Part shown: positions 1 to 64,000 of the stretch, one piece after another
Position numbering within the stretch: the stretch's first letter is position 1
Layout of the letters: each line of letters opens with the position of its first letter
NCBI RefSeq assembly: GCF_008274215.1
Contig: NZ_VTPS01000001.1
Span: forward strand, 1 to 64,000
DNA: 64,000 bases
Direction of reading: 5' to 3'
Source: Calorimonas adulescens
GTDB taxonomy: Bacteria; Bacillota; Thermoanaerobacteria; Thermoanaerobacterales; UBA4877
The notes under the pieces: model-generated
The model's input: the letters and a program-made list of their open reading frames with translations, nothing else
What the model was told of the DNA's origin: nothing
Databases searched by the model: none
Program-made: the position numbers and the translations under genes

Positions 1-1
1 A

Positions 2-241
2 ACAGGTGTATGGGTGGAATACAATGGGAGAATTTATGAAACTGTGCCATTTGTTAAGCCAAAAAAGTTTGCTGCCGGTGATAGCCCTAAAGAACCGAAT
101 TCACCTTATAGGCCACCTGATTCTCACTACTACAAATATGGCCAGAGTCTCTTTAAACCTGTTACTTTCGAGGAAAGTGATCGCGAGATTCTTGAAATGC
201 TTCAAGAAATCTTCCTTGGTAAATACAAAAAATTTGCCTGA
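2..241 (+). CDS. probable DDE transposase, C-terminal fragment (partial at window edge)
   Basis: The frame is open to the left edge and reads TGVWVEYNGRIYE before the first ATG, so this is the tail of a longer protein whose start is outside the window. The visible 79 residues have a short beta-type segment (VEYNGRIYETVPF), a proline-rich linker ending PPDSHYYKY, and an acidic helical end. Tails with a P-x-D-H-aromatic motif after the integrase core occur in several integrase-core transposase groups. The catalytic core is not visible, so the call rests on this tail and the IS-like end repeats downstream. Confidence 0.5.
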   Translation, partial: TGVWVEYNGRIYETVPFVKPKKFAAGDSPKEPNSPYRPPDSHYYKYGQSLFKPVTFEESDREILEMLQEIFLGKYKKFA

Positions 242-327
242 TTTTTATAAAGTCTGTTTTATCTTCATTTATCCAATTATGCCGCGAAAGGCCTTGACAG
301 CATTTGGACAGGTATCCTTTTGTCTTC

Positions 328-394
328 AGGGGCAGTTTAAGGCTGCCCCTCTGCCTTCCGGCGAGGATGGGGGTTTGGGGGCAAAGCCCCCCAT
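328..394. repeat. two GC-rich inverted repeats behind the transposase
   Basis: AGGGGCAG (328-335) pairs with CTGCCCCT (343-350) around a 7-base loop. A second palindrome (367-394) pairs ATGGGGG with CCCCCAT and can alternatively fold as GGGGGC-AAA-GCCCCC. GC content is far above the surroundings, which fits imported IS sequence. They may stop transcription leaving the transposase or entering from ribF, but neither has a clean T-run. Confidence 0.6.
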
Positions 395-408
395 ATTTTG
401 ATTCTTTA

Positions 409-466
409 AGGTGACATTTTCATGCGATAATTAACCACATTTTGGCCTATTTTTAGGTGACATTTT
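409..466 (+). repeat. paired direct repeats at the IS end
   Basis: AGGTGACATTTT occurs at 409-420 and again at 455-466, 46 bases apart, just before the ribF 3' end. Tandem short repeats near one terminus are typical transposase-binding sites. The outer copy marks the probable IS boundary. Confidence 0.6.
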
Positions 467-1416
467 TAAAAGATATTGACAGTATCTATCCCACGAAAGT
501 AATCTACAGCCAACACTATATCTTCATTTATCCTTTTTCTTAGTTGCTCGACACTGCTAAATTTTATTTCGTCTCGTATATATTTTATAAATTCTACCTC
601 AATTATCTTATCGTATAATTCACCATTTTCATAATCAATTATATAAGTTTCGATGCTCAAAGACTTGTCGGAAAAGGTAGGATTATATCCAATATTGGTC
701 ACACTCATATAATATTGTCCGTAAACACAGGTCCTTGTTATATACACACCCTTGCGAGGAATACACAATTCTTCATCTATATCAATATTAGCAGTGGGAT
801 AACCTAAAAGTCTCGCCCCATAGTTCATACCTCGTACTACTTTTCCCTTAAGGGAATAATATCTTCCTAAATACTTTGGTATAACATCAACCATTCCCTT
901 TTTAATTAACTCTCTTATATAACTGCTGCTAACTTTTATTCCATCTACCACTACTGGTGATACAATTTCAACATCAAAGCCACATTTTTTGCCAATCTCT
1001 CTTAACTTATCCGTATTCCCCTCTCCATTGCGTCCAAACCTGTAGTCGTATCCAACAACGATAATTCCAGCATTCAACGTTTGAATTATAATCTTATCAA
1101 TAAATTCTTCATAAGTCATTAAAGAAAAATCCTTGTCGAACTTTATCATAACAACAAAATCAATACCGTACTTACTTAAAAGTTCTATTTTTTTTTCGGC
1201 ATCGGTCAATAATTGAGGAGCTCTTGTTGGATTAATAATTTTTAACGTGTGATCATCAAAAGTAAATAATACAGACTTATATCCATAAAGTTCAGAAAGA
1301 TTTTTTAATTTGTTTATAAGGACTGCATGACCTAAATGAATCCCATCGAAATTACCTAAGGCAACACCGGTTCTGTTACTGAATTTTAAATTAGAAATAT
1401 CCCTGATCACTTCCAT
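466..1416 (-). CDS. ribF: bifunctional riboflavin kinase / FAD synthetase
   Basis: RibF phosphorylates riboflavin to FMN and adenylates FMN to FAD. The 316 residues match the usual length. The N-terminal nucleotidyltransferase half carries GNFDGIHLGH (residues 21-30) and GYDYRFGR (122-129); the C-terminal flavokinase half carries GYPTAN (205-210). The ATG follows AGAGGAAAAG. It is the last gene of the rimP-to-ribF run, 15 bases after truB. Its TAA lies about four bases from the IS end, and the last residues (RGIDTVNIF) may be a slightly variable tail, but the protein looks complete. Confidence 0.96.
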   Translation of the reverse strand: MEVIRDISNLKFSNRTGVALGNFDGIHLGHAVLINKLKNLSELYGYKSVLFTFDDHTLKIINPTRAPQLLTDAEKKIELLSKYGIDFVVMIKFDKDFSLMTYEEFIDKIIIQTLNAGIIVVGYDYRFGRNGEGNTDKLREIGKKCGFDVEIVSPVVVDGIKVSSSYIRELIKKGMVDVIPKYLGRYYSLKGKVVRGMNYGARLLGYPTANIDIDEELCIPRKGVYITRTCVYGQYYMSVTNIGYNPTFSDKSLSIETYIIDYENGELYDKIIEVEFIKYIRDEIKFSSVEQLRKRINEDIVLAVDYFRGIDTVNIF

Positions 1417-1431
1417 ATTTACTTTTCCTCT

Positions 1432-2322
1432 CTACTGTAAAAACAATGATATCTTTAATTTATTGCCGTTGAATTTGCCAATACCAATAAATTTTCTATC
1501 AATACTATATACCCTTACAAAACTTTCTACATTTATAGGGATCGAAAAAAATTCAATTTGATCTTCACTCAACATGCCACCATTTAATACTGTTTTCAAT
1601 GCACTGCCTTTGATGACAACCCATGGAAAATTGTGTAATAAAAAATCTAATGGCAGTAATTGATCACTTATATTTATTTCTATCTTGCTAAACAAGTCAT
1701 CAAATGCTATTGCGTTAGATTTTTCTAATGGCCCATACCTTATCCTTTCGAGATATGAAACATATCCAACGGTACCCAAACTGCACGCAATATCCTCGCA
1801 TAAAGTTCTAATATATGTTCCGCTTCCACATTTTACCCTGATATATATTTTATCTCCCTCGTAATAAAGGAGATCACATGAATATATTATTACTTTTATA
1901 GGTACTAGAGAAAAATGCACCCCTTTTCTCGCAAGATCGTATGCTCTTATGCCATTTAACTTTTTTGCCGAATAAGCAGGTGGCACTTGTTCAATCTGTC
2001 CAACAAAATTTTTTAAAGATTCTTTAATTTTCTCCTCGCTTATATCAGGTACACTCATTCGCTTAACTACTTTACCAGTATAATCGGCTGTATCTGTTGC
2101 TGTACCTAATTCTATACATGCTACATATTCTTTATCAAAAGAATGGATATAATTATTTAATCGTGTAGCTTTATTTACAAATATTGGTAATATACCGCTT
2201 GCAAACGGGTCAAGGGTACCCCCATGACCGACTTTTGCTAATTTAAACATCTTCTTTATTTTTTGTACTACATAATTTGATGAAACTCCTTCAGGTTTGT
2301 ATACATTCAGAATGCCATTCAA
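1432..2322 (-). CDS. truB: tRNA pseudouridine-55 synthase
   Basis: TruB makes pseudouridine 55 in the T-loop of tRNAs. The family start pattern NGILNVYKPEG is followed by the catalytic-Asp motif GGTLDPFASG (Asp about residue 38). I chose a TTG start at 2322 because a strong AGGAGG lies about ten bases upstream and the TTG aligns with the usual start; an ATG at 2346 would add eight atypical residues. Length is then 296. The start overlaps the end of nrnA by 32 bases, suggesting coupled translation. Confidence 0.95.
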   Translation of the reverse strand: MNGILNVYKPEGVSSNYVVQKIKKMFKLAKVGHGGTLDPFASGILPIFVNKATRLNNYIHSFDKEYVACIELGTATDTADYTGKVVKRMSVPDISEEKIKESLKNFVGQIEQVPPAYSAKKLNGIRAYDLARKGVHFSLVPIKVIIYSCDLLYYEGDKIYIRVKCGSGTYIRTLCEDIACSLGTVGYVSYLERIRYGPLEKSNAIAFDDLFSKIEINISDQLLPLDFLLHNFPWVVIKGSALKTVLNGGMLSEDQIEFFSIPINVESFVRVYSIDRKFIGIGKFNGNKLKISLFLQ

Positions 2323-3283
2323 GCCATAAACTCCTCCTACATTCATCTAAAATAACGTTTTTTACAGCATCAAAATTATTATCTATAAAACAACCAGAAG
2401 CTTTTTTATGTCCACCCCCTCCAAACTTATTAGCTATTTTATTTACATCAACAAAATCTTTAGAACGCAAACTCACACGGACACCATTATCCTCTATCCT
2501 AAACATAACAGCTATTTCTACACTATCAATATTTTTTACATAGTTGATAAATCCTTCACTATCGCTAACAGATGCACCGCAATCTTCCAACATTGCTTTA
2601 TTTAAGTATATATAACCTATTTTGCCATTTTCGATCACCGAAAGTGTGGATAATACTTTTGATAGTAATTTAACTTTCTCTATACTCATTTTATCAAAGA
2701 TGATCTCGTTTATTTTTTTAATATCCGCACCACTGGCCAATAAGTCAGCACTGATATTAAGTGTATATGGTGTAACATTATCAAACTTAAATCCGCCTGT
2801 ATCTGCTATGATAGCAGTTAATAAACAATTTGCTATGTCCTTATCTATCTCCACAGATAAAGATTTAATTATAACATATACGATTTCGGCTGTTGCAGAT
2901 GCATTTGTATCTACATAATTAAATTTGCTAAACATTACTTTCCCCAAAGGATGATGATCGATGCACAGCGAATTTGGGGCCTTAAAAAATATATTCTTGC
3001 TTCTTCCAAGCCTTTCAATATCATTATTATCCAGCGTTATGAATAGATCAGGACTATCATTTTCGCAAATGTCAGGGGATATAATTTCTTCATAATAAGG
3101 TAAAAACCTGTAATGAAGAGGTATTTCATCGTCTAATATGACCTTTACGTTTTTCCCAACTCTTTTTAGGGCTATATACAAAGCCAAAGAACTGCCAATA
3201 CAATCCCCATCAGGCATAATGTGTGTAGATATATATATCTTTTGGGCACTGTTTATGATATTTAAAATATCATTTACTATCAT
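2291..3283 (-). CDS. nrnA: DHH-family phosphoesterase, nanoRNase / pAp phosphatase
   Basis: The 330-residue protein has the DHH fold: HIMPDGDCIGSS (from residue 21), the DNND motif (about 85-88), DHH at 109-111, and the DHHA1 glycine motif GGGGHKKASG near residue 290. NrnA enzymes degrade very short RNAs and dephosphorylate 3'-phosphoadenosine 5'-phosphate. An AAGGAG sits seven bases before the ATG. Its place between rbfA and truB is conserved in Firmicutes. It overlaps rbfA by 14 bases. Confidence 0.92.
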   Translation of the reverse strand: MIVNDILNIINSAQKIYISTHIMPDGDCIGSSLALYIALKRVGKNVKVILDDEIPLHYRFLPYYEEIISPDICENDSPDLFITLDNNDIERLGRSKNIFFKAPNSLCIDHHPLGKVMFSKFNYVDTNASATAEIVYVIIKSLSVEIDKDIANCLLTAIIADTGGFKFDNVTPYTLNISADLLASGADIKKINEIIFDKMSIEKVKLLSKVLSTLSVIENGKIGYIYLNKAMLEDCGASVSDSEGFINYVKNIDSVEIAVMFRIEDNGVRVSLRSKDFVDVNKIANKFGGGGHKKASGCFIDNNFDAVKNVILDECRRSLWLEWHSECIQT

Positions 3284-3629
3284 TTTCTTTCTCCTTCAAC
3301 TCGTCGATAATTTTAGAAATCCGTATGCCGCTTTCTATAGAATCATCAAGAATGAAATTGATTTCTGGAACATGCTTTATCTTCAATCTTTTTGATAATT
3401 CCCTTCTAATATATCCACTAGCGTTTTTAAGTCCTTGTAATGTATTAGTTTTAACAACCTCATCTCCATATACGCTTACAAATATTTTCGAATAACTAAA
3501 ATCATTACTGAGTTTCACCTTAGTAATACTGCACAATTCTGATATTCGTGGATCCTTAAGTTCATTTTTTATTATTATACCTATATCCCTTTTTATTTCT
3601 TCCGCGACCCTCTCGTTTTTTATACTCAT
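3270..3629 (-). CDS. rbfA: 30S ribosome-binding factor A
   Basis: RbfA is a small KH-like protein (119 residues) that binds immature 30S subunits and helps 16S rRNA 5' end maturation. The N-terminal pattern RVAEEIKRDIGIII and the DPRI motif are characteristic. The start follows AAAGGTGATC. It sits directly after infB, the conserved Firmicutes order, and its stop overlaps the nrnA start. Confidence 0.94.
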   Translation of the reverse strand: MSIKNERVAEEIKRDIGIIIKNELKDPRISELCSITKVKLSNDFSYSKIFVSVYGDEVVKTNTLQGLKNASGYIRRELSKRLKIKHVPEINFILDDSIESGIRISKIIDELKEKENDSK

Positions 3630-3646
3630 TTAGATCACCTTTCATC

Positions 3647-5668
3647 TCATCGTGGGATTTCCTCAAAAGCGTATATTTCTAATATATCTCCTACCTTTAT
3701 GTCGTTAAAACGCTCAAGGCCAATACCACATTCATAGCCCTGTGCAACCTCCCTGACGTCATCTTTAAATCTCTTTAACGAAGATATCCTATCGTCATTA
3801 ATAATGGTACCATTTCTTATTATTCTAACTTGAGCATTACGTGTCACTTTACCCTCTAGAACATAACTACCGGCAATCATTCCAGCACCAGGAACCTTAA
3901 ATACCTGCCTGACTTCAGCCCGTCCTAAAATTATCTCTTCTACTTTTGGCGCAAGCATGCCCTTTATTGCTGCACCAATATCATCCAGTAAATCATATAT
4001 GACTCTGTAAATTCTTATTTCAACCTTTTCTTTAGTAGCAAGCGTACGCGCTTTAGCATCAGCAGCAACGTTAAAGCCAATAATTATAGCATTAGAAGCA
4101 GAGGCTAACATTACATCGGTTTCTGATATTGCCCCTACACCATCGTGAATAATATTAAGATGCACCTCATCATTACTCAGTCGCAAAAGGGATTGTTTTA
4201 TTGCTTCTAATGAGCCCTGTACGTCGCCCTTAAGTATAATATTAAAATTTTTTATTTTACCTTCTTGGATCTGATTAAATAGTTGGTCAAAAGATAATTT
4301 ATTGATATTATTATACTGTTGCTGCCTTAATCTATCCTTCCGATAATCAGAAATTGCTTTCGCTATCTTCTCATCAGGAACAACATAAAATTTATCCCCA
4401 ACATTCGGTACTTCTGATAATCCTAACACACTCACTGGTATTGAGGGGGTAGCTTTTTTAACTCTGCGCCCTTTATCGTCAATCAATGCCCTTACACGGC
4501 CAAAACTTGTTCCAGAAATGACGATATCGCCAACTTTTAAAGTACCGCTCTGAACCAGAACGGTTGCAACAGATCCCATGCCTTTATCAAGTCTACTCTC
4601 AATTACTACACCACTTGCCCTTTTATTTGGGTTTGCTTTTAACTCAAGGAGATCTGAAAGCAGTAATATCATCTCAAGTAATTCGTTAATTCCCTGTTTT
4701 CTTAATGCCGAAACAGGTACAAATATAGTGTCCCCGCCCCATTCTTCCGGGATGAGTCCATATTCTGAAAGTTCTTGTTTCACTCGCTCAGCATTGGCAT
4801 TTGGCTTATCAATCTTGTTAACAGCAACAATAATCGGGACATTTGCTGCTTTAGCATGATTTATTGCTTCAATTGTCTGTGGCATAACACCATCATCAGC
4901 AGCAACGACCAGAATAACTATGTCGGTTATTTGTGCTCCTCTCGCCCTCATCGCAGTAAAAGCTTCATGGCCGGGTGTATCGATAAACACAATTTTCCTA
5001 TTATTCAGTTCAACAGTATATGCTCCAATATGCTGTGTTATCCCACCAGCTTCACTTGATGTAACATTTGTTTTTCTTATAGCATCTAAAAGTGTTGTCT
5101 TTCCATGGTCTACATGTCCCATAACTGTGACAATCGGTGGTCTTGGTTCCATCTGATCTTCTCTGTCTGGCTCTTCAGTAAGATATATAGATTCGATATC
5201 CTGCTGTTCCTCTAAAATTACTTCAATATTGTATTTTGCTCCAATCATTGTTGCTGTTTCAAAATCAACGTTACTATTTATGTTGGAGCTAATTCCATGA
5301 GAAAGAAGAAATTTTAATATGTCATTTACTTTGATTCCCAAAAGTTCTGATAATTCTTTTATTGATATTGATGATGGAATTTTAATTGTTTTAACTGCTT
5401 TCTGCACATTGGAACCTTTTTTCATATCTGTTCCTTTATTTAACTTGTTTTTATAATTATCATGTCCCTTATTTTTTGATCCATCTTCTTCCATATCAAT
5501 ATTCTGTTTAGATACATTGAACAAATCTCTTATCATCTCCACCTCTGTATTTTCTAAAGTACTCATATGATTTTTAACATCTATTCCGAGATCTATTAGA
5601 TGTTTAATTAGGTCCTTACTGGAAATACCAAGTTCTTTTGATAACTCATAAACCCTTATTTTCCCCAA
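3647..5668 (-). CDS. infB: translation initiation factor IF-2
   Basis: IF-2 is the GTPase that brings initiator tRNA to the ribosome. Two IF2_N modules precede the G domain: P-loop GHVDHGKT (about residue 184-191), DTPGH and NKID, followed by the C-terminal tRNA-binding domains. A GTG at 5677 is possible, but a TTG at 5668 is better placed behind GGGGGTGA and gives [14 protein letters not shown], which aligns with the family start; length 673. The linker between the IF2_N modules is short and lysine/asparagine-rich. The start overlaps ylxQ by 23 bases. Confidence 0.97.
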
Positions 5669-5987
5669 TAATTTCACCCCCGCTTTGCTCTATTAATTTT
5701 TTAAGTTTTACTGAAATTCCATAATCTATAATGGAAATTACCGCTACATCTTTATGCTTTCCTAAAAATTTACTCAAAAAATACTTAGTGCCAAATTCAA
5801 TGCACGGGACATTATTATATAAACTCCAACGTTCAATATATTTTTTTATCTTATTTGAAGCATCGGAAGTATATACAACTAAAAATACCCTGCCGCCTTT
5901 GCTTAAATTCTTAAATGCTTTAAACCCTATTTTAATCTTATTTGCTTTATACATAAGCCCAATATAATTATATACCCTATCCATCAT
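5646..5987 (-). CDS. ylxQ: L7Ae-family RNA-binding protein YlxQ
   Basis: This 113-residue protein has the L7Ae/L30e/S12e/Gadd45 pattern: an early [12 protein letters not shown] segment, the middle LVVYTSDAS strand-turn, and a C-terminal [11 protein letters not shown] strand. Family members bind kink-turn-like RNA; the precise role of YlxQ is not settled. It lies between ylxR and infB as in most Firmicutes and overlaps both. Two adjacent ATG codons (5987, 5984) are possible starts; the ribosome site is weak, consistent with coupling to ylxR. Confidence 0.88.
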
Positions 5988-6249
5988 CTTGTACTGTCAA
6001 TACCCTCTCCAATTCCCTATAAATATCTTCAGGAATTTTTATTCCAAGATGCTTCTCAAGTTTGTTGTCTTTAATTACTGCTTTAATGCAATTCTTATTG
6101 TGACATACATAAGCGCCTTTCCCTGAAACTTTACCAGTACTGTCAATTACAGCAGTCCCATCCGATGCTCTTCTTACTATTCTAATAAGCTCTTTTTTGG
6201 GGAACATTTGCTGACAATTTATACACATACGCATTGGTATCTTTCTCAT
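5977..6249 (-). CDS. ylxR: YlxR/RnpM family RNA-binding protein
   Basis: The 90-residue protein has the YlxR signature RMCINCQQMFPKKELIRIVR near the start and the GKGAYVCH motif (about residues 43-51), with Cys pairs at both. The family binds RNA, and the B. subtilis member modulates RNase P. The ATG follows GGGTGG, four bases into the nusA stop, so translation is probably coupled to nusA. Confidence 0.92.
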   Translation of the reverse strand: MRKIPMRMCINCQQMFPKKELIRIVRRASDGTAVIDSTGKVSGKGAYVCHNKNCIKAVIKDNKLEKHLGIKIPEDIYRELERVLTVQDDG

Positions 6250-7298
6250 ATTTCTTTTCCACCCTCATTCTCTATATCAGTACCATTAATATCGATTTTC
6301 CATCCTGTTAATTTTGCAGCCAACCTGGCATTTTGGCCTTCCTTCCCAATAGCAAGTGATAGCTGATGAGAAGGGACCAAGACTCTTGCAATTTTCTCTA
6401 CATTGTTTATATCCACAGACAGGACCCTTGCTGGGCTTAAAGCCGCAGCTATATATTCTTTTATGTCAGAGCTCCATTTAATAATATCTATTTTCTCTCC
6501 TTTTAACTCATCGACAATTGCCTGTACCCTGTTGCCTTTGAATCCAACACATGCACCAACACCATCCACATTCTTATCATTAGAATGTACTGCAATTTTT
6601 GTTCTTGAACCAGCTTCTCTTGCAATACTTTTTATTTCTACAGTTCCATCATAAATTTCAGGTACTTCCTGCTCAAATAATCGCTTTACCAAGCCTGGAT
6701 GTGTCCTGGAAACGACTATCTGTGGTCCTTTAGTTGTCTTTTTTACTTCCATAACATAGAGCTTTATTCTATCTCCGGGTCTCAAAGTTTCATTGGGTAA
6801 CTTTTCTGTCAACGGCATTGTTGTTTCGGCATTCCCAAGATCAATCAATACACTTTTTTTATCTATCCTTTCCACTATTCCGGTTACAATATCATTTTCT
6901 TTATTAATAAAATATTTATACATCATTTCTCTTTCTGCTTCTCTTATCCTTTGAATGACCACCTGTTTTGCTGTTTGTGCTGCTATCCTACCAAAGCTCT
7001 TAGGTGTAATCTCAATTCTAACTATATCTCCACATTTTAACCGTGGGTCTATCTTATGAGCATCCTGTATAGAAATCTCAGTATTTTCATCATTAACCTC
7101 TTCAACTACTACTTTTTCAACAAATGTACAAACTTTACCAGACTCCCTATCTATTTCAATTCTTACATTTTGGGCAGTGCCAAAATTTTTTTTATAAGCA
7201 GATATTAGAGCAGTTTCTATTGCTTCAAACATTATTTCCTTAGATATACCTTTTTCTTTTTCAATTTCATTTAAAGCAGACATTAAATTTTCATCCAT
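6246..7298 (-). CDS. nusA: transcription termination/antitermination factor NusA
   Basis: NusA binds RNA polymerase and controls pausing, intrinsic termination and antitermination. The 350 residues comprise the N-terminal polymerase-binding domain, an S1 domain (about 130-200) and two KH domains (KH2 with LAIGKEGQNARLAAKLTG near 315-332). There is no C-terminal acidic repeat, as is normal in Firmicutes. The start follows an AGGAGG-containing region. It is second in the operon after rimP; see the leader hairpin at 7805-7824 for possible autoregulation. Confidence 0.97.
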   Translation of the reverse strand: MDENLMSALNEIEKEKGISKEIMFEAIETALISAYKKNFGTAQNVRIEIDRESGKVCTFVEKVVVEEVNDENTEISIQDAHKIDPRLKCGDIVRIEITPKSFGRIAAQTAKQVVIQRIREAEREMMYKYFINKENDIVTGIVERIDKKSVLIDLGNAETTMPLTEKLPNETLRPGDRIKLYVMEVKKTTKGPQIVVSRTHPGLVKRLFEQEVPEIYDGTVEIKSIAREAGSRTKIAVHSNDKNVDGVGACVGFKGNRVQAIVDELKGEKIDIIKWSSDIKEYIAAALSPARVLSVDINNVEKIARVLVPSHQLSLAIGKEGQNARLAAKLTGWKIDINGTDIENEGGKEI

Positions 7299-7314
7299 TT
7301 AATTCCTTTTCCTC

Positions 7315-7764
7315 CTAAAATTTAAATTTAAGCTTAATTTTATCAATATCGTTCATATTAATTTTCTCGATGTTACTGCCAACTTTTAAATAAATATTCT
7401 TACTTTCAAAATCATAAATTGTTCCTTCAACGATCTCTTTGTTATTCAACCTTATTATGACATTATCATTTATGTGAATCCGGATATCATCCTCATCTTT
7501 TAATTCTCTCTCCAATCCAGCAGATGAAACCTCCAGTATATATTGTTGCGGTATGGGATCTCTAATGTCAAGTTCTCTGCTTATAACATTACTTACTTGC
7601 TCGCAATCTTCAATAGTTATTCCACCTTTCTTATCAATACAGAACCGTAGAACCCAAACTTTTCCTTCTCTTACATACTCTATTTTTACAAGCTTATATC
7701 CCATTCCCTCAATTATACTTTTGGAAAACTCTGATACAGTGTTAATAATTTGACTTTTCCCCAT
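7315..7764 (-). CDS. rimP: ribosome maturation factor RimP
   Basis: RimP (YlxS, 149 residues) binds the assembling 30S subunit. The sequence has the RimP N-terminal alpha/beta pattern, the GGITIEDCEQVS motif (about 54-65), then YILEVSSAGLERELK before the SH3-like C-terminal domain. The ATG follows GGAAGTGAT. It is the first gene of the rimP-nusA-ylxR-ylxQ-infB-rbfA-nrnA-truB-ribF run and has its own promoter. Confidence 0.95.
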   Translation of the reverse strand: MGKSQIINTVSEFSKSIIEGMGYKLVKIEYVREGKVWVLRFCIDKKGGITIEDCEQVSNVISRELDIRDPIPQQYILEVSSAGLERELKDEDDIRIHINDNVIIRLNNKEIVEGTIYDFESKNIYLKVGSNIEKINMNDIDKIKLKFKF

Positions 7765-7804
7765 ATAAGTATCACTTCCATAATTAATTAAATATAAATA
7801 TTAA

Positions 7805-7824
7805 AGAGTGGGTTTCCCCACTCT
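7805..7824 (-). promoter_or_regulatory. attenuator-like hairpin in the rimP-nusA leader
   Basis: On the minus strand an 8-bp perfect stem AGAGTGGG/CCCACTCT with a GAAA loop is followed by TTTAATATTTAT, an interrupted U-tract. It starts about 20 bases after the predicted transcription start of rimP, so it is in the rimP leader. It could also stop polC read-through. Weak U-tracts are typical of NusA-stimulated terminators, and NusA autoregulation by leader attenuation is reported for B. subtilis; the function here is inferred. Confidence 0.65.
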
Positions 7825-7848
7825 CCTGTAGTCATACCTCTTATGATA

Positions 7849-7877
7849 ATTTTAACATATTACGACGGGTTGTTCAA
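7849..7877 (-). promoter_or_regulatory. sigma-A type promoter for rimP-nusA-infB operon
   Basis: Minus strand -35 TTGAAC (7872-7877), 17-base spacer, -10 TAAAAT (7849-7854). The predicted start is near 7842, about 78 bases before the rimP ATG. It lies in the 160-base gap after polC and separates the translation operon from the polC operon. Confidence 0.75.
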
Positions 7878-7924
7878 GACATAATATGGAGTTGTTAAAG
7901 CTATTTTTCAACCAAAAATAATTT

Positions 7925-10900
7925 TTATAATCCACCAAATAAGGACAACTGGTTCGTCTTTTGTAAATCTTTAAATATTTCATGACGATCCAAAAGTTCA
8001 ATAACGGTTTTAGATACTTTTGTCCTGATTCTGAAGTCTTCAATAGACAAAAACTTTCCGTCATTTCTGGCTTTAATTATATTTTGTGAAGCCGTAATTC
8101 CTATTCCTGGTATGGAGTTGAATGGCAAAAGTATTCCTTCATCTTTTATAATAAATTTGGTGGCATCCGATTCATACAAGTCCACTGGTAAAAATCTTAT
8201 GCCTCTTTTATACATTTCAAGAATTACTTCTAATACTGTATAAAACCCCTTTTCTTTTGCAGTAGCCTTGTTCCCAATTTTAGATAATTCATTCATTTTT
8301 TCAATAATATGTTCTTCGCTACTAAGGGCTATGTCGGCATCAAAATCATCACCCCGGATTGTAAAATAGGTAGCATAGAATTCCTTTGGATAGTGTACCT
8401 TATAATAGGCAATTCTAAAAGCCATTATAACATAAGCACATGCATGTGCCTTTGGAAACATATATTTAATTTTTTTGCATGATTCTATAAACCAATCTGG
8501 TATATTATGGGCTTTCATTGTCTCAACATCAGAATCTGATAAACCCTTCCCTTTACGTACATTTTCCATTATTTTAAAAGCAACTAATGGCTCAACGCCA
8601 GCTTTAATAAGATAGAGCATTATATCGTCTCTTGTACAAATAACTTCTTTAAGGGTTGCTTTACCGCTTTTAATTATATCCTGTGCATTGTTAAGCCAGA
8701 CATCGGTGCCATGTGACAATCCACTAATCCTAACCAATTCGGCAAAGGTTTTAGGTTTTGTTTCCTCTAACATTTGCCTAACGAATTTTGTTCCAAATTC
8801 TGGCAGAGCAATTGTACCCACAGTAGTATCAAAATCAGCACCATTTAAACCAAGGGCCTTGATATCCGAAAATATTGCCATTGTCTCCTTGTCATCTAAA
8901 GGTATGGTTTTAGGATCAACACCAGTCAGATCCTGCAACATGCGAAGCATAGTAGGATCGTCGTGACCTAAAATATCCAGTTTTAGTAACCTGCCACTAA
9001 TAGAATGATAATCAAAATGTGTTGTTATAATATCAGAATTTTTGTCATCTGCAGGATGTTGAATAGGAGTAAATTCATATATTTCCTTATCGTTAGGTAC
9101 AATCATAACACCGCCAGGATGCTGCCCCGTTGTTCTTTTTATACCGGTAAGCCCACTTACAAGCCTTTTAATTTCAGCATTCCTTAAGGTTATATTCTTT
9201 TTATCCATATACCCTCTTATATACCCGTAGGCTGTTTTTTCTGCCATAGTTCCTATAGTGCCAGCTCTAAATACATGCCCCTTGCCAAAGAGTCTTTCAG
9301 TGTATTTATGTGCTTTAGGTTGATATTCCCCTGAAAAATTAAGATCTATATCAGGTTCCTTTTCACCATTAAAACCTAAAAAAACTTCAAATGGTATATC
9401 AAAACCGTTCTTATTAAGTTTATGCCCACACGAAGGACAGTCTTTATCAGGAAGATCTACTCCTGTATCAATATCTGCATAATTAGGAAATTCAACATAT
9501 TTACACTCTGGACAAATATAATGAGGCGGTAAAGGATTAACCTCTGTTATACCACTAAAAGTAGCTACTAAAGATGAACCCACAGAGCCTCTAGAGCCAA
9601 CAAGGTAACCATCGCTCAAAGATTGATTTACAAGCTTTTCAGCAATAATATACAGTACAGCATACCCATTATTAATTATAGAATTTAACTCTTTTTCTAA
9701 TCTGTTTTTAACGATGTCAGGCAAGGGGTCACCATATACTTCAACAGCTTTTTTATAAACCTTCGCTATTAACTCTTGTTCTGCACCCTCAATTACAGGC
9801 GGAAATGTTCCATCAGGTATTGGTTTTATACCATCTTCAATCATATCTGCGATCTTATTTGTATTCTCAACTACAACCTCATAAGCGATATCTTTTCCTA
9901 AGTAGGTAAATTCATCAAGCATCTCTTCAGTGGTTTTGAAATAAAGCCCAGAATCATTATCTGCTCTCTCAAAGCCATTCTCTGTTAAAATAATTTTTCT
10001 TAACACTTCATCCTCTGGATTTACAAAATGTGCATCTCCGGTTGCTACAACCAATTTGTTATGGTGTTTACCAATTTCATATATTGTCCTATTTATCTCT
10101 TTTAGTTCATCAATATCACGAACCTTTTTTTCTTCAACTAGAAAAATATTGTTTTTAATTGGCATTATCTCTAAAAAATCATATAATTGTAAAATACGCT
10201 CTAACTCATTGTCTTCAACCTTATTTTGTACTGCCTGAAATACCTCTCCTGCCTCACAGGCTGAGCCTATCAGAATATTATTTTTATATTTATAAAGTAG
10301 GCTTTTTGGTATTCTTGGTTTTCTATGAAAATAATTTAAGTGTGCTTCCGATATAAGCCTGTACAAATCTTTGATGCCTTCTTGATTTTTAACCAATATA
10401 GTACAATGGTACATAGGAAGGCTGTTAACATCATTTGCTGCAGAATATATGTTATTAATATCTCTCAGATTTTTAACACTATTTTCCATCATTGTTCTGA
10501 GACATTTCACAAAAATATGTGCGGTTGCTTCTGCATCATCAGATGCCCTATGGTGATTTTCTAAAGTTACATTTAAGTATTTTGTCAATGTATCTAGTTT
10601 ATAGTTTTTCAAACCTGGAAATAATATCCTAGTCAATGTAAGGGTGTCAATTATTATATTACTTAGCTCAACATGATGTTTTTGGGCAGCATTTTTTAAA
10701 AAAGATATGTCAAAATTTGCATTGTGTGCAACAATAGGGGTATCTTCTGAAAAATCTTTAAACATCTTTATAGCATCTTTTATTGAAGGGGCATTTTTCA
10801 CCATATCATTACTTATACCTGTTAATTTCGTGATGTTAACAGGTATTGCTTTTGAAGGTTTTACAAAAATATCAAAACGTGCAACAATTTCATAATTTTT

Positions 10901-12142
10901 AACTTTTACTGCCCCAATTTCAATAATTTCGTCATTATTTGATGACAGACCAGTAGTTTCAATATCCACAACTGTAAATTCTGAATCTAATGGGGTATCA
11001 TCAGCATTAGGGATAACTTTACCTGTATCATCCACAATGTAAGCTTCAACTCCATACAATATCTTAATACCATATTTTGCAGATGCATTATACGCATCAG
11101 GGTATGATTGAACAACTCCGTGGTCTGTTATGGCAATTGCCCTATGCCCCCATTCTTTTGCTTTTTTAATATAGTCCTCTGCTGAACTCACGGCATCCAT
11201 CGCACTCATCTGTGTATGAAGATGTAATTCTACTCGTTTGATTTCAGCATTATCAGTCCTCTCACTATGCTCATATTTATTAATATCGTAGACAATCATT
11301 ACTATATCATTTTCATATCTATCAAACTGTATATCACCTCTTATAAGCAACCACTCACCAGTTTTTATCTCTGTTAAACAGTCTTTACCAGAACAATAGT
11401 ATTTACAGCTTATTGAATCAGTATAATCTGTAACATCAAACTTATACATGATTTTACTGCTATTTAATTTCCTTTCCTCGATGCATAAAACTTTGCCAGC
11501 AATTGTTGCTCTACCAGAATCATGTGATATTTCACAAATTTTTTTAGGAGATGTATTAATAACCTTTCCAACAAGCATTTTATTACTGGTTTTAACCAAA
11601 TCTAGATTATTGGATGAATCATCAGATGCAATTAACTGGTTAATCAATTTCATTTCATCATCAAATATCTGATTCTCAAATGGTCTTTCTGAAAGGAATA
11701 TATTGACAATTGCGTCTATATCAAGCTCTTCCTTAATGAGTTCCTCTATAAAGTCACCAATATGTTTTTCTAAGAGAATATTGTAACCCATCATATCTTT
11801 TATATAAATATTTAAATAATTTCCTTTTATTATTTCCCAACTTGCAAAAATTAACCAACCAATCAGAGCAGGATAACATTTATTTACATAAAAAACAATA
11901 TTATCCCAGTATGTCGGCATAATTTTATTTAAGTCACTATCTTCTAAATCATATAGCACTCTAATCTCTAAACTATTAGTGTTTCTAAATTGATTTGTGA
12001 AAAAGGAATAATACTCATTTAATATTTCCTTACTATATATTTTATTAGATTTCAATAGTATCTTTATTCTTTTACTTTCTGGCCATATCAATACCTTGTG
12101 TATTCTTTCCTTTAATTCAAACGTCAAGCTTTCTGCTCCCAT
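7925..12142 (-). CDS. polC: DNA polymerase III alpha subunit, Gram-positive type PolC
   Basis: PolC is the main replicative polymerase of Firmicutes with built-in 3'-5' proofreading. The 1405 residues show an OB-fold (about 190-290), a PHP domain beginning at VELHLHTQ (304-311) that is interrupted by a DEDDh exonuclease (VVDIETTG 391-398, HNANFD 473-478, HRASDD 531-536), then GSRGSVGSS (849-857), a zinc site CPEC/CPSC (877-880, 902-905) and catalytic PDIDLNF (930-936). The ATG follows GGAAGG. It is 12 bases after the glycosyltransferase gene, so cotranscription is likely. Confidence 0.98.
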   Translation of the reverse strand: MGAESLTFELKERIHKVLIWPESKRIKILLKSNKIYSKEILNEYYSFFTNQFRNTNSLEIRVLYDLEDSDLNKIMPTYWDNIVFYVNKCYPALIGWLIFASWEIIKGNYLNIYIKDMMGYNILLEKHIGDFIEELIKEELDIDAIVNIFLSERPFENQIFDDEMKLINQLIASDDSSNNLDLVKTSNKMLVGKVINTSPKKICEISHDSGRATIAGKVLCIEERKLNSSKIMYKFDVTDYTDSISCKYYCSGKDCLTEIKTGEWLLIRGDIQFDRYENDIVMIVYDINKYEHSERTDNAEIKRVELHLHTQMSAMDAVSSAEDYIKKAKEWGHRAIAITDHGVVQSYPDAYNASAKYGIKILYGVEAYIVDDTGKVIPNADDTPLDSEFTVVDIETTGLSSNNDEIIEIGAVKVKNYEIVARFDIFVKPSKAIPVNITKLTGISNDMVKNAPSIKDAIKMFKDFSEDTPIVAHNANFDISFLKNAAQKHHVELSNIIIDTLTLTRILFPGLKNYKLDTLTKYLNVTLENHHRASDDAEATAHIFVKCLRTMMENSVKNLRDINNIYSAANDVNSLPMYHCTILVKNQEGIKDLYRLISEAHLNYFHRKPRIPKSLLYKYKNNILIGSACEAGEVFQAVQNKVEDNELERILQLYDFLEIMPIKNNIFLVEEKKVRDIDELKEINRTIYEIGKHHNKLVVATGDAHFVNPEDEVLRKIILTENGFERADNDSGLYFKTTEEMLDEFTYLGKDIAYEVVVENTNKIADMIEDGIKPIPDGTFPPVIEGAEQELIAKVYKKAVEVYGDPLPDIVKNRLEKELNSIINNGYAVLYIIAEKLVNQSLSDGYLVGSRGSVGSSLVATFSGITEVNPLPPHYICPECKYVEFPNYADIDTGVDLPDKDCPSCGHKLNKNGFDIPFEVFLGFNGEKEPDIDLNFSGEYQPKAHKYTERLFGKGHVFRAGTIGTMAEKTAYGYIRGYMDKKNITLRNAEIKRLVSGLTGIKRTTGQHPGGVMIVPNDKEIYEFTPIQHPADDKNSDIITTHFDYHSISGRLLKLDILGHDDPTMLRMLQDLTGVDPKTIPLDDKETMAIFSDIKALGLNGADFDTTVGTIALPEFGTKFVRQMLEETKPKTFAELVRISGLSHGTDVWLNNAQDIIKSGKATLKEVICTRDDIMLYLIKAGVEPLVAFKIMENVRKGKGLSDSDVETMKAHNIPDWFIESCKKIKYMFPKAHACAYVIMAFRIAYYKVHYPKEFYATYFTIRGDDFDADIALSSEEHIIEKMNELSKIGNKATAKEKGFYTVLEVILEMYKRGIRFLPVDLYESDATKFIIKDEGILLPFNSIPGIGITASQNIIKARNDGKFLSIEDFRIRTKVSKTVIELLDRHEIFKDLQKTNQLSLFGGL

Positions 12143-12154
12143 AACAATTCCTTC

Positions 12155-12784
12155 CTAAAGGTTGTTAAAAGACTTGATTATTTCAAAGTACATTTTAACT
12201 CGTGCTTTCATGCCTTTATATAACCCCATTTTTTCTTCTTTCATAATATGTGTTAAATTTTCTAAGTATACTTCTTTTACATCCAGACCTTGTTTATCGG
12301 CGTATTTCGTCAAAGCGATTTCAAATCCATACCGGCTAATTTCAAGGTTATCAATGCTATCAAGTACAGCTTTTTTAACTGCCCTTTGTCCGGATAAAAA
12401 AGGTGCAAATTTTTGAGCCAGATCAGTTGCAGTCCTACCTTTGGTAAAAATTCCTATGGTCATATCCACATTCTCAAATAATATAGGGTTGATCATATCA
12501 TTAACATGGTTCTTTTTTAAACCAATCAAGTCAGCATCTAAAATCAATATTATATCACCATTGACAACCTGAAGCCCTCTGCATATGGCCCCTCCTTTGC
12601 CAATATTTTGTTCTAAATCTATTACATGAACCCCGTGCGATTTAGCAATTTTAGATGTATTATCACTTGAACCATCATTTATAACAATAATCTCATCTAT
12701 TCTCTCACAATGCTTCAAAACATCAACAACATTGCCAACAGTCTTTTCTTCATTAAATGCAGGAATTAAGGCACTTACAGTCAC
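12155..12784 (-). CDS. family 2 glycosyltransferase, cytoplasmic
   Basis: The 209-residue protein is a GT-A fold enzyme: N-terminal ALIPAFNEEKTVG nucleotide-sugar motif, VINDGSSDNT (about 34-43), and a DAD metal site at 83-85. No membrane segment is visible, so it resembles stand-alone glycosyltransferases such as glucosyl-phosphoglycerate synthases or polyprenyl-phosphate glycosyltransferases lacking anchors; the acceptor cannot be read from sequence. A GTG start overlaps the ispG stop by four bases behind GGAGG. In B. subtilis proS lies between rseP and polC; here ispG and this gene do. Confidence 0.85.
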   Translation of the reverse strand: MTVSALIPAFNEEKTVGNVVDVLKHCERIDEIIVINDGSSDNTSKIAKSHGVHVIDLEQNIGKGGAICRGLQVVNGDIILILDADLIGLKKNHVNDMINPILFENVDMTIGIFTKGRTATDLAQKFAPFLSGQRAVKKAVLDSIDNLEISRYGFEIALTKYADKQGLDVKEVYLENLTHIMKEEKMGLYKGMKARVKMYFEIIKSFNNL

Positions 12785-13851
12785 GCCTCTGTTTCCTCCT
12801 TTATTAAATTATTTATTTCTTCAGTCAGTGTTTCTATAATCCTGTCTTCAGGTATCTTGCCAATAACTATACCTTTTTTTATCAGTAGAGCTGATTTATG
12901 TCCACCTGCGATTCCAATGTCAGCATCCTTTGCTTCACCTGGCCCGTTAACTGCACATCCCATTATTGCAACCTTTATATGCTTTTGTGTTGTAGGTAAA
13001 TTTCTTTCCAGTTCTTCTGCGAGTCCAACTATGTCTATGTTACACCTACCGCAAGTAGGACAGGATATTATTTCAATTCCTCTTTGTAACAGATTTAAAG
13101 ACCTCAATATCTGAAGTGCGACCTTCACCTCTTCTGAAGGATCAGCAGTTAAAGATATTCTTATTGTATCGCCAATTCCTTCAGAAAGCAATGTTCCTAC
13201 TCCAATTGATGATTTTATTGTGCCACTCCACAAAGTACCAGATTCTGTAACACCTAAATGCAAAGGGTAAGTAAACTTTTTCGAAAACATTCTATAACTT
13301 TCTATCGTCGTAGGTACATCACTTGATTTTAATGAAACCACGATATCATCAAAACCAAAATCATTTAATATTTTAATGTATTCACTGGCACTTTCAACAA
13401 TCGCTTCTGGTATTTTCCCTTTGTACTTTGTCAATACCCTTTCGTCTAGAGAACCTGAATTTACTCCTATCCTTATAGGTATTTTATGTTCCTTTGCTAC
13501 ATTTACTATTTCCTTTACTCTTCCTCTATCTCCTATATTTCCGGGATTTATCCTTATCTTATCAGCACCATTTTCTATGGCAAGTATAGCAAGCCTATAA
13601 TTAAAATGAATATCTGCTACCAATGGTATATCAATATTTTCTTTTATTTTTCTTAAGGCCTTTGCAGCATCTTCATCGGGCACTGCTACTCTTATTATAT
13701 CGCACCCAAGGTCTGATAGTCTATTAATTTGGTTGATGGTTGATACTATATCTTTTGTATCTGTGTTGGTCATGGATTGAACTGCAATAGGTTTGAAATT
13801 ACCAATACTTTTATTGCCTATCCTTATCTCCTTCGTGTATATTCTATTCAC
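12781..13851 (-). CDS. ispG: 4-hydroxy-3-methylbut-2-enyl diphosphate synthase
   Basis: IspG (GcpE) reduces MEcPP to HMBPP in the MEP isoprenoid pathway. The TIM-barrel half is followed by the [4Fe-4S] domain with CPTCGRC (264-270) and the third cysteine in MGCAVNGPGE near residue 300. The 356-residue length is normal for the bacterial short form. GTG start behind TAGGTGA. It is clustered with dxr, uppS and cdsA, so isoprenoid supply and lipid carrier synthesis share one operon. Confidence 0.97.
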   Translation of the reverse strand: MNRIYTKEIRIGNKSIGNFKPIAVQSMTNTDTKDIVSTINQINRLSDLGCDIIRVAVPDEDAAKALRKIKENIDIPLVADIHFNYRLAILAIENGADKIRINPGNIGDRGRVKEIVNVAKEHKIPIRIGVNSGSLDERVLTKYKGKIPEAIVESASEYIKILNDFGFDDIVVSLKSSDVPTTIESYRMFSKKFTYPLHLGVTESGTLWSGTIKSSIGVGTLLSEGIGDTIRISLTADPSEEVKVALQILRSLNLLQRGIEIISCPTCGRCNIDIVGLAEELERNLPTTQKHIKVAIMGCAVNGPGEAKDADIGIAGGHKSALLIKKGIVIGKIPEDRIIETLTEEINNLIKEETEA

Positions 13852-13858
13852 ACATAAT

Positions 13859-14860
13859 TCACCTACTCAAATTAATAATATCTCTATATGTTATTATAGC
13901 AGAAAAAATCATAAGAAGTATAAAACCAATAAAATGAACCGCATTTTCTTTCTCTGGTTCAATAGGTTTACCTCTTACCATTTCAATAAATATAAATAAT
14001 ATCCTGCTTCCATCTAAAGGTGGAATAGGAAAAATATTAAATATTCCAAGGTTGATACTGATAATTGCAGCTAAATTCATAAGATTTATAAACCCTGTTT
14101 TGGTAACCTGACCTATTAAGTTAATTACACCGACAGGTCCTACAAATCCACTTAAGTTGAGGCCGGTCAACAGCAAACTACCAAGCGTTAGGATTATAGA
14201 TTTAGATACTGTATATACCTGCTGCAAACCCCATGCCAATACCAATAAAGGCTTTCTTGATATTTCAGGTTCAATGCCAATTATATACCTCTTGGTTTCT
14301 TCATCGTAAATTGGTTTTATACGCAAATTAATAAGCTCATTGTCTCTAAGAATGGTGAGTTTCTTTTCATTATCATCTCTTGATATTTCATCTGACAGTT
14401 TAACCCAGTTATTTATTCGCGTATTATTGATTGCTATAATCGTATCACCAGCTATTAATCCAACTTTGTCAGCTGGATAATTATGCATAACGCCCTTTAT
14501 GGTAGTTGTAGGTACCCCTAAATACATGCCTATTATGAAAAAAAGGAGTACAGCCAGCAGTAAATTCATTGCAGGTCCTGCAGATATAATCAAAAGGCGA
14601 TTGAAAGGCGATTTAGATGTAAAACTTCCCTCATCTTTTTCCTTTCCATCTTCACCATACATTTGGCAGTAACCGCCAATAGGAAGTAATCTCAAAGAAT
14701 ATTTGGTACCTCCATAGTCCTTACTTAATAATTGTGGACCCATACCTACGGAGAACTCAATGACCTTTACTCCAGTGATCTTTGCCACTACAAAATGACC
14801 AAATTCATGGAAAATAATTAATACCGCAAATACAATTAAAGAGATAATTAATGTACTCAA
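13859..14860 (-). CDS. rseP: site-2 intramembrane metalloprotease RseP/RasP
   Basis: Membrane zinc protease that cleaves anti-sigma factors and signal peptides inside the bilayer. The 333 residues show an N-terminal membrane helix with HEFGH (18-22), one PDZ domain (about 105-175), and the second metal motif in NIFPIPPLDGSR (about 275-286) between C-terminal helices. A TTG start at 14860 lies seven bases after AGGTGA; the nearby ATG is out of frame. Placement after dxr is conserved in Firmicutes. Confidence 0.95.
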   Translation of the reverse strand: MSTLIISLIVFAVLIIFHEFGHFVVAKITGVKVIEFSVGMGPQLLSKDYGGTKYSLRLLPIGGYCQMYGEDGKEKDEGSFTSKSPFNRLLIISAGPAMNLLLAVLLFFIIGMYLGVPTTTIKGVMHNYPADKVGLIAGDTIIAINNTRINNWVKLSDEISRDDNEKKLTILRDNELINLRIKPIYDEETKRYIIGIEPEISRKPLLVLAWGLQQVYTVSKSIILTLGSLLLTGLNLSGFVGPVGVINLIGQVTKTGFINLMNLAAIISINLGIFNIFPIPPLDGSRILFIFIEMVRGKPIEPEKENAVHFIGFILLMIFSAIITYRDIINLSR

Positions 14861-14878
14861 GCTACATCACCTGTTTCG

Positions 14879-16033
14879 CTAATAAGTTCTTCCACTTATA
14901 AACCGTTTAGCAGCAGTTCTTGCCCAATTATTTGCCTCAATAATATCAGCTATTGTTGGATTTTTTATGTTTTTATTTTTATCCAACACATATTTTATTA
15001 CATCTATAATATCTAAAAAGCCAATGATATTCCTTAAAAAGGCATCCACAGCAACCTCATCAGCAGCATTAAACACAGCGGGATATGTGCCATCTTCTTT
15101 CATTATATCATACGCCAATTTTATTGCTTCAAAGGTATCCATATCTACTTCTTCAAAAGAAAGGTTCAAACCGAACAGGTTTAGTTCACCACAATAATTT
15201 TCAATCCTCTCAGGAAATGACAACGCATATCCAATTGGAATCCTCATATCTGGTATACTCAGTAAGCCTGTATAACTGTTATCAATAAACTGGACCATTG
15301 AGTGAACAATGCTCTGCGGATGTACAATAACTTGAATCTGATCATGGTTTAACCCAAATAGCCATTTTGCTTCAATCATTTCCATGCCCTTGTTAACCAA
15401 AGTGGCAGAGTCGATCGTGATTCTTTTTCCCATTTTCCACGTAGGATGTTTTAACGCAGCTTCTGGTGTTACATATTTTAACATATCTTTATTATATCCG
15501 CGGAATGGGCCACCAGAAGCAGTTAAAATTATTTTTTTAATATATTTATTTTGGCCATTAATACACTGAAATATAGCTGAGTGTTCACTGTCTACTGGTA
15601 TTATATGAGATCTATATTGTTTCTCATAATTTTTCACCAGACGACCTGCAACAACCAGGCTTTCTTTATTTGCTAAAGCAAGTCTGCGCCCAAGTTTTAA
15701 TGATTCTATAGTAGGTATTAAACCTGCAAAACCTGAAATAGCATTAACAATAATGTCGCAGTCTTGTTGTAAAAATTTACCAATATCACTCTCTCCAACA
15801 TAAATGTCTAGATTATTAAAATTATTTGTTAACTTATATAAATTTTCTTTATCATATATATGTACTGATGGTACATTAAATTCATTTATTTGCTTAATAA
15901 GTAGATCAATATTAGTCTTACAGGAGATCCCGATTAACTTGTACTTATCAGAGTTATTCCTTATTATATCTAATGTTAATCTTCCTATAGTTCCGGTAGA
16001 ACCCAGAACAACAATTTTTTTTATTTGATTCAT
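14879..16033 (-). CDS. dxr: 1-deoxy-D-xylulose-5-phosphate reductoisomerase
   Basis: Dxr converts DXP to MEP using NADPH, the committed step of the MEP pathway. The Rossmann motif GSTGTIGRLTLDII is at residues 11-24. The catalytic region holds ASGGPFRGY and the HPTWKMGKRITIDSATLVNK stretch, with metal and substrate residues in between. Length 384 is typical. The ATG follows GAGG. It lies between cdsA and rseP, the usual Firmicutes order. Confidence 0.97.
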   Translation of the reverse strand: MNQIKKIVVLGSTGTIGRLTLDIIRNNSDKYKLIGISCKTNIDLLIKQINEFNVPSVHIYDKENLYKLTNNFNNLDIYVGESDIGKFLQQDCDIIVNAISGFAGLIPTIESLKLGRRLALANKESLVVAGRLVKNYEKQYRSHIIPVDSEHSAIFQCINGQNKYIKKIILTASGGPFRGYNKDMLKYVTPEAALKHPTWKMGKRITIDSATLVNKGMEMIEAKWLFGLNHDQIQVIVHPQSIVHSMVQFIDNSYTGLLSIPDMRIPIGYALSFPERIENYCGELNLFGLNLSFEEVDMDTFEAIKLAYDIMKEDGTYPAVFNAADEVAVDAFLRNIIGFLDIIDVIKYVLDKNKNIKNPTIADIIEANNWARTAAKRFISGRTY

Positions 16034-16056
16034 TTTTCATAACCTCAATTCAATAG

Positions 16057-16866
16057 TCAAATAAACATAAATCTGTTATTCAAAAATAACAACAAATAAA
16101 GATATGCTGAAGCAAAAATCAAACTATCAAACCTATCAAGGATGCCTCCATGTCCAGGTATAATGTTACCAAAATCCTTAATGCCACATTTCCTTTTGAT
16201 CAACGATGCAGACAAATCTCCAAGTTGTGAAAATAAACTGCCAAAACAACTTATAGCAAACACAACAGGCATGTTAGGCATTGGTATATTGATATAGTTA
16301 ATAGCATATATGACATATAATAAAGATAATAACGATGAGCAGATTAGACCACCAATTGCACCTTCAACGGTTTTGTTTGGGCTTATCTTAGGAACCAATT
16401 TATGCTTACCGAAAAATCTACCAATTAAAAAAGCAAAGGTATCTGTGCCCCAAGATAGTATTAACAAATAAAATGTCATTAAAAGCCCATATTCACTCTG
16501 CCTCAATAAAATTAATGAGCTAAAAAGTGTGCCAATATATAATATGCCAAACAAACTCAGGGCTACATCTTCAAATCTGGCCGAATAATGAAATACAAGA
16601 TATATTAAATAAAATAGAATTAAACACACAAAATAAAAAAATAAGAAAGATGGAGCATATGTTACAAACAAAAATAAAATAACAATAGCTATATAACCTG
16701 TAAGGGCATAGGGTGTATGGTTTCCGGCTTTTAAAGCATTAAAAAACTCATGCATAGCTAAAATAGTTATAAAAAGCACGAAAAAATTAAATATATTACC
16801 ACCCAGAAATATTATAAAAATCGAAAAAGGAAGACCTAATAATGCACTAATAACCCTTATTTTCAT
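16057..16866 (-). CDS. cdsA: phosphatidate cytidylyltransferase
   Basis: CdsA makes CDP-diacylglycerol, the precursor of phosphatidylglycerol and related lipids. The 269-residue protein is almost entirely membrane helices and ends with the family signature KRKCGIKDFGNIIPGHGG followed by ILDRFDSL. The ATG is six bases after the uppS stop region, so it is in the same operon. Confidence 0.95.
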   Translation of the reverse strand: MKIRVISALLGLPFSIFIIFLGGNIFNFFVLFITILAMHEFFNALKAGNHTPYALTGYIAIVILFLFVTYAPSFLFFYFVCLILFYLIYLVFHYSARFEDVALSLFGILYIGTLFSSLILLRQSEYGLLMTFYLLILSWGTDTFAFLIGRFFGKHKLVPKISPNKTVEGAIGGLICSSLLSLLYVIYAINYINIPMPNMPVVFAISCFGSLFSQLGDLSASLIKRKCGIKDFGNIIPGHGGILDRFDSLIFASAYLYLLLFLNNRFMFI

Positions 16867-16872
16867 TTTATA

Positions 16873-17589
16873 TTAAATACCCCCATATCTTCTTTCTCTT
16901 TGTGCATAGTCATATATGGCTTTATAGAGGTCTTCCTTAGAAAAATCAGGCCATAAAACATCTGTAAAATAAAGTTCAGAATATGCCATTTCCCACAACA
17001 AAAAATTACTTATTCTTTTTTCTCCTCCTGTTCTAATAATCAGATCAGGATAAGGAATGTCTTTGAAGTATAAAAAATTTTTAAAATTATTTTCATCGAT
17101 TTCACTAATGCCTGAAGCGATTATACTGTTTACAGCATCTATTATTTCTGCCCTACCACCATAGTTTACTGCAACATTTAAAATAAAATCGTTATTAGAC
17201 GATGTTAAATTTTCAGCTCTAATTATTTCATCTATAACATACGATGGCAATTCATTAATTCTGCCAATAAATCTTATTTTTATATTTTTTTTATTTATTT
17301 CATCAATCTCATTTTTTAAATAATAAACCAGTAGAGTCATCAAAAAATCTACTTCTTCCTTTGGACGTTTCCAGTTTTCTGTTGAAAAGGCATATACCGA
17401 TAATATTTTAATACCGAGTTTCTTACATTCCGTAATTGTGTTTTTAAGGGTTTCAATGCCTCTTTTATGTCCATGGGTTCTATCATAATTGTGATTTAAA
17501 GCCCATCTGCCATTTCCATCCATGATTATAGCTAAATGGTATGGTAAACTATTATGCTCGCTCATTTTGAATCGCTCAGTTTTCAACAA
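16873..17589 (-). CDS. uppS: isoprenyl (undecaprenyl) diphosphate synthase
   Basis: Cis-prenyltransferase that builds the C55 lipid carrier for peptidoglycan synthesis. It has the catalytic-Asp motif IIMDGNGRWA, HGHKRGIETL, and a C-terminal RTGGEKRISNFLLWEMAYSE region. Two consecutive TTG codons (17589, 17586) follow GGGGTGAT and are better starts than the ATG at 17565, which has no ribosome site. About 238 residues. It sits between frr and cdsA. Confidence 0.96.
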   Translation of the reverse strand: MLKTERFKMSEHNSLPYHLAIIMDGNGRWALNHNYDRTHGHKRGIETLKNTITECKKLGIKILSVYAFSTENWKRPKEEVDFLMTLLVYYLKNEIDEINKKNIKIRFIGRINELPSYVIDEIIRAENLTSSNNDFILNVAVNYGGRAEIIDAVNSIIASGISEIDENNFKNFLYFKDIPYPDLIIRTGGEKRISNFLLWEMAYSELYFTDVLWPDFSKEDLYKAIYDYAQRERRYGGI

Positions 17590-17604
17590 ATCACCCCATA
17601 ATGC

Positions 17605-18162
17605 TTATATTTCCATTATATCCTTTTCCTTTAAGCTAATTAGATTGTTAATCTCATCAATATAATTATCAGTTAATTTTTGTATTTGCTCTTCAAGGTC
17701 ATACTTATCATCCTCTGAAATTTCTCCGGATTTTTCTAATTTTTTGATTTCATCTATATAGTCACGCCGTATATTTCTTATAGCAACCTTTTTTTCTTCT
17801 CCTATTTTTTTTACTGTTTTTACTAATTCTTTTCGACGTTCTTCGGTTAAATCAGGAAAAACCAATCGAACATTTTTACCATCATTGACAGGATTAATGC
17901 CAAGATCAGAATTTCTGATCGCCTTTTCTATTTCTGATGTGATAGACACATCCCATGGTTGTATTAATAAAACTTTTGGTTCCGGTACTGATACATTTGC
18001 CACCTGATTAACAGGAAGCTTGGTGCCATAATATTCTACTTTTATACGTTCCAATACCCCTGCGCTTGCTTTACCAGCTCTGATCGTCAATAATTCGTTT
18101 TTTAAGTTGCTAACCACTGCTTTCATTTTCTCTTCAGCTCTCTTAGTTAACTCATTAACCAC
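17605..18162 (-). CDS. frr: ribosome recycling factor
   Basis: RRF splits post-termination ribosomes together with EF-G. The 185 residues show the three-helix/beta pattern, with the conserved LLTIRAGKASAG region (about 24-35), VRLVFPDLTEERRKELVK, and a charged C-terminal helix. GTG start behind AAAGGAGTGATG. Six bases after pyrH, as in most Firmicutes. Confidence 0.97.
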   Translation of the reverse strand: MVNELTKRAEEKMKAVVSNLKNELLTIRAGKASAGVLERIKVEYYGTKLPVNQVANVSVPEPKVLLIQPWDVSITSEIEKAIRNSDLGINPVNDGKNVRLVFPDLTEERRKELVKTVKKIGEEKKVAIRNIRRDYIDEIKKLEKSGEISEDDKYDLEEQIQKLTDNYIDEINNLISLKEKDIMEI

Positions 18163-18168
18163 TTTTCA

Positions 18169-18882
18169 TCACTCCTTTACTATAGTACCTATATTTTCTC
18201 CCATCAAAATTCGCTTTATATTATTCACACCTGGTTGTGTTAAGTCAAATACAATAATTGGAATTTTATTATCCATGCATAATGATGTTGCAGTTGAATC
18301 CATAACACTTAAGTTCATATTCAAAATATCAATATAGGATAAACTGTCAAATCTTTTAGCATTTCGATTAATAAGTGGATCTGAATCATATATGCCATCC
18401 ACACGCTTTGCAAGGAGTATAGCCTCTGCATCAATTTCTGCAGCTCTTAATGCAGCAGTAGTGTCAGTGGAGAAAAATGGATTACCAGTCCCAGCAGCAA
18501 AAATCACAATCCTCCCTTTTTCAAGGTGACGTATAGCTCTCCGTCTGATATAAGGTTCTGCAATTTGCCTCATTTCTATCGCTGTCTGCACCCGCGTTGG
18601 AACGCCCCTACTTTCCAAAGCATCTTGTAAAGCCAATGCGTTGATTACAGTCGCCAGCATACCCATATGATCAGCTGTAGTTCTATCCATGCTTATACCG
18701 TTTCGGCCTCGCCAAATATTGCCACCGCCTACTACTACCCCCATTTCCACCCCCATTTCTTTAACTTCTTTGATTTGATCACATATAATATTTACCACAT
18801 CAAAATCTATTCCAAATCCTTTCTTTCCTGCAAGTGCCTCTCCCGATATCTTTAATATGATTCTATTATATATCAAATCCAT
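18169..18882 (-). CDS. pyrH: UMP kinase
   Basis: PyrH phosphorylates UMP to UDP and belongs to the amino-acid kinase fold. Seen are [10 protein letters not shown] near the start, [10 protein letters not shown] (about 51-60), [16 protein letters not shown] and the [16 protein letters not shown] segment. Length 237. The ATG lies eight bases after AGGAGG. It follows a stem-loop terminator after tsf, so it is probably expressed less than rpsB-tsf. Confidence 0.97.
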
Positions 18883-18916
18883 TTAAAAATCCTCCTATTA
18901 TTTTGCTTTTAAAAAA

Positions 18917-18935
18917 GAGAACACCAAGTGTTCCC
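18917..18935 (-). terminator. intrinsic terminator between tsf and pyrH
   Basis: Minus strand stem GAACAC/GTGTTC with a TTG loop, extended by an outer G-C pair, followed by CTTTTTT. It lies just after the tsf stop and ends 35 bases before pyrH. It probably gives partial termination, lowering pyrH and downstream expression relative to rpsB-tsf. Confidence 0.75.
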
Positions 18936-18937
18936 TT

Positions 18938-19549
18938 TTATTCCTCACTGTCAAGACCTTCTCCAACTTCATATCTGGTAAATCTTCTTATTATAATATT
19001 TTCACCCAGCTTGGCTATTTTCTCTTTAAGAAAATCCTCTATAGTAATATCTGGATTTCTAATATAACTTTGCTCCATAAGGCAATTCTCTTTATAATAT
19101 TTTTCTAACCGGCCTTCAATTATTTTATCAGCAATATTAGCAGGCTTACCTTCATTCATAACTTGAGCTCTAATGATTTCCCTTTCTCTTTGAATCACGC
19201 TTTCTGGAATATCCTCTCTTCTTACATATTGTGGATTAGCAGCAGCAATCTGCATTGCAAGTTCATGAACAAAATTTCTAAATTCACTATTCCTTGCAAC
19301 AAAATCTGTTTCACAATTCACCTCAATTAAGACACCAATTCTTCCTTCACCATGTATGTAAGATTCTACAATACCCTCAGAAGCAGTCCGCCCTGACTTT
19401 TTGGATGCTGCAGCTAGTCCTCGCTCCCTCAGTAAAACTATTGCTTCCTCGATGTTTCCATTCGCATCTTGCAATGCTTTTTTACAATCCATTATCCCTG
19501 AACCTGTTCTTTCACGAAGTTCTTTTACCATATCCGGTGTAATAGTCAT
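18938..19549 (-). CDS. tsf: elongation factor Ts, short form
   Basis: EF-Ts recharges EF-Tu by nucleotide exchange. The N-terminal UBA-like domain includes VKELRERTGSGIMDCKKAL, then the core IEVNCETDFVARN (about 75-87). At 203 residues it is the short form, lacking part of the longer core found in E. coli (283 residues); short forms occur in several thermophilic and clostridial lineages. ATG behind AGGAGG. Confidence 0.97.
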   Translation of the reverse strand: MTITPDMVKELRERTGSGIMDCKKALQDANGNIEEAIVLLRERGLAAASKKSGRTASEGIVESYIHGEGRIGVLIEVNCETDFVARNSEFRNFVHELAMQIAAANPQYVRREDIPESVIQREREIIRAQVMNEGKPANIADKIIEGRLEKYYKENCLMEQSYIRNPDITIEDFLKEKIAKLGENIIIRRFTRYEVGEGLDSEE

Positions 19550-19576
19550 ATTTCATACCCTCCTGTTTCATTTTTA

Positions 19577-19602
19577 AAGGTAAGAGCAGAAACCCTTACC
19601 TT
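19577..19602 (-). promoter_or_regulatory. intercistronic hairpin between rpsB and tsf
   Basis: Minus strand 8-bp stem AAGGTAAG/CTTACCTT with a 10-base loop, followed by TAAAAAT. The U-tract is poor, so it may be an attenuator or an mRNA-processing element rather than a full terminator. Confidence 0.5.
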
Positions 19603-19613
19603 CTTTGAGAAAA

Positions 19614-20318
19614 TTATTCGGCCACTTCCATTTGAACACCCTGTTTTCCTTCAAGTACAGCATCGGCAATTTTTGATGCAATTAGTTTGACAGCTCTTAT
19701 TGCATCATCATTACCTGGTATAGGATAATCTATTTCATCAGGATCACAATTAGTATCAACGATACCTACTATAGGTATTCCTAAACTGCGTGCCTCTTTT
19801 ACTGCTATTTTTTCTTTTCTGGAATCCACAACAAAGATAGCACTTGGTAACCTATCCATTTCTTTTATGCCACCAAGATATTTTTGCAATTTTTCTTTCT
19901 CTTTAAGAAGTTTTGTTACTTCTTTTTTTGGTAATAGCTGAAAATGCCCTTCTTTTTCCATCTTTTCAAGTTCTACCAACCTGGAAACTCTTGACCTGAT
20001 TGTTTTAAAATTAGTTAGCATCCCGCCCAACCAACGCTCATTAACGTAGAACATATTACACCTTTCAGCCTCTTCTTTGATGGATTCTTGAGCTTGCTTT
20101 TTTGTGCCCACAAATAGTACTGTACCGTTATTGGCTGAAACATCTCTTACAAAAGCATACGCCTCTTCAATTTTTTTCACGGTCTTTTGTAAATCAATTA
20201 TATATATACCGTTACGCTCGGTATATATATATTCTCCCATTTTAGGGTTCCATCTCCTCGTTTGATGGCCAAAATGGACGCCTGCTTCAAGCAACTGTTT
20301 CATTGAAATAACTGACAT
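19614..20318 (-). CDS. rpsB: 30S ribosomal protein S2
   Basis: S2 is needed for S1 assembly on the 30S subunit. The start [19 protein letters not shown] and the [12 protein letters not shown] segment are family hallmarks; the domain with the [20 protein letters not shown] stretch follows. Length 234. AGGAGG at 20325-20330. A strong promoter (20427-20455) and a structured leader precede it. Confidence 0.98.
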
Positions 20319-20420
20319 TTATATCCTCCTCTTTTTGGTTTTAGCCTCCGGCTTTTCATCGCTTCATAAAACCAGTATTGGCAACCTTTGAAGCTTAAAG
20401 CCGTGTGTAATAATTTTACC
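20319..20420 (-). ncRNA. rpsB 5' leader with candidate pseudoknot operator
   Basis: The leader of about 100 bases between promoter and rpsB can form three perfect helices. P1 pairs CGGCTTT (20397-20403) with AAAGCCG (20349-20355). P2 inside it pairs GCTTCA (20389-20394) with TGAAGC (20361-20366). P3 pairs TGGTTTTA in the P2 loop (20367-20374) with TAAAACCA (20336-20343), giving a pseudoknot. P3 ends five bases before AGGAGG. E. coli rpsB is repressed through its leader by S2; a similar role here is inferred. I know of no certain Firmicutes match. Confidence 0.55.
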
Positions 20421-20426
20421 TCATCT

Positions 20427-20455
20427 AATATATCATAAAGATTAAAAGTTATCAA
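20427..20455 (-). promoter_or_regulatory. strong sigma-A type promoter for rpsB-tsf
   Basis: Minus strand -35 TTGATA (20450-20455), exact 17-base spacer, -10 TATATT (20427-20432). The predicted start is near 20420. It separates the flagellar operon from the rpsB operon. Confidence 0.8.
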
Positions 20456-20499
20456 CAATTTATTTAAAAAAGGTGCACTGTACTCATAAATAAATTGCA

Positions 20500-20826
20500 T
20501 CATATTTTTATATTGATGTAGTGACCTGATTCCAAAACAGCAACATTATCCACTTTCTCTGCTTCGGATCTACCTGTACTGTTATATTTGTATTTCCTTT
20601 TTTCTTGTTCACTATGGCCATTATTATCAGTGATAACTAACATATTATTTTTAGCAGAATTACTTGTAGAGTATACTTTTTTATAAAGATTGTTTATATT
20701 ATTAATATCCAGAAACATTTCAATATCTCGTGTGTTCTGATTAATATTATGCAGTGTGTTTTTATAACCTTCCATTTCACTAAGTTTGGGTATGATAATC
20801 TGCAGATTTAGATTTTCTACGGGCAT
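20500..20826 (-). CDS. small uncharacterised protein at the end of the flagellar operon
   Basis: About 108 residues starting MPVENLNLQIIIPK; I do not recognise a domain. The N-terminus is hydrophobic-patterned, then an asparagine-rich helical stretch (about 25-60), and a charged region rich in Glu, Lys and Ser. No signal peptide or membrane helix. ATG at 20826 follows GGGGGTGGG, 13 bases after the FapA-like gene; an earlier ATG would overlap that gene. It is the last gene of the flagellar/chemotaxis array. Small proteins with a similar NLQ-IIP start occur near fla operons in clostridia by my recollection. Confidence 0.6.
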   Translation of the reverse strand: MPVENLNLQIIIPKLSEMEGYKNTLHNINQNTRDIEMFLDINNINNLYKKVYSTSNSAKNNMLVITDNNGHSEQEKRKYKYNSTGRSEAEKVDNVAVLESGHYINIKI

Positions 20827-20839
20827 CCAACCCACCCCC

Positions 20840-22222
20840 TTAGATTGGCAAAAAAACAATTTGTCTGTCTTTTTCTCTTAAAATTACATGACGATATTCC
20901 TGATGTATGTACACTGTGCTATCTCCTATGGTAACCTTAACACCAGGATACAAAATATTGTTAATTTTAATGCTTGCCCTCTCGGATATCTCCATTTCGC
21001 TTGACAATTTCTGAAAAGTTTCATTTAGCTCAATAAGCTGTTGCTCAATATTTTTTTTGGTCGCCAACGATTTTTCATACAATAATTTTCTATGATCATC
21101 AATTTTATTAAGTTCTGTCTGTCGAAAATAATTTATTATTTTATTAAGTTTCACTAGTTCTCCAGTTAAATGCTCAATTTGATTTTTTATGTTTATCAAT
21201 GTAGTCTTTTTTTCAGGGTCAACACCTATTTCAATCTCTGTTGATGTGTACATAGGCGAGCCTATACTATTGGCTATAATCTCATTTTTGACTTTGACCG
21301 TACTGTTTATTATGACTCCACGTTTACCTTTCATATATATACCACCTTTACAGGTAACTTTACTGTAAAGTATAGCCTCGCAGTATATTGACCCACCAAC
21401 CTCTATATTAGAATTTTCTATATATTTCGTTGTTAAATCACCAGTACACCTGACAAAACCTTTGCCTTCACCCTGTATACCATTTTTTACAATTATATTT
21501 CCATCACTTATTAAAGTAGAAGAATCCATAATGCCATCTATAATTATATCTCCCTTAGCTTTTACAGTAAATCCCATATTTGCATTTCCTCGGATGTGGA
21601 CAGAACCAATAAAATCTATATTACCTATAGAATAATCGACATCTCCTTTAACTTCAAATACAGGATATACATTTATTTTACCATTAACTAAAACTGGTTG
21701 GCCATCGATATCAGCAACTATTTTATTATCAATTAAAACTACATTTTTACCTAAAGGAGGGTTTACCTTACGTCCATTTTTTGCTTTAATTTCTTTTCCC
21801 AACACATTTATGCCATCAACTCCTGGCTTGGGATCAATTAAAACGGCGAGCACTTCACCTTTTTTTACATTATAGACTGCACCAAGATCTTGATAATTTA
21901 CATGACCATTTGGTAAGACCTTTGGTATATAAGAATCATGTTGGATAAAATACTGAATTTTGCCATCTTCTCCATTAATCGGTTCCTTACCTTTTGCTAT
22001 CTCTATATCTTCATCAAATAGAGGATGTTTTATCACCTCATCAATAATGTTTTCCTTTAAACCATAAACTATCCCTGATTGTTTAATAAGTTCTTCAACC
22101 AGGCTGGCTTCTAAGGGTCTGCCACTATCATTGATATGAAGCCGTAAATGAGCTTTCATTTTATTGATATCAAATTTTATAGAAGCATTAACTAACGGAT
22201 TAAAATTATCATTTTCAGGCAT
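20840..22222 (-). CDS. FapA (DUF342) family protein
   Basis: The 460-residue protein has an N-terminal domain, then a glycine-rich, short-period region (about 165-330) typical of the right-handed beta-helix of DUF342/FapA, then a coiled coil (about 345-420) and a small beta domain. Family members occur at the end of Firmicutes fla/che operons and, as FapA, influence cell-surface or signalling processes; the exact function is unknown. The ATG follows GGGTGATC, 10 bases after the sigma factor gene. Confidence 0.85.
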   Translation of the reverse strand: MPENDNFNPLVNASIKFDINKMKAHLRLHINDSGRPLEASLVEELIKQSGIVYGLKENIIDEVIKHPLFDEDIEIAKGKEPINGEDGKIQYFIQHDSYIPKVLPNGHVNYQDLGAVYNVKKGEVLAVLIDPKPGVDGINVLGKEIKAKNGRKVNPPLGKNVVLIDNKIVADIDGQPVLVNGKINVYPVFEVKGDVDYSIGNIDFIGSVHIRGNANMGFTVKAKGDIIIDGIMDSSTLISDGNIIVKNGIQGEGKGFVRCTGDLTTKYIENSNIEVGGSIYCEAILYSKVTCKGGIYMKGKRGVIINSTVKVKNEIIANSIGSPMYTSTEIEIGVDPEKKTTLINIKNQIEHLTGELVKLNKIINYFRQTELNKIDDHRKLLYEKSLATKKNIEQQLIELNETFQKLSSEMEISERASIKINNILYPGVKVTIGDSTVYIHQEYRHVILREKDRQIVFLPI

Positions 22223-22232
22223 AAGATCACCC

Positions 22233-22964
22233 TTAGATTGTATAATAGTTTTGTAACATCTGCCTTAATTTGGCCAGTGCTCTAGAATGTATTTGAGAAA
22301 CTCTCGACTCCGAAACATCCAAAACATGTGATATTTCTTTCAAACTCAATTCTTCATAATAGTATAAAGTGATTATTAATTTTTCTCTCTCATTTAAATT
22401 ATCAATTGATTCTTTGATTATTCTTTTTTCGTCTTTTATCAATGTTTCTCTTTCAGGCAAGTCGTCTACAGAAATTACTGCAGTTAAATTGTTTTCTAAT
22501 ATATCGTCCAACGATGATATATTAGATGCCACTATCTGAGTCTGTAGTTTATAATAATCTTCTTTAGATATATTCAGTTTATTACAAAGTGCATCTATAT
22601 CCTCGCCACTTATATCTGTAAAATCCGTTATTTTTGATATATCCTTAATTTTTTTTCTCAAATTACGTGGCATCCAATCTTTACTCCGCAAATAATCTAA
22701 TATCTCTCCTCTTATCCTGATACTTGCATATGTCTCAAATTTTACACTCTTATCTGGGTTGTAGTTAAGATATGCATTTATTAACCCCATAATACCTTGT
22801 TCTACCAAATCGTCATACTCATTCCTAGGAATTCCAGATACTATTAACTTGTTTACGATCTTTTTTACAAGTGGTATAAAACTTATTATAAATTCTTCAT
22901 CAATTATATTTGATAAGTCCTCATTATTATAATTAGAAACATTTTTTTGCACATTTGCTGCCAC
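22233..22964 (-). CDS. sigD: flagellar sigma factor (sigma-D / FliA type)
   Basis: The 243 residues show sigma region 2 (DDLVEQGIMGLINAYLNYNP, then FETYASIRIRGEILDYLRS, about 45-98), a region 3 and region 4 with LNEREKLIITLYYYEELSLK and the HTH around VSESRVSQIHSRAL (about 220-233). FliA/WhiG-type factors transcribe late flagellar and chemotaxis genes. GTG start behind GGGGTGA. In its usual Firmicutes place after cheD. No anti-sigma flgM is in the window. Confidence 0.95.
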   Translation of the reverse strand: MAANVQKNVSNYNNEDLSNIIDEEFIISFIPLVKKIVNKLIVSGIPRNEYDDLVEQGIMGLINAYLNYNPDKSVKFETYASIRIRGEILDYLRSKDWMPRNLRKKIKDISKITDFTDISGEDIDALCNKLNISKEDYYKLQTQIVASNISSLDDILENNLTAVISVDDLPERETLIKDEKRIIKESIDNLNEREKLIITLYYYEELSLKEISHVLDVSESRVSQIHSRALAKLRQMLQNYYTI

Positions 22965-22966
22965 AT

Positions 22967-23119
22967 TTATTCACCCCTCATTAATAAATTTCTTTTATAA
23001 TGAAGGATGGGAAAAAAAGTAATTGTCTTCATATATATTATAGACTTAAGTGTTGACCCATTTATATAGGACTCAAGACCCATATAAAGTAATTCTCTCA
23101 TATTTCTTGAATTAACCAT
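22967..23119 (-). CDS. possible small protein between cheD and the sigma factor
   Basis: An open frame fills the gap exactly: it ends MRGE-stop two bases before the sigma-factor start, and its last codons contain that gene's GGGGTGA ribosome site. From the ATG at 23119 it encodes 50 residues (MVNSRNMRELLYMGLES...), rather hydrophobic in the second half. A GTG at 23128 is also possible. No good ribosome site and no recognised domain, so it may be chance. Confidence 0.3.
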   Translation of the reverse strand: MVNSRNMRELLYMGLESYINGSTLKSIIYMKTITFFPILHYKRNLLMRGE

Positions 23120-23135
23120 AGCTATCACTATCCCA

Positions 23136-23624
23136 TTATATTGATTTTTCTCCAAAACCAATTGTCTTCACATTTAAAGTTCCATGCTCTATGTCAAACT
23201 CAATAGTACGACCATAATTACCACCCACATCTTCAGATATAATCGGTATATTAAGTTCGTTTAGTATGCATTTAACTGCATCAACATTCCGTCTGCCTAT
23301 TTTTAGCACATCGTTATTGCTTTTCAATGTAAACATCTGCGCTCCCCCGGCAATCTTGGAAAGTAATTTATTTTTTTGGGCACCAATCTTAATCAAATTG
23401 TTATAAAGTGCATAGATTCCTGTATCCGCAAATTTATAAATATTCTGTCCAGCCATATTTTCTTTACTCTTCGGAAGCATAATGTGAACCATTCCGGCAA
23501 ACTCATGATTCATATCGTATATAATTACACCCACGCATGAACCCAGCCCTACAGTAACTAATTTATCCGGTGGATATGCAATCTTCATATCTGCCATCCC
23601 AACCCTGACAAGCTTACTTTCCAT
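23136..23624 (-). CDS. cheD: chemoreceptor glutamine deamidase CheD
   Basis: CheD deamidates glutamines in chemoreceptors and stimulates CheC. Seen are GLGSCVGVIIYD with the catalytic Cys, AGMVHIMLPKS with the His, and KIAGGAQMF. The ATG at 23624 is preferred: GGAG lies nine bases upstream, whereas the upstream TTG (23639) has no spacing. Length 162. It overlaps the end of cheC. Confidence 0.96.
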   Translation of the reverse strand: MESKLVRVGMADMKIAYPPDKLVTVGLGSCVGVIIYDMNHEFAGMVHIMLPKSKENMAGQNIYKFADTGIYALYNNLIKIGAQKNKLLSKIAGGAQMFTLKSNNDVLKIGRRNVDAVKCILNELNIPIISEDVGGNYGRTIEFDIEHGTLNVKTIGFGEKSI

Positions 23625-24240
23625 TAATTTCAACTCCAAATGCTTTTAGTAATTTATTCAATGAATCTATTTGCGGGATCAAAAAGAAATATCCATCGAC
23701 ATTGTTTTCGCCTTCTATGAAACTCGTTTGAATAAAAAGTACTTTATCACTGACCTCTCCAAAGGATACTGCTGGCACACTCAGGAGAGCACCAGCCATA
23801 TCTATTGATATAGCCGGGGGTGAAATAAGGAGCTTAATGTTAATCAGCGTAGACAGGGCTGTTATGTATGATCCGGCAAGAATATTACCAATTTCCGAGA
23901 GAGCAGAAAGTTCTATTTCATTTAAATGATAGATACCATTATAAGGTCTATTCATCAACATATCTACAAGATAGCAGGCGGAATTCATAGGAAATATAAA
24001 AAGAATGTTGCCATCTAATCCTTCTATAATGTCAAAGTATACGCCACACACCTCTGTTTCTGCAGAACCAAGTATGTCAGTAACCTCATTTAACTCTAAA
24101 ATTCTTACCTGTGGCACATTCATGTTTATTCTTTTACCTACGATTTTGGCAAGAGATGTTATGGCATTGCCAGATCCAATGTTGCTCACTTCTTTAAGAA
24201 TATCAAGAACCATCTCGTTTATCTTATCTATATCCATCAA
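23614..24240 (-). CDS. cheC: CheY-P phosphatase CheC
   Basis: CheC dephosphorylates CheY-P and binds CheD. The 208 residues contain two phosphatase motifs of the E-x3-N type: EVSNIGSGNAITSLA (from about residue 17) and EIGNILAGSYITAL (about 115). The start is either TTG 24240 or the adjacent ATG 24237 behind AGAGGTG. It belongs to the same family as the N-terminal part of FliY. Confidence 0.96.
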   Translation of the reverse strand: MMDIDKINEMVLDILKEVSNIGSGNAITSLAKIVGKRINMNVPQVRILELNEVTDILGSAETEVCGVYFDIIEGLDGNILFIFPMNSACYLVDMLMNRPYNGIYHLNEIELSALSEIGNILAGSYITALSTLINIKLLISPPAISIDMAGALLSVPAVSFGEVSDKVLFIQTSFIEGENNVDGYFFLIPQIDSLNKLLKAFGVEINGK

Positions 24241-24255
24241 GTAATGGCACCTCTC

Positions 24256-24678
24256 TTATTGAATCGAGAACATTTTTTCCAGATCCAATATTATTATCAA
24301 TCTTCCATCTATATTTGCAACGCCTTTGATATAAGGATTATTGTTATCAAAGAATTTTTGAGAGATATCTATGTTGGCAATAGATATCCGCTCCACCTCA
24401 TAAGCTCTATCTGCAATTAATCCCATAGAGAATTCTCCAATTTCAGTAATTATAATTCTTGTTGAGCTATCAATATCTTTCGGTAAAAAATTCAATAGTC
24501 TTCTTGTTTCAGCTATAGGGATAATTTCACCTCTTAAATTAATTACTCCTTTTATATAATCCGGTGCTTTGGGAACACGTGTAATTTTACTCGGACGTTC
24601 AATTGTCTTGACGTTCCTAATATCAATTCCAAATTCCTGATCATTTAATGAAAAAATAACATATTCACTTGTGTCCAT
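24256..24678 (-). CDS. cheW: chemotaxis coupling protein CheW
   Basis: CheW links chemoreceptors to the CheA kinase. The 140 residues are a single CheW domain: FSLNDQEFGIDI, KGVINLRGEIIPIAETR (about 43-59) and IKGVANIDGRLIIILDLEK. The ATG follows AGGAGG and the gene is 13 bases after cheA. Confidence 0.97.
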   Translation of the reverse strand: MDTSEYVIFSLNDQEFGIDIRNVKTIERPSKITRVPKAPDYIKGVINLRGEIIPIAETRRLLNFLPKDIDSSTRIIITEIGEFSMGLIADRAYEVERISIANIDISQKFFDNNNPYIKGVANIDGRLIIILDLEKMFSIQ

Positions 24679-24691
24679 TATTCCAAACCTC

Positions 24692-26674
24692 CTAATTGAT
24701 TAAAAAGTTTGTATCAATTATAAGCGCCACATCTCCATCTCCAAGTATTGTGGCCCCTGCTATGCTCTTTATGCCAGATAGGTATTTTCCGAGGGATTTG
24801 ATTACTATTTCCTGTTGACCTATTAAAGAATCAACCAATATGCCACTGTATTTTTCTCCTCTTTTTGTAATAACTACAGTTAATTCTTTTTGAGGAAGAG
24901 AATATTCAGGAACACCCAAAAGCTCTCCAAGCCTGATTAATTGCACTACCTCTCCGCGGAATATCATTACCTCTTTGTTTTGAATAAATTTTATATCATT
25001 TCTTTCAATAGTGACAATTTCTTTGATTGAATTTAATGGTATTGCATAAATTTCATTTTTTAAATTAACAAGAAGTGCCTGTATTATTGCCAACGTAAGA
25101 GGCAATTTTATGCTAAAAATTGTACCTTTCCCACTATTAGAAATTACATCAACAAACCCACCTAAGGATTCTATCTTGTTTTTTACAACATCAAGTCCTA
25201 CACCTCTGCCAGATATATCAGTAACCTTTTCTGATGTTGAAAATCCAGGCATAAAAAGATAGTTGATCATTTCGTTATCTGTTAGGTTATCAGCATCACT
25301 ACTGGAAATCAGCCCCTTTTCAATAGCCTTCTTCTTAATATTCTGGAAATTAATTCCCTCGCCATCATCTTCTACTTCAATAACTACATTATTGCCGTCA
25401 TGAAACGCCCTCAAATACACAGTACCTTTTGATGGTTTACCTTTTTTTATTCTTACCTCTGGCGCTTCAATTCCATGATCAATAGCATTCCTAATCAAAT
25501 GAACCAAAGGTTCACTTATTTCATCAATTACAGTTCTATCAACCTCAGTATCCTCTCCTGAAAGCTTTAACTCTATTTCCTTATTAAGTTCTTTTGACAA
25601 ATCCCTCACCATACGTGGAAATCTATTAAAGACTCGTTCTATCGGTACCATACGTACTTTCATTACAGCATCATTTAAATTTGTGGTTATTCTATCGAGA
25701 TACTCAATGGTTGTATTTAACTCTGTATCTTGAATGGATGTTTGTATCTTTAAAAGCCGTGTTTTTATTATTATCAATTCACTAACCAAATTCATGAGTT
25801 TGTCAAGTCTATCTGTATCAACCCTAATTGTACGCGATGCAACTATTTTTTTTGACTTATTTCCATCTTCTACATCTTCCTTTACAGTATTTAAATTATC
25901 CTGTAAATTCGGAATAGCATTTATACTTTCTTGATTTATTTCTTCCACGATGCATTTTTCTATCTCGGCTATAGAATTTATTTTTTCTAAGATATCTTCT
26001 TTAGATGCTTTCGAGATTAAAAAAACCGTAAATTGGTTTTCGAATTTTTCATCTTCAATATCCTCTACCGACGGAATAGACTTAAATATATCACCAATTT
26101 TTTCCAATATATTGAATACAACATAAGCTCTGGCTGATTTTAGCACACAATCTTTACTAATAAAAACTTCAATGTGGTAACACTTAAAACCACCATTAAA
26201 GGCCTTTTTCATTATGTCTCTATCATATTCATTAAAAACTTCAGTATTAACTGATTCAGTCAAAACTTCTCTGTTTTCTTTCAGAGTGTTATAGACACTC
26301 AAATATTTTTCAAGGGTGTCAAATAACGATGAGATGTCAGCATCACCCTCGCTACCTGAGATTTCAATATTATTTAAAAGAAGTGCTAGTACATCTGAAC
26401 ACTTCAGAAGCACATCAATCAAATCGGGGCTAACCTTTAATTTGTCAGCTCTAACCTCAGAAAGCACGTCCTCCATTTTATGAGTCAAATCACCCATTTT
26501 TGTAAACCCCATTGTTGCTGCCATACCTTTCAAGGTATGGGCTGCCCTAAAGATATTATCTATTAATTCTCTATCTGTAGGATTTTTCTCTATTTCTAAC
26601 AGTAGTGTATTCAGATCCTCAATATGTTCCTTGCTTTCCTCAACAAAAATTTCTAAATATTGATTTAAATCCAT
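24692..26674 (-). CDS. cheA: chemotaxis histidine kinase CheA
   Basis: CheA autophosphorylates and passes phosphate to CheY and CheB. The 660 residues comprise an HPt domain with phospho-His46 in AAHTLKGMAA, a response-regulator binding region (about 160-245), dimerisation (about 280-345), the ATPase (HLIRNAIDHGIE N-box, DDGEGI and GRGVGLDVVK G-boxes) and a C-terminal CheW-like domain. The ATG follows AAGGGGG, two bases after cheB. Confidence 0.97.
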   Translation of the reverse strand: MDLNQYLEIFVEESKEHIEDLNTLLLEIEKNPTDRELIDNIFRAAHTLKGMAATMGFTKMGDLTHKMEDVLSEVRADKLKVSPDLIDVLLKCSDVLALLLNNIEISGSEGDADISSLFDTLEKYLSVYNTLKENREVLTESVNTEVFNEYDRDIMKKAFNGGFKCYHIEVFISKDCVLKSARAYVVFNILEKIGDIFKSIPSVEDIEDEKFENQFTVFLISKASKEDILEKINSIAEIEKCIVEEINQESINAIPNLQDNLNTVKEDVEDGNKSKKIVASRTIRVDTDRLDKLMNLVSELIIIKTRLLKIQTSIQDTELNTTIEYLDRITTNLNDAVMKVRMVPIERVFNRFPRMVRDLSKELNKEIELKLSGEDTEVDRTVIDEISEPLVHLIRNAIDHGIEAPEVRIKKGKPSKGTVYLRAFHDGNNVVIEVEDDGEGINFQNIKKKAIEKGLISSSDADNLTDNEMINYLFMPGFSTSEKVTDISGRGVGLDVVKNKIESLGGFVDVISNSGKGTIFSIKLPLTLAIIQALLVNLKNEIYAIPLNSIKEIVTIERNDIKFIQNKEVMIFRGEVVQLIRLGELLGVPEYSLPQKELTVVITKRGEKYSGILVDSLIGQQEIVIKSLGKYLSGIKSIAGATILGDGDVALIIDTNFLIN

Positions 26675-26676
26675 AA

Positions 26677-27732
26677 TTAGAACCCCCTTGCTATCTTTTC
26701 AATTTTTTCAGCTATCCTATCCAATGGAAGCACTTCATCAATAAGACCTGTTTCTATAGCAGATTTCGGCATTCCATATATTGTAGACGTCTTTTCGTTT
26801 TGTGCAATCATATATACTTCTCTGTCACGCAACTCTATCAATCCCTTTGTACCGTCATTTCCCATCCCCGTCATTATTACAGCTATAATCTTTAGATCAA
26901 TTTTTGAAAGGCTCGATAGCAGTATGTCAAAACAGGGTTTCAGACCTTTGACAGGTGGTTCATTGCTCAATCCTATAAAATATTTTCTGTCTTTAGCATA
27001 GACTTTCATATGATAGCCTCCTGGTGCAATATAAACCGTACCTGGATTAATATTTTCACCGTCTTCAGCTTCTTTTACAAGCATATTAGAGATTTCGTTC
27101 AATCGGTTGGCCAGAGATCTAGTAAAACCAGCTGGCATATGTTGCACGATCAAAACAGCAGACGGCAGATCTGCCGGTAATTGCGGTACGACGTACTGCA
27201 AAGCTTTTGGACCACCAGTTGAAACACCAATGGCAACTAAATTTTTGAGGTTGTCTTTTAAGTTCATGGTTTGTGTGGCTTTGTGTAGATGGTCAACTCT
27301 GGAAACAGGTGACAAATTAAATAGATTAGTTTTGCTGGCCATCAATATTTTTTCAATCAATAACTGATCAATATTCTGAGTTTTAAAATAAATAAAATTA
27401 GAGGGTTTCAAAACAAAATCTATTGCCCCCAGCTCAAGAGCCTTTAGGGTAGTTTCTGCACCTTCTTTTGTAAGCGCACTCAACATAATAATTGGTGTTG
27501 GTCTAACTTCCATTATTTTCTTAACTGCTGTCAATCCATCCATGATAGGCATCTCGACATCCATCAATACAACGTCAGGACGTCTATCGACAACCTTGCT
27601 AACTGCTTCCAGGCCATTGACTGCGGTATCAATAACATACATGTCTTCGGAAGAATTTACAATATCTGAAACGAATTTCCTCATGAAAGCAGAGTCATCA
27701 ACCACCATTACCTTAACTTTAGATGTAGACAT
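26677..27732 (-). CDS. cheB: chemotaxis protein-glutamate methylesterase CheB
   Basis: CheB demethylates receptors when phosphorylated. The receiver domain has VVDDS and the phospho-Asp in LMDVEMP (Asp about 58); the esterase domain has the Ser in GVSTGGP, His in VQHMPAGFT and Asp in MTGMGNDG. Start ATG 27732 or GTG 27735, overlapping the PilZ gene stop. No cheR is in this window, so the methyltransferase must be elsewhere. Confidence 0.96.
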   Translation of the reverse strand: MSTSKVKVMVVDDSAFMRKFVSDIVNSSEDMYVIDTAVNGLEAVSKVVDRRPDVVLMDVEMPIMDGLTAVKKIMEVRPTPIIMLSALTKEGAETTLKALELGAIDFVLKPSNFIYFKTQNIDQLLIEKILMASKTNLFNLSPVSRVDHLHKATQTMNLKDNLKNLVAIGVSTGGPKALQYVVPQLPADLPSAVLIVQHMPAGFTRSLANRLNEISNMLVKEAEDGENINPGTVYIAPGGYHMKVYAKDRKYFIGLSNEPPVKGLKPCFDILLSSLSKIDLKIIAVIMTGMGNDGTKGLIELRDREVYMIAQNEKTSTIYGMPKSAIETGLIDEVLPLDRIAEKIEKIARGF

Positions 27733-28352
27733 CACTCCATAAGACCTCTCTTTAACAATTTTCTCTGTTCGGCAAAAATAAAACTAACTATTTTTTCTCT
27801 ACTATTAGTGTCAATGTCCTTGAATGAAATACCTACATCAAAATTTGCCCCATTTTTTACATTTCTGGTTACAACTCCATTCAAACTAAAATTCACTGAA
27901 CCTGGAAGTGTAAATTCAATTAAAACCTCATCATTGATATTTAATCTTTTATTAGTCGCTAATTTAACACCCCCACCACTTATATCCTTAATTATCCCCT
28001 CGTACATAGTCTCATCATCTTTTATCTTAAAATTAGCCTTTATGGAAACCTCTAATCTAAAATTTTCTCTGCGCTGAATTCGTTCAAAAGGGCCTATCTG
28101 AGCGATAGTAATCGTATAAACAGGGTCAACCGATTTTTTAACAACTTTACCGTCAAATTGATATATACAATCTTTCGCAATATATCTTAGTTTTACACTT
28201 TCGTTTAACGGAATAAATACGTAAGAGTGATGTATGATAGGAACTCCTACAACATAAGTTTGATCATCAATGATATTTTCTATTTTACTTTTGTAAGATT
28301 TTCCATCAAAAATTAATTCTATATTTTGCCCCAACTCCAGATTATTTGCCAT
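27732..28352 (-). CDS. PilZ-domain c-di-GMP flagellar brake protein (YcgR/YpfA-like)
   Basis: The 206 residues have an N-terminal YcgR-like beta domain (GQNIELIFDG...) and a C-terminal PilZ domain with the c-di-GMP motif QRRENFR and later DISGGGVKLA. Such proteins slow flagellar rotation or switching when c-di-GMP is high. It lies between flhG and cheB and overlaps cheB, linking c-di-GMP to this motility operon. Confidence 0.9.
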   Translation of the reverse strand: MANNLELGQNIELIFDGKSYKSKIENIIDDQTYVVGVPIIHHSYVFIPLNESVKLRYIAKDCIYQFDGKVVKKSVDPVYTITIAQIGPFERIQRRENFRLEVSIKANFKIKDDETMYEGIIKDISGGGVKLATNKRLNINDEVLIEFTLPGSVNFSLNGVVTRNVKNGANFDVGISFKDIDTNSREKIVSFIFAEQRKLLKRGLME

Positions 28353-28354
28353 GT

Positions 28355-29209
28355 CTAAACCCCCCGGCCTCTTAATAACTGAAACAAGGATTTAAAACCA
28401 TAACCCTTTTTTGATTTCTGATTCAACAAGATTTCAGTTATATCTCTAATACAACGTGATGCATTAGAGTGCGGATAACGTAAAATTATTGGAGACTGCT
28501 CATATATACTTTTGGTAACATTATCATCGTAAGAAATTGGTCCTAGATAATCAACTTTCATATTTAAGTATTCATTTACAGTATTTATAAAATTTTCTGC
28601 TATCTGATTGTGATTGGTGTTCTTCTTTACTTTATTTATTGTTAAAAATAATTTTTTTGAGACGAATACATCACTTTTCATATACTTTAATAGACTGTAA
28701 CCATCAGCAAGAGAAGTTGGCTCAGGGGTTATAACAAGAATAACAATATCACTTATATAGCTAAAACCATAGACTATATTATTGATTCCAGCACCCGTAT
28801 CTATAATAATATAATCTGCATAATATTCAAGCAGAGATAAATTTTGTATTACAAATTGTAACTGTTCTGTGGTTAAATTTATTAATCTTTCTACACCATT
28901 ACCCCCTGAGACAAATTTTAAATTTTCAGGTCCATCAGTTAATATATCAAGAATATTTTTACGTTGGTCTATTATATCTTCTATTGTATACTTTGGGACA
29001 AATCCTAGTTCAATCTCAACATTTGCCAGGCCAATATCCGCATCAAAAACTATTACCCTATAACCTGCTTGAGACATACAAATACCAAGATTAACACTAA
29101 AACTCGTTTTGCCAACTCCACCCTTTCCGCTGGTCACAGTTACAATTTTTGCTTTTTTAATACCGTTATTGCCCTGGACTATTCTTCTTAGAGATTCTGC
29201 TTGATCCAT
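28355..29209 (-). CDS. flhG: flagellar number regulator FlhG (MinD/ParA-like ATPase)
   Basis: FlhG (YlxH) controls flagellar number and placement with FlhF. The 284-residue ParA/MinD ATPase has the deviant Walker A KGGVGKT (29-35), DADIGLANVEIELG, and IIDTGAGI. An N-terminal segment (MDQAESLRRIV) matches the FlhF-activating peptide type of FlhG proteins. A basic C-terminus may be the membrane-binding end. Confidence 0.95.
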   Translation of the reverse strand: MDQAESLRRIVQGNNGIKKAKIVTVTSGKGGVGKTSFSVNLGICMSQAGYRVIVFDADIGLANVEIELGFVPKYTIEDIIDQRKNILDILTDGPENLKFVSGGNGVERLINLTTEQLQFVIQNLSLLEYYADYIIIDTGAGINNIVYGFSYISDIVILVITPEPTSLADGYSLLKYMKSDVFVSKKLFLTINKVKKNTNHNQIAENFINTVNEYLNMKVDYLGPISYDDNVTKSIYEQSPIILRYPHSNASRCIRDITEILLNQKSKKGYGFKSLFQLLRGRGV

Positions 29210-29215
29210 ATATGT

Positions 29216-30250
29216 TTATCCCCTTAACAGCTCTTTTACATATTGTTCTGGATTAAAAACAGTTATGTCATCTGGAACCCTTTGACCGTTTGTTACATAT
29301 GAAGGACTTTTTCCTGAAGCATAGCACACATTAATTATACCCCCAATATTTGTTGTTTCATCCTGTTTTGTAAATAAAAGTGAATAATTTTCTATAAATC
29401 TATATCTATCTACTATTTCCTTTAGGTCATCGTCCTTAGTAGTAAGGCTCAATACAAGATATACTCTGGATATATGATATATTTTTAAAAGTGACTTTAT
29501 CTCATCAAGTTGATAATCATTCTTATGGTTTCTTCCTGCAGTGTCAATAAGCACAAGATCAAAATCTTTATATTCTTTAAGTGCAGCTGTAATTTCTAAG
29601 GGATTATTTATTACCTTTGTTGGAATGCCAAGTATATCACCATATTTTTTTATTTGTTCCACTGCAGCAATTCTATATGTATCCATCGTCAATAAGGCAA
29701 CCTTTAGTTTTTCTTTAAGCACCATATTTGAGGCAAGTTTGGCAATGGTTGTGGTCTTCCCAACCCCTGTGGGACCAACAAATAATACAGAAGTTGGCTT
29801 GTTCTCAATCTTTATTAAATCTGGCTTTTTCAATATATTAAGAAACATATCACCCACTTTATATATCGATGATTCACTATCATCGAGAATAATATTATTT
29901 TTAATTAATTCTATTATATCATTTGATACTCCTGCATTCCTTATTTTTTTTATCAAATTATGCTCTTGAATAGCTAACTCTTCAGGTTTAGTATTATTTT
30001 TCAACATATTTTGAAGTTCATTTATTTTATACTCCAGTTTTTTTATACTTAACTCTTCATGGAATTCTTTTTTGCCTGCCTCCTCGTCAACGGCGGCAAT
30101 CACCTCAAAAACTGGGCGTGAAAAATAACCTGCAATCCCTTTTTTTCTTACCTTCTGTGAAGAGAGTATAACAGCGTCTTTTCCAAGGTCTTCTTTTATC
30201 ATAATAAATGCTTTTTGCATATCATCAGCAATATACTTCTTTATTTTCAT
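29216..30250 (-). CDS. flhF: flagellar SRP-type GTPase FlhF
   Basis: FlhF marks the site of flagellum assembly. The 344 residues show an N-terminal B domain, an N domain (about 85-145) and the SRP G domain: [10 protein letters not shown] (159-168), DTYRIAAVEQ, DTAGR and TKQD. The ATG lies two bases after flhA, with flhG directly following. Confidence 0.96.
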   Translation of the reverse strand: MKIKKYIADDMQKAFIMIKEDLGKDAVILSSQKVRKKGIAGYFSRPVFEVIAAVDEEAGKKEFHEELSIKKLEYKINELQNMLKNNTKPEELAIQEHNLIKKIRNAGVSNDIIELIKNNIILDDSESSIYKVGDMFLNILKKPDLIKIENKPTSVLFVGPTGVGKTTTIAKLASNMVLKEKLKVALLTMDTYRIAAVEQIKKYGDILGIPTKVINNPLEITAALKEYKDFDLVLIDTAGRNHKNDYQLDEIKSLLKIYHISRVYLVLSLTTKDDDLKEIVDRYRFIENYSLLFTKQDETTNIGGIINVCYASGKSPSYVTNGQRVPDDITVFNPEQYVKELLRG

Positions 30251-30251
30251 T

Positions 30252-32282
30252 TTACACCCTCACAGTCCCTATAATGTTTAATTGGACATCTGAAGTAAGT
30301 TCATTATACGATAAGACCACTAGTTCCGGTATTGCTTGCTCCGTGAGCCGTTTAATTTCAAAACGCACAATTGGCTGAGTAAGTATAATAGGTTGTCCAC
30401 CATATGCGTTGAACTTGGGTATTTCTTTAGATATCGCGCGCAAAAGATTATTAACAAATTCTGGTTCAATACTAACAGTCAATCCTCTTTCTGTCTGTTG
30501 AATGGAGTTTAATATTTTGTTCTCAATGTCTTGGTCAACCGCTAGGACATTAATCTTTCTATTTGTAGTATATAAAGAAGTAATATATCGAGCCATAGAT
30601 TGCCTAACATATTCAGTTAGAATATCAGTATCTCTTGTCAAATTTATATTATCGGAAATAGCTTCTAAAATAGTTGCCAGGTCTCTTATTGATAAACCCT
30701 CACGCAAAAGATTACTTAAAATTTTTTGCAACTCACCAAGCGATATAACTTTTGGTATAACTTCATCGACAAGAGCTTTATTTGATTCCTTTATATTGTC
30801 AATTAATGTTTGTACATCCTGTCGGGACAATATTTCATATGCGTATTTACGTAATATAGATGTCAAATGTGTTGCAATTACAGACGATAGATCTACCACC
30901 GTGTATCCTAATGCTTCTGCTCGTTCCCTATTGTTTTCATCTATCCAAATTGCTGGAAGGCCAAAAGCCGGTTCTTTTGTAGGGATACCATCAATGCCTC
31001 CACCCTCTATTTCTCCTCCTGGATTCATGGCCAGATAACGTCCAAACATTATTTCCCCTCGTGCTACTTCAATTCCTTTTAATTTAATTATATACTCATT
31101 TGACTTTAAATGGATATTATCTCGGAGTCTTATCATCGGCACGATGATTCCAAGTTCTACAGCTAATTGTCTTCTAATCATCACTATTCTATCAAGCAAA
31201 TCTCCACCTTGGCTCGAGTCTGCCAATGGTATAATACCATAGCCAAATTCAATCTCAATTGGGTCAACCTGTAGCAATGAAAGAACATTTTCTGGCTTCT
31301 TAATTTCTTCAGATTTTTTCACAGAAACAGATTCCTCTAACTTTTCTTCTTTTGCAGAAGTATACATCGTATAACCCAGGTATCCGATTATGCTACTAAT
31401 TAAAAACATAGGTATTTTAGGAAGAGATGGCATTAACCCAAGTATAGCAATGATAACTGCGCCAAGCATAAGTACTATAGGCTGCTGAGTTAGTTGTTTA
31501 ATGATATCTTCTCCCATATCATGGATTGAGGAAGACTTAGTAACAAGAATTCCTGAAGAAGTTGAAATAAGGAGGGCTGGTATCTGGCTCACCAATCCAT
31601 CTCCAACAGTTAAAATTGTATAAGTTGTAAATGCCTGGTCAATGCTCATTCCTTTTTGTACCATTCCAATAATAAGGCCTGCAATAATATCTATGATAAC
31701 TATTATAAGACCAACAATAGCATCTCCTCTTATAAATTTGCTCGCACCATCCATTGACCCATAGAAATCAGCTTCCTGCTGAATTAATAACCTTCTTTTT
31801 TTTGCTTCGTCTTCATCAATGAGGCCGGTGTTTAAATCAGCATCTATTGCCATTTGTTTACCCGGCATTGCATCCAGCGTAAATCTTGCGGCCACTTCTG
31901 AGACTCTCTCAGCTCCTCTGGTGATAACTATAAATTGAATCAAGAAAATTATAAGGAACATAATCAAGCCTGTTACAACATTACCACCAACCACAAAATT
32001 CCCAAATGCTCTTATTACATTGCCTGCATTGCCTGTCTGTAATATCAGTCTTGTGGTTGATACATTTAGTCCAAGACGCAATAAGGTAGTGAGCAATAGT
32101 AATGAAGGAAAGACCGAAAACTCATTAAAATTATGTGCATAGATTGATAGCAATAATATAATTACTGACAAAGATATATTAAATACCAGCAAAATGTCCA
32201 GTAAAAATGGTGGTATTGGTACGATAATCATAATAACTATGCCCAATGCAAAGATGCTTACAACAATGTTACCAATTTTCAT
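30252..32282 (-). CDS. flhA: flagellar type III export protein FlhA
   Basis: FlhA is the inner-membrane export gate whose cytoplasmic ring receives substrates. The 676 residues have about eight N-terminal helices with the FHIPEP-family signature in the loop (LLTTLLRLGLNVSTTR and later RGAERVSEVAARFTLDAMPGKQMAID split by context), then a large cytosolic domain from about 325. ATG 32282 follows AGGTGA; a TTG precedes it. Confidence 0.97.
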   Translation of the reverse strand: MKIGNIVVSIFALGIVIMIIVPIPPFLLDILLVFNISLSVIILLLSIYAHNFNEFSVFPSLLLLTTLLRLGLNVSTTRLILQTGNAGNVIRAFGNFVVGGNVVTGLIMFLIIFLIQFIVITRGAERVSEVAARFTLDAMPGKQMAIDADLNTGLIDEDEAKKRRLLIQQEADFYGSMDGASKFIRGDAIVGLIIVIIDIIAGLIIGMVQKGMSIDQAFTTYTILTVGDGLVSQIPALLISTSSGILVTKSSSIHDMGEDIIKQLTQQPIVLMLGAVIIAILGLMPSLPKIPMFLISSIIGYLGYTMYTSAKEEKLEESVSVKKSEEIKKPENVLSLLQVDPIEIEFGYGIIPLADSSQGGDLLDRIVMIRRQLAVELGIIVPMIRLRDNIHLKSNEYIIKLKGIEVARGEIMFGRYLAMNPGGEIEGGGIDGIPTKEPAFGLPAIWIDENNRERAEALGYTVVDLSSVIATHLTSILRKYAYEILSRQDVQTLIDNIKESNKALVDEVIPKVISLGELQKILSNLLREGLSIRDLATILEAISDNINLTRDTDILTEYVRQSMARYITSLYTTNRKINVLAVDQDIENKILNSIQQTERGLTVSIEPEFVNNLLRAISKEIPKFNAYGGQPIILTQPIVRFEIKRLTEQAIPELVVLSYNELTSDVQLNIIGTVRV

Positions 32283-32290
32283 CAAATCAC

Positions 32291-33376
32291 CTACTTATTT
32301 CTTAAACTATATACAAACGCTAAAATCTCTGCAACCGCCTTATATAATTCTGGAGGAATCTCTGAACCAATCTCTGTCTTGTCATAAAGTAAATGAGCTA
32401 ATTCAATATTTTCTACAACGGGTATACGGTTTTCTTCTGCAACCTTTTTGATCCTTAAGGCAATGTCATTTATCCCTTTACCAACAACCACAGGGGCATT
32501 ATTTTTTAATTCATCATACATTAACGCAACAGCTATGTGGGTAGGGTTAGTAACAACTACTTGGGCCTTTTTCACATCCTCCATCATACGTCTCGTAGAA
32601 ACTCTCCTCTGAGCTTCTCTAATCCGTGATTTTGTCTGAGGATTACCTTCAGTTTCTTTGAATTCTTCTTTAACCTCCTGTTTTGACATTCGTATACTCT
32701 GTTCAAAATCCCATCTTTGATAAAAATAATCAGCGACTCCTATGACAAGTAAAGTTAGGCCTGCTTCCAAACCTATATTATATATTGAACTATTGATAAA
32801 TGAAAGAATCTGTGGCATTTCCATGTCTAACACATTAAAAATGTGGTTATAACTCTTTGACAGATATGAATATATCACATAACCTACCAATATAATTTTT
32901 AGTAACGATTTTGCAAATTCAGCAACTGTCCTTTTTGAAAAAATTCGTTTAAATCCATTTAATGGATTTATGTTATTCAAAGTAAAATTCAAAGATTCAG
33001 TAGAAAAAATAAACCCAGTTTGAAAAACATTCATCATTATGCCTGTAAATGAAATAATTAAAGCCATTGGAAAAGTAAGACTAATAATTTTTATGAATAT
33101 ATATGCAAATATATTCTTTACTCCTGATATTGTTAAATACTGCGATGGATTACTTAACAAATTGAAAAAAAATCGCAGAGTATTATACATCCCATTCGCT
33201 ATATACCCCGACATAACGTGAAACAGAACAAATCCTGTCAATAATGTAAAACCCATAACAATATCATTGCTCTTAAAGGTATGTCCCTTTTTTCGTAGAT
33301 CCTCTCTTTTCTTAGGTGACGCCGGCTCAGTCTTTTCTTCCTCAGCAAAAAGTTGCAGATTATATATCCTTGACAT
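32291..33376 (-). CDS. flhB: flagellar type III export switch protein FlhB
   Basis: FlhB switches export from rod/hook to filament proteins after self-cleavage. It has four membrane helices, then the cytosolic domain with the cleavage site NPTH (about 277-280) in VVTNPTHIAVALMY. Length 361. The ATG overlaps the fliR stop. A separate FlhB C-terminal-like protein is encoded at 59412-59672. Confidence 0.97.
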   Translation of the reverse strand: MSRIYNLQLFAEEEKTEPASPKKREDLRKKGHTFKSNDIVMGFTLLTGFVLFHVMSGYIANGMYNTLRFFFNLLSNPSQYLTISGVKNIFAYIFIKIISLTFPMALIISFTGIMMNVFQTGFIFSTESLNFTLNNINPLNGFKRIFSKRTVAEFAKSLLKIILVGYVIYSYLSKSYNHIFNVLDMEMPQILSFINSSIYNIGLEAGLTLLVIGVADYFYQRWDFEQSIRMSKQEVKEEFKETEGNPQTKSRIREAQRRVSTRRMMEDVKKAQVVVTNPTHIAVALMYDELKNNAPVVVGKGINDIALRIKKVAEENRIPVVENIELAHLLYDKTEIGSEIPPELYKAVAEILAFVYSLRNK

Positions 33377-34155
33377 CAAGAGGCTCCCCCAATTATCTTA
33401 ATAATGTTATAAATTCCCTCAAAACTACCATCAAACAATGCATTTAATGAAAATATAAATACGGGTAGCGCAATCATCATTGTTATTATACCTACCAACA
33501 CCCGCAATGGCATACCTACCATGAACACATTCATCTGTGGCACTGTCCTGGACAAGATACCTAAGGCAATGTCAACAAGCAAAATTGTTATTACCACTGG
33601 TGCACTTAGCTTAAAGCCTATTGAAAAAACCTTAATAAAAGCATTAATGAAAAACTGTAAAAAATTATCATTTACAACCAGCACACCCATTGGTATGAAT
33701 TTATAGCTGTCAAAAATGGCACTTATGAAATAATAATGCCCGTTAATCATAATAAAAATTAATAAACTTAATATATATAGAAAATTGCCCATTATAGGTA
33801 CCTGAACATTGTTTTGTATATCCAATACATTGACAATCCCAAATCCCATTGACATATCGATGAGTTCTCCGGCTATATAGATGGCATGGAAAAAAAGAAA
33901 GCTCACAAAGCCAATTATAAGTCCTATTAAAAATTCTTTTATCAGGATAACCGAAAATTCTACAATATTATCAGTAATGGAAATTTCTGGTATTAAATTT
34001 TTAAGTATTAAAGTTAAAAACAAGCTTAACCCGATCTTCACAACATATGGTATTTCTCTTCTACTGAAGATAGGATTCAAGATAGTTATCCCAAGAATCC
34101 TTGAAAACAATAACAGAAAATTCACAACCCATGTAATAACAACAGTGTCATTCAT
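33376..34155 (-). CDS. fliR: flagellar type III export protein FliR
   Basis: FliR forms the export gate core with FliP and FliQ. The 259 residues are strongly hydrophobic with about six predicted helices, and include the family regions FSRILGITILNPIFS near the start and the C-terminal FMVGMPLRVLVG. Overlaps flhB and lies eight bases after fliQ. Confidence 0.95.
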   Translation of the reverse strand: MNDTVVITWVVNFLLLFSRILGITILNPIFSRREIPYVVKIGLSLFLTLILKNLIPEISITDNIVEFSVILIKEFLIGLIIGFVSFLFFHAIYIAGELIDMSMGFGIVNVLDIQNNVQVPIMGNFLYILSLLIFIMINGHYYFISAIFDSYKFIPMGVLVVNDNFLQFFINAFIKVFSIGFKLSAPVVITILLVDIALGILSRTVPQMNVFMVGMPLRVLVGIITMMIALPVFIFSLNALFDGSFEGIYNIIKIIGGAS

Positions 34156-34163
34156 TTAAGCAC

Positions 34164-34433
34164 CTATCTTATATACTGAATAATATTTGAAAGAAGATTA
34201 TTGGTATATGATGTAATAACATTGAGCATCCACGGTCCGAGCAATATCAATATTAAAATAACAGCAAGTATCTTCGGAATAAACGTCAATGTCTGTTCCT
34301 GTATCTGCGTAGTAGCCTGAATTATACTTACTAACAAACCAACGGCCAATGTTATAATAAGTATTGGTGCACTTAATTCTAAGAAAACATATAAAGCTTG
34401 TCTCCCTATATCCATTACAAATTCTTGACTCAT
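34164..34433 (-). CDS. fliQ: flagellar type III export protein FliQ
   Basis: The 89-residue protein has two membrane helices around the conserved VGLLVSIIQATTQIQEQTL segment (about 32-50), the hallmark of FliQ. ATG behind GAGGGAG. Order fliP-fliQ-fliR-flhB-flhA is canonical. Confidence 0.96.
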   Translation of the reverse strand: MSQEFVMDIGRQALYVFLELSAPILIITLAVGLLVSIIQATTQIQEQTLTFIPKILAVILILILLGPWMLNVITSYTNNLLSNIIQYIR

Positions 34434-34448
34434 ATATATTTCTCCCTC

Positions 34449-35132
34449 TCAATTAAAACTGACAATAAGGGATTTTATAATAAGATCCCAACCATTTACG
34501 AGTATAAATAGTAGTATCTTAAAAGGTAATGATATCATTACCGGTGGCAACATAAACATACCCATCGACATGAGCACGCTGGATACAACCATATCAATTA
34601 TTAAAAATGGTATATAAATGAGAAAGCCCATCTCAAAAGCTGTTTTAATCTCACTTAATATAAAAGCAGGAACCACAATCCTTAGAGGTAAGTTATCTAC
34701 ACCTTCCTGGATATTTTCTTTAGAAAGGCTTAAAAATAAATTTAAATCACTTGTTCTCGTCTGCTTTAGCATAAACTCCCGTATGGGTTTTATACCTTGC
34801 TCTAAGGCCTGCTCTTCGGTTATTTGACCATTTATATATGGTTGAACCGCATTGTTGTTTACTTGACTTATTACAGGAGACATTACAAAAAGAGTTAAAA
34901 ACAATGCCAGTCCAATTAGTACCTGATTTGATGGAACCTGCTGCGTCCCAAGGGCACTTCGGGTAAAGGAAAGTACAATGATTATTCTTGTGAATGAAGT
35001 AAGCATTATAAGTAATGATGGAGATAATGTAATTATGGTTAAAATAAGCAAAATGTATAATGATGGCGCCAACCCCGAAGTACTGCCTGGGCTTATATTT
35101 ATACTTATATTTGGAGGTATTGTATTCTGCAT
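34449..35132 (-). CDS. fliP: flagellar type III export protein FliP
   Basis: FliP forms the pentameric export gate. Length 227. It has a hydrophobic N-terminus, the signature SFTRIIIVLSFTRSALGTQQ (about 46-65), a periplasmic loop and two C-terminal helices ending near DLIIKSLIVSFN. ATG behind GGTGAAATT. Confidence 0.96.
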   Translation of the reverse strand: MQNTIPPNISINISPGSTSGLAPSLYILLILTIITLSPSLLIMLTSFTRIIIVLSFTRSALGTQQVPSNQVLIGLALFLTLFVMSPVISQVNNNAVQPYINGQITEEQALEQGIKPIREFMLKQTRTSDLNLFLSLSKENIQEGVDNLPLRIVVPAFILSEIKTAFEMGFLIYIPFLIIDMVVSSVLMSMGMFMLPPVMISLPFKILLFILVNGWDLIIKSLIVSFN

Positions 35133-35143
35133 TTAATTTCACC

Positions 35144-35509
35144 TTAAGACCCTTTTTTGTTCTTAAAATATTTTCCCAGAATTTCCCTGAAATTACTTAC
35201 TGCTAGTCCATTGGTATGAACACTGGAATCGTCTGCCTCAATATGTTCGCTGTCATTTAAATAATCAATTTGTGAAATGATTCGTATATCATTATTGGTT
35301 ACACCTATAAGATATAGATATTTACCCACTTTTATCAAAAGTATATATTTATCTCTGGCAATAATATACCTGTCTATAACTTTTATATGTTTTGTCCTGT
35401 TTGTAGATACTGAAAAAGCAGCAAAATATTTGGTTACGTAGTATGCCATTAAAAGTATTAATGCAAATACAAACAAAAACCACAAAAATGATTGAATCCC
35501 CATAATCAT
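35144..35509 (-). CDS. fliO: flagellar biosynthesis protein FliO (FliZ-like)
   Basis: The 121-residue protein has one N-terminal membrane helix (about 6-30) and a cytosolic domain with the pattern VIDRYIIARDKYILLIKVG typical of FliO/FliZ. FliO assists assembly of the FliP ring. It sits between cheY and fliP, the expected location. The family is divergent, so the identification rests on both position and pattern. Confidence 0.85.
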   Translation of the reverse strand: MIMGIQSFLWFLFVFALILLMAYYVTKYFAAFSVSTNRTKHIKVIDRYIIARDKYILLIKVGKYLYLIGVTNNDIRIISQIDYLNDSEHIEADDSSVHTNGLAVSNFREILGKYFKNKKGS

Positions 35510-35872
35510 CTATCCTATAATCTTTTTAACTGCCTCTATTACCCTCTCGGCCTGAAATGGTTTAACAATAAAGTCTCTGGCACCTGCTTGGATTGCCTCT
35601 ATAACCATTGCCTGTTGTCCCATAGCCGAACACATTATTATTTTAGCATTAGGGTCTACTCTCCTTATCTCCCTTACTGCCTGTATACCGTCAACCTCAG
35701 GCATGGTAATATCCATAATGACAAGATCTGGACTTAATTCCTGGTACTTATCCAAGGCAGTAGCACCATTATCGGCTTCTCCTATAACCGTATACCCATT
35801 TTTAGTAAGAATATCTCTGATCATCATCCTCATGAAAGCAGCATCATCAACGATTAATATATTTTTGCCCAT
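35510..35872 (-). CDS. cheY: chemotaxis response regulator CheY
   Basis: Single receiver domain of 120 residues: acidic pair DD (9-10), phospho-Asp54 in VIMDITMP, Thr/Ser near 84 in MCSAMG and Lys in FIVKPF. Phosphorylated CheY binds FliM/FliY to change rotation. It follows fliY directly, as in B. subtilis. ATG behind GGAGG. Confidence 0.97.
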   Translation of the reverse strand: MGKNILIVDDAAFMRMMIRDILTKNGYTVIGEADNGATALDKYQELSPDLVIMDITMPEVDGIQAVREIRRVDPNAKIIMCSAMGQQAMVIEAIQAGARDFIVKPFQAERVIEAVKKIIG

Positions 35873-35873
35873 A

Positions 35874-36974
35874 TTATACCTCCATATTTCTATAAGAATT
35901 GATTAATTCATTTTTATCATTCTTTATAATATCTGTTATTCTAACACCAAAGTTCTCGTCAATTACTACTACCTCACCTTTTGCTATTATTTTCCCATTG
36001 ACAAGTATGTCAACTGGTTCTCCGGCTATCTTGTCCAATTCAATGACAGACCCCGTACCAATCTCCAATATCTCTTTAATAGTTTTTCTTGTTCTTCCCA
36101 ACTCTACTGTCACATCAAGAGGAACATCCATAATAAGATCAATATTAGATGTAACAGCGCCAGGTGTCTCACTGAGTTCCTGAAATATTGCTGGTTTTAC
36201 CTCAACCTTCCCTCGCGTGTTTTTCATTTCTGTGTCGTTGATTGCACCAGTCTTTTTCACATCTTCTTTCTGAATGGGTTCATCGTCTTTAGTATGCTCA
36301 TCAGTATTTGGTGTAAGGCTGCTTACAATCTCCTTTGCAAAATCAATTGGCATTAGTTGCATGATTTTGCTGTTTATCAGATTGCCAACAACCATATCAA
36401 AGGATATCTGTACCAGCTTGTCCTGGTGAAGAGGCAAGTCACCAGGTACATCAGAAGGAAAATCCACTATAAATGCTTTTGGAGGCGATATATTAATATC
36501 CTTTTTGAGTATGGTTGCTAGAGATGTTGCAGCAGAGCCTATCATCTGATTCATCGCCTCAGATACGGCGCTTAGCTGTAAATCACCTATTTCACCATTA
36601 ATATTTGTACCGTCCCCTCCCATCATAAGATCTGTCATTATCATTACATCTTTTACTTCAAGAATTAAAAGGTTAAATCCTGTAATTCCCTTGGTATATT
36701 CTACAAGAATTCCCACATAGGGTACTGGATAATTGACCTTTAGTTCCTCCCATGTCACTATCGAAACACTCGGAGTAGTTATTGAAACTTTATTTCTCAA
36801 TAAAGTGTAAAGAGTTGTGGCAGACGTGCCCATGCTTATATTTCCAATCTCGCCCAGTACATCAATCTCAAATGGTGTTAACACCTCGGACTCCATTGAT
36901 TGGCTATTTACAGCTGATACCCCATGTAACAATGCATCAATTTCTTTCTGAGAAAGTATATTATCAGACACCAT
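35874..36974 (-). CDS. fliY: flagellar motor switch phosphatase FliY
   Basis: FliY is a switch component that also dephosphorylates CheY-P. The N-terminal CheY-binding peptide (SQKEIDALLHG) is followed by a CheC-like domain with motifs EIGNISMGTSATTL and AMNQMIGSAATSL, a linker, and a C-terminal FliN domain (about 285-360) with GSVIELDKIAGEPVDILVNG. ATG 36974 follows AAGGGGGAG; the upstream ATG (36989) lacks a site. It overlaps fliM by 11 bases. Length 366. Confidence 0.96.
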   Translation of the reverse strand: MVSDNILSQKEIDALLHGVSAVNSQSMESEVLTPFEIDVLGEIGNISMGTSATTLYTLLRNKVSITTPSVSIVTWEELKVNYPVPYVGILVEYTKGITGFNLLILEVKDVMIMTDLMMGGDGTNINGEIGDLQLSAVSEAMNQMIGSAATSLATILKKDINISPPKAFIVDFPSDVPGDLPLHQDKLVQISFDMVVGNLINSKIMQLMPIDFAKEIVSSLTPNTDEHTKDDEPIQKEDVKKTGAINDTEMKNTRGKVEVKPAIFQELSETPGAVTSNIDLIMDVPLDVTVELGRTRKTIKEILEIGTGSVIELDKIAGEPVDILVNGKIIAKGEVVVIDENFGVRITDIIKNDKNELINSYRNMEV

Positions 36975-37956
36975 GCTCTCCCCCTTCATATTGCCCTAAG
37001 ACCTTCACAGCTAATTTTCCGCGGTTTTTGCCGGGAATACCCTTAAACATTTTCTTATTTTCTACATACACATCCACTCCACTGGTGACGCTATTATTAA
37101 GCTGTATCACATCACCTGGTGATAGGTTCAATATATCAGCAATTTTTAATTCAGCTTTCCCAAGGACACCGATTAAAGTTACATATGTGGATTCTAATCT
37201 CTTTTCAATATTTTTCATATCCTGCTTACCAGTCTGCGTGTTTGGAGTGGAGTACCAGAATCGTGTACTTAATTTAGGTATAATTGGTTCAATTACCATG
37301 TGAGGGATACATATAATCATATACCCTTCATTTTTACCTATCTTTATATTCATGGTAAACAGAGCAACAGTCTCATTTGCTGCAGCTATTTGAGCAAATT
37401 GCGTATTGGTTTCAATTTTTTGGAGTGATGGTTTTAAATCAAGAAAATTAGACCATGGCTCTTTTAGGTAACTTACCAGTTCCCTTATTATCTGTTCCAT
37501 CAATATTAGCTCTATCTCTGTAAAATTTTTAGAATTATAGTCACCTTGCCCACTACCGCCCAATATTCTGTCAATCAAACTATAAGCAGTATTACTATAA
37601 AACCCTATTATTATAGAACCATTTAATGGTGAAAAATCCACTATACCAAGTATCATTGAATTTGTAATAGAATTATTAAACTCATAATAGGTTAATTGTT
37701 CGGCAGAAATAACATCTATCTGCACCATAGTTCTTAAATAACCTGAGAGAAAAGTAGCAGCAGATCTGGAAAACTCATCAAATATCATCTGCAGTGTCCT
37801 TAAATGTTCCTTGGAAAACTTATTTGGCCTTCTAAAATCATAAACCTTTATTTCTACTTTTTCTTCTTCTTTTTTTATTTCATTTACATCAAGTTCCCCA
37901 CGGTTTAATGCATTTAGTAATGCATCAATTTCCTGCTGATTCATCACATCTGACAT
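36964..37956 (-). CDS. fliM: flagellar motor switch protein FliM
   Basis: FliM forms the C-ring and binds CheY-P through its N-terminus; here the peptide is MNQQEIDALLNAL. The middle domain has DFRRPNKFSKEHLRTLQMI (about 49-67) and ILGGSG; the C-terminal FliN-like domain starts near residue 255. Length 330. ATG behind GGTGAGAG. Confidence 0.97.
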   Translation of the reverse strand: MSDVMNQQEIDALLNALNRGELDVNEIKKEEEKVEIKVYDFRRPNKFSKEHLRTLQMIFDEFSRSAATFLSGYLRTMVQIDVISAEQLTYYEFNNSITNSMILGIVDFSPLNGSIIIGFYSNTAYSLIDRILGGSGQGDYNSKNFTEIELILMEQIIRELVSYLKEPWSNFLDLKPSLQKIETNTQFAQIAAANETVALFTMNIKIGKNEGYMIICIPHMVIEPIIPKLSTRFWYSTPNTQTGKQDMKNIEKRLESTYVTLIGVLGKAELKIADILNLSPGDVIQLNNSVTSGVDVYVENKKMFKGIPGKNRGKLAVKVLGQYEGGEHGV

Positions 37957-37971
37957 ACTCTCTCACCACCT

Positions 37972-38391
37972 TTACTGGACAACAAAATCAGTAAAGTATA
38001 CATTTATAATGTCGCTTGTATTAAATAACTTATTAAGCCTTTCTACTAACTTCATTCTCAACTTATCTTGTCCCTCAGCACCATCAATCTCCTCAACTGT
38101 TGAATCTCGTAAAGTAGAATATATTTCATCCCTCATTTCTGCATTCCGTTTATTAAATTCAGAAATCAACGCCTTATTGGAAAGCTCCAACTGTATATCA
38201 ACTTTGATGTACCTTCTGCTGCCTTTCAGATTTGTTATAAATGAATCACCCGGTGAATAATATACCACGTTTTTTGTATCATGTGAAGGCAAAGAATCCG
38301 CATTCATTACAAAAAAGTAAAGATAAGCTGCAATCGCTGAAACTATTATAATCAATACCACAAGCAAAATATTTACAAGATTTTTCATCAT
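37972..38391 (-). CDS. fliL: flagellar basal body-associated protein FliL
   Basis: FliL surrounds the stator units and supports torque. The protein has one N-terminal membrane helix (LVNILLVVLIIIVSAIAAYL) and a periplasmic domain ending INVYFTDFVVQ, as in the family. ATG 38391 follows AAGGGGAGAAT and is preferred over the ATG at 38412. Length 139. Located between motB and fliM. Confidence 0.93.
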   Translation of the reverse strand: MMKNLVNILLVVLIIIVSAIAAYLYFFVMNADSLPSHDTKNVVYYSPGDSFITNLKGSRRYIKVDIQLELSNKALISEFNKRNAEMRDEIYSTLRDSTVEEIDGAEGQDKLRMKLVERLNKLFNTSDIINVYFTDFVVQ

Positions 38392-38408
38392 ATTCTCCCC
38401 TTCATTGA

Positions 38409-39149
38409 TCATTTATTACTGGAACCATTTACTATTATTATATCAACACGTCTATTCTTTGCTCTCCCCTCTTCTGTCTGATTATCAGCAACAGGATGGT
38501 ATTCACCATATCCGGCAGCAGAAAGAGTTGATGGATCCATCCCCACGTTCTCAATAAAATATTTAACAACATTTGTAGCTCTTGCTGTAGAAAGTTCCCA
38601 GTTTGAGGGAAATTTTTCATTATGTATAGGCACATTATCTGTATGGCCCTCCACCCTTATTGGTTTATCAGCTCTCTTTATTATCTCACCTACATTTTTT
38701 AATATTTCTTTTGCTTCTGGCTTTATATCTGCCTTGCCAGTATCGAACAAAGCAGTATCTACAAATCTTATAAGTATTCCTCTCTCATTAATAGTAACCT
38801 GTACAGAGTTGCTTAAATTGCTTTGCTCTATATATGTCTGAATATCATTATATACATCGGCAATATCCTCAAAATTTGTGTTTGTAGCTGCTACGTTGGA
38901 TCCAGCACTTCCTTGAGTTTCTAACTGAGCAGCAGTATTTTGAAGGGTATGTCCCTCCTTTACAATACCTAAATATCCTTGAAGAGACTGAATAAGTGCT
39001 TGATATTTATTCATGTCAATAGTCGATAATGAAAAAATCATGACGAAAAAAGTCAATAAAAGTGACATCAGATCGGCGTATGTGTTCATCCATTCCTTTG
39101 AGTCTTGAGGTCCATCATCATTCTTCGAACGCCTACCCTTTCGTGACAT
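38409..39149 (-). CDS. motB: flagellar stator protein MotB
   Basis: MotB anchors the stator to peptidoglycan and carries the ion-binding Asp26 in NTYADLMSLL at the start of its single helix. The OmpA-like domain (about 120-240) has RVEGHTDNVP and the RAKNRRVDIII end. Length 246. The gene overlaps motA. Which ion drives this stator cannot be read confidently from sequence. Confidence 0.96.
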   Translation of the reverse strand: MSRKGRRSKNDDGPQDSKEWMNTYADLMSLLLTFFVMIFSLSTIDMNKYQALIQSLQGYLGIVKEGHTLQNTAAQLETQGSAGSNVAATNTNFEDIADVYNDIQTYIEQSNLSNSVQVTINERGILIRFVDTALFDTGKADIKPEAKEILKNVGEIIKRADKPIRVEGHTDNVPIHNEKFPSNWELSTARATNVVKYFIENVGMDPSTLSAAGYGEYHPVADNQTEEGRAKNRRVDIIIVNGSSNK

Positions 39150-39942
39150 TTAATTCACCTTCTCCTGCTTGGCTTGTGGCTCTGTCATATAACTCTCTTA
39201 CCTTTGGAGACAAAAATGCTTTTAATTTTTCTTCTATTATCCTTGGGTTCTCACCAGACTGTATGGAAAGTATCCCTTCTAGCATCAACTCTTTTTGCAG
39301 TGTTTCTTGTTTTGTAAGATAAGAAAGCTTCCTTGCCATAGGCAGAAATACCAGATAGGCCATTAGTGAACCATAGAAAGTAGTTATTAAAGCAACAGCC
39401 ATACCAGGGCCAACCTTTGATGGGTCGTTCAAGTTTTTCAACATATTTATCAGGCCAATCAGGGTACCTATCATACCAAAGGCGGGAGCAAAAGTAGCAA
39501 ACGTCTCAAATACACCCTGACTTTGCTTATGCCTATCTTCAAGGAAATCTAGTTCTGTCTCCATGATATTTCTTATTAACTCTGGATCTGTCCCATCTAC
39601 AACCAACAAAATTCCCTTTTTAAGATAGGGATCTTCCAAATTTTCTGCTATATCCTCCAATGCCAGCAATCCTTCTCTTCTGGCAGTATTTGCAAGGGAA
39701 ACGATCTGTTTTATTACTTCACTGTTATTTACTGGTTTATTAAAAAATATAAACTTCATTACCTTGAATGAATCCAATACCTTGCTAAGTGGGTATGAAA
39801 TCAATGTACTTGCAATTGTACCACCAATAGTTATCATAAGTGATGGCACATCAATATATGTTGTTAAGGATCCATTTAATAAAATGGATATAATAATTAA
39901 AGCAACTCCTGATATTATTCCAATAAAGGATGCTATGTCCAT
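39133..39942 (-). CDS. motA: flagellar stator protein MotA
   Basis: MotA is the four-helix ion channel subunit. Length 269. Helices lie near 1-25, 30-50, 150-175 and 185-205, with the MotA/TolQ motif GTLIGLINMLKNL and the charged cytosolic loop between helices 2 and 3. ATG behind GAGGTGAT. In B. subtilis motAB lies elsewhere; here it is inside the flagellar operon. Confidence 0.96.
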   Translation of the reverse strand: MDIASFIGIISGVALIIISILLNGSLTTYIDVPSLMITIGGTIASTLISYPLSKVLDSFKVMKFIFFNKPVNNSEVIKQIVSLANTARREGLLALEDIAENLEDPYLKKGILLVVDGTDPELIRNIMETELDFLEDRHKQSQGVFETFATFAPAFGMIGTLIGLINMLKNLNDPSKVGPGMAVALITTFYGSLMAYLVFLPMARKLSYLTKQETLQKELMLEGILSIQSGENPRIIEEKLKAFLSPKVRELYDRATSQAGEGELNVTKG

Positions 39943-39951
39943 TTTATCACC

Positions 39952-40155
39952 TCAATTGTCTCTAAGGTTGATGTTCGAAAAAATTTCCCATTTATATTTA
40001 ATAACCCTATCAACGACCTCATTCATTGACTCTAAGACAACATACTTGTGTCCGTTAGTCAAGGTTATGACGGTATCAGGAGTAGACTCTATATATTCAA
40101 TTAATTCACTGTTTAATACAAATTCCACTCCATTTAATCTGGTAAGATGTATCAT
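39952..40155 (-). CDS. flbD: flagellar FlbD family protein (SwrD-like)
   Basis: Small 67-residue protein with the family pattern MIHLTRLNG at the start, the N-S-x-LIEYIESTPDTVITL segment and GHKYVV. FlbD/SwrD proteins raise motor power in Firmicutes; it stands directly before motA. ATG behind GAGGAT, downstream of the flgE hairpin. Confidence 0.92.
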   Translation of the reverse strand: MIHLTRLNGVEFVLNSELIEYIESTPDTVITLTNGHKYVVLESMNEVVDRVIKYKWEIFSNINLRDN

Positions 40156-40177
40156 TTTTAAAAATCCTCTTTTCTAT

Positions 40178-40203
40178 ATGCCACAGGGAAAACCCTGTGG
40201 CAT
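40178..40203 (-). promoter_or_regulatory. 11-bp intercistronic hairpin between flgE and flbD
   Basis: Perfect 11-bp stem ATGCCACAGGG/CCCTGTGGCAT with a 4-base loop, located just after the flgE stop. No U-run follows (the next bases are ATAGAAAAG), so it is unlikely to be a strong terminator. It may stabilise or process the hook-protein mRNA, inferred. Confidence 0.6.
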
Positions 40204-40208
40204 AAAGT

Positions 40209-41477
40209 TTATCTCTTCATATTAACTAATTCCTGTAAAAGCTCATCGGCTGCAGTTATTATACGTGAGTTTGCCTGAAAGCCTCTCTGAGCTATAATCA
40301 TGTTTGTAAATTCCTGTGAGAGGTCAACGTTGGACATTTCAAGAGTGCCTGGATTTATCACACCTAGTCCTCTACCTCCGGCCTGGCCAATTTCCGGATT
40401 CCCTGAATTATTTGTGTCTATAAAAAGGTTGTCGCCAATCTTTTGAAGACCACCCTCATTGGCAAAATCCGCAATAGCAAGGACACCAAGAAGCTGTCTG
40501 CCCCCGTTGCTATAGGTACCAACCACCTTACCATATTGGTCAATTGTAAAACTTTCCAATGTGCCTGCTGCATAACCATCCTTGTCTACAGCTTTGGCTG
40601 TTGTATCTCCAGCAAACATTGTAAAGTTATCGATTGGAAATGATATTGTTATATCCTGAGTTGCAGCACCATTGTTATAAGTTATGCCAGTTATTGGCAA
40701 TGTCATAATGCCATCTGTTGCTACAGTATCAGTGTCAGTAAGCTTACCATTTGCATCAAATGTAAACGTAACAGCAGCAGGGAAAGTAGAGGTTATTGAG
40801 CTATCATTTGTAGTCAGACTGACATCCCATGTATTAGAGCCAGTACGAGTAAAATGCAGAGTTAAAATGTGCTCATTCCCCAATGAATCATATATAGATA
40901 CATTATATGAAATTTCATTGTCCGGGGAGGTATCGGGTGTTCCTGCATCCAGGTTGCCTCCCATCGTTATATTGGTTGTAGGCATGGCCCCCAGTGTCAA
41001 TTTATTAAACAGGTTCAAGGCTGCAGGTTCTGTTGCAGTATCATAATTGCCATCCACATCTGCCTGCCAACCGAGAACCAAGTAACCTGAAGAATTTACA
41101 AGATTACCTGAGCTATCAAGCCCAAAATTTCCAGCCCTGGTAAAATATCTGCCACTGTTGTCGCCAACTACGAAAAATCCATTTCCGCTTATTGACAGAT
41201 CGAGTGGGTTATCAGTTCTTTGTGAACTGCCATTGGTAAACAGGTTGTCAATAGAAGCTACCGATACACCAAGTCCTATCTGTTGAGGATTGGTACCACC
41301 CCTGCCTTCCTGAGGCCCTGTAGCTCCTCTTAAAGTCTGACTGAACACATCTTTAAATGTTATCCTGGCAGTCTTATACCCAGGGGTATTTACATTGGCA
41401 ATATTGTTGCCAATTACATCCATCATTGCCTGATGGGCCTTTAACCCAGAAATGGCTGAAAACATTGAACGCATCAT
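40209..41477 (-). CDS. flgE: flagellar hook protein FlgE
   Basis: FlgE builds the hook; here 422 residues. It has the axial N-terminal motif (FSAISGLKAHQAMMDVIGNN), NVNTPGYKTARI, the variable D2 region (about 155-300), and the C-terminal axial end FTNMIIAQRGFQANSRIIT. The start has two ATGs behind AAAGGAGGG. An 80-base gap upstream shows CCC/GGG and GAGGC/GCCTC pairs but no convincing riboswitch. Confidence 0.96.
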   Translation of the reverse strand: MMRSMFSAISGLKAHQAMMDVIGNNIANVNTPGYKTARITFKDVFSQTLRGATGPQEGRGGTNPQQIGLGVSVASIDNLFTNGSSQRTDNPLDLSISGNGFFVVGDNSGRYFTRAGNFGLDSSGNLVNSSGYLVLGWQADVDGNYDTATEPAALNLFNKLTLGAMPTTNITMGGNLDAGTPDTSPDNEISYNVSIYDSLGNEHILTLHFTRTGSNTWDVSLTTNDSSITSTFPAAVTFTFDANGKLTDTDTVATDGIMTLPITGITYNNGAATQDITISFPIDNFTMFAGDTTAKAVDKDGYAAGTLESFTIDQYGKVVGTYSNGGRQLLGVLAIADFANEGGLQKIGDNLFIDTNNSGNPEIGQAGGRGLGVINPGTLEMSNVDLSQEFTNMIIAQRGFQANSRIITAADELLQELVNMKR

Positions 41478-41556
41478 AATAATTACTCCCTCCTTTGAGG
41501 CACCGTGATGAGACCTTTCAGTAAATCCAGGCCTTAGCCTCCCATAAAGGGTCCAG

Positions 41557-41925
41557 CTATACTATCACAGCACCGTCTATATTGGTAAATACATTTTCCT
41601 TTAAATGTTGTCCATCTACGGCCGTAATAACCGTCCTTGACTTTATGTTGACTATAAAGGCACGATCGTCCATGAGCACAAGCGAGTTCTTTATGCCTTT
41701 ATCCTGAGCCTTTTTCACAGCAGAACTCAATTTATTGATGTCATCTTGCGAAAGATAGATGTTTCTGCCTTCTATCCTTTCGCTGGCATGCTTCGAAAAA
41801 TTAAGATATTCTGTAGTTTTTAATTCTTCATCTAAAACTTTTTTGAAAGAATTATCTTTAGCTTCATGGTTTTCACTTTTGACTGGCCCTGTTAACTGTT
41901 CAGGTAATATTTTATTTATAATCAT
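41557..41925 (-). CDS. flagellar operon protein, TIGR02530 type
   Basis: About 122 residues. The central FSKHASERIEGRNIYLSQDD and AFIVNIKSRTVITAVD are hallmarks of the small 'flagellar operon protein' family that lies between flgD and flgE in Firmicutes; its role is not known. ATG 41925 follows AGGTGG, which is better than the GTG at 41940. It overlaps nothing after this choice but is close to flgD. Confidence 0.88.
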   Translation of the reverse strand: MIINKILPEQLTGPVKSENHEAKDNSFKKVLDEELKTTEYLNFSKHASERIEGRNIYLSQDDINKLSSAVKKAQDKGIKNSLVLMDDRAFIVNIKSRTVITAVDGQHLKENVFTNIDGAVIV

Positions 41926-41936
41926 TTTAGACCACC

Positions 41937-42332
41937 TCACTCTGAAGGTGCTACCGTTATGACATTATCTATTGGAATATCGATACCGTTGACTATTATA
42001 TATGCGTTTCCCTTGTCTACCCGTATGCCCTGCACAATTCCAGATATTGTATCATCTCCTGAAGATGAATTGGCAGATATACTCTTGCCAATAAGATCTA
42101 TTGCTTTTAATTGGTTTACTCCAGAATATACATTCTGAACACTTTCCAGAGTACTAAACTGAGCAATCTGAGCAATAAATTCTTGGTCATCCATAGGTTG
42201 CAATGGATCCTGATTTTTAAGTTGCGTTATAAGAAGGTTTAAAAATGCTTCTTTGTCAAGGGTGTCATTGCTCTTGACATCTTTTGTCGGCTCTACGAGA
42301 AAATTTTCCACATTCATACTGACCTGCTGCAT
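41937..42332 (-). CDS. flgD: flagellar hook-capping protein FlgD
   Basis: FlgD caps the growing hook. It has the N-terminal conserved stretch LDKEAFLNLLITQLKNQDPL then QEFIAQIAQFSTLESVQ (about 45-62), and a truncated C-terminal part (131 residues vs about 230 in E. coli), as in many Firmicutes. ATG 42332 follows GAGGTGAAA; an upstream GTG (42350) is less good. Confidence 0.93.
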   Translation of the reverse strand: MQQVSMNVENFLVEPTKDVKSNDTLDKEAFLNLLITQLKNQDPLQPMDDQEFIAQIAQFSTLESVQNVYSGVNQLKAIDLIGKSISANSSSGDDTISGIVQGIRVDKGNAYIIVNGIDIPIDNVITVAPSE

Positions 42333-42342
42333 TAGTTTCACC

Positions 42343-43629
42343 TCACACAATGCAATCTACATGCTCCTTATTGATAAATGATACAAATTCATAATCCTTA
42401 TACTCCTGTTCGACATTTGTAAAAAATATCTGATGTCGCCTCTCAGGGGTTCGATGCTGACCATTATTGAATAATCCACCGCTGTCAACTGATACTGAAA
42501 GATTGTCCACCTGTATACCTTGTTGATTTAGTGAATTTTTAAGCTGGTCTATGTTTGTTTCTATCATATTTTTTACATCCTGGTTCTGAGTAGTAATCTT
42601 TGCTGTGATTACATTTTTATCTACTACAATCTGCATGACAAGCTTGCCAAGGTTTGGTGGCTTTAAGCTTATAAGAGCTTCACTTTTCTCACTGTCTTTT
42701 AATATCAACCTTACCCCATCTACAATCTGACTAAAGATGTTCTCTATGGTCGTACCTGTCTGGACTTTGTCAGGTACGGCTAATTCATTTTCTGATTTAA
42801 AGGCAGCATCAGACATATGAGAAACACTAAAATAATCCATCATTCTGTCTACATTTTGGGATTCATTTTGAAATTGGCCAGGCCTAAACTCCTGTTTCTT
42901 ATTGACTAACTCTTCACTATTGTTTTCAGCATTTAAAATCGCATGTTCTCCATTCTCCACAGCACCTGAAGTATCAGAAACTTTGTCATTACCCATTTGT
43001 TGCATATCCGCAATATTAACCCCATCATCAGAAGTTGAGACGAGTCCCATACTGTCTATGTTTTGCTTTAGCAATTTATCTTGCGATATATTTTGTATTT
43101 TTGTTTCATCAGCCGCTTTGTTCTTGTCCAAGAGTATCCCTAAAGCTGTTTCAATTTTACTCTGGGTATCTGCACCATTCTTATCCAGAAGTACCCCTAA
43201 AGCTGTTTCAATTTTACTCTGGGTATCTGCACCATTCTTGTCCAGAAATACCCCTAAAGTTGTCTCAATTTTACCCTGGGTATCTGCACCATTGGCATTG
43301 GGTAATGTCAATTTATCAAGTATAGACTCAACTGTCTTTAATAAATTTGACAAATTAACGTTGAGTTTTTCCATATTGTTATCTAAACTCATTGATGGTT
43401 TAACACTTTCACTTTCGGCAGTTCCATTTATATCGGTTTGCAGAATATTAACAGGATTGATTGAGCCAATAAGTACTGATAAAATACTTAAATCATTCTC
43501 GTTTATGATCTTCTTCAATATGTTATCCAGAGTTATTTTAAAGGTATCATTTTTTTCAGCACCACCTTTTAATTTATTTTCAGGAAATAATAAGTTAGAA
43601 ATATTCACATTTTGCAATGCCGCATTCAC
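42343..43629 (-). CDS. fliK: flagellar hook-length control protein FliK
   Basis: FliK measures hook length and triggers the FlhB switch. The 428 residues are low-complexity until the C-terminal Flg_hook domain (about 300-385), with LKPPNLGKLVMQIVVDKN and LKNSLNQQGIQVDNLSVSV. Three near-identical 19-residue repeats lie around 113-169. GTG start at 43629 follows AAAGGAGGTGAG; the upstream TTG (43647) lies before that site. Its length fits FliK's variable middle. Confidence 0.92.
   Translation of the reverse strand: MNAALQNVNISNLLFPENKLKGGAEKNDTFKITLDNILKKIINENDLSILSVLIGSINPVNILQTDINGTAESESVKPSMSLDNNMEKLNVNLSNLLKTVESILDKLTLPNANGADTQGKIETTLGVFLDKNGADTQSKIETALGVLLDKNGADTQSKIETALGILLDKNKAADETKIQNISQDKLLKQNIDSMGLVSTSDDGVNIADMQQMGNDKVSDTSGAVENGEHAILNAENNSEELVNKKQEFRPGQFQNESQNVDRMMDYFSVSHMSDAAFKSENELAVPDKVQTGTTIENIFSQIVDGVRLILKDSEKSEALISLKPPNLGKLVMQIVVDKNVITAKITTQNQDVKNMIETNIDQLKNSLNQQGIQVDNLSVSVDSGGLFNNGQHRTPERRHQIFFTNVEQEYKDYEFVSFINKEHVDCIV
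43123..43293 (-). repeat. three tandem 57-bp repeats inside fliK
   Basis: Each unit encodes 19 residues of the form NGADTQSKIETALGVLLDK. Copies two and three are almost identical in DNA, and copy one (NGADTQGKIETTLGVFLDK) differs by a few bases. A degenerate fourth copy may follow (NKAADETKIQ). Confidence 0.9.
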
Positions 43630-43655
43630 GCGCTCACCTCCTTTCAATCCATAAT

Positions 43656-44405
43656 TTATTGCATTGGTGAAAATGCCTTTGTAATCCTTGCTGCGTCCTT
43701 AGAATTCATATTGTTCATTATTTTAGCAGCAAGATCTGGGTTCATGTTCATCAGTATCTGTGCTGATAGAGTAACGTCTTTTAAATCAACCAGAGCATTT
43801 GCTGCCACTTGGGAGTTCATTTTGCTATAAAGGTTTGATATATTCTTTACATCTCCAAGTGCAAGAACCTCTGTAATACTAACAATATCTCGAGAATTCA
43901 TATTGTTCATTATTTTAGCAGCAAGATCTGGGTTCATGTTCATCAGTATCTGCGCTGATAGAGTAACATCTTTTAGATTGAGTAGAGCATTCGCTGCCGC
44001 TTGTGAGTTCATTTTACTATAAAGATTTGATATGCTTTTTATATCATTGAACTGGGAATTTTGCTTTGTATTTGTGGTTCCGACAGCATTATTTAGCATT
44101 GCCTCTTTTTGATTGAGTTTTGCCTCTTTTTCATTGAGTATCTCTTCCCTTTGCTGTAACTGCTCCTCTAAAGCGTTTAAAGATTTTTCCCTTTGCGCCA
44201 AAAGGTCTTCTGCTGGATTCTGCTTTGGTGCCTCTTGTATAAGATTGTTAACCACTGGCATGTCTTTTAACAAATCCTTCACTATATTAGGTGATTTTGT
44301 GAAGAAACCAAAATAAACAAGTATACTAAGCAGCAAAGTAACCACTAAAGTAATTATAACTGGAAATTTGCTACCTTTTTTCCTTATTTCAGCCTTCTCT
44401 ATCAT
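43656..44405 (-). CDS. MotE/YlxF-like flagellar chaperone-type protein with duplicated C-terminal domain
   Basis: The 249 residues have a membrane helix (about 16-34), a coiled coil (about 65-105), then a MotE/MgtE-N-like helical domain present twice (125-188 and 189-246). The family lies between fliJ and fliK in Firmicutes and related MotE proteins chaperone the motor component MotC in other bacteria; role here inferred. Most relatives carry one such domain. ATG 44405 follows AGGTGGG and overlaps fliJ. Confidence 0.8.
   Translation of the reverse strand: MIEKAEIRKKGSKFPVIITLVVTLLLSILVYFGFFTKSPNIVKDLLKDMPVVNNLIQEAPKQNPAEDLLAQREKSLNALEEQLQQREEILNEKEAKLNQKEAMLNNAVGTTNTKQNSQFNDIKSISNLYSKMNSQAAANALLNLKDVTLSAQILMNMNPDLAAKIMNNMNSRDIVSITEVLALGDVKNISNLYSKMNSQVAANALVDLKDVTLSAQILMNMNPDLAAKIMNNMNSKDAARITKAFSPMQ
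43668..44033 (-). repeat. 192-bp in-frame tandem duplication
   Basis: Two consecutive 192-bp units (about 44033-43842 and 43841-43668). A stretch of about 60 bases beginning AGAATTCATATTG is identical at 43701 and 43893, exactly 192 apart. Identity extends to synonymous sites, so the duplication is recent or held by gene conversion. Confidence 0.92.
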
Positions 44406-44853
44406 TACTGCCCACCTGCCTGAAGTGATTTGTCAAAGCCAGGTTATCCATCAGTGTATAATCTTCTTTTTGTAACTCCGAAATGTATTGCTGTAGCTTA
44501 GCTGCTTTCATCTTCTCAAGGGCATCAACCGTCCTTTTAAGCCTTAAATATTCTTCCTGTTTTTTTCTTACTATCTTTTCTTGCTCAGCCTTTTTCCTAT
44601 CAAGATCAACTTTTATAGCATTTAGATTGATAAGATAATTCTTATAAAACTTATAATTCCACACTGTGATGACATTTTCACCAATCTTAATACAAAAATC
44701 CGAATAACGATAAATTTCTTGAATTATATTAGACAGCATATCCTGGCTTTCCCTCAACTTATTTATTTCTTTTGTCAATTCTTCTCTCTTTATGTTCTTT
44801 TCTTGCCCTTTTATCTTCAACACTGATTCGAGATTAAATCTAAATTTTTTCAT
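44389..44853 (-). CDS. fliJ: flagellar export chaperone FliJ
   Basis: FliJ is the coiled-coil stalk of the FliI ATPase. The 154 residues start FRFNLESVLKIKGQEKN and are almost fully helical and charged, as expected. It follows fliI by 14 bases and overlaps the MotE-like gene. Confidence 0.92.
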   Translation of the reverse strand: MKKFRFNLESVLKIKGQEKNIKREELTKEINKLRESQDMLSNIIQEIYRYSDFCIKIGENVITVWNYKFYKNYLINLNAIKVDLDRKKAEQEKIVRKKQEEYLRLKRTVDALEKMKAAKLQQYISELQKEDYTLMDNLALTNHFRQVGSNDREG

Positions 44854-44866
44854 CTTCTAACACTCT

Positions 44867-46177
44867 TTATTCTAAAACCAACGCTTTTAGTAAACTAAAT
44901 GTGGTATCAAAACTAAAATTTTCTTCTGCTCCCTGTCTTAGGAAGCTTTCAATTTTATCATGCAGGTATATTGCCCGATCAATCCTTTTATTTGAGCCAG
45001 CATTATACATACCAATATTGATTATGTCTTCTGCCTCCTTGTATGCAGCCATACTATCCTTAATCTCACCAGCAATCCTCTTATGTTCATCAGTCACAAT
45101 GTCATTCATCACCCTGCTTACACTGGCCAATACATCGATGGCCGGATAGTGATTCTGATTTGCAAGCTGCCTTGATAAAACAATATGTCCATCTAAAATA
45201 CTGCGACATGCATCGGTTACAGGCTCATTGAGGTCGTCTCCATCCACCAGCACAGTATAAAAACCTGTAATAGAGCCACGCTTGAGATTGCCAGCTCTTT
45301 CTAACAACTTCGGAAGATTCGAAAATACCGATGGAGTATACCCCCTCGACACAGGTGGCTCACCTATGGCCAAACCAACTTCTCTCTGTGCCATAGCAAA
45401 TCGTGTCACTGAATCCATCATGAAAAGGACATCAAAACCCATGTCACGAAAATACTCAGCAATAGCTGTAGCTACATATGCCCCTTTAACTCTAATTAGT
45501 GCAGGTTCATCAGAAGTTGCAACTACTAAGACGGACCTCTTCAACCCATCCTCACCCAGGTCCCGTTCAATAAAATCTTTGACCTCCCTCCCTCTCTCAC
45601 CAATGAGAGCAATTACATTGATGTCAGCTTTAGTATTTCTTGCCATCATTCCTAAAAGAGTGCTTTTGCCCACACCACTCCCGGCAAATATTCCTATCCT
45701 TTGCCCTTTACCAACTGTAAGCAATCCATCAATCGCTTTAATTCCAACAGTAAGTGGTTTATTTATCCTTTCACGCTCCAAAGGTCGGGGTGCATGATTT
45801 TGAATAGGGTAATAGTCGGTATAGTAGATGTCTCCATTTCCATCTATAGGTCTACCAAGACCATCCAGAATCCTCCCAAGCATTTTTTCACTTACTCCAA
45901 CAGTCAATGGTAAATTTCTTGCAATCACTTCAGAACCAGGTCCTATGCCATCCATCTCCCCTAACGGCATTAAAATTGTATTTCCATCCTTAAAACCTAC
46001 AACCTCAGCCGGAATCGCTCTCTCACCGTTTAATGAAAACACATCACAAACATCTCCAACTTTAGCAGATGGCCCTTGAGAAACTATTGTAAGGCCTATT
46101 ACGTCCTTTGTTACTCCCTTTATGGTATAAAACGGTGTGGTCTCAACTGCTGTAAAATATTTATCTAGGTTTACCAT
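44867..46177 (-). CDS. fliI: flagellar export ATPase FliI
   Basis: FliI powers early steps of export and resembles the F1 beta subunit. Walker A GSGVGKST (166-173), Walker B FMMDSVTRFA and SRGYTPSVFSNLPKLLERAG are seen. Length 436. ATG behind GAGGTT, overlapping fliH. Confidence 0.97.
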   Translation of the reverse strand: MVNLDKYFTAVETTPFYTIKGVTKDVIGLTIVSQGPSAKVGDVCDVFSLNGERAIPAEVVGFKDGNTILMPLGEMDGIGPGSEVIARNLPLTVGVSEKMLGRILDGLGRPIDGNGDIYYTDYYPIQNHAPRPLERERINKPLTVGIKAIDGLLTVGKGQRIGIFAGSGVGKSTLLGMMARNTKADINVIALIGERGREVKDFIERDLGEDGLKRSVLVVATSDEPALIRVKGAYVATAIAEYFRDMGFDVLFMMDSVTRFAMAQREVGLAIGEPPVSRGYTPSVFSNLPKLLERAGNLKRGSITGFYTVLVDGDDLNEPVTDACRSILDGHIVLSRQLANQNHYPAIDVLASVSRVMNDIVTDEHKRIAGEIKDSMAAYKEAEDIINIGMYNAGSNKRIDRAIYLHDKIESFLRQGAEENFSFDTTFSLLKALVLE

Positions 46178-46871
46178 TTTTCAAAACCTCAATTAAAATA
46201 TCCTTTATTTTATTCACCATATTTACCATGGAATAATCTATAAGTCCATTAGGTGTCTCTATTATAAAGTCACCCTTTGATAATCTAAGTTCTGGTATTA
46301 TCTTGAATTCTTCACTGAATTGTCCTTTCAAAGTTTCAGCATCATCGTAGCTTACCCTAACATTGATAACTTTGCTGTTTTTCATTTCCTTTAAAGCCCC
46401 GACTACCCTTTTTGATATGGAGTCTTTTAAATTTCCAATATCATCGCAAAGCACCTTTTCGCATATTTTTACGACTAAATTTATTGCATCCTCTTCAACA
46501 ATATCATACAACTTCTCTTTTTCTTTTATAATTTCATCCTTTATTGCATTAATCTCTGATAATTTTAATTCATACTCTTTATAAGCATCTTTTTTACCCT
46601 CTGCATACCCTGCCTTATATCCCTGGTTTTTCCCCTCATCATAGGCCTCTTTCTTAATTTGTTCAGCTTCTTGTCTTGCCATTTTCAGTATATCCGCTTT
46701 TTCTGCTTCAACCCTTTTCATAAATTTTTCATATAATTCATCAAAATCTTGTTGTTCTTTTTCGATAGTCGTTAATTGTTTTGCAGAAGATGGGAACATA
46801 TCAAACGGTATTATGCTTAAATCATACTCACTGTCAATTATTACTTGTGCCCCTTTAAATACCTTAGACAA
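46161..46871 (-). CDS. fliH: flagellar assembly protein FliH
   Basis: FliH regulates FliI and links it to the C-ring. The 236 residues include a long charged coil with glycine-spaced repeats (DEGKNQGYKAGYAEGKKD, about 77-94) and a C-terminal domain like the V-type ATPase E subunit. TTG start at 46871 after GAGGCGAT, within the fliG 3' end. Confidence 0.92.
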   Translation of the reverse strand: MSKVFKGAQVIIDSEYDLSIIPFDMFPSSAKQLTTIEKEQQDFDELYEKFMKRVEAEKADILKMARQEAEQIKKEAYDEGKNQGYKAGYAEGKKDAYKEYELKLSEINAIKDEIIKEKEKLYDIVEEDAINLVVKICEKVLCDDIGNLKDSISKRVVGALKEMKNSKVINVRVSYDDAETLKGQFSEEFKIIPELRLSKGDFIIETPNGLIDYSMVNMVNKIKDILIEVLKNGKPR

Positions 46872-47877
46872 TTATCTCATCGCCTCCACCTCTTGAGATA
46901 ATGATTTCACCAGCATCTTCCAGTGAACGTATGATATTTACAATCCGCTGCTGAGCCTCTTCCACATCCCGCAAACGTACTGGGCCCATGTATTGTATAT
47001 CTTCCTGGATCATCTCTGCCAGCCTCTTCGATATATTGGCATATAACACCTTAGCAACATCTTCACTGGCGCCTTTAAGTGCAAGGGCAAGGTCATGATT
47101 ATCTACTTCTCTCAATACTCGCTGTATAGACCTGTTGTCCAGATGTACAATGTCCTCAAACACAAACATACGTTTTTTTATCTCTTCAGCCAGTTCCACG
47201 TCATTAACCTCAAGGTTATCTAAAATATTTTTCTCAGTACTCCTGTCTGAAGCATTCAAAATATCCACAATTGTTTGAATACCACCCGTTGTTGTATAGT
47301 CCTGTGAAACCAGTGTGGATAGTTTTTTCTCCAAAATTCTTTCTACCTCTTTGATTACCTCCGGTGAAGCACTATTCAATCTGGCAATTCTTTTTGCCAC
47401 ATCTACCTGCCTATCCTGTGGAAGCGCAGAAAGGATAACAGCTGCTTGGTCCGGCCTTAAATAGGACAGCACCAGAGCTATGGTCTGTGGATGTTCATTC
47501 TGTATAAAGTTCAACACCTGTGAGGGGTCAGTCTTCCTAACAAAATCAAAAGGCTTCACCTGGAGGCTGGTAGTAAGGCTATTTATTATCTCAATTGCCC
47601 TCTGCGTGCCCAGTGCCTTTTCAAGGACCTCTCGGGCATATTCAATACCACCCTCAGATATATACTCCTGTGCCACACACAGCTGATAAAATTCGTCTAT
47701 TATCTTCTTTTTGTCTTCAGGATCCACTTTGTTAATATTTGCAATTTCCAGTGTTAACTCCTCAATCTCGTCTTCTCTTAAATGTTTCATTACCTGGGCT
47801 GATGCCTCTGGGCCCAGCGCTATGAGAAGCATAGCAGCTTTCTCCTTACCACTCAAGCCAGTCCTTGTCTTTGCCAC
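46864..47877 (-). CDS. fliG: flagellar motor switch protein FliG
   Basis: FliG couples stator movement to the rotor. The 337 residues show the N-terminal domain (KEKAAMLLIALGPE), the EHPQTIALVLSYL middle motif, and the C-terminal torque-helix domain with DIVHLDNRSIQRVLREVDN. GTG 47877 follows TAGGAG; a second GTG lies three codons earlier. Located between fliF and fliH. Confidence 0.97.
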   Translation of the reverse strand: MAKTRTGLSGKEKAAMLLIALGPEASAQVMKHLREDEIEELTLEIANINKVDPEDKKKIIDEFYQLCVAQEYISEGGIEYAREVLEKALGTQRAIEIINSLTTSLQVKPFDFVRKTDPSQVLNFIQNEHPQTIALVLSYLRPDQAAVILSALPQDRQVDVAKRIARLNSASPEVIKEVERILEKKLSTLVSQDYTTTGGIQTIVDILNASDRSTEKNILDNLEVNDVELAEEIKKRMFVFEDIVHLDNRSIQRVLREVDNHDLALALKGASEDVAKVLYANISKRLAEMIQEDIQYMGPVRLRDVEEAQQRIVNIIRSLEDAGEIIISRGGGDEIIV

Positions 47878-47888
47878 ATGTACCACTC

Positions 47889-49454
47889 CTACTCTTCATT
47901 GAGCCACGTCCTGATAAGCTGTGCCACCACATCGGGCTTCTGCTTTATCAACCTCTCGATCTGCTTTTTCGGATCATTCTCATTTTCTTTGACGACTATT
48001 TCTTCAATTGGCATCGGCTGTGCCACCGGGCTAACAGGTTCAACCACAGTACCTTTCCTTGAGATTAATAATCTTCTTCCTATAAGGAGGCCACCAACAA
48101 TGGCTGCTGCGATCAATCCTAAGATTATATACATCCGAGTCTGCTGCTGTCTATTACTTTCATTCATAGCATTTTGCATTTCTTCTTGCAAAGACTGATC
48201 GAATGCTTGGGCTATAATCGTTATGTTTTGTTCAGGATCTCCGGTAAGGCCTACAGAATTTTTAATCAGGTTTCTAATTGACCCTTCATCAATAGCAACT
48301 GGTTGGCCATTTTCATCTTTTGGTGGATTTATGGCCACAGACACAGATATATTATCTGTATCAATCTGACCTTGAGCCTTAACAAATTCATTTTTTATCT
48401 CGTTCAATTCATAGTTTATTGTTGTAGTTTCCCTATCTGAGCTAGAAGTATTGTTATTACCAGCAGGATATGTTGAAGCTACATTTGAGCTTGTTCCTGC
48501 TGCTCCTCCTGCATTCTGACCTGTAGAACTTTCCTTTAACTGTTGATAACTTCGTATGGCACTATTAGCATTTATTACATCACCGTTTTCATTGGAATTA
48601 GGTTCGTATGTGGTTTTGACTGTCTTATCGTAGTCAAAATCCAATGGAGCTGATACGTTCACAATTACATTGCCCGGACCATAAATTTTTTCAAGCATAC
48701 TCTGTAGGTTTTTCTTCAGGGTTTCTTCAACCTCACGCCTTAAGTTCATTTGGCTGTTTACGGTCCCCGTCAAATCACCTGTATCATAAGACAGGATATT
48801 CCCCCTGTTATCAATAACCGTTACGTTCTCTGGCTTTAAGCCAGCCACACTTTTAGTAGCAAACTGTATAATGCCGTTAACCTGTTCCTGAGATATGGTT
48901 GTACCAGGTGCCATATCTATTCTTATGGCTGCCGTAGCTGCCTTTGTGTCTGTATTTAGTGCCCATGGTTGTTCATCTGGTATGGACAATACCACATATG
49001 CATCCTGAACATTATCCAGACTTTTAATGGCATTTTCAATCTCTTTCTGAAGAAAATACTGGTACTTTTTCTGTCTTTCCATATCAGTGGTACTCAAGTT
49101 TCCAGCAAATGCGTCATCAATTGTAAAACCGTCATCAAGCAGGCCACTGGAAGAAAGCTCTATGCGCAACTTGTCCCGATATTCTTTAGGAACATATATT
49201 GTCGTACCACCATTTTCAAGTCTATAAGGCACCTTATAATCATTTTCAAGAGCTTCAACAACCTTACCAGCATCCTTTGAACTCAGGCCACTAAATAAAA
49301 GTACATAGGATGGTTTATTTAAGAAATACACAAGCAGAGTAATAGCAACTAATAAAACAACAAAAGAGACTATTATCCTGATTCTTTGTTCTTTGTTAAG
49401 GCTTGCCCAGAATTCATTTATTCTATCAGAGATTTTCTTAAGACCTTCTGCCAT
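47889..49454 (-). CDS. fliF: flagellar MS-ring protein FliF
   Basis: FliF forms the membrane ring. The 521 residues have two membrane helices (about 25-45 and 433-452), the periplasmic ring-building motifs between them (GLSSKDAGKVVEALE; DKTVKTTYEPNSNENG), and a C-terminal FliG-binding tail ending DVVAQLIRTWLNEE. Directly follows fliE. Confidence 0.97.
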   Translation of the reverse strand: MAEGLKKISDRINEFWASLNKEQRIRIIVSFVVLLVAITLLVYFLNKPSYVLLFSGLSSKDAGKVVEALENDYKVPYRLENGGTTIYVPKEYRDKLRIELSSSGLLDDGFTIDDAFAGNLSTTDMERQKKYQYFLQKEIENAIKSLDNVQDAYVVLSIPDEQPWALNTDTKAATAAIRIDMAPGTTISQEQVNGIIQFATKSVAGLKPENVTVIDNRGNILSYDTGDLTGTVNSQMNLRREVEETLKKNLQSMLEKIYGPGNVIVNVSAPLDFDYDKTVKTTYEPNSNENGDVINANSAIRSYQQLKESSTGQNAGGAAGTSSNVASTYPAGNNNTSSSDRETTTINYELNEIKNEFVKAQGQIDTDNISVSVAINPPKDENGQPVAIDEGSIRNLIKNSVGLTGDPEQNITIIAQAFDQSLQEEMQNAMNESNRQQQTRMYIILGLIAAAIVGGLLIGRRLLISRKGTVVEPVSPVAQPMPIEEIVVKENENDPKKQIERLIKQKPDVVAQLIRTWLNEE

Positions 49455-49469
49455 CTATATTTCGTCCTT

Positions 49470-49757
49470 TCAAACCTGCATTCTCATTATTTCCTGGTAA
49501 GCCTCCAGAGCTTTATTACGAATGGCAATAGTAAGTTCAAGCGCCAGATCGGCCTTAACGCTGTCAATCATTACATCATGCAGTTGACCTGCATCACCCA
49601 TGCTTAAACGCAAGTCACTATCTAAAGCCTTATTTTGAAGTTCATTTACTTTCTTGACAGCATCTTTCAAGATATCAGCAAAACTGTTATCACTAACAGA
49701 GTTTTTTTGTGTTAATAAAGTGCTCATATCGTCAATTGAATTGATTGGATTAACCAT
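49470..49757 (-). CDS. fliE: flagellar hook-basal body adapter FliE
   Basis: FliE joins MS ring and rod. The 95 residues end with the typical DLALELTIAIRNKALEAYQE stretch and MRMQV. ATG behind GGGAGGTGG. Between flgC and fliF as expected. Confidence 0.95.
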   Translation of the reverse strand: MVNPINSIDDMSTLLTQKNSVSDNSFADILKDAVKKVNELQNKALDSDLRLSMGDAGQLHDVMIDSVKADLALELTIAIRNKALEAYQEIMRMQV

Positions 49758-49771
49758 TTAATCCACCTCCC

Positions 49772-50203
49772 CTATTTTGCAAGATCAAGGGTCTTTACCA
49801 ACATATTTTTAGTGTCATTTATGACAGTCATGTTCGCCTCATATGCCCTACTGGCAGAAATCAGGTCCACCATTTCTAATACTACATCCACATTGGGATA
49901 CTCCACATATCCATCAGCCCGTGCATCCGGATGTCCAGGCTGATACACAAGCTTAAATGGACTTTGATCTTCAGCTATTTCCTTCACTTCTACGCCGCCC
50001 TTAGAAAACCCATTCATCTCTTCATTAAGTATTCCCGAAAAATTGTCTTTTTCTGAAAATATAGCTATTTTCCTTCTATATGGTCCACCGTCTTGGGTTC
50101 GTGTCACGTTAGCATTGGCAATATTATCAGCTATAATATCCATCCTTAACCTTTCAGCTGTAAGACCACTGGCACTGATATTTATGGTGTCAAACATGCC
50201 CAT
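49772..50203 (-). CDS. flgC: flagellar rod protein FlgC
   Basis: Proximal rod subunit, 143 residues, with the axial motif INISASGLTAERLRMDIIAD NIAN-like stretch near the start and YPNVDVVLEMVDLISASRAY at the C-terminal end. ATG behind GAGGGGAGAGG. Directly after flgB. Confidence 0.96.
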   Translation of the reverse strand: MGMFDTINISASGLTAERLRMDIIADNIANANVTRTQDGGPYRRKIAIFSEKDNFSGILNEEMNGFSKGGVEVKEIAEDQSPFKLVYQPGHPDARADGYVEYPNVDVVLEMVDLISASRAYEANMTVINDTKNMLVKTLDLAK

Positions 50204-50205
50204 GC

Positions 50206-50604
50206 TTATCCTCTCCCCTCGTTAATTGCAAGTCTTATTCTTCTGTACTCATTACCAAGCTGCTGGACAAGAGAATTGTACAACAATGTGTTTTGTGCCA
50301 GAAGAGACATCTCCTCATCAATATCGACATTATTTCCATCCAATCTTTGAGAAGTACTATTATCTCTAACAATTACCCCATTTTCTTCTGCATTTGCATA
50401 GGTATCTATATGTCTATCATCTGTTGTTTTAAGTCTCATAGTCGTGGCGGCATCAAAGACCTTAGAAAAATCGACATCATATCTTTTATAATTTGGAGTA
50501 TCAACGTTGGCTATATTGTTGGAAATAAGTGAATTCCTAAGCCAATATGTATCTAAAGCTCTTTTCATGAGGTTTAATGAAACAGAGAAATTTTCATCCA
50601 TCAT
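50206..50604 (-). CDS. flgB: flagellar rod protein FlgB
   Basis: Proximal rod subunit, about 132 residues, with the axial motif LRNSLISNNIANVDTPNYKR (about 20-40) and a C-terminal helix. The first ATG (50604) follows GGGTGG; a GTG at 50613 is less well placed and a second ATG follows. It opens the roughly 30-kb flagellar array. Confidence 0.95.
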   Translation of the reverse strand: MMDENFSVSLNLMKRALDTYWLRNSLISNNIANVDTPNYKRYDVDFSKVFDAATTMRLKTTDDRHIDTYANAEENGVIVRDNSTSQRLDGNNVDIDEEMSLLAQNTLLYNSLVQQLGNEYRRIRLAINEGRG

Positions 50605-50666
50605 AAGTCCCACCCTTTAATACTATACTCCTTTTATTCAACTATTCGACAAAAAAACCAATTTTC

Positions 50667-50681
50667 CTCTTGATACAAGAG
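50667..50681 (-). promoter_or_regulatory. small hairpin in the flgB leader
   Basis: Minus strand stem CTCTTG/CAAGAG with a TAT loop, about 15 bases after the predicted start, followed by GAAAATTGG then TTTTTTT. It might act as a weak attenuator; inferred. Confidence 0.4.
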
Positions 50682-50700
50682 AATAATTTCTGTTTTCTTC

Positions 50701-50729
50701 ATTATAATACAATCTTTAACAAATTTCTA
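50701..50729 (-). promoter_or_regulatory. probable promoter of the flagellar/chemotaxis operon
   Basis: Minus strand perfect -10 TATAAT (50701-50706), 17-base spacer, weak -35 TAGAAA (50724-50729). The leader to flgB is about 90 bases. No good CodY box or sigma-D promoter was seen in this 200-base gap, though the imperfect -35 leaves room for an activator. Confidence 0.6.
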
Positions 50730-50743
50730 CAATAGGTCAAAAG

Positions 50744-50788
50744 ACTTAAATTAAAGAGCCTTTTTTTCAAAGGCTCTTTAATTTAAGT
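50744..50788. terminator. long palindromic terminator after codY
   Basis: A perfect stem of up to 20 bp (50744-50763 with 50769-50788; core TTAAAGAGCC/GGCTCTTTAA) with a 5-base loop. The A/T-rich flanks work as U-tracts on both strands, so it can act bidirectionally. It lies after the codY stop and in front of the flgB promoter. Confidence 0.85.
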
Positions 50789-50814
50789 TTATAAATTATA
50801 CTATATTTTTATTT

Positions 50815-51591
50815 TTACTTAATCTTTTCCAATTCTTCTAGAAGTTTATCGTTTAAAATCTTAATATATGTCCCTTTCATTCCAAGTGACCTTGACTCAA
50901 TCACACCTGCACTCTCAAATTTTCTCAACGCATTTACAATAACGGACCTGGTTATACCAACCTTATCCGCTATTTTGCTTGCTACAAGAAGCCCCTCTTT
51001 TCCATTTAATTCTTCAAAAATATGCTGAATGGCTTCCAATTCAGAATATGATAATGTACCAATAGCCATTTGAACAACAGCACGCTTCCTTGCCTCGTCT
51101 TCTATTTCTTCATTATGAGCTCTCAATATCTCCATCCCTACAACTGTAGCCCCATACTCTGCAAGAACAAGGTCATCATCATTAAATTTCTCTCCAAATC
51201 TTGCAAGCACAAGCGTTCCCAGTCTTTCACCGCCACCATTTATAGGAACAATAGTGGTAATTTTATCATCATATTCACATATTTTATCATCAGTAAAAAC
51301 ACAATTCTTATCTGTCATAGGCACATTTGCTTTTGTATCATCAACATCCATAAGCTCATCATTATAGTCTTCAGGAAACATTTTATCCTGAATAATATTC
51401 TCTTCTATAACATTGCACTTAAACCCCTCCATTAGGGCATAACCAAGCACTTTCCCCTTTCTGCTACCAATGTAAACATTTGAACTTAAAACTTCACTCA
51501 GGATCTTAGCGATATCGTCAAAGTCCACTGCCTGTCCAGCAGATGTTTGAAGTATCTTGTTTAATTTTCTCGTTTTTTCAAGCAAACTCAT
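50815..51591 (-). CDS. codY: GTP/branched-chain amino-acid sensing repressor CodY
   Basis: CodY represses adaptation genes when GTP and branched-chain amino acids are high. The 258 residues have the GAF effector domain (about 1-155) and a winged HTH ([20 protein letters not shown], about 203-222). ATG behind AGGAGG. It follows hslV-hslU, as in the B. subtilis codV-clpQ-clpY-codY operon, but no codV/xerC is present. Confidence 0.97.
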
Positions 51592-51609
51592 ATTAAATCC
51601 TCCTACCTG

Positions 51610-52980
51610 TTAAATTATATATTTTTTAATATCATAATACCTGACGCTGTCCTTTAATTTATTCTTTACATAGCTGTCATCAATTAAAATATGATCTTCA
51701 CAGTCTGGAGCCTCAAAGAGAAGGTCATCCAATAACTTCTCCATTACAGTATGAAGCCTTCTGGCTCCAATATTTTCTGATTCCTCATTCATATCCGCTG
51801 CTATTTTAGCTATTTCATCAATTGCACTTTCAGAAAATTCTACATCAATTCCCTCTGTCTTTAACAGCTCTTTATACTGCTTTACTATTGCATTTTGTGG
51901 TTCTGTAAGTATCCTTTTAAAATCGTCTTTGTTAAGACTTTGTAGCTGAACATGGATAGGAAATCTACCCTGAAGCTCAGGTATCAGATCACTAACCTTG
52001 CCAACATTAAATGCACCAGCCCCAATAAAGAGAATATAGTCCGTCTTTATAGGGCCATACTTAGTCATAACTGTAGTCCCCTCTACTATTGGTAGAAGGT
52101 CTCTTTGTACCCCTTCCCGTGAAACATCAGGGCCTTCACCTTGATAACTACCTGTTATTTTATCAATTTCATCAATGAAAATAATCCCCTCATTTTCAGC
52201 TTTTTTGATGGCCTCATTAACCACCTCATCCATATCAATAAGTTTCTCTGCCTCTTGCTGTTTGAGTATCTCTCTTGCTTCTTTTACCGTAGTTTTTCTC
52301 ATTTTTCTCTTTTTTGGCATTAAGTTTGAAAATATATCTTGAAAGTTGATGTTAAGCTCATCAGAACCTGAAAACATCTGTACCATAGGGTTAAATGCCT
52401 CTTCAACCTCAATCTCAATTGTTGCGTCCTCAAGCTCACCATTTCTCAGTTTTTGCAACAGCTGTTGCTTCTTTTCTGCCAATCCAGGTTCTTCCACCTT
52501 TTCCTGAGAATTAAAATCCATATTTAATAGAAATTCCATTGGATTTTTTACACCCGTTTTTTTCTTGCCAGGCATGAGATAGTCCACCAGTAAACCCTCT
52601 GTCATTTCCGCAGCTTTTGCTTCTACCTCTTTATATTTTGCATCTTTTACGATGCGTACTGCTTCCTCAACAAGGTCCCTTACCATAGATTCTACATCTC
52701 TGCCTACATAACCTACCTCAGTATACTTTGTCGCTTCAACCTTCACAAACGGGGCATTCAAAAGTCTTGCAAGCCTTCTTGCTATTTCAGTTTTTCCAAC
52801 ACCAGTTGGACCTATCATTAAAATATTCTTAGGTGTTACCTCCTGCATCATCTCTTGAGAGAGCCTGCTTCTTCTGTATCTATTCCTCAATGCAACAGCT
52901 ACTGCTTTCTTAGCATCTGCCTGTCCAACTACATATTTGTCCAGTTCTTTTACTATCTCTTTGGGTGTAAAGTACTCCAT
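51610..52980 (-). CDS. hslU: ATP-dependent protease ATPase subunit HslU (ClpY)
   Basis: HslU unfolds substrates for the HslV peptidase. The 456 residues show GPTGVGKTE (about 57-65), Walker B FIDEIDKI, the I-domain in between (about 110-240), and the C-terminal end. ATG 52980 follows AGGGGGG and starts [20 protein letters not shown] as in the family; the longer ATG would overlap hslV. Confidence 0.97.
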
Positions 52981-52991
52981 TATATCCCCCC

Positions 52992-53522
52992 CTATAGCTC
53001 TTCCAAAACAATATTGTTGTTTGTATAAACACAAATGGAAGCAGCTATTTCCATTGCCTTATAGGCAATATCTCTGGCAGATAGATCAGTATTAAGTTTC
53101 AAAGCTTTCGCCGCAGCAAGTGCATAGAAACCACCAGAGCCTATAGCAATTACGTCATCATCAGGTTCGATCACCTCACCATTCCCGGAGATTACTAAAA
53201 GGGTTTCCTTATCTGCCACAATCATTAGAGCTTCTAATTTTCTAAAGACCTTGTCCCTACGCCAATCCTTTGCCAATTCCATCGCTGCCCTCTTTAAATT
53301 TCCACTGTATTGCTCTAATTTTTCTTCAAATTTTTCAGAAAGGGTTAATGCATCTGCTACAGAACCCGCAAAACCAACGAGGACAGAATTATTGTATATC
53401 TTTCTGACCTTTTTAGCAGTCTGTTTTATTATGGCATTCTCCCCCATGGTCACCTGACCATCACCAGCTATTGCTACCTCATTCTTTTGCTTGACTGCAA
53501 CAATCGTGGTTCCTTTAATCAA
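52992..53522 (-). CDS. hslV: ATP-dependent protease subunit HslV (ClpQ)
   Basis: HslV is the proteasome-like threonine peptidase. Catalytic Thr follows MIKG (TTIVAV), with GDGQVTMG and [16 protein letters not shown] also seen. TTG start at 53522 lies behind AGGGGG; the mature N-terminal Thr is exposed by removal of four residues. Length 176. The gene has its own promoter. Confidence 0.96.
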
Positions 53523-53553
53523 GATTTAGACCCCCTATCGTCTTGCGTTAATA

Positions 53554-53582
53554 ATATTAACACAAAATCAAATTAATTGCAA
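53554..53582 (-). promoter_or_regulatory. sigma-A type promoter for hslV-hslU-codY
   Basis: Minus strand -35 TTGCAA (53577-53582), 17-base spacer, -10 TAATAT (53554-53559), predicted start near 53547. It lies in the 118-base gap after topA and gives a leader of about 25 bases. Confidence 0.75.
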
Positions 53583-53640
53583 GAAACCATTCTAAATTTT
53601 ATTTATATTTTATATAACTGGAAAAATTATACTTTCTATA

Positions 53641-55695
53641 TTACACTTCACTGTATTTACAGGATTTGTCTGAACATTTAAAATAGTTCTTTCCACCCCG
53701 CTTTTTTTCAACAAGTATACTTCCACATATTGGACAAATTTTATCTATAGGTTTATCCCATGTCATAAAACCGCACTCAGGATTATTTATACATCCATAG
53801 TAAGGTCTGCCTTTTTTGCTCTGCTTTTTCACTATTTCACCGCCACACACTGGGCATTTAATACCTATCTTTTCAAAATATGGTTTTGTATTTTTACACT
53901 CTGGATAACCAGGGCATGCAAGAAACTTTCCATATCTTCCATGCTTGATAACCATGTTTCTTCCACACCTCTCGCATATAACATCCGAGACCTCTTCCTC
54001 CAGCGTCACATTCCCCATTTTCTCCTTAGCATATTCCAAGGCTTTATTAAACTCTTCGTAAAATTCTCTTACAATTTCCACCCATTCTATATTGCCTTCT
54101 TCTATTTGGTCAAGTTTTGACTCCAATTCAGCAGTAAATTCAATGTCAACAATATCTTTGAAATAGTTCTTCATAATGTCTGTTACAATAAACCCCAATT
54201 CAGTCGGAACAAGATACTTCTTTTCTTTTTTCACATAACCCCGCTCCTGTATTGTACTGATAATTGGAGCATAAGTGCTCGGCCTGCCAATCCCATTATC
54301 TTCCAGAGCTTTTATGAGAGATGCCTCTGTATATCTTGGGGGTGGTTGAGTAAAGTGTTGCTTTGGGTCATAAGATATCACTTTTAAAATACTGCCTTCA
54401 CTAAATTCTGGATATTCACTGTTTTCATCTTCTTCATCACTATATGCTACAAGATAACCGGGAAAAATAAGCATAGAGCCTGACGCCTTAAATATATAAC
54501 CTTCACATTTTAGATCGACTGTCACGGTATTGTATACTGCCGGAGACATCTGACTTGCTAAAAATCTTTCCCAGATAAGCTTGTATAACTTGTATTGATC
54601 CTTAGAAAGTGACGTAGCTATCTTCTCAGGCGTTCTATATATAGAGGTAGGCCTTATACCCTCATGGGCATCTTGAATCTTTGTTTTTGATTTTACAATT
54701 TTTGTATCACCCAGATAGTTGTCCCCATAAATTTCCAATATATATTTCTTTGCTTCATTTTTTGCTTCATCTGCGATACGAGTAGAATCAGTTCTTATAT
54801 ATGTTAACAGGCCTACGGCCCCTTCTCCTGCAACCTCCACCCCTTCGTAAAGTTGCTGTGCTAATGCCATGGTTTTCTTCGCAGTAAAACCAAGCCTTTT
54901 ATATGCTTCCTGCTGAAGGGTACTGGTAGTAAAAGCAAGAGGTGGATTCTTTTTCTTTTGCCCTTTTTTTACTGAAACTGTATAAAGATCCTTGCCTTCT
55001 ATCTGGTTTAAAATATCATCCACCATGTCCTTATTTTTTAATTCTATTCTACCCTTTTCATCTCCATAAAAGTTTGCTTGAACCATTCTTCCATTGTTGT
55101 CAATTAAAATTGCAGCTAAAGTCCAATATTCTTCCGGTTTAAAATTATTTATTTCCTCCTCTCTGTCACATATTATCCTCACTGCAACAGACTGGACCCT
55201 GCCAGCACTTAGGCCGTATTTGACTTTGTCCCATAACAATGGACTTATTTTATATCCAACTAATCTGTCAAGTATTCTTCTAGCTTGCTGAGCATTAACA
55301 AGATTTTGATTTATTCTTCTCGGAGCTTTTATTGCATTCTTTATTGCATCCTTTGTAATCTCATGGAACTCAATTCGGCAATCTTTATTATCGTCCATAT
55401 TCAATATGTTGGAAATATGCCACGATATTGCCTCTCCTTCACGGTCAGGATCGGTAGCTAGCAATATACTATCGGCTTTTTTGGCTTCTTTTTTAATTTT
55501 TTCTATAATAGATCCCTTGCCACGTATAGTTATATACCTTGGTGTAAAATCATTCTCTATATCAACGCCAAGCTGACTTTTTGGCAAGTCTTTTACGTGT
55601 CCTGCTGTAGCCTCAACATGATAATTTTTACCCAGAAATTTGCTTATCGTCTTTGCTTTTGATGGAGATTCAACAATAACAAGAGTTTTGCCCAT
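53641..55695 (-). CDS. topA: DNA topoisomerase I
   Basis: Type IA topoisomerase that relaxes negative supercoils. The 684 residues have the Toprim domain (VIVESPSKAKTI; DPDREGEAISWH), the active Tyr299 in YIRTDSTR, and three C-terminal zinc ribbons (CERC, CPVC, CPIC pairs). ATG 55695 follows AGGAG and matches the family start MGKTLVIVES; an upstream ATG at 55719 would overlap dprA. Confidence 0.97.
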   Translation of the reverse strand: MGKTLVIVESPSKAKTISKFLGKNYHVEATAGHVKDLPKSQLGVDIENDFTPRYITIRGKGSIIEKIKKEAKKADSILLATDPDREGEAISWHISNILNMDDNKDCRIEFHEITKDAIKNAIKAPRRINQNLVNAQQARRILDRLVGYKISPLLWDKVKYGLSAGRVQSVAVRIICDREEEINNFKPEEYWTLAAILIDNNGRMVQANFYGDEKGRIELKNKDMVDDILNQIEGKDLYTVSVKKGQKKKNPPLAFTTSTLQQEAYKRLGFTAKKTMALAQQLYEGVEVAGEGAVGLLTYIRTDSTRIADEAKNEAKKYILEIYGDNYLGDTKIVKSKTKIQDAHEGIRPTSIYRTPEKIATSLSKDQYKLYKLIWERFLASQMSPAVYNTVTVDLKCEGYIFKASGSMLIFPGYLVAYSDEEDENSEYPEFSEGSILKVISYDPKQHFTQPPPRYTEASLIKALEDNGIGRPSTYAPIISTIQERGYVKKEKKYLVPTELGFIVTDIMKNYFKDIVDIEFTAELESKLDQIEEGNIEWVEIVREFYEEFNKALEYAKEKMGNVTLEEEVSDVICERCGRNMVIKHGRYGKFLACPGYPECKNTKPYFEKIGIKCPVCGGEIVKKQSKKGRPYYGCINNPECGFMTWDKPIDKICPICGSILVEKKRGGKNYFKCSDKSCKYSEV

Positions 55696-55705
55696 AACAT
55701 CACTC

Positions 55706-56791
55706 CTAAACCTTAACATAGAACTTCCCTGGAAGCTCTTTAATATAACCTAATAAAACCAATTTATTTAATACAGCTATTAATTCATTGATACTAACAC
55801 CGGATATATTTGATATACTATTAATGCTTATTGGCTTATCGTCAATATAGTCTAAAATTTTTTTATAACCTTCAGAAAGATTATTTACTCTTTGATTCTC
55901 TATTTTTTCCTTTAAATCTATTCGTAATTCATATTCCTCTATTATGTCATTAACAGATGTGACCAGTTTAGCTCCTTCTTTTATAAGGTTATTAGTACCC
56001 ATACTTGACTCATAATTGATATTGCCTGGGATAGCAAAGACATCTTTGCCTTGTTCAAGAGCAAAACCAGCAGTAATCAGTGAACCACTTCTTACACCCG
56101 CTTCAACTACCAGGACGCCCACACTAAGACCGCTTATAATTCTATTACGTCTTGGAAAGTTTTGTTTTAATGGTTCTGTACCAAGGGGAAATTCACTTAC
56201 CAATGCACCACTTTTTGCTATCGTCCTGTATAATTCTTTATTCTCGCGTGGATAAATGATATCAAGTCCTGATCCAACTACTGCTATGGTTTTACCATTA
56301 GCAGATATTGCCCCTTGATGGGCCATTGAATCAATACCACGGGCCATACCGCTTACTATTGTAAAACCGGCAGCAGCAAGCCGAGCTGCGAAATTATAAG
56401 CAATCTGGCTACCATAATATGAGCAGTTTCTTGACCCCACTATGGCTATATTCATACCGTCTAACAGTTCCACATTCCCCTTCAAATACAATACAGGTGG
56501 TGGATAGTGAATATTTTTTAAGTTATTTGGATATTCGTTATCATTATATGTTATTAGTTTTATGCCCATAGAAGTTACTTTGTTAATATAAACATCGATA
56601 TCTATATCTCTGCATTTTTGGATTTCTTCTATTAGGTTGTCATTTAATGATCCAATATTTTTCAGTTCATGTCGATCTGTTTTAAATACTTCCTCTGCTG
56701 ATCCAAAATATTCTATAAGGTCAAAGAACCTTTGAGGGCCAACTTGAGGAACAAGGCTTAGTTTTATCCATGATTTATCCAGTTTAACCAC
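55706..56791 (-). CDS. dprA: DNA-processing protein DprA
   Basis: DprA loads RecA on incoming single-stranded DNA in transformation and is widespread beyond competent species. The 361 residues show a helical N-terminus, the Rossmann core (IVGSRNCSYYG, VSGMARGIDSMAH, VVGSGLDIIYPREN) and a C-terminal winged helix. GTG start with a weak ribosome site (AGAAGG). Followed by topA, the usual partner. Confidence 0.96.
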   Translation of the reverse strand: MVKLDKSWIKLSLVPQVGPQRFFDLIEYFGSAEEVFKTDRHELKNIGSLNDNLIEEIQKCRDIDIDVYINKVTSMGIKLITYNDNEYPNNLKNIHYPPPVLYLKGNVELLDGMNIAIVGSRNCSYYGSQIAYNFAARLAAAGFTIVSGMARGIDSMAHQGAISANGKTIAVVGSGLDIIYPRENKELYRTIAKSGALVSEFPLGTEPLKQNFPRRNRIISGLSVGVLVVEAGVRSGSLITAGFALEQGKDVFAIPGNINYESSMGTNNLIKEGAKLVTSVNDIIEEYELRIDLKEKIENQRVNNLSEGYKKILDYIDDKPISINSISNISGVSINELIAVLNKLVLLGYIKELPGKFYVKV

Positions 56792-56819
56792 CTTCTGAAT
56801 CTTGATAAACTTCTTTCAT

Positions 56820-56849
56820 ATATTAGCACAAGTAATGTTACATATGCAA
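56820..56849 (-). promoter_or_regulatory. promoter for dprA-topA
   Basis: Minus strand -35 TTGCAT (56844-56849), 18-base spacer, -10 TAATAT (56820-56825). The divergent gap with rnhB is about 100 bases; I see no convincing -35 for the rnhB side. Confidence 0.6.
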
Positions 56850-56897
56850 TAAAGGAAAATTAAAGTTTGTGTAGAATTATATAATTGGGTGAATCAA

Positions 56898-57536
56898 ATG
56901 AACAATATAGAGTATGAAAGACTTACTAAATTAAAGGCATACGAGAAAAAGTTAGTTGAAAATGGTATCAGGTATATAGGAGGAATTGATGAGGTTGGGA
57001 GAGGTCCATTGGCCGGGCCAGTGGTGGCTTGCTGCATTATTATGCCTTATGAAAGTTATATTGAGGGAGTAAATGATTCTAAAAAGTTAACAGCCAGGAA
57101 AAGGGAAACTCTCTTTGAGTTGATATTAAATGAATGTATAAGTTATGGAATTGGCATAGTAGATGAAAAAGTTATTGATTCTGTCAACATATTAAATGCC
57201 ACAAGGTTTTCTATGAAAAAGGCAGTACAGAATTTAAAGGTATGTCCTGAACATCTCCTCATTGATGCTGAAAGACTTGATTCACTTGATATACCTCAAA
57301 CATCAATCATTAAAGGAGATTGTCTATCTTACAATATTGCATGCGCTTCTATTGTTGCTAAGGTTATCAGAGACAGAATAATGACAGGTTATTCAAATAT
57401 TTATAAGCATTATGGGTTTGAAAAAAATAAGGGCTATGGTACCAGAGAACACATAGAGGCAATTAAATATTATGGTCTTTGCGATATTCATAGACTGAGT
57501 TTTTGCAAAAAATTTGTAGGTGAGCTGAATGAATAA
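56898..57536 (+). CDS. rnhB: ribonuclease HII
   Basis: RNase HII removes ribonucleotides from RNA-DNA hybrids. The catalytic Asp-Glu pair is in GGIDEVGRGPLAGPV, with further acidic residues in LLIDAERLD. ATG 56898 follows GGGTGA; a GTG at 56889 would start before that site. Length 212. Plus strand, opposite to nearly all other genes here. Confidence 0.96.
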   Translation: MNNIEYERLTKLKAYEKKLVENGIRYIGGIDEVGRGPLAGPVVACCIIMPYESYIEGVNDSKKLTARKRETLFELILNECISYGIGIVDEKVIDSVNILNATRFSMKKAVQNLKVCPEHLLIDAERLDSLDIPQTSIIKGDCLSYNIACASIVAKVIRDRIMTGYSNIYKHYGFEKNKGYGTREHIEAIKYYGLCDIHRLSFCKKFVGELNE

Positions 57537-57885
57537 AAGGCAGATAGGAAATATGGGTGAAAATTTTGCTGCTGAATATCTGATAAAACATGGGGTTAAT
57601 ATCATTAGTAAAAATTATAGAGTTAGGTCGGGAGAAATAGATATTATAGGCCTTGATAAAGGTATACTTGTTTTTTATGAGGTTAAAACAAGGAGAGGCA
57701 CAAGCTATGGAACACCGGCAGAGTCAGTTACACGCTTTAAACAGACCCATATAAAGAATACTGCAATTGTATTTATTCATCAAAATAAACCCCGATTTAA
57801 TGGAATCCGTTTTGACGTTATTGAAATAATTTTAGATGGTAATTTTAATGTTAAGGAAATAAAACAGATAGTTAATGCCTTTTAG
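57529..57885 (+). CDS. YraN/UPF0102 family nuclease-like protein
   Basis: The 118 residues show the restriction-endonuclease-like core: KRQIGNMGENFAAEYLIKHG, YRVRSGEIDIIG and YEVKTRRGTSYG (Asp and Glu-x-Lys). The cellular role of the family is unclear. It overlaps rnhB by eight bases and its stop overlaps comM (convergent) by four. Confidence 0.93.
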   Translation: MNKRQIGNMGENFAAEYLIKHGVNIISKNYRVRSGEIDIIGLDKGILVFYEVKTRRGTSYGTPAESVTRFKQTHIKNTAIVFIHQNKPRFNGIRFDVIEIILDGNFNVKEIKQIVNAF

Positions 57886-59408
57886 TATATAGATACAGGC
57901 CTGGCCTCTCTAAACCCGAGGGCTTCTAATATATGAATATCTTTAATATCATCCGAACCATCTAAATCCGCTATTGTCCTTGCAACTTTTAATATCCTGT
58001 TGTACGACCTTGCTGAAAGATGAAAACTCTCATAGGCATCCTTCATTAATTTTTTACAGTTATTGTCTAACTTACAATATATTGATAACATTGATGTTTT
58101 TAGCTGAGAATTATTAAATATATTTAAACCTTTGTATCTTTCAAGCTGCACAGCCCTGGCCTTGTCAACCCTTGTTTTTATTTCTCTTGAAGATTCAACC
58201 TGGCCATTGCTCGAGAGATTATCAAATTCAACTGAGTCAACATCCACATATATATCAATCCTATCCCTGATCGGTCCTGATATTTTATTTTGATATCTTT
58301 TTATTTCCAATGGCGTACACCTGCACATGTGATATGGATCACCGGGATAATAACCGCAGGGTGTTGGATTGGCTGAACCCAGAAGTAAAAAATTCGCAGG
58401 ATAACTGATTGTGGCATTCACCCTTGAAATAGTAACTATGCCATCCTCCATAGGTTGCCTCAATGCCTCTAAGGCATCCCTTTTAAACTCTGGCATTTCA
58501 TCCAAAAATAGCACACCATGGTGGGCAAGACTGACCTCCCCAGGTTTCGGATAGGAACCTCCACCTATGAGAGATGTAGCCGACACTGTGTGATGAGGTG
58601 CCCTGAATGGCCTGGCCTTAACTAAAGACTGGCCCTTGAGAAGACCAGCAGCACTATATATCCTAGTAACCTCAATGGATTCCTCAAATGTAAGGTCCGG
58701 CAAAATAGTTGGCAACCTTCTCGCAAGCATTGTTTTCCCCGTGCCAGGTGAGCCAATCATCATCAAATTGTGGCTACCTGCTGCAGCTATTTCAAGACCT
58801 CTTTTAGCCAGTTCCTGACCCCTCACCTCATTAAAATCAACATCATAGTAAGTATCACTGTCTTTACTTTTATTATTTAAATACCTCTCACAAATAAGTT
58901 TACCAGATAAAAATTCATAAATTTCCCTTAAATTCTTAAACGGCCAGACATTGATACCAGTTACAACAGCAGCTTCAGGAGCATTTTCATAAGGAATTAT
59001 GAAGTCTCTATAGCCAAGTTCATATGCTTCAAGGACCATAGGCAAAATTCCTGGCACCCATCTTAATGTGCCATCAAGAGACAGTTCACCTATAAATATG
59101 TACTCATCTACCCTATCCTGTGTTATTCTCCCCATTGCAGTTAATATACCTATTGCTATTGGTAAATCAAGGGAGGCACCATCCTTTCTTGTATTAGCAG
59201 GTGCCAGATTTATCACAATCTTGGATGCCGGAAACTCAAAACCACTATTCTTGACTGCCGATTTCACACGTTCCCTTGCTTCCTTTACTGCCGTGTCTGC
59301 AAGGCCAACTATGTCAGTGCCAGGTAAACCATTGGATATATCAGTCTCTACACTCACCATATAGCCATTTACCCCAAGCAAGGCGAAAGATTTAACCTTA
59401 GATAACAT
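57882..59408 (-). CDS. comM: YifB/ComM-family magnesium chelatase-like AAA ATPase
   Basis: ComM is a hexameric helicase-like ATPase that promotes branch migration in transformation. The 508 residues show an N-terminal Lon-like domain, Walker A GSPGTGKT (219-226), Walker B LFLDEMPEF, zinc-type cysteines in the CGYYPGDPYHMCRC stretch, and a C-terminal lid. It ends convergent to yraN with no terminator between them. Confidence 0.94.
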   Translation of the reverse strand: MLSKVKSFALLGVNGYMVSVETDISNGLPGTDIVGLADTAVKEARERVKSAVKNSGFEFPASKIVINLAPANTRKDGASLDLPIAIGILTAMGRITQDRVDEYIFIGELSLDGTLRWVPGILPMVLEAYELGYRDFIIPYENAPEAAVVTGINVWPFKNLREIYEFLSGKLICERYLNNKSKDSDTYYDVDFNEVRGQELAKRGLEIAAAGSHNLMMIGSPGTGKTMLARRLPTILPDLTFEESIEVTRIYSAAGLLKGQSLVKARPFRAPHHTVSATSLIGGGSYPKPGEVSLAHHGVLFLDEMPEFKRDALEALRQPMEDGIVTISRVNATISYPANFLLLGSANPTPCGYYPGDPYHMCRCTPLEIKRYQNKISGPIRDRIDIYVDVDSVEFDNLSSNGQVESSREIKTRVDKARAVQLERYKGLNIFNNSQLKTSMLSIYCKLDNNCKKLMKDAYESFHLSARSYNRILKVARTIADLDGSDDIKDIHILEALGFREARPVSIY

Positions 59409-59411
59409 ATT

Positions 59412-59672
59412 CTATACCTCTTCTTCAATTTTCTTTATATACACCAATATCTCAGCCACTGCTTTATAAAGTTCAGGTGGAATGTAATTGCCAACATCAA
59501 CCTTCATTAAAAGATCTGTAAGGTCCTGGTTTTCTATGATGTGTATATTATTTTTATTTGCCTCTTCAATAATCCTATCAGCAACACTTCCCCTGCCCTT
59601 TGCTATTACTACCGGTGCAGGTAGTTCAGCCCTATATTTAAGTGCAACAGCCTTTTTAAAATTTATACCCAT
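59412..59672 (-). CDS. FlhB C-terminal-like protein (EscU/YscU/HrcU family, FhlB/YlqH-type)
   Basis: The 86 residues match only the cytosolic part of FlhB: KKAVALKYRAELPAPVVIAKG, then IHIIENQDLTDLLMKVDVG and IPPELYKAVAEILVYIK, very like the FlhB tail at 32291-33376 (IPPELYKAVAEILAFVYSL). The NPTH cleavage site is replaced (here APVVIAKG). No membrane segment. It lies in the ribosome-factor operon, three bases after the gene upstream. Confidence 0.88.
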   Translation of the reverse strand: MGINFKKAVALKYRAELPAPVVIAKGRGSVADRIIEEANKNNIHIIENQDLTDLLMKVDVGNYIPPELYKAVAEILVYIKKIEEEV

Positions 59673-59674
59673 AC

Positions 59675-60490
59675 CTAAACCCTCTCACTAAAATTACCAC
59701 CCAATGGATAGCCAAAAATATCAGCTGATATACTCCCCTTTATAAAGTGCAACCTTGTTCCTAAGCCAATTCTCTTTAAGCAATTTCTTATCTCACTGCG
59801 GTTTTTAAATAACAAGTCTAAGGTTGCTGATTTTTCAGTATAAAATTCCATGTCTATAATCTTTGCCATTTTATTATACCTCATCCGTATGCTTATGTTT
59901 CCAAGCATATCAGAGTTATACACTATAACAAGTTTAAAAACATTATCATTTTCAGCATTAGCTGCCTTTCCATTAACATATCCCTCTACTTTTATCAGTG
60001 AAGCAGGAAGACCATCTGCATAACCGGTCTGATATATAGAAAAATGAGAAGCAAGCCGTTCAAGTAACTCCATCTGTTCTTTATTCAAAGATAGATAATT
60101 GTCACTCAAAAGTTTCATATGAAATATCTTAAGCATAAATCTCAGGTTATCCTTATTGTCCTCCAGTCCCATCTTTTCAAGCATTTTTTTAGCTATTTCC
60201 ACTTCATCTATAGATGATGGGACGTACCGTCCATTTTTATATAAATCGATAATTTTAATATAAAGTTTGTTATCAACTAAGGCTATAGGATAAAAGATGA
60301 TATCCACTTTATCAGTATTCAAAAAATTATCAATCTGGCTCAATCTAATCATATGCCCATTAAACTTCAAAAAATTACCACCATCGTTTGAAATAATCTG
60401 ACCTTTTATAGGTTGACCAAATTCTATTCCAGCCAAGAAGGTTCTATTAATTTCTTTATTTGAAATAATCACGTACGGATTTATCTTCAT
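59675..60490 (-). CDS. uncharacterised protein with FliK C-terminal-like end (YlqG position)
   Basis: No firm family match. The 271 residues start with a beta-rich part (about 1-85). The C-terminal 75 residues resemble a FliK Flg_hook domain: FKLVIVYNSDMLGNISIRMR, then LLFKNRSEIRNCLKRIGLG and a final beta stretch. It directly precedes the FlhB-C-like gene, so the two may be a detached substrate-specificity pair. No membrane segment or signal peptide. The similarity is by eye. Confidence 0.6.
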   Translation of the reverse strand: MKINPYVIISNKEINRTFLAGIEFGQPIKGQIISNDGGNFLKFNGHMIRLSQIDNFLNTDKVDIIFYPIALVDNKLYIKIIDLYKNGRYVPSSIDEVEIAKKMLEKMGLEDNKDNLRFMLKIFHMKLLSDNYLSLNKEQMELLERLASHFSIYQTGYADGLPASLIKVEGYVNGKAANAENDNVFKLVIVYNSDMLGNISIRMRYNKMAKIIDMEFYTEKSATLDLLFKNRSEIRNCLKRIGLGTRLHFIKGSISADIFGYPLGGNFSERV

Positions 60491-61342
60491 TCAAAACCAC
60501 TCCGGCCTTTCTAACGAAATCCTGCCGAGCTTTCCCGTTTGAAAATCATTAAGAATCAACTTGGACGTCCTCTCGAAATCTATCTCGCCGCCTTTCAATT
60601 TACATCCACGTTTATCTGCTATATCAAAAAAGACATCTTCAGGTACTTTACTATCACTTACTGCGTAACGGTCCACAAATGCCGCAGGTTTTATCTCCAA
60701 AAGTTTATTGATAAGATGCAATGAAAGCTCATAAACATCTACTATATTGGGATTTATTGTACCGGTCAGTGCAAGATTTATGCCCACATTTCTATCATTT
60801 TGTTTGGGCCACAACAGGCCAGGTGTATCCATTAACTCAATATTATTTTTTAAACGCAACCACGAAAGCGAATGGGTCACTCCTGGCCTGTTTTCCACCC
60901 GTGCCTTGTTTATACCTGCTATTCTGTTGATCAGTTTTGACTTCCCAACATTGGGTATTCCCAGCACCATTACCCTTACCGGTCTTGCCAGCAGGCCCTT
61001 CTTTGCTCTAATCCCTGATATCTCATCTCTTACCTCCCTTAGATATTGTAACAGCCCTTTTATACCATCCCCGTTTACCGCATTTACAGAAACTGCCTCA
61101 ATTCCATATTTATCTTTATACATTTTCTCCCATTCATCAGTAATGGTGCAATCAGCCAGATCTGCTTTGTTTAACACAATGATATGATGCTTATCTTTTA
61201 CAAAAGATGAAATATCTGGATTTCTGCTGCTATATGGTATTCTGGCATCTAATACCTCAATCACTACATCTATAAGCTTGAGTTGCTCTGTTATCTGCCT
61301 TTTTGCTTTTGCCATATGACCAGGATACCAATTTATAACCAT
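60491..61342 (-). CDS. rbgA: ribosome biogenesis GTPase RbgA (YlqF)
   Basis: RbgA is a circularly permuted GTPase for late 50S assembly: G4 NKAD (58-61) precedes G1 GIPNVGKS (128-135) and G3 DTPGLLWP. The start VINWYPGHMAKAKRQI is a family hallmark. Length 283. It abuts the next gene and follows lepB by six bases. Confidence 0.96.
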   Translation of the reverse strand: MVINWYPGHMAKAKRQITEQLKLIDVVIEVLDARIPYSSRNPDISSFVKDKHHIIVLNKADLADCTITDEWEKMYKDKYGIEAVSVNAVNGDGIKGLLQYLREVRDEISGIRAKKGLLARPVRVMVLGIPNVGKSKLINRIAGINKARVENRPGVTHSLSWLRLKNNIELMDTPGLLWPKQNDRNVGINLALTGTINPNIVDVYELSLHLINKLLEIKPAAFVDRYAVSDSKVPEDVFFDIADKRGCKLKGGEIDFERTSKLILNDFQTGKLGRISLERPEWF

Positions 61343-61348
61343 ATCATA

Positions 61349-61873
61349 TTACCTCAACAGTCCAAATTTATTTAATGGCCATATCCTTATAGTAGCCTTA
61401 CCAATAATATTTTTAAACGGAACAGGACCAACATCCGGATAACGACTATCCCTACTCCAGTTTCTATTGTCACCCAAAACAAAAACAGTATCATCAGGGA
61501 CCTTATCTAACTTAAAATCCATAAGTGTCTTTTCATTAATATAAGGTTCAATTAACTTTTTACCGTTAACATATACCTCCCCATCTTTTATCTCAATGCT
61601 GTCTCCAGGGAGTCCAATAACTCTTTTAATATAATGATATCTTGGATCCGACGGATATTTAAAAACTATTATATCCCCATATTTTGGAGGAGAAAACCTA
61701 TAAGGCAATTTAAACACTATCAGGTCATCGCCGTTATGAAGTGTAGGTATCATAGAATCTCCATTTACAGTAATCGGTTCAAATATAAATCCCCTGATTA
61801 AAAAAGCTATAACAAAAGCTACAACTATAACCTCAATCCAGCTTAATACCTCATTCATAGTTTTTTTGTCCAT
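61349..61873 (-). CDS. lepB: signal peptidase I
   Basis: Cleaves signal peptides outside the membrane. One N-terminal helix (about 10-27) is followed by the catalytic Ser40 in NGDSMIPTL and Lys83 in YIKRVIGLPGD, then GDNRNWSRDSRY. Length 174. ATG behind AGGGAG, just after a hairpin following rplS. Confidence 0.96.
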   Translation of the reverse strand: MDKKTMNEVLSWIEVIVVAFVIAFLIRGFIFEPITVNGDSMIPTLHNGDDLIVFKLPYRFSPPKYGDIIVFKYPSDPRYHYIKRVIGLPGDSIEIKDGEVYVNGKKLIEPYINEKTLMDFKLDKVPDDTVFVLGDNRNWSRDSRYPDVGPVPFKNIIGKATIRIWPLNKFGLLR

Positions 61874-61896
61874 ACCAAGATCTCCCTATAAATTTA

Positions 61897-61912
61897 GGGA
61901 CGAAAACGTCCC
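61897..61912 (-). promoter_or_regulatory. hairpin between rplS and lepB
   Basis: Minus strand stem GGGACG/CGTCCC with a TTTT loop followed by TAAATTTAT. It may be a weak terminator that lowers lepB relative to rplS; it also sits close to the lepB ribosome site. Confidence 0.5.
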
Positions 61913-61918
61913 CAAAAA

Positions 61919-62257
61919 TTATATTTCTTTTATTTTAGAGGCTTTGCCAACCTTACTCCTTAAATAATAAAGTTTGGCTCTCCTAACCTTACCCTTTTTT
62001 ATGATCTCGATGCTATCAATTAAAGGAGAGTGCATAGGAAATGTTCTCTCCACTCCTATACCATATGAAATCTTTCTTACGGTAAAAGTCTCATTCAATC
62101 CTCCATGCTGCTTCTTTATAACTACGCCCTCATAAGGCTGAATCCTTTCCTTGTTACCTTCCACAACTCTATAATTCACCCTGATTGTATCGCCAACATT
62201 GAATTGAGGAAGATCCGTGCGCATTTGTTCTTTTTCTATTTCATTTATGATGTTCAT
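61919..62257 (-). CDS. rplS: 50S ribosomal protein L19
   Basis: L19 lies at the 30S-50S interface. The 112 residues contain [32 protein letters not shown] and a basic tail. ATG behind AAGGAGGG. The trmD stop overlaps its start by 17 bases. Confidence 0.97.
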
Positions 62258-62996
62258 CCTTGTCCCTCCTTTCTAACCGTCTTAATGACTCAATAAAAGC
62301 TTTATCACTATCATCAAGCACAGCTTTTTCAAGCAGATCTGGTCTATTATAAAATGTCTTTTCCAATGATTTTTTTCTTCTCCATTCTTTAATCAACGCA
62401 TGGTTACCTGATAACAAAACCTCGGGTACGGAGATACCATTAAAAACTGCAGGTCTGGTATATTGGGGATACTCAAGTAAATAATTGTTAAAACTTTCCT
62501 CCTCAGTGGATGCTAAGTTGCCCAAAACCCCAGGTAAAAGCCTTGCTACAGCATCTATGACTACCATAGCTGCAATTTCTCCACCATTTAAAATATAATC
62601 CCCTATTGATATTTCTTCAGTAATACATGTTGTTATTATCCTTTCATCAATACCTTCATAATGACCTGAGACAATGACAATATGTTTTTTTGTCGCAAGT
62701 TCTTTCGCCTTCTGTTGGTTAAAAGGAATCCCTGAAGGGCTCAGATATATAATCGGCACCTCATTGTCAAGGTTTAAACTTTTAATTGCCCTGTATAATG
62801 GTTCTGGCCTTAAAACCATACCAGGCCCGCCACCATAAGGATAATCGTCAACCCTGCCAAATTTATCTTCACTAAAGTCTCTTATATTATGAAGATTAAT
62901 GTCAATCAGGTTATTATCAATTGCCCTCTTTATAATTCCATAGGAAAAAACAGAGCTAAACATCTCTGGAAACAAGGTCAAAATATCAAATTTCAT
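62241..62996 (-). CDS. trmD: tRNA (guanine-37-N1)-methyltransferase TrmD
   Basis: Methylates G37 of tRNAs to prevent frameshifts. The knotted SPOUT fold is seen with [31 protein letters not shown] and the knot GDYILNGGE (about 132-140). Length 251. Overlaps rimM and rplS. Confidence 0.97.
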
Positions 62997-63502
62997 CCCA
63001 TCAGCCCCTCAAGAAGTTCCACAATCATGTATCCACCGTCAAGATTTATTTCCTTTATTACGTTTGCTATTGCTGGAATCAATATTGTATCACCATTCTG
63101 ATTGACAATTTCATATACATCATTGCTTCCTGGTGTATATATCTCTTTAATTATACCAAGGTAATTATTATCTATATCATATACTTTCAATCCAATTATA
63201 TCACTTAAAAAGTATTCATCTTTGGTTAATTTAATGGCATGAGCTCTATCCACATACAAATAATTACCACATAATTTTTGTGCTGCTTCTATACTGTCAA
63301 TTCCTATAAATTTTATTACCACAATTTTTTTGCTGTAACTCACATGCTCAATGTCGTATCGCTCTTTTCGCCCATCAAATTCTACATAAACAAACTCAAG
63401 GTCATCAAATCTTTCAAGGTATTGTGTCATAGGATAGACTTTGACCTCTCCTGCCAGACCCTTTGTGCCAACTATTTTCCCGATTATCAGATAATCCAGC
63501 AT
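62993..63502 (-). CDS. rimM: ribosome maturation factor RimM
   Basis: RimM helps assemble the 30S head. The 169 residues have GKIVGTKGLAGEVKVYP at the start and the PRC-barrel end with PGSNDVYEI and IPAIANVIKEINL. Lies between khpA and trmD, overlapping trmD by four bases. Confidence 0.95.
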   Translation of the reverse strand: MLDYLIIGKIVGTKGLAGEVKVYPMTQYLERFDDLEFVYVEFDGRKERYDIEHVSYSKKIVVIKFIGIDSIEAAQKLCGNYLYVDRAHAIKLTKDEYFLSDIIGLKVYDIDNNYLGIIKEIYTPGSNDVYEIVNQNGDTILIPAIANVIKEINLDGGYMIVELLEGLMG

Positions 63503-63510
63503 TCCACCAC

Positions 63511-63744
63511 CTATATTATCTCAACCATTACACGTTTGTGCTCTTTAGAAGCGGCTGCTTTTATCACAGTCCTGATAGCTTTTGCAATTCTTCCCTGTTT
63601 CCCTATAACTTTGCCCATATCCTCCGGAGCAACTTTGAGTTCTATAATTACTGATTGTTCGCCTTCTACCTCTTTTACCTCAACCTGATCCGGATTATCT
63701 ACTAAAGCTTTAGCAATAATTTCAACTAACTCGCTCATTTTCAT
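63511..63744 (-). CDS. khpA: KH-domain RNA-binding protein KhpA
   Basis: Small KH protein (77 residues) with the [18 protein letters not shown] motif (about 43-60). KhpA and its partner KhpB bind many RNAs and affect cell elongation in some Firmicutes. Located directly after rpsP as usual. ATG behind AAAGGG. Confidence 0.94.
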
Positions 63745-63759
63745 ACCAACCCTTTCTCC

Positions 63760-64000
63760 TTATGAGTTTTTTAGATACAGGTCATATACGCCACTCTTCT
63801 TTAACAGGTATTTTACGGTGTCTGATGGTTGAGCACCTTTTTTTAACCAGGATATGGCTTTTTCAGAATCTATCTTTACCTCCTCTGGTTCTGAAATGGG
63901 ATTATAATAACCAATTTCTTCTATAAACCTACCATCTCTTGGAGACCTGGAGTCTGCTACCACTACACGATAAAATGGTTTCTTTTTTGCCCCCATCCTC
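63760..64000 (-). CDS. rpsP: 30S ribosomal protein S16 (start outside window)
   Basis: The visible part begins inside the usual N-terminus: codons read [22 protein letters not shown], and the family start is MAVKIRLKRMG, so about nine codons lie past the right edge. The rest ([24 protein letters not shown]) matches S16. The internal ATG at 63996 is not the true start. Confidence 0.96.

Follow-up and report, generated by a model that had tools for sequence, protein, structure and literature searches.

The window, by which we mean the whole stretch of 64,000 nucleotides of Calorimonas adulescens DNA that was analyzed, carries on its minus strand, at 19614-20318, the gene rpsB, which encodes ribosomal protein S2 (234 amino acids) and has its start codon at 20318. 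The next gene in the operon, at 18938-19549 on the same strand, is tsf (elongation factor Ts), and 3' of it come pyrH, frr, uppS, cdsA, and dxr. Directly upstream of rpsB, the minus strand at 20840-26674 holds what by eye looks like a chemotaxis/flagellar cluster (CheA, CheW, CheC, a CheD-like protein, and a sigma factor). The 5' untranslated region of rpsB is occupied by a leader, at 20319-20409 on the minus strand, that is matched with 59.1 bits by a covariance model built from 40 Bacillota leaders (R1) and, at 20320-20409, with 53.6 bits by a second model (R2) from which the order of the window was left out. This is the place that the known class of rpsB leaders requires.

A promoter-like sequence, TTGATA-17-TATATT, is located at 20427-20455 on the minus strand and predicts a transcription start at about 20420. 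The promoter with a 17-bp spacing that the first-pass annotation had reported is present, and it agrees with the consensus at 10 of 12 positions, but judged from the sequence by itself this candidate site is not rarer than chance, given that 2.3 such sites were expected and 1 was found. Its placement is typical of the family, because promoter-like -10 boxes mostly end 15-24 nucleotides 5' of the conserved CACA, and the distance in the window is 19 nucleotides. In addition, GGTG(T) was enriched 10-11 nucleotides before CACA among leaders L001-L190 (55 of 159 versus 6 in shuffles), and these are probably the first transcribed bases of the rpsB mRNA. We also considered whether GGUGU, close to the transcription start, forms a 5' hairpin with ACACA, and rejected this: the mean stem (3.96) was hardly better than that of shuffled sequences (3.61), so that GGTG has the look of an initiation sequence and not of one arm of a helix. 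Between the promoter and the start codon no terminator-like hairpin was found, the sole candidate (20293-20279) being within rpsB itself. This speaks against control by transcription termination in the leader instead of at translation, an alternative that draws on the fact that L10 leaders differ in mechanism between Escherichia coli and Bacillus subtilis (PMC4647458) and that we regard as very improbable here.

Read 5' to 3' on the minus strand, the leader begins with a single-stranded ACACA (20404-20408) just before the first helix, which is near-invariant in our alignment (A1) and also occurs in the E. coli leader described by the Rfam model t44. The first helix, P1, is formed by CGGCUUU (20403-20397) and AAAGCCG (20355-20349), and the second, P2, by GCUUCA (20394-20389) and UGAAGC (20366-20361); for both, the coordinates of the first-pass annotation were correct, on the minus strand, and covariation is strong. 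All 7 pairs of P1 show two-sided changes, with 96% of the cells paired, and the same is true of 9 of 9 consensus pairs of P2, with 91% of the cells paired. Within the P2 loop, GGUU (20386-20383) precedes a small hairpin of GCCA (20382-20379) and UGGU (20374-20371), in which GCC and GGU are paired in 99% of the cells. The 3' arms of P2 and P1 are separated by GAUGA (20360-20356; AGAUGA in the A1 consensus), and at the foot of P1 lies GGAGG (20349-20345), a second, upstream sequence resembling a Shine-Dalgarno, whose GAGG is invariant in A1 and whose counterpart in the E. coli t44 leader is GUGGAGGC. It is followed by AACC (20340-20337) and, six bases further on, by the rpsB Shine-Dalgarno AGGAGG (20330-20325), which in turn ends six bases before the start codon.

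The conservation of this arrangement was analyzed in 190 leaders extracted from related genomes, in which rpsB was found in 119 of 121, and from 80 named genomes. Nearly all of them follow a common plan, CACACG-P1-GAUn-P2-NNGUGCC...GGU-P2'-AGAUGA-P1'-GAGGA-A-rich-ACN-Shine-Dalgarno. In 100 leaders, 94.3% of the cells of P1, P2, and the hairpin were paired, compared with 60.1% after shuffling and at most 51.5% in slid controls, and two-sided changes were observed at 19 of 19 pairs. An inner stem and a terminal hairpin thus sit on top of P1, as in the known leader class. A structure-free alignment still gave 91.2% of the cells paired, and RNAalifold, applied to a sequence-only alignment of 40 diverse leaders, showed double changes at all 16 pairs of P1 and P2. 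Because this covariation extends across the leaders and is also present in the sequence-only alignment, P1 and P2 are real and conserved. The folding energy of the window leader is unremarkable (z = -0.52), and minimum-energy folding is uninformative as evidence. We also observed that the rpsB leaders of a sister family of the same class (f4: L140, L141, L145, L155, L161, and L172) were missed by the Bacillota model; in them UUCGGU...ACCGAA is invariant and could pair as a pseudoknot of 6 bp, and the P1/P2 region is changed.

The pseudoknot is where the comparison departs from the earlier annotation, which had proposed a third helix, P3, of 8 bp between UGGUUUUA (20374-20367) and UAAAACCA (20343-20336) and had suggested an alignment of rpsB leaders in search of covariation in all three helices. 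P1 and P2 covaried across about 100 rpsB leaders; among 146 leaders P3 did not covary, whereas the pairing of GGUU with AACC did. For this analysis GUGC and the first AAC 3' of GGAGG served as anchors, both chosen blind to pairing, with X1 defined as the base before GU in NGUGCC and Y1 as the base after AAC. X1 and Y1 were Watson-Crick partners in 117 of 146 leaders versus 74 expected (90 GC, 17 UA, 9 AU, and 1 CG), and on a tree of 97 S2 proteins one Watson-Crick pair was directly replaced by a different one 11 times. In about 20% of the parsed leaders the two bases are not Watson-Crick partners, some perhaps owing to wrong anchoring. Covariation was absent when the second GGU (Z1) was paired with the same ACC, at 79 of 146 leaders against 75 expected, whereas the pairing of the hairpin GCC (C1) with this second GGU was found in 133 of 146, with 87 expected.

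The 8-bp match is present as described, its pairing is perfect, and mononucleotide shuffles of the loop produce such a match with the tail in only about 0.6% of cases; at least 6 pairs are also possible at its position in 15 of about 146 leaders. On these grounds it might be considered the pseudoknot of this particular species, or a state that alternates with the conserved fold. Nevertheless, bases 20374-20371 of its 5' arm, which P3 takes together with 20370-20367, make up the 3' arm of the conserved GCC...GGU hairpin. P3 is not the conserved pseudoknot, and it is neither conserved nor covarying: the sister genome L002, whose S2 is 91% identical, has no 8-bp P3 and retains GGUU/AACC only. We therefore consider a role for the 8-bp helix, in either form, quite unlikely. 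The covariation identifies GGUU 20386-20383 with AACC 20340-20337 as the predicted conserved pseudoknot of the window, and by the same comparison the 8-bp match is best described as a species-level coincidence or a putative local alternative.

The first-pass annotation had left open whether an equivalent Rfam entry exists. Two entries do, RF00127 (t44) and RF01815, and neither reaches its cut-off here, although such a cut-off is set by curation and is no property of the RNA itself. An Rfam scan of the whole window gave nothing above cut-off and no t44 match, RF01815 having as its best result a weak, full-length match of 17.1 bits against a cut-off of 40, and no RF01815 match above cut-off was obtained in 121 relatives. 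These results, together with a loop layout that in the Proteobacterial leaders is partly different, are what can be said for the proposal made earlier, i.e. that an operator binding S2 (or S1) arose independently in Clostridia. That proposal is already contradicted, however, and has very little left in its favor, because E. coli (RF00127) and Alphaproteobacteria (RF01815) carry the same element upstream of rpsB, and the models of each side find the leaders of the other at the same gene. The Bacillota model R1 detects the E. coli leader (L191) with 27.9 bits and a rough E-value of 1e-4, and R2 does so with 23.9 bits and an equally rough E-value of 0.001; the leader of E. coli K-12 is itself a t44 member with 83.5 bits. 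In the opposite direction, t44 matches with E <= 0.01 (1e-6 to 7e-4) were obtained in 9 of 31 Bacillota genomes, and each of the nine lies immediately 5' of rpsB; t44 matches at this place in Bacillota genomes other than that of the window reach 29-44 bits, below cut-off; one leader from the order of the window (G018) scores 43.6 bits with RF00127, the cut-off of which is 44.

In agreement with this cross-detection, four sequence blocks are shared, and they surround the same helices in an unchanged order. The blocks of the class, CACACG, GGUGCC, GGAGG, and AACC, are all present in the window, with one extra U (GGUUGCC), and the pseudoknot of the class, in which the junction on the 5' side of the terminal hairpin pairs with the 3' extension beyond P1, is found as GGU/ACC covariation. 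The Bacillota leader resembles t44 in its gene, its place, and its order of elements (ACACACG, P1, P2, the GGUGCC hairpin, GGAGG, and AACC) and differs from it in scoring below the Rfam cut-off; aligned to R1, the E. coli leader lacks two bases of AGAUGA and has a correspondingly shorter 3'-side segment between the two helices P2 and P1. RF01815 likewise precedes rpsB and has a pseudoknot joining the junction before the terminal stem to the extension after P1, but in this form, that of Alphaproteobacteria, a further stem (its P2) is present. Moreover, an rpsB motif with a pseudoknot had been described in Proteobacteria, Cyanobacteria, and some Firmicutes, and the Firmicutes motif was already listed there with three pseudoknot pairs (Meyer 2009, PMC2704228), which also goes against an independent origin in Clostridia. 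From the cross-detection, the shared blocks, and that earlier description, we conclude that the element belongs to a known class and has a common ancestry with the S2 operator of E. coli. Homology across the phyla, in turn, is indicated by covariance-model scores, the calibration of which is rough, by the shared order, and by the gene context. The rpsF leader, which binds S6:S18, is also a ribosomal leader kept across phyla (PMC4647458), but it concerns another gene, another protein, and another fold, and it is a parallel only.

In an even sample of 299 genomes from the phylum, R1 found the leader in 268, as a single copy. In the genome of C. adulescens the window leader was the only R1 match with E <= 0.01, and the next two matches (20.5 and 15.2 bits) cover short stretches and seem to be due to chance. 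RF00127 gave no match above cut-off in sets of 41 and 31 Bacillota genomes. There is, consequently, an annotation gap: neither Rfam model passes in the Bacillota tested, and the Bacillota model finds the leader in about 90% of the 299 genomes. RF00127 and RF01815 describe the same rpsB leader class, but both are typed as sRNA genes and they are not joined in a clan. A separate RF01815 match of 28 bits was seen in one genome (G093) at C28:8651-8784, away from the rpsB of that genome, which is on C1. Phage records with an S2 protein were also considered and left out; rpsB occurs in a few of them, and these look like bacterial sequence.

Excess S2 in E. coli represses rpsB-tsf via the leader, a repression that needs bS1 (PMC10931766). 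In-cell probing in enterobacteria has further indicated that the leader and the S2 site on 16S rRNA share architecture (PMC10931766); our own comparison of nine leaders with the rRNA locus of a relative was made by sequence, is blind to architecture, and gave nothing above shuffles. We consider, with a probability of about 0.88 for the explanation as a whole, that the window carries the known rpsB (S2) leader in its Bacillota form and that this leader acts by S2-bound repression of translation. The parts of this explanation differ in strength. Our comparison shows a conserved fold that precedes rpsB and is related by descent to the E. coli operator. By analogy with E. coli, S2 is most likely the ligand and translation most likely the step that is repressed in Bacillota. 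These results support part of the earlier description, namely a structured pseudoknot leader of rpsB, here seen to be conserved, that most likely binds S2 and is transcribed from a promoter upstream of P1.

The rpsB-tsf mRNA would start about 15 nucleotides before P1; P1 would stack on P2, with the GCC/GGU hairpin sitting in the P2 loop, and the GGUU before this hairpin would pair with the AACC after P1, so that a compact fold would lie six bases away from the Shine-Dalgarno. When S2 is in excess over 30S subunits, it would bind the leader and stabilize the pseudoknot, and the bound fold would keep 30S subunits off the adjoining ribosome-binding site, lowering translation of rpsB and hence of tsf. 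With six bases between the end of the pseudoknot strand and AGGAGG, such a block is plausible. That 30S subunits are sterically excluded at the Shine-Dalgarno is nonetheless a guess from this geometry, since the ribosome-binding site of E. coli lies outside the operator and a review calls the mechanistic details unclear (PMC10931766).

The partner protein raises a further question. A search with PF00575 of the C. adulescens genome, which is 98.7% complete, returned five matches, each to a single domain and each in an open frame of its own, and no multi-domain bS1 was among them; judged by size and context, they resemble PNPase, RNase R, NusA, and an RNase G-type protein, the remaining one being a single-domain protein of 146 amino acids. 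The bS1 co-repressor known in E. coli may thus be absent here, and because its role is known for E. coli only, it is not certain to be a defining trait of the class. The missing multi-domain bS1, together with a GGAGG beside P1 that hardly varies across Bacillota and recurs in E. coli, could also be taken to mean that the ligand is not S2 alone, and that S2 acts with a substitute for bS1, that EF-Ts binds, or that the 30S subunit uses GGAGG as a standby site. We think this unlikely, given that the E. coli member is under S2 control (PMC10931766) and that the element travels with rpsB and not with other genes. Coming back to S2 as the ligand, we tentatively entertain the possibility, with rather more doubt than confidence, that the leader is an ancient operator, found in almost all Bacillota and also in Proteobacteria, on which S2 alone works in lineages without a canonical bS1, the bS1 requirement of E. 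coli being a later addition. To this reading Cyanobacteria and Thermotogota would probably be added by the weak t44 matches seen, among 14 control genomes, in Synechococcus and Thermotoga.

What is new in these results is the corrected register of the pseudoknot, the failure of both Rfam models to reach their cut-offs in the Bacillota genomes tested, and a genome that has the leader and in which no multi-domain bS1 was seen. The question of whether the leader represents a new class is closed, for it belongs to a known one. With the corrected register and a Bacillota model in hand, autoregulation by S2 becomes directly testable in Gram-positive laboratory bacteria such as B. subtilis.
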